Shown in pieces: positions 1 to 35,232 of a DNA stretch of 35,232 nucleotides. This DNA is from a virus: IMG/VR virus record IMGVR_UViG_3300050120_000208, positions 1 through 35,232 of that record. One strand, written 5' to 3'. Every line of letters starts with the position of its first letter. Position 1 is the stretch's first letter. The position numbers and the translations under genes were made by a program. The notes below the pieces were generated by a model that did no database searches, had not been told where the DNA came from, and saw only the letters and a program-made list of their open reading frames with translations.

Positions 1-392
1 CCGAAAGGGCTGAGGGTGGCGGGCTCTTTTTTTGTCTAGATTTCCACAATCCCGCTCCGGTCGCTTCGGCACCGGGGCCTATTTTTTTGACCAAATTTCA
101 CCAGGGCGGCTCGCCCATCGATTATTCCGGTACGGATGCAGCGTTGTGCCGGTCGATTGGATGGACGCATGGGCGGGGCTGTTTGTGGCCTTCTGGCGGT
201 TAGTCACTTTTCGGGCGGACTGATATTCGTCAATGGGTTAGCTATCGCGGTTTTGCATGGGTGAGGCGATCTAACCGACTGATTTTGTTGCGACCGTACT
301 AACCGGCATCTTAATTTTTCGGAGATGAGTAGGATTGATATTGCTACATTTTTTGATACGAATTGCCTAATTCTGGGATCGGTTCGGCAGTC
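1..392. other. Left-end noncoding region, probable attachment-site side
   Basis: No convincing gene is visible. An open frame at 32-223 on the plus strand has no ribosome binding site and an atypical composition (many W, F, R), so I do not call it. The integrase gene ends at 393 reading leftward, and temperate phages usually place the attachment site just beyond int, so attL/attP is expected here. I see no tRNA end and cannot define the core without the other prophage end. Confidence 0.4.
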
Positions 393-1424
393 TTAAGTTC
401 GCCTTTTTCCCCGGAACGCGTCCTGAGCGAGCCGTCTTTGATCTGCGGCAGCGGTATATCGCTCGATCTCGCGAAGGGTCTTGTGGCCGGATACCGCTGC
501 GATCTGCTTTTCGGTGCGGCCGTCCTCGGCTAGTCTCCGCATCGCCGCCTTCCTCAGTCCGTGGGGAACACATTTAGCCGGGAGGTCCGCTGCGTCGATG
601 GCTGACGCCATGAACTCGGATAGGCTGCGGGCCGTCAACGGCCGACCGTCCTCTCGACCGATCAATGTCATGCCCTTTGCCGGGTAGGCGCGCATCGCCA
701 GCTCGAGCTCCGGCACCACGGGCAGATAAAGTTCCGCGCCCGTCTTTTCCTGGAGGACATGCAGCTCGCCAGCAATGATATCGGATCGCTTCATTTTGGC
801 GACGTCGCCCACACGTTGAGCGGTGTAGAGCAGTAGCGCGTAGGCAAGCCGCTGCCGGGTTCCGAGCGGCCATCGCTGCTCGAAGGACCGCAGCTCGCCC
901 TCCGTCCAGGTATGATGGGTTCCGGTCTTGAAAGGATCGATTCCGATAAAGGGGTTGTCCTGTCGCCGCTTGGCCTTGATGGCATATTTCATCAAGTTTT
1001 GCATGACCGCCTTGGTCAGGTTTGCCATCGACGGTCTGTCCTCGCCGATTTTGGCAATCACCTTCGCTGCTTCTAGATGGGTGATCTGCGCGGTGCGGTG
1101 ACCGTGTGCGCGAGCTAGCGGTTCCAAGACTCGGCGGTACGTCTTGCGACTGGATGGTTTGAGGTCGCGGAATTGGCGCGAGCCATAGAACTCCGTGATC
1201 AGCGCGCCGAGGCTTCCTTCTGGTTTGGCGAGCGATGCAGCCGGAAGTGGCTCTGCCGCGCCACTGAGGTAGCCATGATAGGCTGCCATGAACTCTGGCG
1301 AGCCGACGTCGCCGGGGAGTGGTCCGCGCGTCACGCCACGGCGAAAGTATCGCCGCAGCTTGCCGTGACGGTCTAGATACTCGTTGACGTACTTGAGTTT
1401 TAAGATGGCCACAGATCCACTCAT
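393..1424 (-). CDS. int: Tyrosine-recombinase phage integrase
   Basis: Site-specific recombinase expected to integrate and excise the phage DNA. Counting from the ATG at 1424 (343 aa), the C-terminal catalytic domain shows the family residues: R204 (TAQRVGD), K227 (QEKTG), H288-x-x-R291 (HGLR), H314 (GHKT) and nucleophile Y323 (ERYT). Residues about 70-170 form the SAM-like core-binding domain (TEFY...LKPSSRKTYRRVL). The start is chosen because this ATG overlaps the TGA of the upstream small gene (TGATG), suggesting translational coupling; an in-frame GTG at 1439 would add five residues. It is the last gene of the leftward unit, so its expression may depend on read-through from the early promoter near 19,540. 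Confidence 0.93.
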   Translation of the reverse strand: MSGSVAILKLKYVNEYLDRHGKLRRYFRRGVTRGPLPGDVGSPEFMAAYHGYLSGAAEPLPAASLAKPEGSLGALITEFYGSRQFRDLKPSSRKTYRRVLEPLARAHGHRTAQITHLEAAKVIAKIGEDRPSMANLTKAVMQNLMKYAIKAKRRQDNPFIGIDPFKTGTHHTWTEGELRSFEQRWPLGTRQRLAYALLLYTAQRVGDVAKMKRSDIIAGELHVLQEKTGAELYLPVVPELELAMRAYPAKGMTLIGREDGRPLTARSLSEFMASAIDAADLPAKCVPHGLRKAAMRRLAEDGRTEKQIAAVSGHKTLREIERYTAAADQRRLAQDAFRGKRRT

Positions 1425-1612
1425 CAGGCATCGTCCCACGATGCGAGGGTGATCTTCGGGCTGTCCATAGCGGGAAGCGAGTTTTCCCCGCTGTCTACCA
1501 CGATTGATCCATCAGGCTTGACAGTGATGCTACGAACGCGCAGCCCCGCACTTTCCGCTGCCTTGACGGCGCGGCGGACCTGAGCCTGTGTGAAGGAAGG
1601 TGGCCGACCCAT
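1424..1612 (-). CDS. Small int-coupled protein, possible excisionase/DNA-binding
   Basis: A 62-aa protein whose stop overlaps the integrase start by one base (TGATG) and whose ATG directly abuts the TAG of the Gp37/Gp68 gene. The N-terminal half (GRPPSFTQAQVRRAVKAAES) is basic and helical, and the next segment (VRSITVKPDGSIVV) looks like a beta hairpin. The position just before int suits a recombination directionality factor, but I see no MerR-type excisionase motif. Function is inferred from size, charge and neighbourhood only; small proteins of this kind sit beside int in rhizobial prophages. Confidence 0.7.
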   Translation of the reverse strand: MGRPPSFTQAQVRRAVKAAESAGLRVRSITVKPDGSIVVDSGENSLPAMDSPKITLASWDDA

Positions 1613-3163
1613 CTAGCCGCCCCTCAATCCCGGCATCCCGTTATGCTCAACTCCGTCGAGAAGGCGACCGTTCTTGCCCTTCGGTCGATGGAACATCATC
1701 CGCGGCCGCTGCATCTCGTTTCGACCAAAGCAATATCCTTGGTGCACCGGATGGTCCGCGAAGATCTCGCCGCATGACGCCCAGTAAGCGTCTGGCTCTC
1801 CTTGATCGGACTGCGGGGCGAATGAACCCCATTGTTTGAAAAAATAGGGAACGCCTGCCGCTTTACACCAATCGCGGATACTGCAGGCCCAGTCGGGATG
1901 CATCGGTCGCGCGCCGGGACCGCTCTCACCGCCGACTATCACCCAGTCAAGTTTCGCTGTCGGTTCGTTGTGGTAGCCTTCCGGGCTGTCCTCTGGAACG
2001 CAGCGCTGGCCGCGTAGCGCATCGCTCGGCATTGGCGTGTGCAGGTTCAAGGCATGGAAGGCGATGTGACCAAGCAACGGCTCGGCGCTGACGAACCGGA
2101 CCGCCGCCGGCGTCTGGAGGAGCAGCGGAATCCGCTCGTCGGCTTCCTGCTGGCGCTCGGTCGAGACGCCGAGCCAGCAATTCGGCAAGGGCCATCGCGG
2201 AAGCGGGTTGGCCCAGACGTCGCCAGATTCGATCATGCTGATTAGGGAACGAGATACACCATACCGATCAGCAATGCTTTGTTGAGTTTCAGCGCCGACC
2301 TTTCGGAGCGAGCGGATCTCCGTGACCTGCTCTAGCGTAAGTTTCTGCGGGCCGCCGATCGCTCCATGTCGGACTTTGTCGTTCTGATTTTCAGATCGCG
2401 TGCCCCATATCAGGTTAGCGAGACGATTGTCCTCTCGAGCGCCGTTGCGATGGCGCGCTTCGTGGCCTTCTGGCGGCAACCCTCTGTGAGCCATCAGAAC
2501 CAGTGCGTGCACGAACCACGTCCGCGACTCTCCCTTGTTCCAGAGAGTTACCTGCTCGCGGCCGAACTTTTCGTTCATCCCGGTCGAAAGGGCACCCTTC
2601 GCTGATCTGACATTACCGTGCGACGAAGCCTCATATCCTTCGTAACCTGGTATTGTCGCCCATCGTTCAACCGGATCGTGATCTCGGTCGACCTCTATGG
2701 CATCAATGGTCTTGGCAATTCTGTTGGGTAGATCAGGCGCGGTCATAAATGACTGCATCCTGGCTGCACGTTTTGTGAGACATTGGAACGTATGCTGCGG
2801 TGACAGCGCCATGACGGCGAAGACCTTGTCGATCCATTCGTCGGGGCAGTCTTCGTGGAAAAGATCGCCCATCGAATTGACGAAGTAGGTGGTCGGCGCG
2901 CGGCGCGAGAGCGGCTTCAGGAACAGCTTGTCGGGCGCCAGCGCCAGCTTGCCGGTCCAGACCGAGCTTCCCTTCACGCTCTTCGTGGTCCCGTCATAGT
3001 GGTTGACATATTTCGAGTTGCTGCCGCCCGTGCGGTTCATCTTCTGAATCCGCGCGGCCATCTTCATGGCGTAGCAATTGGTGCATCCGGGCGAGACGAT
3101 GCTACAGCCGACGATCGGATTCCAAGTCGCATCCGTCCATTCGATGTTCGATTTCCCGGCCAT
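1613..3163 (-). CDS. Phage Gp37/Gp68 (DUF5131) protein with inserted NUMOD4-HNH domain
   Basis: A 516-aa protein from the ATG at 3163, which follows GAGGGG at good spacing; the longer TTG start is less likely. Residues 1-150 and 322-516 are Gp37/Gp68 (DUF5131): NIEWTDATWNP, a three-cysteine cluster C20-x6-C27-x2-C30 followed by YA, then WPLPNCWLGVS, RFVSAEPLLG, DWVIVGGESGPGARP and a C-terminal FFKQWG. The cysteine cluster suggests metal or Fe-S binding; the family's function is not established. Residues about 165-320 are foreign to the family: a NUMOD4 motif (IPGYEGYEAS), an HNH_3 core (ARHRNG, DNRLANLIWGT, ENQND) and a C-terminal HTH (IADRYGVSRSLISMI). The whole insertion is in frame with no intein ends (no N-terminal C/S or C-terminal HN). 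The host protein may still fold around it. Confidence 0.9.
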   Translation of the reverse strand: MAGKSNIEWTDATWNPIVGCSIVSPGCTNCYAMKMAARIQKMNRTGGSNSKYVNHYDGTTKSVKGSSVWTGKLALAPDKLFLKPLSRRAPTTYFVNSMGDLFHEDCPDEWIDKVFAVMALSPQHTFQCLTKRAARMQSFMTAPDLPNRIAKTIDAIEVDRDHDPVERWATIPGYEGYEASSHGNVRSAKGALSTGMNEKFGREQVTLWNKGESRTWFVHALVLMAHRGLPPEGHEARHRNGAREDNRLANLIWGTRSENQNDKVRHGAIGGPQKLTLEQVTEIRSLRKVGAETQQSIADRYGVSRSLISMIESGDVWANPLPRWPLPNCWLGVSTERQQEADERIPLLLQTPAAVRFVSAEPLLGHIAFHALNLHTPMPSDALRGQRCVPEDSPEGYHNEPTAKLDWVIVGGESGPGARPMHPDWACSIRDWCKAAGVPYFFKQWGSFAPQSDQGEPDAYWASCGEIFADHPVHQGYCFGRNEMQRPRMMFHRPKGKNGRLLDGVEHNGMPGLRGG

Positions 3164-3303
3164 TATCCCCTCACCTTCCCGTCCCAACAATTAAAACAAA
3201 TCTGCGCCTCGAACCTGTCCATCTCCGGACGGTACGCATCGCAGCCGCAGCGCAGGCAGTTGAAGCGTCGCGGCTGGCGCGGGTATGTCGAGGGCTCCCT
3301 CAT
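3163..3303 (-). CDS. Small zinc-ribbon protein
   Basis: A 46-aa ORF shorter than usual annotation cut-offs. It has two CxxC knuckles (CLRC near residue 16 and CFNC near residue 36), a treble-clef or zinc-ribbon arrangement. Its TAA overlaps the ATG of the Gp37/Gp68 gene by one base (TAATG), and its own ATG lies inside the stop of the upstream gene (ATGA), so it is embedded in a coupled series. Such mini zinc ribbons are frequent in phage early regions; function unknown. Confidence 0.7.
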   Translation of the reverse strand: MREPSTYPRQPRRFNCLRCGCDAYRPEMDRFEAQICFNCWDGKVRG

Positions 3304-3503
3304 TTGCCACCCTCACGATCCCACGCCGGGACCGAAACGGCCTTTTTCAAAAACGCTTTCATTTCATCGTCGTGGTAGTATTGGACGCACGGACATTGGA
3401 CTGAGCTGCACCAAGTTTCCCCGGCGCGATCCTCGCAGATCATGAGATCGCCTTTCCCGTGACAGTCGGGGCAATCAGGATCTATGATTTCTCTGAAGAT
3501 CAT
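3300..3503 (-). CDS. Small cysteine-rich, probably zinc-binding protein
   Basis: 67 aa. Cysteines are arranged as DCPDCHGKGD, MIC, WCSS and QCPCVQYY, resembling a DnaJ-like zinc finger (CxxCxGxG) near residues 11-18. The stop overlaps the next start (ATGA at 3300-3303). The tail is acidic/basic and without motif. No enzymatic family is recognised. Likely role is nucleic-acid or protein binding, inferred from the zinc ligands only. Confidence 0.65.
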   Translation of the reverse strand: MIFREIIDPDCPDCHGKGDLMICEDRAGETWCSSVQCPCVQYYHDDEMKAFLKKAVSVPAWDREGGK

Positions 3504-3512
3504 TTGCCGCCC

Positions 3513-3719
3513 TCACTTTCCCGACGACAAAGCGATGGCCAATTGCTCGCGCAAATCAGCTATAACCTTTGTTTGCTCCATGACGGTTGCGGCATCGAAG
3601 TTGCCGCAATCGCACTTCGGGCAGATCGGGGGCCCACCACATGAAAGATTATAGTTGGTATCGCCGCAGACCACGCAGGGGCCGGATTGTCTTGGGTGCA
3701 TTATGAATGCGCCGATCAT
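3513..3719 (-). CDS. Small zinc-ribbon protein
   Basis: 68 aa from the ATG at 3719, chosen because it overlaps the upstream TGA (ATGA). Three CxxC pairs are visible: CVVC, CPKC and a neighbouring CDC within the first 40 residues, suggesting one or two zinc sites; the rest is a short amphipathic helix (VMEQTKVIADLREQLAIAL). A nine-base gap separates it from the next gene. Function unknown; it belongs to the same group of small coupled zinc proteins. Confidence 0.6.
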   Translation of the reverse strand: MIGAFIMHPRQSGPCVVCGDTNYNLSCGGPPICPKCDCGNFDAATVMEQTKVIADLREQLAIALSSGK

Positions 3720-4429
3720 GACTTGTTTTCCTGCGCCGTGACCACAGGCCACATATGTTCAACAGCCTTGGCGCGCGTCCAGCCATAGTGCTCGATGACG
3801 CTCTCAGCATCCTGCTTGCGGGCGAAATGAACCGCTTTATCGTGATCCATGGTCCAATCATCATCGTGCTCAAAATGGAAATAGACCGGACTAGAGGTCG
3901 CGCTGTCGTTGATCTCGATTAACCAGGCCGAATAGTCGATCACTTGGGCAGGAACAGCATAGAGCGGAATCACGCATCCATCATTTTCGTTTGCCTTGGC
4001 CGTCGCTTTAGCAAGGCCTTCGAAAAGTTCTGTACGGGACGTATTTAGGCTTACCCAACATACTCGCCAAGCTACCGGCTTCGCCGTCCCCTCGGAACGT
4101 GGCTGCGAGGCGAGGGCGGCGGCCATACCGGCGATGACGTGGGCGCTCTGCTCGATCCGCTTGCGAGCCTCGTCGATCTGGCCCTGCAAGACGCAGATTG
4201 GGTCGACCTTCGGTTCGTCCTCGATGGCGCCGGGCATGAGGTCCCGCTCCCCCGTTGCTACTGCGGAGAGAAGGGCGAGGATGGCGTCGGCGGCCTTTTG
4301 ATGCCCCACGATGTCTGGATGGCCGTCCGAAGCGTACAACCAATCCAACTCAATGTGCTTGTGGAGAAGATCGAGGATAGAATCCGCTGTCATGGCTTCC
4401 CCGTTCCCACTGAAGGACCGATCAGTCAT
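3716..4429 (-). CDS. Hypothetical phage protein
   Basis: 237 aa from the ATG at 4429, which overlaps the TGA of the membrane peptide gene upstream (TGATG) and has GGAG seven bases before it. A second candidate ATG at 4393 (GGGGAA upstream) would give 225 aa. The N-terminal third is helical (SILDLLHKHIELDWLY); the middle holds a coiled-coil-like stretch (QIDEARKRIEQSAHVIAGM). The C-terminal half is mixed alpha/beta (VAWRVCWVSLNTSRTELFEG) and rich in acidic residues. No family recognised. Confidence 0.65.
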   Translation of the reverse strand: MTDRSFSGNGEAMTADSILDLLHKHIELDWLYASDGHPDIVGHQKAADAILALLSAVATGERDLMPGAIEDEPKVDPICVLQGQIDEARKRIEQSAHVIAGMAAALASQPRSEGTAKPVAWRVCWVSLNTSRTELFEGLAKATAKANENDGCVIPLYAVPAQVIDYSAWLIEINDSATSSPVYFHFEHDDDWTMDHDKAVHFARKQDAESVIEHYGWTRAKAVEHMWPVVTAQENKS

Positions 4430-4569
4430 CAATAAGCTCCGAAATTGCAGTGCGGAAAGGCCGTTGAGAAGCCGCCACAGAAATTGTAAAATTGGATCAA
4501 TATGAAAACACCCCACGCTAAGGCCGCAGTCATCGCGAGCAAAATCGCGGCGGTGAGGGTGCGGGTCAT
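4429..4569 (-). CDS. Small single-pass membrane or secreted peptide
   Basis: A 46-aa ORF starting three bases after the TGA of the upstream gene. Residues 4-27 form a hydrophobic segment (LTAAILLAMTAALAWGVFIL), preceded by one arginine, so it is either a type-I membrane anchor or a signal peptide with a short cysteine-containing tail (FCGGF, HCNFGAY). Its stop overlaps the next start (TGATG). Function unknown. Confidence 0.6.
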   Translation of the reverse strand: MTRTLTAAILLAMTAALAWGVFILIQFYNFCGGFSTAFPHCNFGAY

Positions 4570-4572
4570 GGC

Positions 4573-4896
4573 TCAATCTCCGTATTCATATTCGGGATAA
4601 TAGGTGTGATCCTCGCTGCAAATCTCTTGGTAGATGTCGTCGTCATTTGCGATGATGTCGCGGACCCAATCCGGCGCGGGAAAGTAGTTTTCAGCCTTCG
4701 CGGTTTTCGGGTCGGTGTCGGTCGTATTGAGTTCTATCGTCACGAACTCAACTTCGGCGGGGTCCGCGGGATGGCCTTCGTAACTGAGCGAGCCATAGTG
4801 CGCGGGGCTTCCGGCGCTGAACGTGTATTCGGCGAACAAAAGAACCTTCTTGCTGCCGATCTGAAATTCAGTTTCATAGAAGTGCGTTGCGGCCAT
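4573..4896 (-). CDS. Hypothetical acidic protein
   Basis: 107 aa from the ATG at 4896 with GGAGG five bases upstream; an upstream in-frame TTG is discarded. The sequence is beta-rich at the N terminus (HFYETEFQIGSKKVLLFAEYTF) and strongly acidic and tyrosine-rich at the C terminus (EDHTYYPEYEYGD). Acidic, DNA-mimic-like tails are common among phage inhibitors of host proteins, but nothing more specific can be seen. The gene starts one base after the stop of the membrane protein gene upstream. Confidence 0.65.
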   Translation of the reverse strand: MAATHFYETEFQIGSKKVLLFAEYTFSAGSPAHYGSLSYEGHPADPAEVEFVTIELNTTDTDPKTAKAENYFPAPDWVRDIIANDDDIYQEICSEDHTYYPEYEYGD

Positions 4897-4897
4897 C

Positions 4898-5083
4898 TCA
4901 CCCTCCAATCATTTTCCAAGCTCTAACAATCCTGACGCCGACGCATTCCCATGCAACCATCGCGACGAACATCGGCAGCAGGATAAAAAACATCAGCACC
5001 AAATTCAGCCATGCCGGAATCGGCTTGGACGGGCGATAGGGCGTCGATGGCTTGCGAGTTTCGGCGGCGTAAAACGGTCCCAT
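4898..5083 (-). CDS. Small membrane protein
   Basis: 61 aa from the ATG at 5083 (GGAGG nearby; an upstream TTG is rejected). A proline-rich, basic N terminus precedes one strong transmembrane segment (about residues 26-46, NLVLMFFILLPMFVAMVAW) and a short basic tail, suggesting an inner-membrane protein. Separated from the next gene by a single base. Function unknown. Confidence 0.65.
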   Translation of the reverse strand: MGPFYAAETRKPSTPYRPSKPIPAWLNLVLMFFILLPMFVAMVAWECVGVRIVRAWKMIGG

Positions 5084-5134
5084 CTCATCCTCCAATGCTT
5101 GCAGCCCAAGGCTGATAAAGAGAAATTGCCTTCA

Positions 5135-5515
5135 TCACGCGCCTTCTTCGTTGTCGAGGTCATCTTCCTCGCGGCCGCTGAAGCTGGCGTCATCGTGTTG
5201 GAATCGATCTTCGCTGTGATCGCGGAACGGAATCGCCGGCGTGTATTCGCGCTCGGCGTACTTCATCACCGTGCGCTCGTCGGTCGGCGTGAATGAGAAG
5301 ATGGACGATCCGCCGTAGAAGTGGCTTGACCATGTGACGTCTTCCTTGCCGGGACCTAGCTTTGGTACGTCGATCCTGCAGAGTTTGGTACCGAACTTCT
5401 CGACCTCGATGGTGCGGCCGACGTGCTTGCGGTGTCCGTAGATTTCGACGATGGCCCAAATCCATCCGTCGTCGATCTGCTCTGCCGGTTGTTCTGCTGT
5501 TGCGGTGTTGTTCAT
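5135..5515 (-). CDS. Hypothetical acidic-tailed protein
   Basis: 126 aa. The central part (WIWAIVEIYGHRKHVGRTIE...DVPK) is beta-rich. The C-terminal 25 residues are strongly acidic (EDRF, REEDDLDNEEGA). The ATG overlaps the TGA of the upstream zinc protein (ATGA). The first half (VEIYGHRKHVGR) resembles a recurrent phage protein of unknown function that I recall from rhizobial prophages. No catalytic motif is visible. Confidence 0.65.
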   Translation of the reverse strand: MNNTATAEQPAEQIDDGWIWAIVEIYGHRKHVGRTIEVEKFGTKLCRIDVPKLGPGKEDVTWSSHFYGGSSIFSFTPTDERTVMKYAEREYTPAIPFRDHSEDRFQHDDASFSGREEDDLDNEEGA

Positions 5516-5922
5516 AGGTGGTCGTCCTCTTCAAAATCATCATCGATCCAACCGTCATCGCAATCGGCGGCCTCTTCCTCAAGTCTCTCGTTTTCCTTTT
5601 TCACGCAGCCACCGCACACCCGATAAACGCGCCCCGTCATCCCTTCCTCGAAGTCGCGGCGGTCGCGAAGATCATCGGCCGGGTTCTTGCACCACTCGCA
5701 AACTCCTTTGCGATACTCGGCGGCTTCCGGCGATTTTAGGTATGAGCGATGCTCGTCGAGACATTCCTGGCACATGTCGTTCAGCTCGCAGCCGAAGGAA
5801 TCCGTCTCTCCCTGGATGCGCGCGACGGCCTTGCGGCGCGGATGCCGGTCGCACTTTGCACCGTCTGGCACAGCGTGGCTGGCACCAGGTAGCGTTGAGA
5901 TTGGTCCGGTGACGTCGGCCAT
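5512..5922 (-). CDS. Putative zinc-binding protein
   Basis: 136 aa from the ATG at 5922, inside a TGATG overlap; the GTG just upstream is less likely. Two zinc-site candidates are visible: CDRHP with CQEC in the first half, and CEWC with CGGC in the second. The C terminus is a run of Asp/Glu (DDGWIDDDFEEDD). Looks like a structural zinc protein with an acidic tail; the function is unknown. It belongs to the coupled series of small genes between ParB and Gp37/Gp68. Confidence 0.65.
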   Translation of the reverse strand: MADVTGPISTLPGASHAVPDGAKCDRHPRRKAVARIQGETDSFGCELNDMCQECLDEHRSYLKSPEAAEYRKGVCEWCKNPADDLRDRRDFEEGMTGRVYRVCGGCVKKENERLEEEAADCDDGWIDDDFEEDDHL

Positions 5923-6233
5923 CACGCATTGCCCTCTGCCGGCATGTTGCGAACCTCAAAATCGACAATGAAGCCGCGAAGCTCCTTGTCGATCAGGTTC
6001 ATGCGATCAAGATCGTCGTCAGTCGGTTCAGCACCAGGATCGAGAATCGTCATGATGCTTGTGAAAAGATGCTGCGCGCCGGCAAAGAATGCATTGCGCA
6101 TTTCAGAGAGTTGGATCGGCGGAGCGTCGAGCGGGATCGCCGCGAGCCGCAGTCCGATCCAGCCGGCCTCGATCAGCTTTCCTGCATCGGTGAGGCGTCG
6201 TAACTCGCGTTCCAGAAATGCCTTGTCGGCCAT
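5922..6233 (-). CDS. Conserved phage hypothetical protein
   Basis: 103 aa, mostly helical: FLERELRRLTDAGKLIEAGWIGLRL, then a segment around MRNAFFAGAQHLFTSIMTIL and an acidic stretch (EPTDDDLDRMNLIDKEL). This layout matches a protein I recall as conserved in many alphaproteobacterial phages, without known function. It starts a few bases after the ParB-like gene and overlaps the next gene at its stop (TGATG). Confidence 0.75.
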   Translation of the reverse strand: MADKAFLERELRRLTDAGKLIEAGWIGLRLAAIPLDAPPIQLSEMRNAFFAGAQHLFTSIMTILDPGAEPTDDDLDRMNLIDKELRGFIVDFEVRNMPAEGNA

Positions 6234-6235
6234 GG

Positions 6236-7870
6236 CTACCTCGCCTTCTTCTTCGCGGCCTTAGCCTTCGCGACCGGCTTGGCAGCCTTCGGTCCATCAT
6301 ATTTGGACGTCCGCATTTCCGGCGGCAGATACCCGGCCTTGCCGCCAGCGTTGGACTTCTTGACGAGATCGGTCGCCAGCTTTGCCAGCTCGGATTTCTT
6401 TTCCTTGCCGGTGATCGGCTGCTTCGGATCGCAGAGCGCGATGGCTTCCTTGCAGGCTTGTGCCGTGACGCCGGCGAAATAGTCCGCTGCATCGAAGCTG
6501 GCGCGGAGTTCGGCGTTCAGCTTCTTCGCATCGAGGGCTTCGAGCAGCGCGCGATCCTCGTCGCGATCTTCGGCAAGCGGCAGCATGTGCTGCACGCTAC
6601 CGCCGAGGTCGAGCGCGGATGCCGCCAGACCGGCGAGAATGCGGATGAGCTGGTCAACCGGCTTCTTGCGGAACATAGCAAGCTGTTCGGCAAACTCGCT
6701 GTCGTCCTCGCCGCGGTTGTGTTGGATGCAGACCGGACCATCTTCCGATGTCAGTGCGGCCGCAATAGCTGCCAAGCCGAGATTTGAGTCGAGCGCCAGG
6801 ACAGACTCGGCCGCCGTGGTGATCTGCGCCGATATCCTACCGGCCAGCGCGGCAGAGATCATTGGCGCGGCAGCTTCACCTTTGGCGACAGCCTTCTTCT
6901 TCTCCGTCGCCTTCTTCTCGGAAGGCTTCTGCACGCCGTACTTTATCTCGATCTCGCCGTTGTGCTGCTGCCCGACGATGACACCATACTTCTCGCGGTC
7001 TCCGGCTGTGATCTGGCCTTTCGGCAGGCTGGCCCACCATCGCGCACCGTCAGGCAGGTCGCTGCCGTCAGAAACCCACTTCCAGCCCTCGCCTTTCAGC
7101 CGCTCAATGGTGGTCGCGATCTTTTCGTCGGCGAGCTTTTTGAGCAGCTTGAGATCGGTTGCGACCAGTTCCGGATTATTCTCATGCGTGAACAGATCCT
7201 CGGTGGTCGCTCCGCCAGCCGTCTTGTAGGCCTCGATGCCGACCAAGCGCAGCAGCCCGGCAGTCTGGTGAGACTCGCCCAGTATCTCGCCTCGGATTTC
7301 ATGACAGCTGGTGTGCTTGCCGACCTTCTTGAGAATCGCCACCTGCCGTTTCAGATCGGTTTCCAGCGTGAACGCGCCGGCCTCATCCTCGTCGAGATCA
7401 CCCTTGCGCCAGGCGGCACGGACCTCCGGAGCAAGCCGCCCCAGCGCCAGCGATTGCTTCACGGACTTCGCCGATAGTCCGTAATCCTTCGCAATCGCCT
7501 CAGGCGTCTTGCCGGCATCGACCAGCTTTGCGAAGGCCTCGAACTCATCGACGGGATGCATCGCGGTGCGGATGTAGTTTGTGGTCAGCGACGTGTCGGC
7601 AGCAGCGGCCTCGTCATCCTCTCGCAAGATGCATGGCACCGGCGCGGCCTTGTCGTAATCGCCGTCGCGGGCCAGGATGTGCAGGGCCTGTAGCCGCATG
7701 CCGCCATCGGTGACGAGATAGCCCGCTCCGTTCTTGCGGACGGTCAGCGGCACCAGCAATCCCTTTTCGCGGATGCTGGCGAGTAGGCCTTCGTCCGGGG
7801 CCTTATCGGTCTGGCGGACGTTGGAGGGGTCGATCTTGAGGTCGGAAAGTTTGGCTTCGATGATTTGCAT
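6236..7870 (-). CDS. ParB/Spo0J-like nuclease-domain protein
   Basis: A 544-aa protein. Residues 1-100 are a ParB N-terminal domain (LKIDPSNVRQT, SIREKGLLVPLTVR, VTDGGMRLQALHIL), with GGMR in the place of the usual GxRR CTP/phosphate-binding box. Residues about 115-150 form the HTH region (TPEAIAKDYGLSAKSVKQSLALGRL). The long middle part is typical of large phage ParB-like proteins. The tail is Lys/Ala-rich (AKPVAKAKAAKKKAR), which suggests nonspecific DNA binding. GGAG stands six bases before the ATG, and the start overlaps the TAA of the methyltransferase fragment (TAATG). No parA partner is in view, so it is probably a transcription or DNA-processing factor rather than a partition protein. 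Confidence 0.88.
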   Translation of the reverse strand: MQIIEAKLSDLKIDPSNVRQTDKAPDEGLLASIREKGLLVPLTVRKNGAGYLVTDGGMRLQALHILARDGDYDKAAPVPCILREDDEAAAADTSLTTNYIRTAMHPVDEFEAFAKLVDAGKTPEAIAKDYGLSAKSVKQSLALGRLAPEVRAAWRKGDLDEDEAGAFTLETDLKRQVAILKKVGKHTSCHEIRGEILGESHQTAGLLRLVGIEAYKTAGGATTEDLFTHENNPELVATDLKLLKKLADEKIATTIERLKGEGWKWVSDGSDLPDGARWWASLPKGQITAGDREKYGVIVGQQHNGEIEIKYGVQKPSEKKATEKKKAVAKGEAAAPMISAALAGRISAQITTAAESVLALDSNLGLAAIAAALTSEDGPVCIQHNRGEDDSEFAEQLAMFRKKPVDQLIRILAGLAASALDLGGSVQHMLPLAEDRDEDRALLEALDAKKLNAELRASFDAADYFAGVTAQACKEAIALCDPKQPITGKEKKSELAKLATDLVKKSNAGGKAGYLPPEMRTSKYDGPKAAKPVAKAKAAKKKAR

Positions 7871-8886
7871 TATATTCTCCGCATTTGGCTGGTATTTTTC
7901 GTTTGCTTGACGGCCGCATCGGCCATGATTGCCGTGACGCAGGCTTTCATCTTTGAGACGGAAACGGCGTTGCCGATCTGCTTAACCTTCTCGGTCTTCG
8001 TGCCCGCAAACTCATAGGCAGCCTCGTCACTATCGAACCCCATCGCAGCGGCGAGCTCGTGCGGCTCAAGCATCCGGAATAGAATGTCGTATTGCGGAGT
8101 TGCTTCGATCAGATTGATGTGACCGGTGGCGCATATTGCCGGCGTTGGATCATCGATGCCGTGCACGCGCGGGGCCTGGCATTCGCGCTCGCCGAACTGT
8201 GCCGCGATGAAAGCTAGTTCGCCGCGGTGCGCCGTCGTCAACGTGGGTAACGGATCGGTCTCAACATCTCTGGCGCGCTGGCTACCGTCGTCGTGGGTGA
8301 CTGGAACCACCATGCCGAACCGGCCCTTCGAGGTGACGGTAGGCAAGGGATTTTCGACGCTCTGGCATGTCTCGCCGGAACCTGAACCGTAGTAGGGCGA
8401 GATCAGGCAGTGGCTATGTTTTGCCACCTGCGTTGGGGTCGGTTCTTCGACCGATCGTGGCGCACCCTCGCCATGGCGGGAGAGCACGAACGGCTCGATC
8501 AGATAGCCGGCACCGCGACAGTTTGCCGTGGGTGTCGGATCCTCGACAGAATGCGACCGCGTCTCGCCGTACCCATCACCATGACGGTTGAGAATGAAAG
8601 GCTCGACTAACATCGGCCGCGCGCAGCCGTTGTGATCCCGTGACCCGGCCCCTCCGGTCGTGATGGTTGGAAGCGGCTCATTGGTTATGCGTGGTGAGCC
8701 TGTGCTTCCGGGCGCCATCACGAACGGTTCGGCCATGTAAATATGAGCAGCGTGCGAGGTTTGCGTAGGTAGCGGAACATCGATGCTGTCGGCCTTGATC
8801 TCGGCGACGAGCTCGGCGTCGTCTTTCTCGATCATGGTGTCCCAGTGGTCGGTCATCATGTGCCACCAAAGCGGACGAGCGGACAT
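7870..8886 (-). pseudogene. C-terminal part of a DNA cytosine-C5 methyltransferase
   Basis: 337 aa from the ATG at 8886. The end carries family motifs IX/X: DILFRMLEPHELAAAMGF and KQIGNAVSV. Before it lie six or so degenerate repeats of the form SVExPTPT...LIEPFVLxRHG, the variable tandem region seen in large phage C5 methyltransferases. The N-terminal catalytic part is absent: no SAM-binding FxGxG, no PCQ catalytic cysteine, no ENV motif, and none lies upstream, where a membrane protein gene overlaps the start. The reading frame is nevertheless open and ends in a coupled TAATG. It is either a remnant or a subunit needing a partner coded elsewhere; a remnant seems likelier. Confidence 0.8.
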
Positions 8887-9332
8887 ACTCTCTGCTTGAT
8901 GCTCTTGAGATATTGCCAAAGCAAAGAGAAGAAGCCGACCTTGCTGATGCCAATGATTGCAAAAACTAAGCATCCCGCTAGAAGCGCCACACCCAAAACG
9001 AATGCCTCTGGAAAGAAGTACGTTGCCACATCAACGAGCGGGCCGGCGTCGGAATGCGATCTCATAAACCCATTATGGAGCCCTACGTGAACAGCGCAGA
9101 TTACAAGGATGGCAAAGCTAGCTATTGCCACGCTGAAGAGAGGCACCCAGAGGATCGACCAAAATATGTGGCAGAGCGTCGTTCCCTGCTCGATGTAGTG
9201 TGCGCCGTTCCTGCTGCGCTCTATATTTTTGCCATCCTCCTTGACAGTGTACCAAGCCGTAGTCATGGGGAGGTGATCGCACGACCACACGAAATATCGA
9301 GCGAGCACCCCACCGGATTCCAAGCTGATCAT
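8856..9332 (-). CDS. Membrane protein of unknown function
   Basis: 158 aa from the ATG at 9332 (AAAGGA about nine bases before). A cytosolic N-terminal part (TAWYTVKEDGKNIERSRNGAHY) precedes two transmembrane segments: about residues 58-82 (IFWSILWVPLFSVAIASFAIL) and 110-132 (AFVLGVALLAGCLVFAIIGI). The tail is basic. It overlaps the methyltransferase fragment by 31 bases. A shorter start at 9266 has no ribosome site. Possibly a moron or superinfection-exclusion gene, by analogy only. Confidence 0.65.
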   Translation of the reverse strand: MISLESGGVLARYFVWSCDHLPMTTAWYTVKEDGKNIERSRNGAHYIEQGTTLCHIFWSILWVPLFSVAIASFAILVICAVHVGLHNGFMRSHSDAGPLVDVATYFFPEAFVLGVALLAGCLVFAIIGISKVGFFSLLWQYLKSIKQRVCPLVRFGGT

Positions 9333-9351
9333 TTTAATTTTCCTTTGCTGT

Positions 9352-10062
9352 TCATGCGCCTACGCGCCGCTTCTGCTCAAGCCAGTGCTTGGCGGTGAAC
9401 TTGGTGTCGACGTCCATGTCGGATTTGTTGACGAGCCAGGACAGGTAATCGCCGGGCAGCTCCGACCATGCTTGGCCGCGATGCTTGCCGAAGGTCACGC
9501 GGGGCAACAGTGACGGTGCCGAGCTCCACGCGATCATGTCCTCGACGGTGACGAGCTTCAGCGCTTCCATCAGGATGAAGCCGGTTACGTAAGCGTCCGG
9601 ACTCGCGCGGTGCGGCGGCATCGCCAACGCTTCGTCCAGTTCGACTTTCAGGAAGTACCGCAAGCATTGATTGGTGTGGCTTGGGCATTCGGGCCAGAGA
9701 CGGCGCGCGACTTTTAGTGTGCAGATCCAGGGGGTTTCACCGCCGGTGAAGAACTCCATTTCGAATCGCGCATTATGGGCGACGAACGCGGTCGGGAAAC
9801 CATCCATCAATTTGCGGAAGCCAACTTCGATTGGAGGTGCGCCAACAAGATCGGCGTCGGAAATATGGTGAATTGCCCTCGCTTCCGGCGGCATCGGTCG
9901 GCGCGGATTTACCAACATGCCTTCCGGCTCGCCTATCTGCCACTGCATCAGACCGGTGGTGGGATCGGCATCGCGGCCAACAACGTCACAAAACCCTACC
10001 TCGCAGACGCGGGCGTCTGGCGGCATTCCATCAGTCTCGAAATCGATGACTCTCAGCCGCAT
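9352..10062 (-). CDS. DnaQ-like DEDDh 3'-5' exonuclease
   Basis: 236 aa from the ATG at 10062 (GGAG nine bases upstream; TGATG overlap with the HNH gene). Exo I motif D7-x-E9 (IDFETDG), Exo II around HNARFE (residues 96-101, with E in the usual D place), and Exo III H151-x4-D156 (HRASPDAY) are visible. The C-terminal 50 residues (VTFGKHRGQAWSELPGDYLSWL) match the DUF3820-like domain that often follows phage DnaQ exonucleases. Expected to be a cytosolic ssDNA/RNA exonuclease in phage replication or recombination. Confidence 0.88.
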   Translation of the reverse strand: MRLRVIDFETDGMPPDARVCEVGFCDVVGRDADPTTGLMQWQIGEPEGMLVNPRRPMPPEARAIHHISDADLVGAPPIEVGFRKLMDGFPTAFVAHNARFEMEFFTGGETPWICTLKVARRLWPECPSHTNQCLRYFLKVELDEALAMPPHRASPDAYVTGFILMEALKLVTVEDMIAWSSAPSLLPRVTFGKHRGQAWSELPGDYLSWLVNKSDMDVDTKFTAKHWLEQKRRVGA

Positions 10063-10604
10063 CAGACATGTCTCCATGTTCGTCCGTCGTGAATGGCTTG
10101 CACCGTTGTTTTCCCGATGCCGTACAGAACGGCGAGTCTGGCCTGAGAGAGATTTCCTTTTTTTCGCTTTATCGCGGCAGCAGATTCGGCGGTGAGCCTC
10201 GTCATGTGGTTTTTCAGGCCCAGCAGTTTTGTGCCGTGCCGTTCTTGGTCCGCTAGATTTGCGATGTGAGTGTCCCAACGAAGGTTGGTGAGGCGATTGT
10301 TGCTCGGCCTACCGTCGCCGTGACAACCTTCTAGGCCGTCGGGGGCTAGCGAAACGAATGCCTCCAAGACTAGAGTGTGGACTCTCGCCGTTCGCTTCCG
10401 GCCTAACTGAACGTGGAGATGTCCACTCTTTTGCCTTCCGGGCCTTAAAACTCGGCCTCGGCATCTTTGCTTAACTGTGTGGACGCCACCGCGACCGTCT
10501 CTCTTCATATAAGAGATAACCCGATCCACACTCCGAACGCGCCCAAGGTCCGAGACCTCATACTGCCCCTCAAATCCGACAACCGGTTTCCAGTTCTCGA
10601 CCAT
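10062..10604 (-). CDS. Free-standing HNH homing endonuclease (NUMOD4-HNH_3)
   Basis: 180 aa. The N terminus is a NUMOD4 motif (WKPVVGFEGQYEVSDLGRVRS). HNH_3 core: H76 in RVHTLVLEAF, then GCHGDGRPSNNRLTNLRWDT near 92-112. The C terminus holds an HTH (LAVLYGIGKTTVQAIHDGRTW). Inserted neatly between a small gene and the exonuclease with TGATG overlaps at both ends, so it does not disrupt them. It is related in architecture to the HNH domain inserted in the Gp37/Gp68 gene at 1613-3163, suggesting two separate homing invasions. Confidence 0.9.
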   Translation of the reverse strand: MVENWKPVVGFEGQYEVSDLGRVRSVDRVISYMKRDGRGGVHTVKQRCRGRVLRPGRQKSGHLHVQLGRKRTARVHTLVLEAFVSLAPDGLEGCHGDGRPSNNRLTNLRWDTHIANLADQERHGTKLLGLKNHMTRLTAESAAAIKRKKGNLSQARLAVLYGIGKTTVQAIHDGRTWRHV

Positions 10605-10795
10605 CAGACAATCTCCGGTGCTGGATATTTCTTCACAAGCGTATCGAGGCCGAGCTGGTATTCCGCCGGCTCAAGCTTGCGCTCGGTGGTCGCGACAATC
10701 GGCAAGTCATGACAACCGACGCGCGGCTCGAAGATGATCTGCGGAAACGGAACGCCGTTGCGGGAAACGTAACAGAAGGTGCGGGGACGGTTCAT
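10604..10795 (-). CDS. Hypothetical small protein
   Basis: 63 aa from the ATG at 10795, which overlaps the upstream TGA (ATGA); longer frames to the right are arginine-rich shadows. It starts MNRPRTFCYVSRNG and continues VPFPQIIFEPRVGCHDLPIVATT, a beta-rich protein. Its stop overlaps the HNH start (TGATG). No family is recognised. Confidence 0.6.
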   Translation of the reverse strand: MNRPRTFCYVSRNGVPFPQIIFEPRVGCHDLPIVATTERKLEPAEYQLGLDTLVKKYPAPEIV

Positions 10796-11028
10796 ACGAT
10801 CGACTCCATGGGAATGCCGAAGGCGCCACAATAACCGCGCCTCTCGCCGTCGAGCTTCGCGCCGCGGTAGGCTTCCCAGCGCCAGGCCATGCAGGCAGAG
10901 GCCATGCAGAAGCAATCCACGTCGGGTGAGTTGCCGCAGCGGTTGACGGCAACTCGATATTCGCTGTGGTTATCTCCGGCGCGGGCGTGCGGGCACCACT
11001 TGGTCTTCGCCTGATCTTCAGTCAGCAT
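10792..11028 (-). CDS. Small cysteine-rich phage protein
   Basis: 78 aa from the ATG at 11028 (TGATG). The cysteine and tryptophan pattern WCPHAR...NRCG...CFCMASACMAWRW...GYCGAFG is one I recall from many phage and prophage small proteins of unknown function, probably zinc-binding. Coupled at both ends. Confidence 0.7.
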   Translation of the reverse strand: MLTEDQAKTKWCPHARAGDNHSEYRVAVNRCGNSPDVDCFCMASACMAWRWEAYRGAKLDGERRGYCGAFGIPMESIV

Positions 11029-11270
11029 CACGCCTTCCTCCGATAAAAGTAGACTGTGCCGCGTGGACCTTGCGCGCTGGTACGCTCGATCATCCCGGCC
11101 TCAGCCAGCATCCTGACGCAGTAGCGGATGGCGCTGTCGTCGCTTGGCCGATGCAGCTTCTCCGCGATCGCGGCGACGTTGCACCACTGGTCGGTGAGCG
11201 CGGCCAGGATCGGCGCCTGTAGATCGGCCGACTTGTTCGGTGCGTAGCGGCGGGCGGAGAGTGTGGTCAT
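11028..11270 (-). CDS. Winged-helix DNA-binding protein
   Basis: 80 aa. The sequence follows a wHTH pattern: APILAALTDQWCNVAAIAEKL, recognition helix DDSAIRYCVRMLAEAGMIERT, and a beta wing GPRGTVYFYRRKA. Likely a small transcriptional regulator. It is the first gene after the Tas-like gene in transcription order; 44 bases separate them and no clear promoter is seen. Confidence 0.7.
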   Translation of the reverse strand: MTTLSARRYAPNKSADLQAPILAALTDQWCNVAAIAEKLHRPSDDSAIRYCVRMLAEAGMIERTSAQGPRGTVYFYRRKA

Positions 11271-11314
11271 TTGCTCGGTCTCGTCTTCACGACGATGATC
11301 ACGCCAGGATGTGG

Positions 11315-12283
11315 CTACTCAGCCGCCTGTTGATGATGGTGAGGCAGATGGCCAAGTTTCCCGATGGCGTATGGATCGGTCACGGGCAAGCCCTCAAGCG
11401 CGCGCCATTTCGCCCATAGATCGGCCAGAAACATTTTGACCATGTAGCGGATGGCAGCATTTTTGATCCGACCGGGAGTCCACACATTTCGGAGATCGTC
11501 GCCGGCCTTGTGCATCTTCTTCCATTCTCCGACCGTGATCTTGATCCTCGCCGGGTCGCTATTGATCCGATGGCGATAGCTGTCAAACGCCTCGCGCCAG
11601 GGCGAGTTAGATCGCAGGAATGAAGGCCCCATCGCGCCTAGCAGTTTCATCTTCAGCCATGGATTATATGCCGTCGAAAGCCGCGTCGCGGCGTTGCCAT
11701 TCTTGTCGATGTATTCGCGGTCGATCAGATGCTCGGCTCTGCGCGACCTGCCGGCACCATCGGACCCGACGTCAAGGCCGGTGTATTTCCAGAACGATGA
11801 TGCATGACGCGCCTTGGCTGGGTCTAAATATGTGATCAGTACGGCGGCTAGCGCGGGACCGATGCCGCGAACGTCGGCGAGATATTCGGTATAGATCGGA
11901 ATTTTCTTGAGCGTGTGAACGAGCTGACCGAATTGAGATGTCTCCTGCGACTCCAGCCGCATATACTGATCGATCAGCATCAACTCTGTGTAGTCGGAAA
12001 TCAGCTCGTCGCCGGTGAAGCCGGACTCGAGAGGGATCGTGCGGTTGCGGGCGACGCCATCCGTCAGCCGGCGATATGACGCCTTGAGCTGATCGATGAT
12101 CTTCACCGCGTCAGCCGACAGTTCATCTGTAACGACGCCATCTTCGTCGACGATCTCTTCTTCGGTCTTAAGCTTGGCGCGGAAATTGGCGCAGAGGCGA
12201 AGGCCGGCCTGCATTCGCAGGGCTTGGAGATCGTATGATCCTCGGACCATCAACTTGAGAAGTCGGATATTTTCTGCTGACAT
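11315..12283 (-). CDS. Tas-like protein (Nop/IS110-C-terminal fold, no nuclease; TasA-like)
   Basis: 322 aa. The core at residues 127-170 (KIPIYTEYLADVRGIG, ALAAVLITYLDP, ASSFWKYTGL) matches the C-terminal region of IS110/IS116 transposases (Transposase_20) and the Nop fold pattern G-x-x-LAAxLI...AS..x.x.G. The following part (HRINSDPARIKITVGEWKKM, IKNAAIRYMVKMFLADLWAKW) is also shared with IS110-family C termini. It lacks the N-terminal RuvC-like DEDD domain of IS110, and no HNH is present; the first 120 residues are helical (coiled-coil-like). It is therefore not a self-sufficient transposase. A 28-repeat array of fixed 9-base spacers ends six bases before its ATG (12281-12283), and GAG of the last repeat serves as the only ribosome-binding-like element. 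Together these fit a TIGR-Tas effector of the nuclease-less class. No terminal inverted repeats are seen around it. Assignment by domain and architecture, not by alignment. Confidence 0.8.
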   Translation of the reverse strand: MSAENIRLLKLMVRGSYDLQALRMQAGLRLCANFRAKLKTEEEIVDEDGVVTDELSADAVKIIDQLKASYRRLTDGVARNRTIPLESGFTGDELISDYTELMLIDQYMRLESQETSQFGQLVHTLKKIPIYTEYLADVRGIGPALAAVLITYLDPAKARHASSFWKYTGLDVGSDGAGRSRRAEHLIDREYIDKNGNAATRLSTAYNPWLKMKLLGAMGPSFLRSNSPWREAFDSYRHRINSDPARIKITVGEWKKMHKAGDDLRNVWTPGRIKNAAIRYMVKMFLADLWAKWRALEGLPVTDPYAIGKLGHLPHHHQQAAE

Positions 12284-12288
12284 TTTAA

Positions 12289-12783
12289 TAACTCGCTTTC
12301 AGGGTCTGGGTTTCTGCTGTTCCATGGCTCGCTCTACAACTTTGGTGTTCTGTAAGTGGCTGGCTCGCTATTCTTCCGTGGGTTGCTCCGCGTCTCTGGC
12401 TCGCTATCGCTTATTGGGTTGCTTCATTAACGTGGCTCGCTGCATCAGCATGGATTGCTAAGCTGCTTTGGCTCGCTCCGATGGCTTGGGTTGCTATTTT
12501 CCTTTGGCTCGCTGCGCATCTTTGGATTTCTGGACGGAAGTGGCTCGCTGTAGTGGACTGGGTTTCTCTCACTTGCTGGCTCGCTACTGGACCTTGGCTT
12601 TCTTCAAGCGCCTGACTCGCTGACGCTTTATGGGTTACTCAGATCTCCTGGCTCGCTTCGGTGGATTGGGTTGCTAAGAATCACTGGCTCGCTGGCAGGG
12701 ACTGGGTTACTCCGCAGCGGTGGCTCGCTAAAAACGATTGGATTTCTTACACTCAATGGCTCGCTTGCGAACTCTGGGTTTCT
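12289..12783 (-). repeat. TIGR-like tandem interspaced guide array (28 repeats, 27 nine-base spacers)
   Basis: Plus-strand view: two 9-base repeats alternate every 18 bases without a single indel. Type 1 is TGGCTCGCT (12 exact of 14; TAACTCGCT at 12289 and TGACTCGCT at 12613 differ). Type 2 is TGG(G/A)TT(G/T/A)CT, 14 copies from 12307 to 12775, with variants TGGTGTTCT (12343) and TGGCTTTCT (12595). Spacers in order: TTCAGGGTC, GCTGTTCCA, CTACAACTT, GTAAGTGGC, ATTCTTCCG, CCGCGTCTC, ATCGCTTAT, TCATTAACG, GCATCAGCA, AAGCTGCTT, CCGATGGCT, ATTTTCCTT, GCGCATCTT, GGACGGAAG, GTAGTGGAC, CTCACTTGC, ACTGGACCT, TCAAGCGCC, GACGCTTTA, CAGATCTCC, TCGGTGGAT, AAGAATCAC, GGCAGGGAC, CCGCAGCGG, AAAAACGAT, TACACTCAA, TGCGAACTC. 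All differ. The transcript is expected from the minus strand, as part of the leftward unit (repeats then read AGCGAGCCA and AGNAAYCCA). The constant 36-base unit with two 9-base spacers matches the published form of TIGR guide RNAs as I recall it. One frame on the plus strand is open but for a TGA at 12613; the minus frame contains stops, so it is not coding. Confidence 0.88.
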
Positions 12784-12799
12784 GGCGGGAGACGGCATT

Positions 12800-13297
12800 T
12801 CACGGCCATGAATTCTGCATCAGGCCGCCTGGACTCGCCGCGAACTCGGCACGATCGGAGGAGCGGGGGATTATAGACGACGCCACCTCCGGCATGCTGT
12901 CCCTGCTCGCGACGAGTTTCTCTGGATTTGGACCTGCCACGGGCTCCGCATTCGTTTCCTGGCTTGTGAGTTCAGGCGGCGAGATGTTGAGGGAGCCCGC
13001 AGCAGGTTTCTCGGATTTTATCTTCGGCTTGCGTAGTCTCTCGATCATCGGGTCGAGCTGCGCCGGCGTCGCCAATGCCGGTATCAGCCGTGACACGCCA
13101 TAGCCCTGTCGAGATCCATCAAGGAAGCGCCAGAAACCGTTGCGAGGAAAGAACGAAACCCTGTCGGCAACGCGATATTTGATACCGTCAAGGTCGGTAA
13201 CAGTGAGGCCCTTGCTCTCAAGCGCCCTGATGTTGCAAGGCACGATGGTCCGCGCAATCATTCGCCGGCTCTGGACGGAATCGATGATCAGGTTCAC
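12800..13297 (-). CDS. Hypothetical protein, upstream neighbour of the array
   Basis: 165 aa from the GTG at 13297, in a GTGA overlap with the preceding gene and with GAGGAGG eight bases upstream. Residues 1-85 are the ordered part (SRRMIARTIVPCNIRALESKG, KYRVADRVSFFPRNGFWRFLDG); the rest is Pro/Ser/Glu-rich and probably disordered. It ends 16 bases before the array. I recognise no family; a role in the adjacent TIGR-like system is possible but rests only on position. Confidence 0.65.
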   Translation of the reverse strand: MNLIIDSVQSRRMIARTIVPCNIRALESKGLTVTDLDGIKYRVADRVSFFPRNGFWRFLDGSRQGYGVSRLIPALATPAQLDPMIERLRKPKIKSEKPAAGSLNISPPELTSQETNAEPVAGPNPEKLVASRDSMPEVASSIIPRSSDRAEFAASPGGLMQNSWP

Positions 13298-13554
13298 GGC
13301 GCCGGCCTCCTCGGATCGTTGCGAAAATCGGCCCATGCAGTGAAAGCGATATCGGGATCGTCGAATACAGCCCCGTTCGGAAGTTCGTAAACCTGCGAAA
13401 TCGGTTCAAGCTCGCCTTCGACGTCTACCGAGATGCAGATGACCTGTAGGCCGGGGCACGGTAAAACGGAAAACGTTTGGCGAATGCTGCCGTCGCGAAG
13501 CGCTTCAGTTTTTACCAACTTCGATGCTAAAACTCGTTCCGAATGTAACGTCAT
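13294..13554 (-). CDS. Hypothetical protein downstream of the pentanucleotide tract
   Basis: 86 aa from the ATG at 13554, with AAGGAA seven bases upstream (the last unit of the GGNNN tract serves as ribosome site). The longer frame to 13914 is discarded since its first 120 residues are the translated GGNNN tract (GRARQG-like low complexity). The protein is beta-rich (QTFSVLPCPGLQVICISVDVEGE, PISQVYELPNGAVF) and ends in a basic tail. Coupled to the next gene by GTGA. Function unknown. Confidence 0.65.
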   Translation of the reverse strand: MTLHSERVLASKLVKTEALRDGSIRQTFSVLPCPGLQVICISVDVEGELEPISQVYELPNGAVFDDPDIAFTAWADFRNDPRRPAP

Positions 13555-13560
13555 ATCGAA

Positions 13561-13965
13561 ATTCCTTGCCTGCTGTGCCTGTCCTCGCCGTGCCACTACT
13601 TGTCCAGACTTGCCTTGCCTGCACTGCTTAGCCGAACCCGGCCTCGCCGCTACTCGCTCTGCCATGCCTCGCCTGCCTTGCCCGTCCTCTACATTCCGCT
13701 CCACGCCATTCCACGCCACGCCTGCGTTGCCGATCCGAGACCTACCTCTCCGCTCCAAACCATGCCTCGCCTGCGCTGCCACTCCAATGCCCGCCTGACC
13801 TTTCCACGCCGCGCCTCGCCTTGCCTGCATCGCCTGACCGGGCCCTGGCGTACCTTGCCAGGCCGTGCCACGCCTGCATCGCCTCTCCTCGCCGCTCGAC
13901 CGATGCCGCTCCATTCCATGCCTGCATTGCCTCTCCGAGCCTTTGCTGGCCAGGCCGTGCCCTTC
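13561..13965 (-). repeat. GGNNN pentanucleotide-periodic tract
   Basis: About 400 bases in which the minus strand reads GG roughly every five bases: GGCAA, GGCGA, GGCGC, GGCGT, GGAAA, GGTCA, GGCAT, GGTTT, GGAGC, GGAGA, GGTAG and so on, with the phase shifting by one base now and then. Larger words recur (GGCGATGCAGGC twice). All three minus frames are long and open with G/R/A/Q-rich translations because the period is 5, not 3, so coding is unlikely. It lies between the recT-side genes and 13294-13554. I recall similar tracts beside recombination genes of other temperate phages, function unknown. Boundaries are approximate. Confidence 0.75.
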
Positions 13966-14289
13966 CTACGTCGTCGCCTCAAGCTGCTGCACTGAAGGCG
14001 ACCCCGTTACTTGCTCGACCTTGCCGATGCCGTGTTCCGCGCGTGTCAACGCGATCACCTGACGGAGTTCGTCAAGCTCAGGCAGCGGGTGAAGATCGAG
14101 AATTGAAGAAATACGGTTGAGGATCGCGCCGATCAGGGCGCGTCTCTTGTCGGGATTTGCTAGGATGACCTTTGTCTGAGTGTATCCATCCGCGCCGCCA
14201 TGTCTTATCGAGCATGTGGCAATCCTTCCTGTAATGTGAGTCAGATCATCCTGTTCTAGGATTTGTCGGCGTCCCTGACCTCGGCGCAC
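13966..14289 (-). CDS. Hypothetical protein overlapping the 3' end of recT
   Basis: Up to 107 aa if it starts at the GTG at 14289, inside recT; no ATG/GTG/TTG is available after the recT stop, the alternative being a CTG at 14244 after AGGA. The part beyond recT (HITGRIATCSIRHGGADGYTQTKVILANPDKRRALIGAILNRI, described here in pieces) is composed like a real protein: helices LIGAILNRISSILDLH and LDELRQVIALTRAE. Its stop lies at the edge of the GGNNN tract. The start is unsure; the coding content is likely. Confidence 0.45.
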   Translation of the reverse strand: MRRGQGRRQILEQDDLTHITGRIATCSIRHGGADGYTQTKVILANPDKRRALIGAILNRISSILDLHPLPELDELRQVIALTRAEHGIGKVEQVTGSPSVQQLEATT

Positions 14290-15401
14290 TTCGCGGCCAG
14301 CTTTTCCTGCAGGGACTCGCGGGCATCGGCGCCGACGTTGGCTTTGTTGCGGATGGTCTTTTCCGATTTCCAACGAGCCTCGCCAGCATCGGCATCGGTC
14401 AAGTTGACGATCCAGATCGTGGTGGCTTCGACGTATTCCTTCTCATTCGTCGGTGTCTTGCCGGCGGCCGTGGCCGCCCCCTTTTCCGTGCCTGCCTTGG
14501 AGGGGTCAGCAGCAGTTGAGGGAGCGGCCTGGCCTGACGCATCGGACGGTCCGGGATGGGCGTCCTTCTGCGACGAAGCTGAATTGCTGGCGGGGCTGGC
14601 CCTGTCAGGGTCCTGGGTTTCCTGGGCTGAAGGGTGGGCCTGCCCCGCCTCCGACGCGTCGCCAGATTTCTCTCCGGTGGCGGCAGACGCGGCGGAATTA
14701 GATTGTTCGGTGACTTCGCCGGTTTCAGGGTCATGGTCGACCTGGTTGGCGGTCGACGCAGCGCCACTGGCGAAGTCATCCAGCGACCGGCGCATAGCCG
14801 GGCTGATGTCGCGCATCGGCGCCGGCTCCATGGTCTCGATCTCCTCGATCACCGGCATGCCGAGCATGACTTCCGGCGCATAGAGCCGAATCAGCATCGC
14901 CGCCGATCGCCAACGCAGCATGTGCTCCGGCATTGAGGTATACTTGGCGTTCTTCGTCCAGTTCTCGGCGCGCGCCATCTTCATGTCGCAGGTAACCGAG
15001 ATGGTCTCGCCGGAATCCGCGAGCACGGCGCTGGCGGTGACGGCCAGAGCATCACCCTCGCCCGACGGTTTCCAGCTGATGCGGTTCTTGAATACGCCGG
15101 CCTTGTTGGCGCGCGCGATCACGTATTCGGTTTTCCAACCAGGCCGACCGCTGACGACGTAGATGTTTTGGAACACCGTGAGCGGCTCCTCGTTGAGCCG
15201 GCGCGCGATCTGATAGGCGATCAGGCAATCCGCGACCTGGCCCTTGAGATGCGGAGGCACCAGGTTCGACGAGGCGAACACCTTGGCGACGCGCTGGGCG
15301 TGCTCGAACGATGCGGGATCGGAGAAGACATCGGTGGTCGAAACGAAGTGACGTGTTGCAGGAAGGTGAACGACTTCGGCAGTTGCGGCTTCTTCGGACA
15401 T
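14256..15401 (-). CDS. recT: RecT-family single-strand annealing protein
   Basis: 381 aa with a strong site (AAGGAG, six bases) before the ATG. Residues about 25-190 carry the RecT-type core: ALEHAQRVAKVFASSNLVPPHLKG-like helix region, DCLIAYQIARRLNEEPLTVFQNIYVV, GRPGWKTEYVIARANKAG and MPEHMLRWRSAAMLIRLYAPEVMLG. A 110-residue Ala/Ser/Pro/Gln linker follows and a conserved C-terminal block (EYVEATTIWIVNLTDADAG). It would anneal ssDNA made by the YqaJ-type exonuclease coded upstream at 16199-17131. Confidence 0.88.
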   Translation of the reverse strand: MSEEAATAEVVHLPATRHFVSTTDVFSDPASFEHAQRVAKVFASSNLVPPHLKGQVADCLIAYQIARRLNEEPLTVFQNIYVVSGRPGWKTEYVIARANKAGVFKNRISWKPSGEGDALAVTASAVLADSGETISVTCDMKMARAENWTKNAKYTSMPEHMLRWRSAAMLIRLYAPEVMLGMPVIEEIETMEPAPMRDISPAMRRSLDDFASGAASTANQVDHDPETGEVTEQSNSAASAATGEKSGDASEAGQAHPSAQETQDPDRASPASNSASSQKDAHPGPSDASGQAAPSTAADPSKAGTEKGAATAAGKTPTNEKEYVEATTIWIVNLTDADAGEARWKSEKTIRNKANVGADARESLQEKLAAKCAEVRDADKS

Positions 15402-15433
15402 AGAAAAGCTCCTTGATGTTGACGCGTCGGTTG

Positions 15434-16195
15434 CTACCTAAAGCGGGCTTTGGTGTCGGGGAAAATGCGGGCACCAGTGATCTGGCGTCGCCCGGATTTG
15501 ACGAAGGCGCGGAGCGCTTGTTCGATCGCGGTCTGTAGCATGAACGGGCGCAATGCATTCAGATCGATGATGTTGAGATCTTCGATTTCGAATGACCACG
15601 CTTCTTGCAGGGTCGAACTGCCCGCTGCCGTCTGCGTCCGCGCCAGCTCTGACGGTTTCGCGTTGGCAGCATCGGCAGCTTGATCCGCGCGCGTCTCTTG
15701 CTCATCGGCCTTCGCCTGGGCGAGCGCGGCCTTCTCGACGTTGCCGGCCTTCACGGCTTCGGCCGCTTCGCGCTGTGCCTTGGCGGCGGCTTCGCGGGCT
15801 ACGGCTTCCTCGGCCTCTCGCCTGGCCCGCTCCGCAGCGGCTTTCTTTCGCAGATATGCGGTGGCACGGGCACCGAGCATTGCCTGGGCCTTGTCGGCGC
15901 GCGCCATGAAGCCCTTGAAGAAACCATCGATCACGCGCTTGGCTTCAAGATGCGGTCTGCCGGTATCGTCGCGTAAGGCGTCGCAACGCTTCGAGGCCGA
16001 GCCAAGTTTTACGGCCAGTGCATTGACCGTTTCCATATCCAGATCATCTTCGATCACCAGCGGAGACTCGGCGGCTGCCTTCTCCAGCTCGGTAATGAAG
16101 GCCTCGACCTGAGGAAAATCCTTGGCGAGCTGATCGGTTGTGATCATTGCCGGACGGTTGTCGCCGGCCACTGGTGTCTTTGCAGCTACGTTCAT
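15434..16195 (-). CDS. Coiled-coil recombination-module accessory protein
   Basis: 253 aa between the exonuclease and recT, three bases after the exonuclease stop. Residues about 110-185 form a long Ala/Glu/Arg helix (AAAERARREAEEAVAREAAA, KADEQETRADQAADAAN), surely a coiled coil. The C-terminal 60 residues are ordered (WSFEIEDLNIIDLNALRPF, TAIEQALRAFVKSGRRQI). The type is common next to phage exonuclease/recT pairs; direct role unknown, likely a partner of one of the two. Confidence 0.75.
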   Translation of the reverse strand: MNVAAKTPVAGDNRPAMITTDQLAKDFPQVEAFITELEKAAAESPLVIEDDLDMETVNALAVKLGSASKRCDALRDDTGRPHLEAKRVIDGFFKGFMARADKAQAMLGARATAYLRKKAAAERARREAEEAVAREAAAKAQREAAEAVKAGNVEKAALAQAKADEQETRADQAADAANAKPSELARTQTAAGSSTLQEAWSFEIEDLNIIDLNALRPFMLQTAIEQALRAFVKSGRRQITGARIFPDTKARFR

Positions 16196-16198
16196 GGC

Positions 16199-17131
16199 TC
16201 AAATCCTCTTAACTGCTAGGCGACGATGCTGAGAAACAGACGCCTCTTTTGGCTTGTGATTGACGGTGATGACCGGCCATGTGGCCTTCCACCCCTGGAC
16301 ACAAAATCCAAGCGCATCGCCGATCTTTGATTTTATCTCCGTCTCAAGTTCGGAGACGCGATCTTCCTTCTTCTTGATCTCGGCCTTGAGCGCTTCGCGC
16401 TCGTCTAGGAACATCGGCATCGCGTTATCACTTCGAAGATCGAGAATCGTTCCGTCGTCGCGGCGGAAAAGACGCTTCACCAAATCAGCATCGCGCGTCG
16501 GATCGATCGGCGGCTGCACGTTCGCGTCGAGATAATCGCGGCAGAAATCCAGGACGCATTGTCTGATCTTGGCCTCGGCGCCGGGGTTGCGTTCGACCGG
16601 GAAAACCTTCAGCTCCCACTTGAACGTATCGACGATCAGGACAGCAATCATGGCCCAGGGCGCATCGGCAAGCATCGCTTCGGTGAGCGTCTGCAGTTCG
16701 TAGGCCAGCGGAACGACGGCCTGATCGTTGTCGTCGAGCCAATGCGCCTCATACCAAGGTCGCGAAACAGTCTTGCACTGAATTATGCCGACACCTTCGC
16801 GGCCGGGGATCACGGCTGCACCGTCTGGCGTCGCGCCGAGTCGGCTCTCACGGTCGCAAAGGAAAACGCTGGCGGGCTTTATTTCCCATTGCGGAAAATG
16901 CCATTGGAGAGCGCGGAACACTGCTGGCTCGCCGATGATGCCGCGAAACATTGCATCGTTCATTTCCTGAGGCGGAGTGAGGCCCTTTTTGTCGGCCCAC
17001 ACCTTGGCGGCAGAGCCGAACAGGCCCTCGCCGCATACAGCCGGGACATCAGAGGCGGTGACAAAGCCGCGTCGATAATCCAGCCACGCGTCGCGGTTCT
17101 TTACCGGATCAATTGCGATTCTTTCGATCAT
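16199..17131 (-). CDS. YqaJ-type phage recombination exonuclease
   Basis: 310 aa. Residues 15-160 fit the YqaJ/lambda-exonuclease fold: WLDYRRGFVTASDVPAV, G-E68 (GEPAVF), GATPD103G, IIQ118-C-K120 and YELQTLTEAML (Q147). The catalytic box has Q where many relatives have E. It is expected to resect dsDNA 5' ends for RecT. The C-terminal 80 residues are a charged coiled coil (KAEIKKKEDRVSELETEIKS). Its start overlaps the upstream stop (ATGA). Confidence 0.88.
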   Translation of the reverse strand: MIERIAIDPVKNRDAWLDYRRGFVTASDVPAVCGEGLFGSAAKVWADKKGLTPPQEMNDAMFRGIIGEPAVFRALQWHFPQWEIKPASVFLCDRESRLGATPDGAAVIPGREGVGIIQCKTVSRPWYEAHWLDDNDQAVVPLAYELQTLTEAMLADAPWAMIAVLIVDTFKWELKVFPVERNPGAEAKIRQCVLDFCRDYLDANVQPPIDPTRDADLVKRLFRRDDGTILDLRSDNAMPMFLDEREALKAEIKKKEDRVSELETEIKSKIGDALGFCVQGWKATWPVITVNHKPKEASVSQHRRLAVKRI

Positions 17132-17460
17132 CGCCCCGCCTCCAACTTGACATGCTTGCCGGTGACGTCGGACAGTGTCGTCGCCATCATCTGCGCCTGC
17201 CCGATAGCTCGCTTTGCGCGTTCGATCTCGCCGCGATACCGACCCGACGCGGCATGCATTTCCTGCAGGTTCTGCGTCGCGCGGGCCACCTTCACGTCTT
17301 TGATGTGGACGGCCGCCGCCAGCAGCATGTTCGCTGCGGCGAGAATGACTTCCTCGCTCTCATCGATGATCCAGACGGTACCGACGAACACCGGTTTCGT
17401 TGCCTGGTCGCAGGTCGCTTGAGCGTGCGCGACGGAAAGGATTGAGACAACGTTGTTCAT
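17128..17460 (-). CDS. Hypothetical helical protein
   Basis: 110 aa. Mostly helical: EEVILAAANMLLAAAVHIKDVKVARATQNL, then RGEIERAKRAIGQAQMMATTLSD. The N-terminal 20 residues are hydrophobic but contain an unclear signal. ATGA overlaps at both ends. No family recognised; position upstream of the exonuclease suggests an accessory role in early functions. Confidence 0.6.
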   Translation of the reverse strand: MNNVVSILSVAHAQATCDQATKPVFVGTVWIIDESEEVILAAANMLLAAAVHIKDVKVARATQNLQEMHAASGRYRGEIERAKRAIGQAQMMATTLSDVTGKHVKLEAGR

Positions 17461-17645
17461 CGGTCACCCCATGAAGAATCTGCGCTGTGGCAATCAGCGT
17501 CGGCGCGCAATGTGATTTCGTTGAGAACTCGAACGAGGGCCTTCTGTTTGGAAGCCGCCGGTTCGGCGATCTTTGCAGCAAGCGCATGATTGATCAGCAC
17601 CAGCTTTTTCAGAACGATAACTTCAACTGGGGTGATCTCGATCAC
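17457..17645 (-). CDS. Small hypothetical protein
   Basis: 62 aa from the GTG at 17645, which overlaps the TGA of the membrane peptide gene upstream (GTGA); the longer frame to 17759 is a shadow of that gene. It begins MIEITPVEVIVLKKLVLINHALAA and continues with a basic helix (KQKALVRVLNEITLRAD). Function unknown. Confidence 0.55.
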   Translation of the reverse strand: MIEITPVEVIVLKKLVLINHALAAKIAEPAASKQKALVRVLNEITLRADADCHSADSSWGDR

Positions 17646-17785
17646 GACCTCGCCCTCCGCCGATGAATGCTGATGATTGTCGCGGAGTCCTCGGAACGCC
17701 GCGCCGGCAGCGGCTTGAAGTAGAGCGCGGCGGCAACGATGGCGTTGAAGGCTAACCATGCGGCGATGGCGGCGATCCAGATCAT
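17642..17785 (-). CDS. Small membrane peptide
   Basis: 47 aa from the ATG at 17785 in a TGATG overlap. The first 24 residues are one hydrophobic segment (IWIAAIAAWLAFNAIVAAALYF) followed by a basic, cytosolic tail (RRSEDSATIISIHRRRARS), positive-inside. A short inner-membrane protein of unknown function. Confidence 0.6.
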   Translation of the reverse strand: MIWIAAIAAWLAFNAIVAAALYFKPLPARRSEDSATIISIHRRRARS

Positions 17786-18078
17786 CACACCACCACGCCT
17801 TTCGGAGCCGTCAAACCGATCCATTTGCGAAAGGCAGTCAACGCATCGACGGCCGCCATTTGATCCGGCGCTTCTGGAACGCCAGGGACAAGCAGAGTTT
17901 CAGTACCGGGTATTTTGGTCGGTCGACCGTTCACAATCTCGGTGCGGTATCCGTGGCGAGCGCGTACTTCGATAAAATCGCGCAACACCTTCGCTGGGCC
18001 ACGCGCAACTGGCAGTGCGCCATCAGGCATCGCGCGGCCGAACTCGATCAGGCCTGAGGCGTAGCAATATGCTCTCAT
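17785..18078 (-). CDS. Conserved phage protein, possible host-nuclease-inhibitor type
   Basis: 97 aa from the ATG at 18078, overlapping the upstream TGA (ATGA). The sequence MRAYCYASGLIEFGR, MPDGALPVARGPAKVLRDFI, GYRTEIVNGRPTKIPGT and LLVPGVPEAPD is one I recall as recurrent in rhizobial prophages, sometimes labelled host nuclease inhibitor. That label rests on position in the early operon; no function can be read from the sequence. Confidence 0.7.
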   Translation of the reverse strand: MRAYCYASGLIEFGRAMPDGALPVARGPAKVLRDFIEVRARHGYRTEIVNGRPTKIPGTETLLVPGVPEAPDQMAAVDALTAFRKWIGLTAPKGVVV

Positions 18079-18317
18079 GACAGCCACTCCCGATGTGCGA
18101 CGGAACTCAGCCTACGATCTCGGACAGGCGGCAGATCCGGCACGTCGCCGTGGACCCCCTCCTGCTTCAACCGCATCCAGCCGCCGACCGTCCGCATGGC
18201 GGTTTCGTAGCCGATGCACCAGCCGATGATGCCAAGTGGTCCGCCGAAGCCGGTGGCGCCGATGGCGAGGCCGGCGTAGAACGGATGCAAGATGGCGAAG
18301 GCGATGAGGTCGGCCAT
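18075..18317 (-). CDS. Small membrane protein
   Basis: 80 aa from the ATG at 18317 (TGATG). Two hydrophobic helices with glycine-rich turn (IAFAILHPFYAGLAIGATGF, GPLGIIGWCIGYE) occupy residues 4-42; the tail is hydrophilic with Asp/Pro/Arg. Probably an inner-membrane protein. Function unknown. Confidence 0.55.
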   Translation of the reverse strand: MADLIAFAILHPFYAGLAIGATGFGGPLGIIGWCIGYETAMRTVGGWMRLKQEGVHGDVPDLPPVRDRRLSSVAHREWLS

Positions 18318-18544
18318 CACATCGCCCTCGCCGCTTTGAGCGCCGGATACGCGCGGCTCTCAACCAGCCGCCAGAGTTTCTCGGCGGTCTCGTCGTCGCG
18401 CAGTACGAACCATCGGTAAGGATCGGTCGCGAACAGGCACCACATCGTGAAGTCGTTGGCGCCGATGACGCCAGCCTCGACGAGCTCGTGCCGGTCGATC
18501 GAGCGGAGGATGCAGAGGCGGTTGCGGAATTCTAAGCGGGTCAT
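18317..18544 (-). CDS. Small conserved hypothetical protein
   Basis: 75 aa. It reads MTRLEFRNRLCILRSIDRHE, then GANDFTMWCLFATDPYRWFV and DDETAEKLWRLVESR. Compact alpha/beta, Trp-rich; resembles small phage proteins I have seen in Rhizobiales without known function. ATGA overlap with the upstream gene. Confidence 0.65.
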   Translation of the reverse strand: MTRLEFRNRLCILRSIDRHELVEAGVIGANDFTMWCLFATDPYRWFVLRDDETAEKLWRLVESRAYPALKAARAM

Positions 18545-18882
18545 TGGGACACCGCTTTTTCGGCGGCTCGAAATTCGTCGCTGGTGCTCGTCTTACGCCC
18601 GGCGGCGACCATCGCGTCGTAGGCTTCGAGGGCCCTAACCGCTTTCGAGAGGGCCTTTCGGAGGTCCAGCATGTCGCCCGGGTGATGATCGTAGTCGCTT
18701 CTGCGGCGCCGCATCTTGAGACCGCCGATTTCCTCGATCATGTCCGTCGCGGAGCCGACGATGGCGACCGACAGGTGAATGAAGTTGTCGTAGGTTTCCG
18801 GAGCGATGTGAACTGTCCGACCATCGTGCTTGCGCTGGTCGCGAGCGTGATCGGCGGTTTCGTCGGCTGTGGCGGCGCGCAT
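18541..18882 (-). CDS. Hypothetical protein
   Basis: 113 aa from the ATG at 18882, with GGGGGA six bases upstream; the longer frame to 18918 is not supported. It shows a hydrophilic N terminus (TADETADHARDQRKHDGR) and a helical body (DNFIHLSVAIVGSATDMIEEI, LDLRKALSKAVRALEAYDAM). No family recognised. Confidence 0.6.
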   Translation of the reverse strand: MRAATADETADHARDQRKHDGRTVHIAPETYDNFIHLSVAIVGSATDMIEEIGGLKMRRRRSDYDHHPGDMLDLRKALSKAVRALEAYDAMVAAGRKTSTSDEFRAAEKAVSQ

Positions 18883-18883
18883 C

Positions 18884-18991
18884 TCAAATCCCCCAAACGA
18901 GGAACGAGAGCGCCGCAACCCCGGGCGCCGCGATCAGCGCCAGAAGTGTCGTGATGAGGAAGATGTGGATGTCTGAGGTGGTGGAATGCAT
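18884..18991 (-). CDS. Tiny membrane peptide
   Basis: 35 aa, below common annotation cut-offs. Start in a TGATG overlap with the first gene of the operon. Residues 9-32 are hydrophobic (HIFLITTLLALIAAPGVAAL), consistent with one transmembrane helix. It ends two bases before the next gene's ATG. The overlaps at both ends are the main support. Confidence 0.5.
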   Translation of the reverse strand: MHSTTSDIHIFLITTLLALIAAPGVAALSFLVWGI

Positions 18992-19491
18992 CACGGCACC
19001 ACCTGAAAGGCCGTGTCACGCACCTCGCCCCAAGCGTAGCTGTCGATCGGGCGGTAGAAGCCCGCCTTCGATAGCGCAGCCAGATAGCTGCGGAACGACT
19101 TGTCGCCCATGCCAGCAGGCCGAGCGTTGTCGAGGTAGACATCGCGCCACTCGCCCGTGGACGGCCCCTCTGCATGCTGGCAAAGGGATTCGAGGACTTC
19201 CTTGGCTTTGGAGGTCAGCTCTGGCTCGACCGCGGCAGCGCCCAGCGAGCGCAGTTTGGGTTCCGGCTCTTGCTGCCGGGTGTCATCCGAATTGAAAACC
19301 CGGAGCTGCCGGCCATCCTCGTAGGACCTCCAGGCCTGCATCGTCTTGTTGGCCTGATCGAGCAAGGCCGCTTTCGGCATCGAGCCGGCCCGCACCAGCT
19401 TGTTCTCGTCGATGAAAGCGTTGCGAACTTGCCATTCGCCGCCAGGTGCGCGGGACTGAACGTTGATCGTTGTTTCGGTGTGGGAATGCAT
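18991..19491 (-). CDS. First gene of the leftward early operon, hypothetical
   Basis: 166 aa from the ATG at 19491, with GGAGGG four bases upstream. The promoter lies 25-55 bases further up (19516-19545). The N-terminal part is hydrophilic; the C-terminal half (LTSKAKEVLESLCQHAEGPSTGEWRDVYL, AGMGDKSFRSYLAALSKAGFY, described in parts) has the look of a winged-helix domain. A DNA-binding early regulator is possible. No named family recognised. Confidence 0.65.
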   Translation of the reverse strand: MHSHTETTINVQSRAPGGEWQVRNAFIDENKLVRAGSMPKAALLDQANKTMQAWRSYEDGRQLRVFNSDDTRQQEPEPKLRSLGAAAVEPELTSKAKEVLESLCQHAEGPSTGEWRDVYLDNARPAGMGDKSFRSYLAALSKAGFYRPIDSYAWGEVRDTAFQVVP

Positions 19492-19515
19492 GGGACCCTC
19501 CAAGGCGATGGAGGG

Positions 19516-19571
19516 AAGTTACACCTATCGAAACTTCCATGTCAAGCGGAAAGTTTAGCCTATCGAAACTT
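19516..19571 (-). promoter_or_regulatory. Leftward early promoter (pL-like) with repressor operators
   Basis: On the minus strand TTGACA (plus 19540-19545), an 18-base spacer and TAACTT (plus 19516-19521) form a good sigma-70 promoter for the leftward unit. The same 13-base site CCTATCGAAACTT occurs at 19524-19536, inside the spacer, and at 19559-19571, just upstream. The half-site TTTCGATA is shared with the divergent repressor/cro promoters at 20619-20661, so a repressor bound at 19524 would cover the promoter. Confidence 0.75.
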
Positions 19572-19723
19572 TTGCCTCGATGCGGCACCGCACCACGAAT
19601 TTCGAGTTAACGGCCTCGAAAAATCGGCGACATCGATTCGCGATAGGAAAGGGGCTGCCAGAAAGGGAAACGAGCTCTCCCAACGAGTCCGGCTCGATTC
19701 TAACCAGAGGTTCCGGTGTTTGT

Positions 19724-19750
19724 GGAAGCGAGCCTCAAGCGAGCGCTTCC
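19724..19750. repeat. Twin hairpin element, copy 1
   Basis: Stem GGAAGCG/CGCTTCC of seven pairs enclosing 13 bases (AGCCTCAAGCGAG). A near-identical 27-base element lies at 28631-28657, where the stem is GGGAGCG/CGCTCCC: the third base pair changes from A-T to G-C on both sides, a compensatory change that supports structure. No T-run follows, so it is not an ordinary terminator. Confidence 0.6.
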
Positions 19751-19755
19751 ACTCC

Positions 19756-19806
19756 CTCTAACAGCGAGTCTGTGGATAGAGCTAATCTCTAACAGCGAGT
19801 TCGCTG
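19756..19806. repeat. Direct repeat CTCTAACAGCGAGT (two copies) plus palindrome
   Basis: The 14-base word occurs at 19756-19769 and 19787-19800, 31 bases apart. The second copy runs into the inverted repeat CAGCGA-GT-TCGCTG (19793-19806). The core CAGCGAGT also occurs at 27723-27730, in another intergenic region. Candidate protein-binding sites; the binder is unknown. Confidence 0.5.
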
Positions 19807-19891
19807 GAGTAGTGGGAGGAGGTCTCAAGCGCGCCGGAGGCGCTTGCACCGCTCGGGCTGTGGAACGCTGACCCATGACCACGGGAAGTCT

Positions 19892-19942
19892 AAAAAAAAG
19901 TGTCAAGGGTTTCTGGGTCGTTTTCAGGCCTTGTCAAGACAC
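19892..19942 (-). terminator. Probable rho-independent terminator of the repressor transcript
   Basis: Read on the minus strand: GTGTC, five bases, AAGG, a 20-base loop, then CCTTGACAC followed by eight T (plus 19892-19899). Nine base pairs with a five-base bulge; the T-run is strong. It lies downstream of the repressor and its small partner gene, which both read leftward, and before the leftward early promoter. Confidence 0.5.
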
Positions 19943-20047
19943 GTTTTATTGTTTAAATATATCAGATAGTTACGGTACCACTTTTTTGGGGTTTGGCGGC
20001 CGTCCGGCCGATTTTGTGCACGTTGACAGCACTGATTCGGGTCCATC

Positions 20048-20248
20048 TCAGCGAGCCGGTCGCCACTCCGCTGCCGCCCGCTGCATGCAAATCAGCCGGG
20101 TCGGTGCGCGCGTCAAATCCACGCCTCGGGTCTGATTCGCGACCGTGACCTGGCACTCGCGCAAGTCCGCCGACTGCTGCAGCATCTGGCACGACCCCGG
20201 ATCAACCTGGCCCGCGGCAACCGCACAAAGGAAAACGGCGTAAATCAC
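20048..20248 (-). CDS. Small secreted/periplasmic-type protein behind the repressor
   Basis: 66 aa starting at GTG 20248, three bases after the repressor stop. The N terminus is a short hydrophobic segment (IYAVFLCAVAAG) resembling a signal peptide; the mature part has three more cysteines (SCQML, RECQV, ICMQ). Because it would be made from the repressor transcript in the lysogen, a lysogenic-conversion or exclusion role is plausible, though this is inference. Confidence 0.6.
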   Translation of the reverse strand: MIYAVFLCAVAAGQVDPGSCQMLQQSADLRECQVTVANQTRGVDLTRAPTRLICMQRAAAEWRPAR

Positions 20249-20251
20249 GGC

Positions 20252-20584
20252 CTACCCTGGCTTGAGGAGCGCCTTGGCGACCTCTATGATCTGCCTGCGC
20301 TGCGCCGGTTTTGCCTGGTCCCAGATCAGCCAAATAGGCTCCGGATCAAATGGGTTGCGAACCAGCAGCGAAGCAACATCCTCTGCCTTTACGGCGTTGG
20401 CTAGAGCCTCAAGGTAATCCTGGTCATAAGGCTCCTTCCCGTTCTCCTTCATCGAAACGCGGGTCTTCGTCGTGCCCAGCTCGTCGGCGAGCTGCTGCTG
20501 CGTCATATCGTGTTTCTTCCGCCATTCCTTGAAGAACGTGCGTTTGCGCGGATGTGGGTTTCTAAACTCAATCTTTCTAGGCAT
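20252..20584 (-). CDS. XRE-family (CI-like) repressor
   Basis: 110 aa. HTH at about residues 17-70: FKEWRKKHDMTQQQLADELGTTKTRVSMKEN (in parts) with the XRE pattern LAxxLGTTxxxVSxxENG. The C-terminal part lacks a Ser/Lys peptidase domain, so LexA-type self-cleavage is not expected. It diverges from the Cro-like gene; its own promoter (plus 20591-20619) has -10 six bases before the ATG, implying a leaderless mRNA. A basic N terminus (RNPHPRKRTFF) is unusual. Confidence 0.85.
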   Translation of the reverse strand: MPRKIEFRNPHPRKRTFFKEWRKKHDMTQQQLADELGTTKTRVSMKENGKEPYDQDYLEALANAVKAEDVASLLVRNPFDPEPIWLIWDQAKPAQRRQIIEVAKALLKPG

Positions 20585-20590
20585 TCCAAT

Positions 20591-20670
20591 ATGTTACACC
20601 TTGCAAAACACGATGTCGTTATCGAAAGCCAAAACTTTGCTTGACGGAAATGTTTCGATAAGCTTAACAT
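20591..20670. promoter_or_regulatory. Divergent repressor/cro promoters with inverted operator
   Basis: Rightward: TTGACG (20641-20646), 17-18 bases, TTAACAT (20664-20670), then ATG at 20677. Leftward (minus strand): ACGACA (plus 20614-20619), 17 bases, TAACAT (plus 20591-20596), then six bases to the repressor ATG. In both cases the start codon falls where transcription should begin and no Shine-Dalgarno sequence is present, so both mRNAs appear leaderless. The exact inverted repeat TTATCGAAA (20619-20627)/TTTCGATAA (20653-20661) matches the operators at 19524 and 19559. Confidence 0.7.
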
Positions 20671-20676
20671 CTGGCT

Positions 20677-20919
20677 ATGAGCGAACCAAAACACCCCCTA
20701 AAAACATATCGCGAAGCCAACAAGATCACGTTGGAAAAGCTTGCCGAGAGCCTCGGCACCACCAAGGCCACCCTCTCGCAGATCGAGAACGGAAAGCGTC
20801 AGGTTAGCCTGGAACTCCTTCCGAAAATTCGCGAGGAGACCGGCATCCCCGCCAAGATGCTCCGGCCCGATCTGGCCGAGATTTTCGACGGCGATCCGGC
20901 TGAGGCCACCGCCTCATGA
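20677..20919 (+). CDS. Cro-like XRE-family regulator
   Basis: 80 aa. HTH over residues 8-62: YREANKITLEKLAESLGTTKATLSQIENGKR and LPKIREETGIPAKML (in parts). First gene of the rightward unit, opposite the CI-like repressor, from an apparently leaderless promoter. The next gene overlaps its stop (ATGA). The role as Cro is inferred from position. Confidence 0.85.
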   Translation: MSEPKHPLKTYREANKITLEKLAESLGTTKATLSQIENGKRQVSLELLPKIREETGIPAKMLRPDLAEIFDGDPAEATAS

Positions 20920-21134
20920 AGCTCATCAACTTCCTGAAATCCAACAAAACAAGCCGCGAAGACTTCGCTCTCCTGATCGGTGTTAACACCATGGCCCTCG
21001 ACCGATATTTGAGCGGCGAACGCATTCCTCGGCAAACGACGATGGCGAAGATTGTCAGCATCACGCAGGGTTGCGTACAGCCGAACGACTTCTATGCGGA
21101 GGCAATAGCTGCCTTGAAGAAGCTACCCTCATGA
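20916..21134 (+). CDS. Small HTH protein (second Cro/CII-like)
   Basis: 72 aa, starting in the ATGA of the previous gene. HTH pattern: SREDFALLIGVNTMALDRYLSGERIPRQTTMAKIV (in parts), XRE-like. The tail (FYAEAIAALKKLPS) is a short helix. Likely DNA-binding regulator of the early rightward unit. Confidence 0.75.
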   Translation: MKLINFLKSNKTSREDFALLIGVNTMALDRYLSGERIPRQTTMAKIVSITQGCVQPNDFYAEAIAALKKLPS

Positions 21135-21326
21135 CCCTCCCCTCCGCGCAAACCTCTCCGCCAGATGCTCGAACAGCACCGCGGCCGCATTCGCCGGCTC
21201 TGAGCCATCCTCAATCATCGTCGCGACCAGCGCCTCGAAGCATCGCTCCATCACAAGAATGCGGGCTCCGGCGAGACGGCTGGCGGCTTCGTTTTCATTC
21301 GTTGCAGAGCTGAGGGTTTTCACCAT
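21129..21326 (-). CDS. Possible small antisense-encoded helical protein
   Basis: 65 aa read against the surrounding rightward genes. The sequence NENEAASRLAGARILVMERC, FEALVATMIEDGSEPANAAA, VLFEHLAERFARRGG has normal composition and G/C-ending codons, whereas the plus-strand frame over the same bases is Pro/Ser/Arg-rich low complexity. Its start faces that of the gene at 21325, and its stop overlaps the end of 20916-21134. No ribosome site is obvious. Either a true convergent gene or a fortunate frame; confidence moderate. Confidence 0.45.
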   Translation of the reverse strand: MVKTLSSATNENEAASRLAGARILVMERCFEALVATMIEDGSEPANAAAVLFEHLAERFARRGGS

Positions 21327-21741
21327 GACCGTAGTCAGCATCACGACCGCGAAAAACGCAAAACCTGACGGCGAAGCAGACTTCACGAGAACCGAAGACC
21401 GGTTCGTTATTTTCAGAAAAATTGTCAGCGTTATCAAGTCCTCGTGGCCGAAAAAGACGGCCGCGCACGTCTCGTTTCTGACCGGTGTCTCGGAGCGCGC
21501 GGTGCAATTCTGGCTCGCCGGCGAAACGCGGATGACGCTCGAACACGTCGCAGCGCTGATGAAGACGGAACAGGGATATCAGATTCTCGCGGCCATCATG
21601 GGCGACCGCAAGCAGGAATGGTGGCTGGACACGATGACGGCGGCGGAGCTGCGCGCATCCCGCAAGGCACTGCGGGTTGAACAGCGGCGCAGCATCCGAC
21701 TCAAGGAAATGCGCGCTCAGCGCGAAATGTACGAAGACTAA
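21325..21741 (+). CDS. Helix-turn-helix phage protein
   Basis: 138 aa from the ATG at 21325. Central HTH-like part: SWPKKTAAHVSFLTGVSERAVQFWLAGETRMTLEHVAALM (in parts), with the C-terminal third a basic helix (RASRKALRVEQRRSIRLKEM). A DNA-binding protein; target unknown. About 190 bases separate it from the preceding plus-strand gene, and the facing ORF lies in the gap. Confidence 0.75.
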   Translation: MTVVSITTAKNAKPDGEADFTRTEDRFVIFRKIVSVIKSSWPKKTAAHVSFLTGVSERAVQFWLAGETRMTLEHVAALMKTEQGYQILAAIMGDRKQEWWLDTMTAAELRASRKALRVEQRRSIRLKEMRAQREMYED

Positions 21742-21802
21742 TCAGTAAGCATCACAAGAGTCGTAGCCGCACGAGGCGGTTTCGGGCACCGGGTCAGCCC
21801 CG

Positions 21803-21970
21803 ATGGTCAAGAGATTCTTCATCGGCATCGTTCTGACGTTCGCTCAGTTTTTCACTGAATGCGCGGCGCGTTGCAATGATGTTGCCGATTCTCTCTCGAC
21901 CGGCGAGACCGTCGCGGAAGTCAAGAAACGCCGTAAAAATGGGGAAAACAATGACAGTGATGTTCAATGA
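21803..21970 (+). CDS. Small protein overlapping gcrA start
   Basis: 55 aa, too short for usual cut-offs. The first 20 residues (VKRFFIGIVLTFAQFFTECA) are hydrophobic after a basic start, like a signal or anchor; the tail is Lys/Arg/Asn-rich (EVKKRRKNGENNDSD). It overlaps the gcrA start by 20 bases in another frame. Function unknown. Confidence 0.5.
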   Translation: MVKRFFIGIVLTFAQFFTECAARCNDVADSLSTGETVAEVKKRRKNGENNDSDVQ

Positions 21971-22565
21971 AGTCTGGACCGAGACGCGCGTCGCAAGGCT
22001 GACCGAGCTTTGGGCCAATGGCTTCAGCTGCTCGCATATCGCTGCTGATCTCGGTTGCTTCGCACATTGCCGTGACGGCGGCCGAAGTGCGGTGGTGGGA
22101 AAAATTCACAGAATCAAGCTTCCTCATCCCGCGGGCAAGATGGCGCGAAGCGGTAGCCACACAGCGCGCACCCGGGCCCCGCGCGCTGCACCAGCGACCG
22201 CTCGCCCCTTCCTCGCCCCGCCCGCCGCCCCCCGTCTCCGCAACGGCCACGATCCCTCCCAGCGCCGCAACCCGTCGCACAACATCGTCGCCGCGATCGC
22301 GATTGCCGGGACGGAGCCGGGGTTGCCGGAAAATCTCAAGGGCGAAGAACCGGATGGGACTGGCATGAAGTTTATCGATCTGCAGGCAGACAGCTGTCGT
22401 TGGCCGCGCGGAACGCCGGGAAACCCAGACTTCGAGTTCTGTGGCGGCCACGCGCTCGTCGACAGTCCATATTGCTCGCGTCATTCGCGGATCGCTTATG
22501 CCGCGCCGCAAGCGCGAGTTCGGCAAGATAAATGGGCGTTGCTGGGCGCTGATCTCAAATCCTGA
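21951..22565 (+). CDS. gcrA: GcrA-family transcription regulator
   Basis: 204 aa from the ATG at 21951 (GGGGA upstream). Residues 8-56 are the GcrA HTH: WTETRVARLTELWANGFSCS, HIAADL, RSAVVGKIHRIKL. A Pro/Arg/Ala-rich linker follows, and the C-terminal 45 residues carry the second family block: CRWPRGTPGNPDFEFCG, PYCSRHSRIAY. GcrA binds sigma-70 RNA polymerase and acts at GANTC sites methylated by CcrM in alphaproteobacteria; phage copies may retune host or phage promoters. The stop codon sits at the junction of an exact 13-base tandem duplication (TGATCTCAAATCC at 22550 and 22563). Confidence 0.9.
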   Translation: MTVMFNEVWTETRVARLTELWANGFSCSHIAADLGCFAHCRDGGRSAVVGKIHRIKLPHPAGKMARSGSHTARTRAPRAAPATARPFLAPPAAPRLRNGHDPSQRRNPSHNIVAAIAIAGTEPGLPENLKGEEPDGTGMKFIDLQADSCRWPRGTPGNPDFEFCGGHALVDSPYCSRHSRIAYAAPQARVRQDKWALLGADLKS

Positions 22566-22600
22566 TCTCAAATCCTGTTCTCAACCAGAAGGAGTCCTCC

Positions 22601-23179
22601 ATGGCAAAGAAGAAAGACAAGGCGGCATCACCGGCGCCGAAGACGACGATCGAAAGCATGAGCGATGATCAGTTGTACAGTCTTACCGAAACTCACCGCC
22701 AGAAATACGAGCTGGTGCTTGAGGCCAAGAACAAGGCCAACAAGGCGCTGATCGACTACGGCAAGATCATCAAGTCAAACCTCGGGGCCACGGGCCTTCA
22801 GGACATCAAGGACTTGATCTCCCTCGATACGCCGGAAGGCGAAGCGACGATGAAGGCGGAGATGGAACGCAAGGTGCGGGTGCTCCGATGGATGGGCTGC
22901 CCGATCGGCTCCCAAGGCGCATTGTTCGCCGATGCCGATCGCACCCCGATCACAGAACGCGCCTTCAACGAAGGCAAGCGCCAGGGCCTCGCCGGCGAGC
23001 CGATCGACAATCCTCACCATCACACCACCGAGGCGCACAGATCGCACGTCGCTGGGTTTGCGTCTGGTCAGAAAACCCTTGCAACAAAGGGGTTTTCGAG
23101 GCTCGATCCCGACGTCTCCAGCGATCTCAAAAAGGCTTCCTCGATCGGATCATCGCGGCCGACGTTCGAGGTTCATTAA
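22601..23179 (+). CDS. Conserved phage hypothetical protein
   Basis: 192 aa with GAAGGAG before the ATG. A helical first half (LYSLTETHRQKYELVLEAKN, KANKALIDYGKIIKSNLGAT) precedes the block RTPITERAFNEGKRQGLAGE, NPHHHTTEAHRSHVAGFASG, which recalls the ribosome-modulation-factor-like (Rmf/CrpP) repeat of small proteins (A-x-x-x-G-x-x-A). Common between gcrA and the resolvase in related prophages, as I recall. Function unknown. Confidence 0.75.
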   Translation: MAKKKDKAASPAPKTTIESMSDDQLYSLTETHRQKYELVLEAKNKANKALIDYGKIIKSNLGATGLQDIKDLISLDTPEGEATMKAEMERKVRVLRWMGCPIGSQGALFADADRTPITERAFNEGKRQGLAGEPIDNPHHHTTEAHRSHVAGFASGQKTLATKGFSRLDPDVSSDLKKASSIGSSRPTFEVH

Positions 23180-23183
23180 ATAG

Positions 23184-23753
23184 ATGGGGCACGTTACCGG
23201 GTCAATCTTCTGTCTCGATCTCGGCGTGACTTCGGGTTTCGCCCGGGGCCGGCCTGGTGACGTGCCTGTATCTGGAACGGTGCGGCTCAAGAAGCCGTCC
23301 GAAACAATCGATGTTGCGTATGCCAATCTGGATTGGTTTCTGCGCGAGGAGTTTGAGGCGCGCCGGCACGAGCTGGTGATCAAGGAAAAGATGCTATCGC
23401 TGCAGGCCTTCGCGACGATTGGAAATGCCGAGAAAACCGTCCGTGCACATGCTGCGTATCACGGGATCGTTGAATTGGTCTGCGTTCAGTACGGCATTGC
23501 TTGGGACGATGTAGCGGACTCGACGGCGAGAAAACATTTTCTGGGTCGCGCTCACATGGGGTCTCGCGATGAGACGAAGGCGGCGGTGGTCGCGCGTTGC
23601 CAGCTTCTCGGCTTGATCCCGAAAGATTGCCGCGAAGACAATCGCGCTGATGCTTGCTGCATCCATGACTGGGCCTGCGCCAACTTCGGCAGCCGTTCGG
23701 CCTCGATTTCAAATTTTGCACTGTTCGACCAAGGGGGAAAGAAACGTGCGTGA
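23184..23753 (+). CDS. RuvC-like Holliday-junction resolvase
   Basis: 189 aa. RNase-H fold acidic residues: D12 (CLDLGVTSGFA), E68 (VIKEKM), and D152/D156 (EDNRADACCIHDW). The spacing matches phage RuvC-type resolvases of about 170-190 aa. Cleaves branched DNA during replication and before packaging. Four bases after the previous stop; the following gene starts inside its end. Confidence 0.88.
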   Translation: MGHVTGSIFCLDLGVTSGFARGRPGDVPVSGTVRLKKPSETIDVAYANLDWFLREEFEARRHELVIKEKMLSLQAFATIGNAEKTVRAHAAYHGIVELVCVQYGIAWDDVADSTARKHFLGRAHMGSRDETKAAVVARCQLLGLIPKDCREDNRADACCIHDWACANFGSRSASISNFALFDQGGKKRA

Positions 23754-24033
23754 ACCTCCCGCCACCTTCGCCGACATTGCCGTCGCGCTGACACTCGCCT
23801 CAGGCAAGCTGCAGCTCGATCTGGCGCAAACCAAGATCATCGCGGCACGCGTCGGGCTTTCGAAGATGGGGCTCTCGCTGGTCATCGACGGACTGGAACG
23901 CGATGCCGAGCTCGTCCACCAGGCGATAGAGCTGTTCAAGAAAATGTCCGTGGTCGAGCCGCAGGTGCGGGCCTTGCTGGCGCGTAAAGCGACGCGGCGA
24001 TGGACGGATTTTGCGAGGGCGGCGGTGGTATGA
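23746..24033 (+). CDS. Hypothetical helical protein
   Basis: 95 aa from the GTG at 23746 (GGGGGAAAG upstream), overlapping the resolvase by 8 bases. Helical: ATFADIAVALTLASGKLQLD, LAQTKIIAARVGLSKMGLSL, ELVHQAIELFKKMSVVEPQV. The tail is basic. The stop overlaps the next start (ATGA). No family is recognised. Confidence 0.65.
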   Translation: MREPPATFADIAVALTLASGKLQLDLAQTKIIAARVGLSKMGLSLVIDGLERDAELVHQAIELFKKMSVVEPQVRALLARKATRRWTDFARAAVV

Positions 24034-24821
24034 AGCGAACAAAACCATTCGCCACCGAGGCCGAGCTCTGCGCAAGGTTCATCGCGGCTGTCGGCGCCGA
24101 CTGGACGCCGTATGCGGAAACCGCAGGATGGGATATTTTGCTTGTCCGTAAAGCCGACGGCTTCCAAGTCGGTATCGAGGCGAAGCTCAGAATAAATGCG
24201 CATGTGATCTCGCAGGCGCTTGAGGAGTATGGCGCCTTCGCCGCTGACCGCTCCGGCCCGGATTGTCGAGCCATTTTGGTACCGGAGGAAGATGCCGGTG
24301 GTTTCGACCTGATCTGCACCTATCTCGGGATCACCATCATTCGTGTCCTTGAAAAGCAGCGCGACCACTGCGGCGGTGGTGTCGTCTACAGGTCTGCGGC
24401 TTTCTCGCCAGCCCTTCCGAAACCGCCAGATCATGCCGGCGACAACTATCGTCATTGGCACGAATGGGCGCCGGCCAGGCGCCATGAATTGCCGGATTAC
24501 GTCCCCGACGTCGCGGCGGGATCACCTTCACCGATCCAACTGACGCACTGGAAAATCTGCGCCATCAAGATCGCGGTCATCCTGGAAAAGCGTGGCTTTC
24601 TCGTCCGTGGCGATTTCAAGCACGTCAATATCGATCATCGTCGATGGCTGCCGTCGGGTGCCGGATGGTTGCGGCTCGATGCCGGCCGATACCTCAGGGC
24701 ACCGTACTTTCCCGATTTCAAGGCGCAGCATCCCCGCGTCTATGATGAAATCGCCGCGGATTATGATAGCTGGAAGCCTGTAGTTCATCAGCCCGCGGTT
24801 CAGCAGAAGGAACTGCTTTAG
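24030..24821 (+). CDS. Putative PD-(D/E)XK-fold nuclease-like protein
   Basis: 263 aa from the ATG at 24030 (ATGA). The segment GWD35ILLVRK...FQVGIE50AK52L is the PD-(D/E)XK pattern D-x(n)-E-x-K, followed by a helix with Q62 (HVISQALEEYGAF), and the next strand (CRAILVPEE) fits. The C-terminal 120 residues (WKICAIKIAVILEKRGFLVRGDF, VNIDHRRWLPSGAGWLRLD) resemble a small DNA-binding or structural domain. Substrate unknown; it may take part in replication, recombination or host DNA degradation. Confidence 0.65.
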   Translation: MKRTKPFATEAELCARFIAAVGADWTPYAETAGWDILLVRKADGFQVGIEAKLRINAHVISQALEEYGAFAADRSGPDCRAILVPEEDAGGFDLICTYLGITIIRVLEKQRDHCGGGVVYRSAAFSPALPKPPDHAGDNYRHWHEWAPARRHELPDYVPDVAAGSPSPIQLTHWKICAIKIAVILEKRGFLVRGDFKHVNIDHRRWLPSGAGWLRLDAGRYLRAPYFPDFKAQHPRVYDEIAADYDSWKPVVHQPAVQQKELL

Positions 24822-24824
24822 CTC

Positions 24825-25178
24825 ATGACCCGCACCGTCAACTACTCCCCCCTCCTGCTGCGCTGGATCAAGCGCGCCGCCCGCGCCGGCAGCTCCGCGG
24901 AACAGATCGCGCGGCGGTACCATCAAGAAGAGAAGTTCGTGCAGGATCTCTGCCGCCTGCACGGCATCACGATTACCGGCGTCGCGTTATCGGATCAGGT
25001 ACCGGGACGGGCGCCGGCGGCGGAGCTGAGTGTCATATCGGTGCGGTTGGCGAACGAGGCCCTGACGAAGATCGAGAGGGAGGCTGGCCGCCGTGGCACG
25101 ACGGCGCCGCTGCTTTGCGCGCAGCTGCTTGACATCATCGCCGCAGATGAGCTTTTCCACGCCACGCTGGACATTTAA
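24825..25178 (+). CDS. HTH/ribbon-helix-helix-type DNA-binding protein
   Basis: 117 aa. The N-terminal part (LLRWIKRAARAGSSAEQIARRY) looks like an HTH; the C-terminal part (ISVRLANEALTKIEREAGRR, GTTAPLLCAQLLDIIAADEL) follows the ribbon-helix-helix pattern. It immediately precedes the replicative helicase, which starts at its last base. Possibly a replication initiator or regulator. Confidence 0.65.
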   Translation: MTRTVNYSPLLLRWIKRAARAGSSAEQIARRYHQEEKFVQDLCRLHGITITGVALSDQVPGRAPAAELSVISVRLANEALTKIEREAGRRGTTAPLLCAQLLDIIAADELFHATLDI

Positions 25179-27025
25179 TGACGGCGAGGCGCACGAAAGA
25201 AGGAGCATTATCCGAACGCGTAGCCCGCCAGCTGCTCGGTGCGCCGACTACCTATGACGCCGAGACCGGTACACAACGCTACCAGGAAGATATCAGCCTC
25301 TCTCTCGTCACCGGCCGCCTGTTCGACCTCGAGGAAGAGGTCTCGCTCACCCACCTCGATCTCATCCGGCGCTGCAAGAAGCTCGAGAACGGTCAGGCCG
25401 AGGCATGGCTGGAACAGAACGTCACCCGGGCCGATCCGCTTCCACTACCCGCCGATTCCGCCACGGAACGCGCCCTGATCGGCATGCTGGCGTCACAGCC
25501 GGAACTGATGGCCGCGATCGAGGAAGAGGTCACGGTCGACCATTTCGGCGAGCCGATTCACAAGCAGATTTTTGCCTCGATCGCTGGTCTGCCGTTCGTC
25601 CCGGGCCATCCGGTCAGCATGCAGCAGCTTCTCGACGCCGCCGGTGGTGACGGCTTGATGCCGGTTTTTGACGGCTATACCCTCTCCCGCTACGTCGCGG
25701 TGATCATCGCCGAAGCGCCGATGGCGCCGGACGCCGCGCATCTCGCCCGCACCCTGGCCGCCCAGATCCGCTCCCAGGCCAACCGTGACGGCGACGTCGA
25801 CGACGAATTCGATCTGGAACCGGAGCCGGCGCCGTTCCAGCCCACCATGGGCCTGCTGATGTGGGCGGATCGCAACCGGCCCGGCAAGCAGTACGAATAC
25901 ATCATCGACGATCTGATCCCGGAGCGGCAGGTTGTTGTCCTGATGGGCGACACCGGGACCGGGAAATCGTTCCTGACCACCGGCATGATGATGGCGCTGT
26001 GCCGTGCCGTACCCTTCTTTGGTCGCCGCATCCTCAAACCGCTCGGTGTCATCTGGTGCGCCTATGAGGCTGCCGAGGGTGCCAACTCCCGGATGCGGGC
26101 CTATGCCAGGCACCACGGGCTCCAGGACGGCTTCCTGCCATTCGGTGCGCTTCAGCACCCCCTTCCGCTGTGGCCGAATGAACCGAACGGCGATCTCCTG
26201 ATCAAGGAGATCCAGGGCATCGTCCGGACCCAATTCAACGGTGTCCCCCTCGGCGCCATCGTGGTCGACACCTATAACGCCGCGACGCCTGGAGCCTCGG
26301 AAATCGACAGCGAGGTGGTTTCCCGGATCCGCAGCTATTTCCATCGTGCGGTCCAGGAAACCGGTGCCACACTGATCATCGTCGGTCACACCAATTCGGC
26401 CGGCAAGCACCGCGGCAACGAGCAGCTCACCAACAACGTCGACACCATCATCAAGGTGTCCTTCAAGACCCGCACCGAGGGCCGAGAGGTAATCCAGCTC
26501 AAGGACGACGCCGGCCGCGATATCCGCACCATGAAGGTCGTGAAACAGCGGGAGGGCCGGTCCGGCGCCGAGTTCGATTTTGTGCTCCGCAGCGTCGCCG
26601 ACGGCACCAAGAACCAGTTCGGTAACGACCGGACGTCGTGCGTGGTCGAGGAGTTCGGCGGGGCTACGCCGGCATCCAACCCGACCGTGAAGGGGCCCAG
26701 GCTGACCCATGAACGCACCGTGATCCTGCAGGCGCTGCGCACCGCGATCGAGGAGCACGGCGAGCCGACCCCGGCACTCCTCCACCTACCGCGGTCGATC
26801 TCCCGGGTGGTCAATGCCCAGTTCTGGAAACGGATCTACCTCGAGAAAAGCCCGGATCCTGAGGCCACCGACAACACCGTCAACAAGCGCCTGCGGGACG
26901 CCAGCGGCCAGTTCCAGAACCTGGGGCTGATCGGGCGATCCAATCCATGGGTATGGCTCAGCGGAAAGGCCGCCAATGAGGACCCTCATACCGACATCGC
27001 CCAGCCCGAATTTCCGGATGTCTAA
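25178..27025 (+). CDS. Replicative helicase/RepA-like AAA ATPase with DnaB-N domain
   Basis: 615 aa. Residues about 90-195 look like a DnaB N-terminal domain (ATERALIGMLASQPELMAAI, DHFGEPIHKQIFASI). The ATPase: Walker A G257DTGTGKS264, an AAA_25-like strand (GVIWCAYEAAEGANSRM), Walker B AIVVD364T, sensor TLIIVGHTN (H404). The C-terminal 100 residues hold a winged-helix-like part. Comparable to RepA-type hexameric helicases of phages and plasmids. It contains the only helicase in the window, so the phage replication origin is likely near. Confidence 0.9.
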   Translation: MTARRTKEGALSERVARQLLGAPTTYDAETGTQRYQEDISLSLVTGRLFDLEEEVSLTHLDLIRRCKKLENGQAEAWLEQNVTRADPLPLPADSATERALIGMLASQPELMAAIEEEVTVDHFGEPIHKQIFASIAGLPFVPGHPVSMQQLLDAAGGDGLMPVFDGYTLSRYVAVIIAEAPMAPDAAHLARTLAAQIRSQANRDGDVDDEFDLEPEPAPFQPTMGLLMWADRNRPGKQYEYIIDDLIPERQVVVLMGDTGTGKSFLTTGMMMALCRAVPFFGRRILKPLGVIWCAYEAAEGANSRMRAYARHHGLQDGFLPFGALQHPLPLWPNEPNGDLLIKEIQGIVRTQFNGVPLGAIVVDTYNAATPGASEIDSEVVSRIRSYFHRAVQETGATLIIVGHTNSAGKHRGNEQLTNNVDTIIKVSFKTRTEGREVIQLKDDAGRDIRTMKVVKQREGRSGAEFDFVLRSVADGTKNQFGNDRTSCVVEEFGGATPASNPTVKGPRLTHERTVILQALRTAIEEHGEPTPALLHLPRSISRVVNAQFWKRIYLEKSPDPEATDNTVNKRLRDASGQFQNLGLIGRSNPWVWLSGKAANEDPHTDIAQPEFPDV

Positions 27026-27026
27026 A

Positions 27027-27055
27027 ATGTCCCATATGTCCTCTATGTCCCATGG
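27027..27055 (+). repeat. ATGTCCCATATGTCC repeats, first cluster
   Basis: ATGTCCCATATGTCC at 27027-27041 and a shorter ATGTCCCAT at 27045-27053, just behind the helicase stop. The same 14-15-base word recurs at 27125 and 28528. The first two copies flank the leader of the gene at 27116. All three exact copies read MSHMS in frame. Candidate operator or replication iteron. Confidence 0.6.
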
Positions 27056-27115
27056 CGAGATTAAATGATTGGAAATAAAGGAAAAAATAGACAGGGCATA
27101 AGGGACAACATCGCT

Positions 27116-27709
27116 ATGCCTGACATGTCCCATATGTCCCCGATCGAGCGGGCGAGGCTTGCCGCGCTGGTCGAATTGGATGGCGACCCGGCACTGCGCC
27201 AGTACCTCCTCGGAGCCATGGGCTCGGCCCAATCTAGACCCTCCCGCCGTGAGCGGGAGGTCCCTGTACAGTGGAACCAAATCTGGGTTCTCAACCGCCT
27301 CGAAGAGGCCGCCGAGGTCCGCGCCATGATGCCGGCGTCAACGCGCCCGAAGGAGTTCGGTCAGGCATGGCCGGCATACGATTACGATAGAGGAGATTTG
27401 AACGCCCAGCTCGAAACATATGAGCTCGAAAAGACGCTGGCCGACCGCAACAAGGTCCGTCTCCAGCCGTCAGCCGCCCAGGTCACACGGGCGGAACAGG
27501 CTGAACGCTGGCCCTTCGAGTTCCTTTCCGACTGGCCCGAGCTGGCGCGCGCCATCGGGCTGCGCACCCTGTGGTCGGTGATGAAGGTCGATATCCGCAA
27601 GCGCTGCGAGGCCCGCGGCATCGATCACGCCGAGTTCAATGTGCAGTGGCAGGCGGCACTGGCGGTGATCACAGGACGGCTGATTGCGCGCAAGGTGCCG
27701 GTCTCATAA
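27116..27709 (+). CDS. Conserved phage hypothetical protein, DUF6362-like
   Basis: 197 aa from the ATG at 27116. An earlier ATG at 27065 would add 17 residues but lies in AT-rich sequence between repeats, so I prefer the later one. The sequence NRLEEAAEVRAMMPASTRPKEFG, AWPAYDYDR and LSDWPELARAIGLRTLWSVM, AALAVITGRL (in parts) resembles the DUF6362 family common beside phage helicases. The third ATG (27125) begins inside a repeat copy. Function unknown. Confidence 0.7.
   Translation: MPDMSHMSPIERARLAALVELDGDPALRQYLLGAMGSAQSRPSRREREVPVQWNQIWVLNRLEEAAEVRAMMPASTRPKEFGQAWPAYDYDRGDLNAQLETYELEKTLADRNKVRLQPSAAQVTRAEQAERWPFEFLSDWPELARAIGLRTLWSVMKVDIRKRCEARGIDHAEFNVQWQAALAVITGRLIARKVPVS
27125..27140 (+). 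repeat. ATGTCCCATATGTCCC repeat, second copy
   Basis: Exact copy of the 15-base word of 27027 plus one C, overlapping the start of the gene at 27116 (codons for MSHMS). The inverted word GGGACA stands at 27102-27107, so a GGGACA/TGTCCC hairpin is possible. See 28505-28541 for the third copy. Confidence 0.6.
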
Positions 27710-27781
27710 CCGCCAGTCTTATCAGCGAGTTGAGGCTCCTATCTAATGCAAAGCGTTAACCGATTTTGAGTATGCCGGGTC

Positions 27782-28285
27782 ATGGCTAAACGCGACGATC
27801 TGGTGAAAGCATACATCGGCGCCCTCGATGCCGGCACCTTGGTGATCCTTACCGGTTCTGGCGGAAAATCAGGCGTCTGTCCCGGACCGGCATCCGGCCA
27901 GATCCCCTTCGAAACCCTCTGGTTTGCCAAGGCTCAGCACGCCGAACTCGTTCTGGCGCAGTGCCCCGAAGGATGGGCTGATATCGCGCCGGCCGCGCTC
28001 CGCGACGAGGTCGTCAACGCCGCGGCCGCGCTCGGTGCCTCATTCCGCACCGCCGCCGAGGTCTATGCCGACGCCAAAAGGACCGTTGAGCAGATCATGG
28101 AGAACGTCGAGCGGGCGCGTATCCGAGGGGAGCTGCGCAAGATGAACGCCGACTATAAGCTTTACCGGCAAAATGAGCTGTCGTTGGGGAGAAAGCCCGT
28201 CGGCTACGGTGAGCACCTCACGTCTTTTACCCGCAGTCTTGTGGTCTTGGCTGCTACTGAACGCGAACGCCAGAAGCAGGGTTGA
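27782..28285 (+). CDS. Hypothetical protein
   Basis: 167 aa. First part: LVKAYIGALDAGTLVILTGSGGKSG with a glycine-rich turn that is not a Walker A. Middle and C-terminal parts are helical (ALRDEVVNAAAALGASF, TVEQIMENVERARIRGELRKM). The upstream 72 bases hold CAGCGAGT (27723). No family recognised. Confidence 0.65.
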   Translation: MAKRDDLVKAYIGALDAGTLVILTGSGGKSGVCPGPASGQIPFETLWFAKAQHAELVLAQCPEGWADIAPAALRDEVVNAAAALGASFRTAAEVYADAKRTVEQIMENVERARIRGELRKMNADYKLYRQNELSLGRKPVGYGEHLTSFTRSLVVLAATERERQKQG

Positions 28286-28504
28286 ACAGTCGTCGTTCGC
28301 CCTAGACGATCTGCCCAAAAGAGGGCATTCTGGATGGGACAGGAAGAACAAATATACCCTCCGCAGGACCGAATCAGGAGCCGATTGATGTTCGGTTTTC
28401 GGAAATGTTCCATAAAACCGATGTCCTATTTGATGTCCTCAGTGATGTCTAATACATCTTTTTAAAATAAATATTCTTCTTTTATGCCAGATACTTACGA
28501 AAAT

Positions 28505-28541
28505 GGGACATCCGTAAAAGCTGCCAAATGTCCCATATGTC
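28505..28541 (+). repeat. ATGTCCCATATGTC repeat, third copy, with inverted half
   Basis: ATGTCCCATATGTC at 28528-28541; upstream, GGGACAT at 28505-28511 pairs with ATGTCCC (28528-28534) to give a 7-bp stem with a 16-base loop. It lies next to the AT-rich part of the intergenic region. Confidence 0.6.
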
Positions 28542-28630
28542 ACTTGACATTCCGAAAGTTGCGCGGCGTCTCTATGCGCGGACATACGTGATGGGCGAAA
28601 TCTGCCCGCGGCCAAAGAAAAGGCCGACAA

Positions 28631-28657
28631 GGGAGCGAGCACCAAGCGAGCGCTCCC
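28631..28657. repeat. Twin hairpin element, copy 2
   Basis: Stem GGGAGCG/CGCTCCC around 13 bases (AGCACCAAGCGAG). Compared with 19724-19750 the loop differs at two positions and the third stem pair changes compensatingly. No T-run follows. Confidence 0.6.
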
Positions 28658-28880
28658 CAGATAGACCGGACAAGAACCGGCCAGCAGAAACTCTAAAACC
28701 TCCTTCTGAACTTCTGCTCTTTGGTGACAGCTGTGCTTCGCGCGCCTTGACGGCGCTCAGCACTACCAAGACGGAAGCACTTCCTTTGCAGAGCCATCTT
28801 AAGAATTAGGAGCGCGACGGCGTTTCGGCGCGCGCCGCCGTGGCTCGCTTATTGTCACCGCCCTCGCACGCGAGGCCTAC

Positions 28881-29051
28881 ATGACCGCCCAGATCATCCA
28901 GTTCCGTCCGCGGACAAGATCCGTCATGGACGAAAATCCAATGGTCACGGGCTACCTGGTCGGCTTGGCGATCTGTGGCCTGATGGCGGTCATGGTGATC
29001 AACAGTTTCGGCGCGCCGGCCTACGTCGCGCCCGACACGGATCCTGCCTGA
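28881..29051 (+). CDS. Small membrane protein
   Basis: 56 aa. A basic N terminus (QFRPRTRSVMDE) and one transmembrane helix (YLVGLAICGLMAVMVI, about residues 25-42), then a short Pro/Ala/Asp tail. Its stop overlaps the next ATG (TGATG). First gene after the 595-base intergenic region; function unknown. Confidence 0.6.
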   Translation: MTAQIIQFRPRTRSVMDENPMVTGYLVGLAICGLMAVMVINSFGAPAYVAPDTDPA

Positions 29052-29320
29052 TGGACCTTGCAGTTTGGTACCTCGTCGTCGACCTCGCCTCGAGCGCGCT
29101 CGCGCCGTTCCAGGTGCAGCCGGCGCTGATCGGCCCCGTCACCGAGACGCAATGCCACGAAGCGCGGGACGTGATGGCACCGCTGCCGTCGGTTCTCGAT
29201 GCCAGATGCCGGCGCATCATCGGCGCAATGACCTGTGGCCATCTAGAAAATTCGAGTGTCGGCACGATATGCCCGATCTTCGAGGGCGACATTACCGCGC
29301 CCGTCGGCGGGGGTCGCTGA
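29051..29320 (+). CDS. Small exported protein, cysteine-containing
   Basis: 89 aa, coupled at both ends by TGATG overlaps. The first 20 residues (DLAVWYLVVDLASSALAPF) are hydrophobic but lack a basic start, so export is not certain. Cysteines at CHEA, RCRRI, TCGH and ICPI could form disulfides. No family recognised. Confidence 0.55.
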   Translation: MDLAVWYLVVDLASSALAPFQVQPALIGPVTETQCHEARDVMAPLPSVLDARCRRIIGAMTCGHLENSSVGTICPIFEGDITAPVGGGR

Positions 29321-29433
29321 TGCCCCGCAACTTCGGTCTCCCGTCCCGCGACGAGCACCGAACACCGATCTGGCCCTTCGTCGTGTTGGCCCTGGCTGTA
29401 GCCGCATTCATTGGCCTCTGGATTTTTGACTGA
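29320..29433 (+). CDS. Tiny membrane peptide
   Basis: 37 aa with TGATG overlaps at both ends. Basic N terminus (RNFGLPSRDEHR) followed by a C-terminal transmembrane helix (IWPFVVLALAVAAFIGLWIF). Likely a small inner-membrane protein; function unknown. Confidence 0.55.
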   Translation: MPRNFGLPSRDEHRTPIWPFVVLALAVAAFIGLWIFD

Positions 29434-29678
29434 TGGAGACCTGCTCGGATTGGTGGATGTCGACCATGTCACCGACGAGCATGTTCCGGCCGGAATATCA
29501 GACCGGCGAGCTGGCGGACTATCTGCGCGAGAACACCGGCGTCGATCCGGCCATCCTCGCCGCGGACGTCGGGATCGGCCCGGGCCAGGTCATGGCGTAT
29601 CAGCGGAAGCTGGGCCTACGGAAGATCAGCGGGAATAGGCCGCGGCGGCCGCGCGTGAGAACGAACCCAGAAGACTAG
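29433..29678 (+). CDS. Small HTH-like protein
   Basis: 81 aa, start in TGATG. HTH pattern in the second half: LADYLRENTGVDPAILAADVGIGPGQVMAYQRKLGLRKIS (in parts), then a basic tail (RPRRPRVRT). Probably DNA-binding. Confidence 0.6.
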   Translation: METCSDWWMSTMSPTSMFRPEYQTGELADYLRENTGVDPAILAADVGIGPGQVMAYQRKLGLRKISGNRPRRPRVRTNPED

Positions 29679-29709
29679 TTTTGTTCTGCAGTCAGTCAGT
29701 GGAGTGCCG

Positions 29710-30006
29710 ATGTCGACGGATAAATTAGCATACGGCAACATTGCACCCGAAGGCTCACGTCCCGCTCCGCCCATCGCGATGGTGCTCAAAGATGGCGAGC
29801 CGCGCCCGGTTCAGGGCCGGGCATTCTTCTCAGCCAATTTTGATTTCGGCGATCGCGTCTCGATCGACAAAGGCGATCAAGTCGGCGTTGTCGTCGGGTT
29901 CTGTTTTTACCCGCGTGGCAAGCAGGTTCAAGTTTCCTGGTGGAACAACGGCACCATCGCCGAAAGCTGGCTCGACGAATGGCGGCTTGAGCTGGTCGAA
30001 AAATAA
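29710..30006 (+). CDS. Hypothetical beta-rich protein
   Basis: 98 aa from the ATG at 29710, with GGAG five bases upstream. Its second half (NFDFGDRVSIDKGDQVGVVVGFC, KQVQVSWWNNGTIAESWLDEWRL, in parts) has the spacing of an SH3-like barrel. No function can be assigned. A strong terminator follows at 30089. Confidence 0.65.
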   Translation: MSTDKLAYGNIAPEGSRPAPPIAMVLKDGEPRPVQGRAFFSANFDFGDRVSIDKGDQVGVVVGFCFYPRGKQVQVSWWNNGTIAESWLDEWRLELVEK

Positions 30007-30088
30007 TCGAGTGCGCGCAGCGGCGCGCCCTACCGCGCCCGGCGTAAGGGGCCGGAATACCCGCAAGGGGAAAAGCTGCGCAATCACT

Positions 30089-30126
30089 GCGGTCGCTTCC
30101 TAACCCGAAGCGGCCGCTTTCATTTT
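30089..30126 (+). terminator. Rho-independent terminator (or csp leader attenuator)
   Basis: GCGGTCGCTTC, loop CTAACCC, GAAGCGGCCGC: eleven pairs with one G-T wobble, followed by TTTCATTTT. It stands between the gene ending at 30006 and the cold-shock gene starting at 30143. No promoter is evident between stem and start codon, so it may act as a leaky or conditional terminator for the cold-shock and head genes. Confidence 0.7.
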
Positions 30127-30142
30127 CAGCAATGGGGTTTCG

Positions 30143-30382
30143 ATGTCAGGCGATCGCGTATCAGGCAAAGTCAAGCTGTGGGTCGATGACCGTGGCTTCG
30201 GTTTCATCGTCGCCGACACCGGCTCCGAATACTTCGTCCACCGCACCGATCTGGAAGCCCCGGGCCGCTGCAACGACGACGGCCGGCTGACGCTGGAGCC
30301 CGACGAGCGCGTCAGCTTCGAAGTCGTCGACAATCCCCGCAAGCCCAATGGCAAGAAGGCTGCACGGGTTCAGGTGGTCTGA
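30143..30382 (+). CDS. Cold-shock domain protein (CspA family)
   Basis: 79 aa. One OB-fold with the RNP motifs in place: GKVKLWVDDRGFGFIV (RNP1-like KxWxxxxGFGFI) and EYFVHRTDL (RNP2-like). Expected to bind single-stranded RNA/DNA as chaperone or antiterminator. The adjacent terminator at 30089 and the next gene overlapping its stop (TGATG) suggest it could influence its own transcript. Confidence 0.9.
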   Translation: MSGDRVSGKVKLWVDDRGFGFIVADTGSEYFVHRTDLEAPGRCNDDGRLTLEPDERVSFEVVDNPRKPNGKKAARVQVV

Positions 30383-30525
30383 TGGCCAAAACTGACCTTC
30401 CGTTCGCGATAATAGGTTTGATGATCGTCGCTCTGACCTTCTGCGTCCCGTGGGTGCCGTTGGATGCTATCGGCATCAGCGGGACAGTCGCCTTTATTGC
30501 CAGCGTTATCTGGGCGTCTGTCTGA
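30382..30525 (+). CDS. Small membrane protein
   Basis: 47 aa, TGATG overlaps at both ends. Two hydrophobic segments (FAIIGLMIVALTFCVPWVPL and AIGISGTVAFIASVIWASV) suggest two transmembrane helices, possibly holin-like in size, but it lacks holin hallmarks and sits before terminase. Function unknown. Confidence 0.55.
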   Translation: MAKTDLPFAIIGLMIVALTFCVPWVPLDAIGISGTVAFIASVIWASV

Positions 30526-30971
30526 TGTCCCGCCTGCCCGCCGAAATCGATCTCAAGCACTTCGAGACGATGTGCCAGTACCAGTTCACCGTCGAGGAGA
30601 TGGCGGCGGCGCTCAAACTCTCGAAGCGCACCCTGATCCGCAAGATCAAGATCGATCCCTGGAAGACCCTTTGGGAAGACGGCGCCGCTTCCGGCCGCTC
30701 GTTCTTGAAGCGTCGCGGGTTCGAATTCGCCTCACGGGAAGACGCAGTCGGCGAGCGGGCATGGGAGCACCTGACCAAGCACGTGCTGGGCTGGAGCGAC
30801 AAGGCCGCCGTCGAGCTCACCGGCAAGAATGGCGGGCCCGTACAGACCATCGACCTCAGCAAGTTGACGAATGACCAGATCGACCAGCTTGAACGCATTG
30901 CTACCGCGCTTACCGCCGCCGGCGGACTTGCTGGTGGCAATCCGGCAGGAGCGAGCGAGGCGGGAAGCTAA
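30525..30971 (+). CDS. Terminase small-subunit-like protein
   Basis: 148 aa from the ATG at 30525. The N-terminal third contains a HTH (YQFTVEEMAAALKLSKRTL), as small terminases do to bind the packaging site; the middle and C-terminal parts are helical (WEHLTKHVLGWSDKAAVELTG, NDQIDQLERIATAL). It directly precedes the large subunit, and the two frames overlap by up to 101 bases. Assigned by HTH, size and position. Confidence 0.7.
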   Translation: MSRLPAEIDLKHFETMCQYQFTVEEMAAALKLSKRTLIRKIKIDPWKTLWEDGAASGRSFLKRRGFEFASREDAVGERAWEHLTKHVLGWSDKAAVELTGKNGGPVQTIDLSKLTNDQIDQLERIATALTAAGGLAGGNPAGASEAGS

Positions 30972-32520
30972 AACCCAGGACGGCGGCTGGCAGGCCGAGA
31001 AGGCCCGATGCGCCTCCGATATTTTGCATTGGTTCGATTCCTGGGTCTGGACTTACGACCCCCGACTGATCGGAAAGCCCGGCGGCGCATTCCTGCAGTT
31101 CAAGCTGTGGCCGCGCCAGCGCGAGATGGTAACCTGGCTGAAAGGCCGGATCGGCAATAGCGCCGAAGGCTTGATCGAAAAAAGCCGCGACGTCGGTGCA
31201 ACATATATCTGCGCCGCGGTATCGCTGTGGTGCTGGCTGTATCAACCCGGTTTCAAGGCAACGTTCGGATCGCGAAGCGTCGATCTCGTCGACAAGAAAG
31301 GCAACCCGGACAGCATCTTCGAAAAGCTGCGGATAATGCTGCATCGCTTGCCTTCCGAGCTTCTGCCGGAAGGCTTCAATCGCAATCAGCACGACAGCTA
31401 CATGCGGGTCGTCAATCCTGAAAATGGCGCGACGATCACCGGCGAAGGCGGCGAGAACATGGGCCGCGGCGGTCGATCGACCGTCTACTTCCTCGACGAA
31501 GCCGCGCGCGTTGCCAGCGCTGATGAAGTTGAGAAGGCGCTTTCGGGAAACACCGAATGCGTGATCTGGGTTTCGTCCGTCAACGGCATGGGCAACCTAT
31601 TCGCCCGCAAGCGGCACTCGATCCTCAAACAGGAACAAATCTTCCGGCTGCACTGGCGCGATGATCCGCGCAAAACCGAGGAGTGGGCGCAAGCTAAGCA
31701 GGCCAGCTTCTCCGATCCGACGACGTGGGCCAGCGAATTCGATATCGATTACACCGCATCTGTTGAGGGTGTATGCATCCCGGCCGCATGGGTCGAGAGT
31801 GCCAAGCGGATCCAGCGGTATGAGCCTGGAATCATTGTTTCGGCGTCGGCTGTGCTCGGTGGCGACGTCGGTGCCGGCAAAGCAAAATCAGTCAGCATCG
31901 TCCGCTCCGGGTCCGTGGTTCATCCGCCGAAGTCGCGCGGCGAACCCGATACGACAGATACCGCGCTATGGATGCTCGAGATCGCGCGGCAAAGCGCGGT
32001 CAAGCGTTTGAACTTCGATGCGCCTGGTGTCGGCGCCGGCGTGTCATCGACGTTGATGAAAAACCAGATCGCGGGATTGAAGATTGCTCCGATCAATACC
32101 GGGCTTCCGCCTTCTGAGCGCATGTGGCCAGACGGTAGAACGTCCGAGGAGATGTTCGGAAATCTGAAGGCCGAGATCTGGTGGCTGTGCCGAACGGCGC
32201 TGCAACGCACGCACGAGCACATGCTCTACATCGAGGGCAAGCCCGGCGGACAGAAACATTCGCCGACTGATCTGCTGGCACTGCCGAGCGGCGACCAGGA
32301 CAGCGACGCGCTTTGCCTTCAACTCTCACTTGTGAAGTGGGAGCGAAACGAAAAGGGCAAGATCGTCATCGAGAAAAAGGAAGCGCTGCGCCGGCGTGGC
32401 ATCTCCAGCCCCGATCACGCCGACGCGCTGGTGCTCACCTTCGCTGAACCGGACGAGGTTCCAATGATTATCTCTCCGGAATTCGCGGCGCAGTTCGCCG
32501 CTCTCACCCGTCGCCGCTGA
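30871..32520 (+). CDS. terL: Phage terminase large subunit
   Basis: 549 aa if it starts at the ATG at 30871; starts at TTG/GTG near 30928-30934 are also possible and shorten the overlap with the small subunit. Motifs: adenine-binding QFKLWPRQREM, Walker A-like EKSRDVGATY (103-112), Walker B TVYFLDEAAR (D209/E210), coupling motif VSSVNGMGN. Nuclease: GGD332VGAGKAKS, and SPDHADAL near the C terminus. ATP-driven motor and headful/cos endonuclease of packaging. Confidence 0.92.
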   Translation: MTRSTSLNALLPRLPPPADLLVAIRQERARREAKTQDGGWQAEKARCASDILHWFDSWVWTYDPRLIGKPGGAFLQFKLWPRQREMVTWLKGRIGNSAEGLIEKSRDVGATYICAAVSLWCWLYQPGFKATFGSRSVDLVDKKGNPDSIFEKLRIMLHRLPSELLPEGFNRNQHDSYMRVVNPENGATITGEGGENMGRGGRSTVYFLDEAARVASADEVEKALSGNTECVIWVSSVNGMGNLFARKRHSILKQEQIFRLHWRDDPRKTEEWAQAKQASFSDPTTWASEFDIDYTASVEGVCIPAAWVESAKRIQRYEPGIIVSASAVLGGDVGAGKAKSVSIVRSGSVVHPPKSRGEPDTTDTALWMLEIARQSAVKRLNFDAPGVGAGVSSTLMKNQIAGLKIAPINTGLPPSERMWPDGRTSEEMFGNLKAEIWWLCRTALQRTHEHMLYIEGKPGGQKHSPTDLLALPSGDQDSDALCLQLSLVKWERNEKGKIVIEKKEALRRRGISSPDHADALVLTFAEPDEVPMIISPEFAAQFAALTRRR

Positions 32521-34064
32521 TGTCGATCAAGTCATGGTTCCGCAGCTGGTCGGCCGAACCGGCGCCGGTCGTTTCTGCGGCCGCGTCTGAAAAGCCGAGG
32601 AACAATTCGCTCACCGTCGCCGCACTCGAAGCGGTGCTGGCCTACGTCAAGGGAGCAAAGCCGGAGCGGCGTATCCGTTCGCTGAAGCTGCCGGAGCCGG
32701 CACCTGGCGTTCTGCCTGCCGGTGCGCGCAAGATGGCGCAGGACAGCCAGATCAAGGCCGTCGCCAACTTCGGTGAATCCTACCAGTGGGACGGCTACGG
32801 CTTCATGGGCTATGCCCTGCTGTCGGATCTGGCACAGATACCGGAGTTTCGCCGGCCGTCGGAAATCATCGCGGAGGAGATGACCCGCAAGTGGATCAAG
32901 GTCATTTCCACCAGCGACGAGGACAAAACCGAGAAGATCAAGGAGATCAAGAGCGAACTGAAGCGGTTCGGCGTTCAGGAGAGCTTTCGCAAGGCCTTTG
33001 AGGACGGTGAATTTTTCGGCGTCAGCAAGATCTTCATGGACTTCGGCAACATCGATCTCATGTCACCGCTGGTGCTTGACGCCAATGTCGAAAAGGACAG
33101 CCTCAAGGCGATCCGCGTCATTGAGCCGATCTGGTGCTACCCGAACAATTACAACACCAACGATCCGACCGTGGCAGATTTCTATCGCCCGCAGTCCTGG
33201 TACGTGCTTGGAAAGGAAATTCATTCCAGCCGGTTGCTGAATTTCATTCCGCATCCGGTGAAAGACATCCTCAAGCCGGCCTATATGTTCGGCGGCATCT
33301 CGCTGACACAGCTGCTGCAGCCCTATGTCGAGAATTGGCTTCGGACCCGGCAGTCGGTTTCGAGCATCACGCACAATTTCTCGACGCCGGTGCTGCAGAC
33401 CGACATGAGCCAGACGATGCTTCCCGGCGGAGCGCAGCAGCTCGCATTGCGCGGCGAGGTCTACAATACAGGACGCGATAATCTCGGCCTCTTCATCGTC
33501 GACAAGAACAAGGAAGATTTCAAGAACGTCGCGGCCCCACTCGGCAGCCTCGACAAGCTGCAGGCCCAGGCGCAGGAGCAGATGGCTTCAGTGCCGGGGA
33601 TCCCGCTGGTCAAATGGTTCGGCATCCAGCCGACTGGCCTCAATGCTTCGAGCGACGGCGAAATCCGGGTGTTCTACGACTTGATTGAATCGAGGCAGGA
33701 GCGCATCGGAACACCGGAGCTGCGGACACTGCTCAACGTCATCCAGATGAGCAAATACGGGATGATCGATCCCGATATCACCTTCAAGTGGGAACCGCTC
33801 TGGTCGCTCGATGAGAAGGCACTGGCAGAGGTCCGCAAGATCGATGCTGAGACGGATTGTGCCTATGTCGATCACGGCATCCTCGATCCGCTCGAAGTTC
33901 GCACCACGGTTGCAGCCGAGGAGGATAGTCGCTACGCCTCGATCGACGTCGAGGATTTACCCGATCCGCCGGAGGAAGCCGACGAAGATGATGGCGCCGA
34001 TCGCGGCGAGGACGTCCCCGGCGCCAAACTGCCTAATTCCGGCGAAAAGAAAGACGCGGCGTAA
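32520..34064 (+). CDS. Phage portal protein (DUF1073-like)
   Basis: 514 aa; start overlaps the terL stop (TGATG). Body features of the DUF1073 portal group: QWDGYGFMGYALLSDLAQIPEFRRPSEII (in parts), FGVQESFRKAFEDGEFFG, PIWCYPNNYN, WFGIQPTGLNASSDGEIRVFYD (in parts), RTLLNVIQMSKYG. It forms the dodecameric ring through which DNA enters. The C-terminal 40 residues are acidic (PPEEADEDDGADRGED), likely disordered. Confidence 0.88.
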   Translation: MSIKSWFRSWSAEPAPVVSAAASEKPRNNSLTVAALEAVLAYVKGAKPERRIRSLKLPEPAPGVLPAGARKMAQDSQIKAVANFGESYQWDGYGFMGYALLSDLAQIPEFRRPSEIIAEEMTRKWIKVISTSDEDKTEKIKEIKSELKRFGVQESFRKAFEDGEFFGVSKIFMDFGNIDLMSPLVLDANVEKDSLKAIRVIEPIWCYPNNYNTNDPTVADFYRPQSWYVLGKEIHSSRLLNFIPHPVKDILKPAYMFGGISLTQLLQPYVENWLRTRQSVSSITHNFSTPVLQTDMSQTMLPGGAQQLALRGEVYNTGRDNLGLFIVDKNKEDFKNVAAPLGSLDKLQAQAQEQMASVPGIPLVKWFGIQPTGLNASSDGEIRVFYDLIESRQERIGTPELRTLLNVIQMSKYGMIDPDITFKWEPLWSLDEKALAEVRKIDAETDCAYVDHGILDPLEVRTTVAAEEDSRYASIDVEDLPDPPEEADEDDGADRGEDVPGAKLPNSGEKKDAA

Positions 34065-34099
34065 AACCGAATTGAAACATTCGGCTGCTACCAAGCGGC

Positions 34100-34369
34100 A
34101 TGATCGATTTCACGCTTGCAGAGTTGCTGACTGGATTGGACATGAGCGATCGCGAGACAGACCAAGATTTCAGGGTTCGTATTACCGCCGCCGCTGCCGA
34201 CCACCACGACAAACATCAACGCGCTGCTTTCGGGGGCGCCAGTCTGGCTGATCTAAGCATCCTGATATCTGAGGCCTACGGGCATCATCTGGATGAAGTC
34301 GGGAAGCATTATGGCGTCACCCGCTCGGAAACATCTGAAGCCGAAAAACCCAAACGAGAAAATACTTAG
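34100..34369 (+). CDS. Small hypothetical protein
   Basis: 89 aa. Helical with a His/Asp-rich middle (AAAADHHDKHQRAAFGG), then LADLSILISEAYGHHLDEVG and a basic tail. It overlaps the next gene's start by 59 bases. Function unknown; sits between portal and minor head protein. Confidence 0.55.
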   Translation: MIDFTLAELLTGLDMSDRETDQDFRVRITAAAADHHDKHQRAAFGGASLADLSILISEAYGHHLDEVGKHYGVTRSETSEAEKPKRENT

Positions 34370-35138
34370 GCCTGTCCATCCCTCCGCAGGCCTGACCGCC
34401 GCCTATCGCCGCAAGCTCGACGCGATGATCGAGGAGATGGCCGCAAGCGTCGATTACTGGCTCTCCGCGTCATACAAGGCGAATGAACCGCTCATCGCGC
34501 AAGACGAGCTGCCGGCATCGGCCCTCAAGGCCGCCATCCGCAAGCTGACCGCGCGTTGGCAGAGGCGCTTTAACGAGGCCGCTCCGAAGCTCGCCGACTA
34601 TTTCGCGACCGCTGTTGAGAAGCGGTCGTCGACCGCGCTGAAAAATATTTTGAAGGAAGCCGGGTTCACGGTCGAATTCAAGATGACGGCGGCGCAGCGC
34701 GACATCATCAACGCGACCGTCAATCAAAACGTGCAGTTGATCAAAAGCATCCCGCAACAATTTCTCGGACAAGTCGAACAGTCGGTGATGAGGTCAGTTC
34801 AAACTGGCCGAGACTTGGGCGCGCTTTCGAAAGAGTTGCAAGACCATTTCGGCGTAAGCAAGCGCAGAGCTGCCTTCATATCGCGTTCGCAAAATAATTT
34901 AGCGACTGCTGCTCTCACTCGCTCGCGACAAGTCGAGTTGGGGATCACCGAAGCGATCTGGATGCACAGCGGTGGCGGAAAAGAGCCAAGGCCCAGCCAT
35001 CTCGCGGCCGGTCGATCCAAAACGAAATATGATGTCAAAGTCGGCTGGTACGATCCTGATGTAGGCAAGAACATCTTTCCAGGAGAGCTTCCTAACTGCA
35101 GGTGCGTGTCGCGCGCCGTCGTGAAGGGGTTTTCGTGA
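34311..35138 (+). CDS. Minor head / Mu gpF-like morphogenesis protein
   Basis: 275 aa from the ATG at 34311 (GGGAAG upstream). The C-terminal part holds the family signature: WMHSGGGKEPRPSHLAA, VGWYDPDVGKNIFPGELPNCRCVSR (in parts; histidine, then P-N-C-R-C). The first two thirds are helical (KAAIRKLTARWQRRFNEAAP, IPQQFLGQVEQSVMRSVQTG). Located next to the portal as usual for SPP1 gp7/Mu F relatives. Confidence 0.85.
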   Translation: MASPARKHLKPKNPNEKILRPVHPSAGLTAAYRRKLDAMIEEMAASVDYWLSASYKANEPLIAQDELPASALKAAIRKLTARWQRRFNEAAPKLADYFATAVEKRSSTALKNILKEAGFTVEFKMTAAQRDIINATVNQNVQLIKSIPQQFLGQVEQSVMRSVQTGRDLGALSKELQDHFGVSKRRAAFISRSQNNLATAALTRSRQVELGITEAIWMHSGGGKEPRPSHLAAGRSKTKYDVKVGWYDPDVGKNIFPGELPNCRCVSRAVVKGFS

Positions 35139-35232
35139 TGGGCGCGATCGGCAAGAAGCTGCGCTCGATGGCTGGCGATCAACGGCGCGGATACTTGCAT
35201 TGGTGCCCCGGCTGTGACGAGCCACACGGCAT
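35138..35232 (+). CDS. Partial gene, possibly DUF6527-like
   Basis: Starts in the TGATG overlap of the head gene and runs off the window; 31 full codons. It reads MGAIGKKLRSMAGDQRR, then GYLHWCPGCDEPHG. A zinc-type CPGC motif close to the N terminus with following H matches the small DUF6527-type phage protein as I recall. Call is tentative because most of the gene is missing. Confidence 0.55.
   Translation, partial: MGAIGKKLRSMAGDQRRGYLHWCPGCDEPHG

Follow-up and report, generated by a model that had tools for sequence, protein, structure and literature searches.

Two similar hairpins flank the HTH regulator genes and replication helicase of this uncultured phage, at 19724..19750 and 28631..28657 of the 35,232-nucleotide stretch of IMG/VR record IMGVR_UViG_3300050120_000208 analysed here (the window), and across related phages their position, plan and paired base changes are evident. 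What these phages keep seems to be a folded shape, probably that of RNA at the start of long transcripts. We tentatively read the twin hairpins as structured leader elements of two long operons, with antitermination as the likeliest mechanism.

A sequence-only reading of the window had reported two 27-base elements sharing 23 of 27 bases, and we confirmed both on the + strand. Element 1 (19724..19750, GGAAGCGAGCCTCAAGCGAGCGCTTCC) folds as GGAAGCG-A-GC-CTCAA-GC-GAG-CGCTTCC, and element 2 (28631..28657, GGGAGCGAGCACCAAGCGAGCGCTCCC), which is hairpin B of the right locus, folds as GGGAGCG-A-GC-ACCAA-GC-GAG-CGCTCCC. The mismatches fall at positions 3, 11, 12 and 25; positions 3 and 25 are partners in a 7-bp stem, A-T in one element and G-C in the other, so two of the four differences are indeed the single compensatory swap that had been proposed. 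Scanning with the consensus of both elements at up to 3 mismatches found 2 places in the window, exactly elements 1 and 2, and no match in 100 dinucleotide shuffles of the window. The full stem of element 1 is 9 bp (19722-19752, arms GTGGAAGCG/CGCTTCCAC) and was equalled in 1 of 500 shuffles, while the 7-bp stem of element 2 was equalled in 10 of 500. RNA folding energies give z scores of -1.8 and -3.2, so that the single hairpins, taken alone, are modestly unusual; the strength of the case comes from relatives and not from the folding energy of individual hairpins. Element 1 is a right-type sequence at the left locus: it matches the right-locus hairpin of relative G001/L047 at 27 of 27 bases and has right-type, + strand polarity, whereas the features adjacent to it read leftward.

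Between the two elements lie an HTH_3 repressor-like gene at the left edge of the bracketed module (20252..20584, - strand), an HTH_3 Cro-like gene (20677..20919, +), a RepA/DnaB-type replication helicase with AAA_25 and DnaB N-terminal domains (25178..27025, +) and, adjoining element 2, a conserved gene of unassigned function (27782..28285, +). The claim that the pair brackets a switch and replication module therefore holds, and relatives have counterparts at both places. Element 1 lies ~180 bp upstream of a leftward promoter-like region (19515..19572, - strand), in which TTGACA (19545-19540) stands between two palindromes (19572-19550 and 19537-19515; imperfect, identified by eye).

Using the gene at 27782..28285 as an anchor, we located the right locus, where the early genes end and the late genes follow, in nine lineages, the window counted. 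One hairpin plan is found in eight of the nine: an outer stem ending in AGCG/CGCT, an asymmetric interior and a short inner helix. TTGACA precedes the right hairpin in all nine lineages, and the hairpin starts 84-87 nt after it in six and 66-69 nt after it in two. In the window this -35-like box (28544..28549, +) lies 87 nt before element 2 and is the right half of the palindrome ATGTCACTTGACAT; a consensus promoter scan reported nothing near element 2, this TTGACA included. The hairpins measure 26, 27, 29, 30 or 33 nt, and that of G001 has an extra stem pair, which argues against protein coding; we rejected a coding sequence running through the hairpin since the length differences are not multiples of three, despite an open frame across it in each of the first five lineages. 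L139, whose right hairpin is built differently (324 of 500 shuffles were as good), was omitted from the hairpin alignment and scored as the single miss among the nine. L141, with the same comparison table as L140, was counted with it once, and record 3300050122_000136, which matched the window at 99.97% identity in two compared stretches, was not given independent weight. Two further records, L029 and L053, carry the exact core and were left uncounted, both having been retrieved with that very core; L029 scores 25 bits with the RNA model, and blastn at E 0.01 gave no further match between its record and the window.

The covariation test that had been suggested was applied to nine sequences, element 1 included, with segments trimmed to equal arm lengths, which favours the alignment. 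Paired cells made up 84.3% of the total versus 75.4% in shuffles, both-side changes affected 6 of 12 pairs (9 cells), and the covariation score was 0.227 versus 0.081; 0 of 500 shuffles reached any of these figures, and all slid versions of the alignment pairing scored worse. Two of the six double-changed pairs are paired in only 3/9 and 4/9 sequences, and the number of further pair types is unexceptional (39/500 shuffles). RNAalifold, run on the alignment, recovered the right hairpin, and four of the nine pairs it drew show double changes. No G-U exchange occurs among the right-hairpin sequences aligned, which show full Watson-Crick swaps only, a pattern equally expected of a double-stranded palindrome. 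The earlier argument from compensation to a fold that matters is thus upheld by the six double-changed pairs, and also by the left locus, where stems differ and hairpins are kept. The 1x3 interior is the consensus fold and the best single-sequence fold in only 2/9 (win2, L115): five of the nine sequences favour an inner helix that is longer and has its bulge or small loop on the 3' side, win1 and G001 favour a 3-nt bulge on the 5' side, these alternatives being preferred by 0.8 to 3.7 kcal/mol. Because of this disagreement we lowered our confidence slightly, and consider it likely that the hairpins are a structured single-strand element.

At the left locus, between the repressor and the leftward promoter, a hairpin of 7-10 bp is present in all seven relatives that reach it, with stem sequences that differ from phage to phage, and in six of the seven its start lies 36-37 nt past a sigma54-like GG-N10-GC site. 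These hairpins rest on a search for the longest stem within 100 nt after the site and not on RNAalifold, which did not recover the left hairpin from an alignment of six left loci; the site patterns were composed after the sequences were read, and the site of L140, missed by a flexible pattern, was picked out by eye. Stems as good as those of L115 and L140 are not uncommon in shuffled sequence (29/500 and 34/500). In the window no sigma54-like site precedes element 1, and the only two-mismatch match nearby (19645-19660, minus strand) is no better than chance and falls on the far side of element 1. Left and right hairpins of L114 and of G001 share only a GGAGCG-like end and are unlike as wholes. 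Looking in relatives for copies and for variants that break pairing, as had been advised, thus found the plan kept in 8/9 lineages on the right and hairpins in 7/7 on the left.

The right region holds further predicted hairpins. Hairpin A (CGGCC-AAAGAAAA-GGCCG, 28609..28626, +) stands directly before element 2; its pairing is intact and invariant in the window, L110, L114 and L115, and it has no covariation support because its pairs do not vary. In G001, 2/5 of its pairs are broken and an alternative stem TGTCCTCG/CGAGGACA is possible, and hairpin A is weak or absent by eye in L138, L140 and L145; no counterpart was seen by eye before element 1. A candidate first hairpin, GGGC..GCCC (28593..28607, +), comes from fold prediction only. 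Downstream of element 2, hairpin D (GCGCC-TTGAC-GGCGC, 28742..28756, +) has arms that are invariant in the eight lineages aligned, L140 lying outside the alignment. Such hairpins would also suit RNA leaders that shield or stabilise a transcript's 5' end, or the stable ends of short regulatory RNAs, with no effect on termination. This alternative, which we judge somewhat unlikely, fits GC-rich hairpins at a fixed promoter-like distance, above all on the left (36-37 nt, 6/7), as well as a left locus that keeps shape more than sequence; alone, however, it does not account for the right outer stem ending invariantly in AGCG/CGCT.

Element 2 is part of a conserved structured intergenic region between early and late genes, its fixed-plan hairpin lying ~85 nt after a TTGACA box, and element 1 occupies the place at which relatives have their second leader hairpin, on the upstream side of the leftward promoter. 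If the twin hairpins promote antitermination, the active form would be the nascent RNA, whose hairpin may act on its own RNA polymerase or on a polymerase-bound phage factor, and transcription would thereby be carried to the end of the long leftward and late operons, in the manner of put or nut RNAs. By analogy with these, a put- or nut-like antitermination mechanism is possible, and we propose it with reservation. A put RNA works through RNA polymerase to suppress terminators and needs no phage protein. The boxB hairpins of lambda nutL and nutR offer a parallel: two operons have a small hairpin each, whose sequence varies between phages while its pairing is retained, as is the case here, with a stem longer than that of boxB. 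In a nut site boxA and boxB follow one another in that order, and an N-like arginine-rich protein takes part. In HK022, putL and putR are two stem-loop leaders on two operons, and the put RNAs form stem-loops close to the promoter that contain internal loops (PMC9378689). The likeness lies in paired, similar structured elements as putative leaders of two long operons in a temperate phage. The put RNA is ~70 nt with two stem-loops, whereas the kept part here is one hairpin of 26-33 nt, and side-by-side stem-loops (A and B) occur in part of the lineages: the window, L110, L114, L115 and, with another stem, G001. Also unlike put, the copies are not one per early-operon leader: the right copy follows the early genes and stands ahead of the late genes instead of in the early rightward leader, and the left copy is on the upstream side of the leftward promoter. 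No relative of the lambdoid group was found.

Operator- or iteron-like ATGTCC/GGGACAT boxes (28421..28533, +) lie upstream of element 2, and GTGACA-type boxes replace them in G001, L140 and L145. These repeated boxes surround an AT-rich stretch immediately before element 2, in the window as in relatives, and would fit hairpins that act as DNA, as part of a replication origin or as a single-strand initiation site with the hairpin on one DNA strand, consistent with the shared + strand polarity of element 1 and the right hairpins and with the lack of G-U changes. We consider this decidedly unlikely: in five relatives (L110, L114, L115, G001 and L140) the same boxes recur, both at the left locus and ahead of the gene 27065 homologue, more like a shared operator than a single origin, and the left hairpins keep a fixed distance from a promoter-like site. 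Double-stranded operators, palindromes for a dimeric regulator whose halves change together as one protein reads both, are just as doubtful, if not a little more so. They would account for full swaps throughout, and phage-specific palindromes do adjoin (by eye) at the leftward promoter, but the consensus and most of the best folds have an asymmetric interior, and outside the window the left and right copies of one phage are unlike, where operators of one regulator would be alike. As the interior is asymmetric and the left-locus stems differ between phages, we lean towards a folded single strand, RNA or single-stranded DNA, over a protein site. Transcription terminators insulating the module on both sides are highly improbable, for although GC-rich hairpins at operon boundaries would suit them, no T run follows either element stem on either strand, as an intrinsic terminator would have it, a terminator scan found none at element 2 and only one in the element-1 region (19997-20010, away from element 1), and the right hairpin comes after, not before, its TTGACA box.

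A bolder form of the antitermination reading, which we regard as rather unlikely, is that these temperate phages carry an undescribed two-site leader RNA system in which both long operons are read through terminators by RNA alone. The leftward operon would carry the left hairpin, which in relatives follows a sigma54-like promoter, and the right hairpin, with its distinct and tightly kept plan, would precede the late operon; the put-like principle would then extend beyond enterobacterial phages, and the window phage would represent an exchange, its left site taken over by a right-type hairpin. Antitermination by RNA only is known from few phages. If the proposal is true, these covarying, fixed-position leader hairpins on two operons would be a second natural set for studying how RNA polymerase is steered by nascent RNA, and a marker of the early-late boundary in uncultured phages.

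The motif AGCGAGC had been described as loop sequence akin to the array repeat; it spans stem and loop instead, and the kinship did not hold up. AGCGAGC occurs 25 times in the window versus 11.9 expected by chance for the whole window, with 12 occurrences inside the TIGR array (12289-12765) and 13 outside, 4 of the 13 being in elements 1 and 2. The edge repeat of the array shares this 7-mer with the hairpins, at chance level; the exact 9-mer TGGCTCGCT is absent from nine searched pieces of relatives, and the hairpins occur in relatives whose searched pieces show no such repeat. Rfam 15 gave no match above the curated cut-off across the whole window (best sub-threshold E 0.64 and 8.6 for the two hairpin regions). 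In the GTDB genome collection 20 stretches match AGCGAGCNNNAAGCGAGCGCT, and in 0/20 does the stem extend outward by more than two pairs, so we rejected a host-genome interspersed repeat as the source of this pattern. Among 397 genomes of the order of Xanthobacter, a two-row protein profile returned 5 weak matches (best E 4.4e-7) and RNA model R1, run with no positive control, returned none; a five-row profile, likewise with no positive control, gave none at E 1e-8 in 385 genomes of the class. Kissing of left and right RNAs was set aside as a common mechanism: read leftward, the window's left hairpin is complementary to most of its right hairpin, but the loops of L110 and L114 are not complementary by eye.

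The sequence-only reading had described twin 27-base hairpins with a compensatory base change, and both elements lie exactly where it placed them: element 1 at 19724-19750, between the repressor gene and the leftward promoter, and element 2 at 28631-28657, at the end of the early genes. They share 23 of 27 bases, differing at positions 3, 11, 12 and 25, and positions 3 and 25 are stem partners, which confirms the paired swap. A search of the window (an IMG/VR virus record of 35,232 bases, with no larger genome behind it) using the consensus of the 27-mers with at most 3 mismatches returned only these two elements, and 100 shuffles of the window gave no match.

We then sought relatives. Scanning the viral collection for the exact core, its gap allowed to span 2-8, gave 78 stretches; of those sharing the 4-nt gap, a near-identical record (99.97% identity to the window, set apart from the relatives count) aside, the stem extended by at least 3 pairs only in L047 (phage G001). 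Protein-anchored scans yielded the lineages L110/L113, L114 and L115, then L138, L139 and L140/L141, then L145. The replication block is common to window and relatives; for the 5-kb L145 the shared feature is instead the gene adjoining element 2. All helicase matches among 50,697 phage records fell below 60% identity, the two hairpin regions as queries of phage records gave no convincing match, and no close relative was found among the bacterial genomes sampled.

Counterparts of element 2 do exist in the relatives, with a hairpin of one plan lying past the homologue of 27782-28285 in eight of nine lineages, the window counted; the L139 right hairpin is of a different build. In this plan the outer stem has 7-8 bp and its inner end is AGCG/CGCT; the interior is asymmetric, and 2-4 further pairs make up an inner helix around a loop of 4-7 nt. 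The consensus 1x3 form reads GGGAGCG-G-GC-CATA-GC-CCG-CGCTCCC in L110, GGAAAGCG-A-GCC-CTCTAAA-GGC-TCG-CGCTTTCC in L138 and GGAAGCG-G-CGCT-CCTG-AGCG-ACG-CGCTTCC in L140. When sequences were folded singly, the exact 1x3 form was the best fold in 2/9 (element 2 and L115), a longer inner helix with extra bases on the 3' side was found in 5/9, and a 3-nt bulge on the 5' side in 2/9 (element 1 and G001), with a gap of 0.8-3.7 kcal/mol between the 1x3 form and the best single folds.

Compensatory change extends to the relatives. In A12, an alignment of the eight right hairpins and element 1 (n=9), pairing is kept through two-sided changes in six of twelve pairs (9 cells), and 0/500 shuffles reach either number, a test that kinship among the rows makes generous by the tool's own warning; slid controls, which retain relatedness, give at most one double-changed pair. 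Paired cells (84.3% versus 75.4% in shuffles) and covariation score (0.227 versus 0.081) were likewise reached by 0/500 shuffles each, and the six further pair types were equalled in 39/500. No pair shows a one-sided change of the G-U type. Two of the six double-changed column pairs, 4-36 and 12-26, are paired in only 3/9 and 4/9 rows, column pair 15-23 is paired in 3/9, and five invariant pairs are uninformative. RNAalifold on the alignment retained nine pairs, with double changes in four.

TTGACA precedes the right hairpin by 84-87 nt in six lineages; in two others the distance is 66-69 nt. The box is found in L139 too, and in the window forms the right half of ATGTCACTTGACAT. ATGTCC boxes lie upstream of it in the window, and GTGACA-type boxes occur at the right locus in G001, L140 and L145. 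Hairpin A, a stem-loop upstream of the right hairpin, is unchanged across four lineages. Two of the five pairs cannot form in G001, where an alternative stem is possible. Downstream, a GCGCC/GGCGC hairpin has invariant arms in 8 aligned lineages. Element 2 is therefore one component of a larger structured region, ~200 nt long, in the intergenic space at the early/late gene boundary. A consensus promoter scan found no promoter at this locus. ATGTCC boxes occupy two places in the window (27018-27144 and 28421-28547), and L110, L114 and L115 each have them at three; GTGACA-type boxes replace them at all three loci (left, middle and right) of G001 and L140, as if a regulator and its own sites had changed jointly. 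In the interval separating the 27065-27709 homologue from that of 27782-28285, L110, L138, L139 and L140 carry ~2.6-5.3 kb extra and L114 ~1.2 kb; the window, L115 and G001 carry none.

At the left locus of the relatives, from the repressor side to the leftward promoter, the minus strand bears a site of the form GG-N10-GC (TGGCACGGTATTTGCT or a variant of it) together with a hairpin of 7-10 bp, both in 7/7 relatives extending that far. By its consensus, we take the site to be sigma54-like (minus strand; L110 2088, L114 5982, L115 4439, L111 1354, L138 2975, L139 3763, L140 1623), an unusual promoter type in a phage. Repeated operator-like boxes stand directly upstream of it in L110, L114, L115, G001 and L140. 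A sigma70 promoter here is a possible alternative to the sigma54-like one, because a TAGAAT-like -10 lies downstream of the site in some relatives. The hairpin starts 36-37 nt past the GG-N10-GC site in six relatives and 52 in L140. Stems of equal length arose, in 500 shuffles each, once for G001, 9 times for L110, 29 for L115, 34 for L140 and never for L114, L138 or L139. These stems vary from phage to phage, with partial likenesses (GGAGCGG in G001/L114, AAGGT-type in L110/L115). In the window no GG-N10-GC site precedes element 1, whose sequence is of the right type, identical in 27/27 bases to the G001 right hairpin, with the next outward pair differing (T-A versus G-C). The simplest account of these sequences would be an exchange of the window phage's left leader that put a right-type hairpin at this site. 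The leftward operon is preceded by TTGACA flanked by two palindromes (window 19515-19572; left loci of relatives too), which by eye vary by phage, for example GGGATATATCCC in L110 and CGGTTATCTAACCG in L138.

Fixed position with changing stems on the left, and a kept plan on the right, fit hairpins that would fold as single strand near the starts of two long transcripts. Such folded leaders may be used for reading through terminators, a use we prefer because the temperate phage HK022 is known to carry two such leaders, the put antitermination RNAs (PMC9378689). The placement of its copies, a defining feature of put, is not matched by the window's hairpins; as to stem-loop number, the right locus offers the main hairpin and hairpin A, the latter constant in four lineages, altered in G001 and, by eye, faint or missing in L138, L140 and L145. 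Rfam holds no family for the hairpins. A literature search for such leaders in related phages listed 69 papers, and among the 10 shown no title or visible abstract names one; a second search returned no paper.

The proposed kinship of the hairpin loops to the array repeat did not hold up: AGCGAGC occurs at chance frequency in the window outside the array, the exact repeat TGGCTCGCT is absent from the 9 searched pieces of relatives (one phage nearly whole, others ~18-21 kb), and we saw no functional link between hairpins and array. The array (12289-12765) consists of 36-nt units built of two 9-nt repeats that alternate, TGGCTCGCT and TGGGTTNCT, and of 9-nt variable spacers; it adjoins the gene for a protein of 322 aa that bears a Transposase_20 domain of IS110 type (11315-12283, minus strand). 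In layout the two look like an RNA-guided system of the TIGR-Tas kind, as described in PMC12045711. Some TIGR arrays described there are adjoined by ParB-like genes, whereas the window's ParB-like protein, recognized by eye (6236-7870, minus strand), is encoded several kb from the array.
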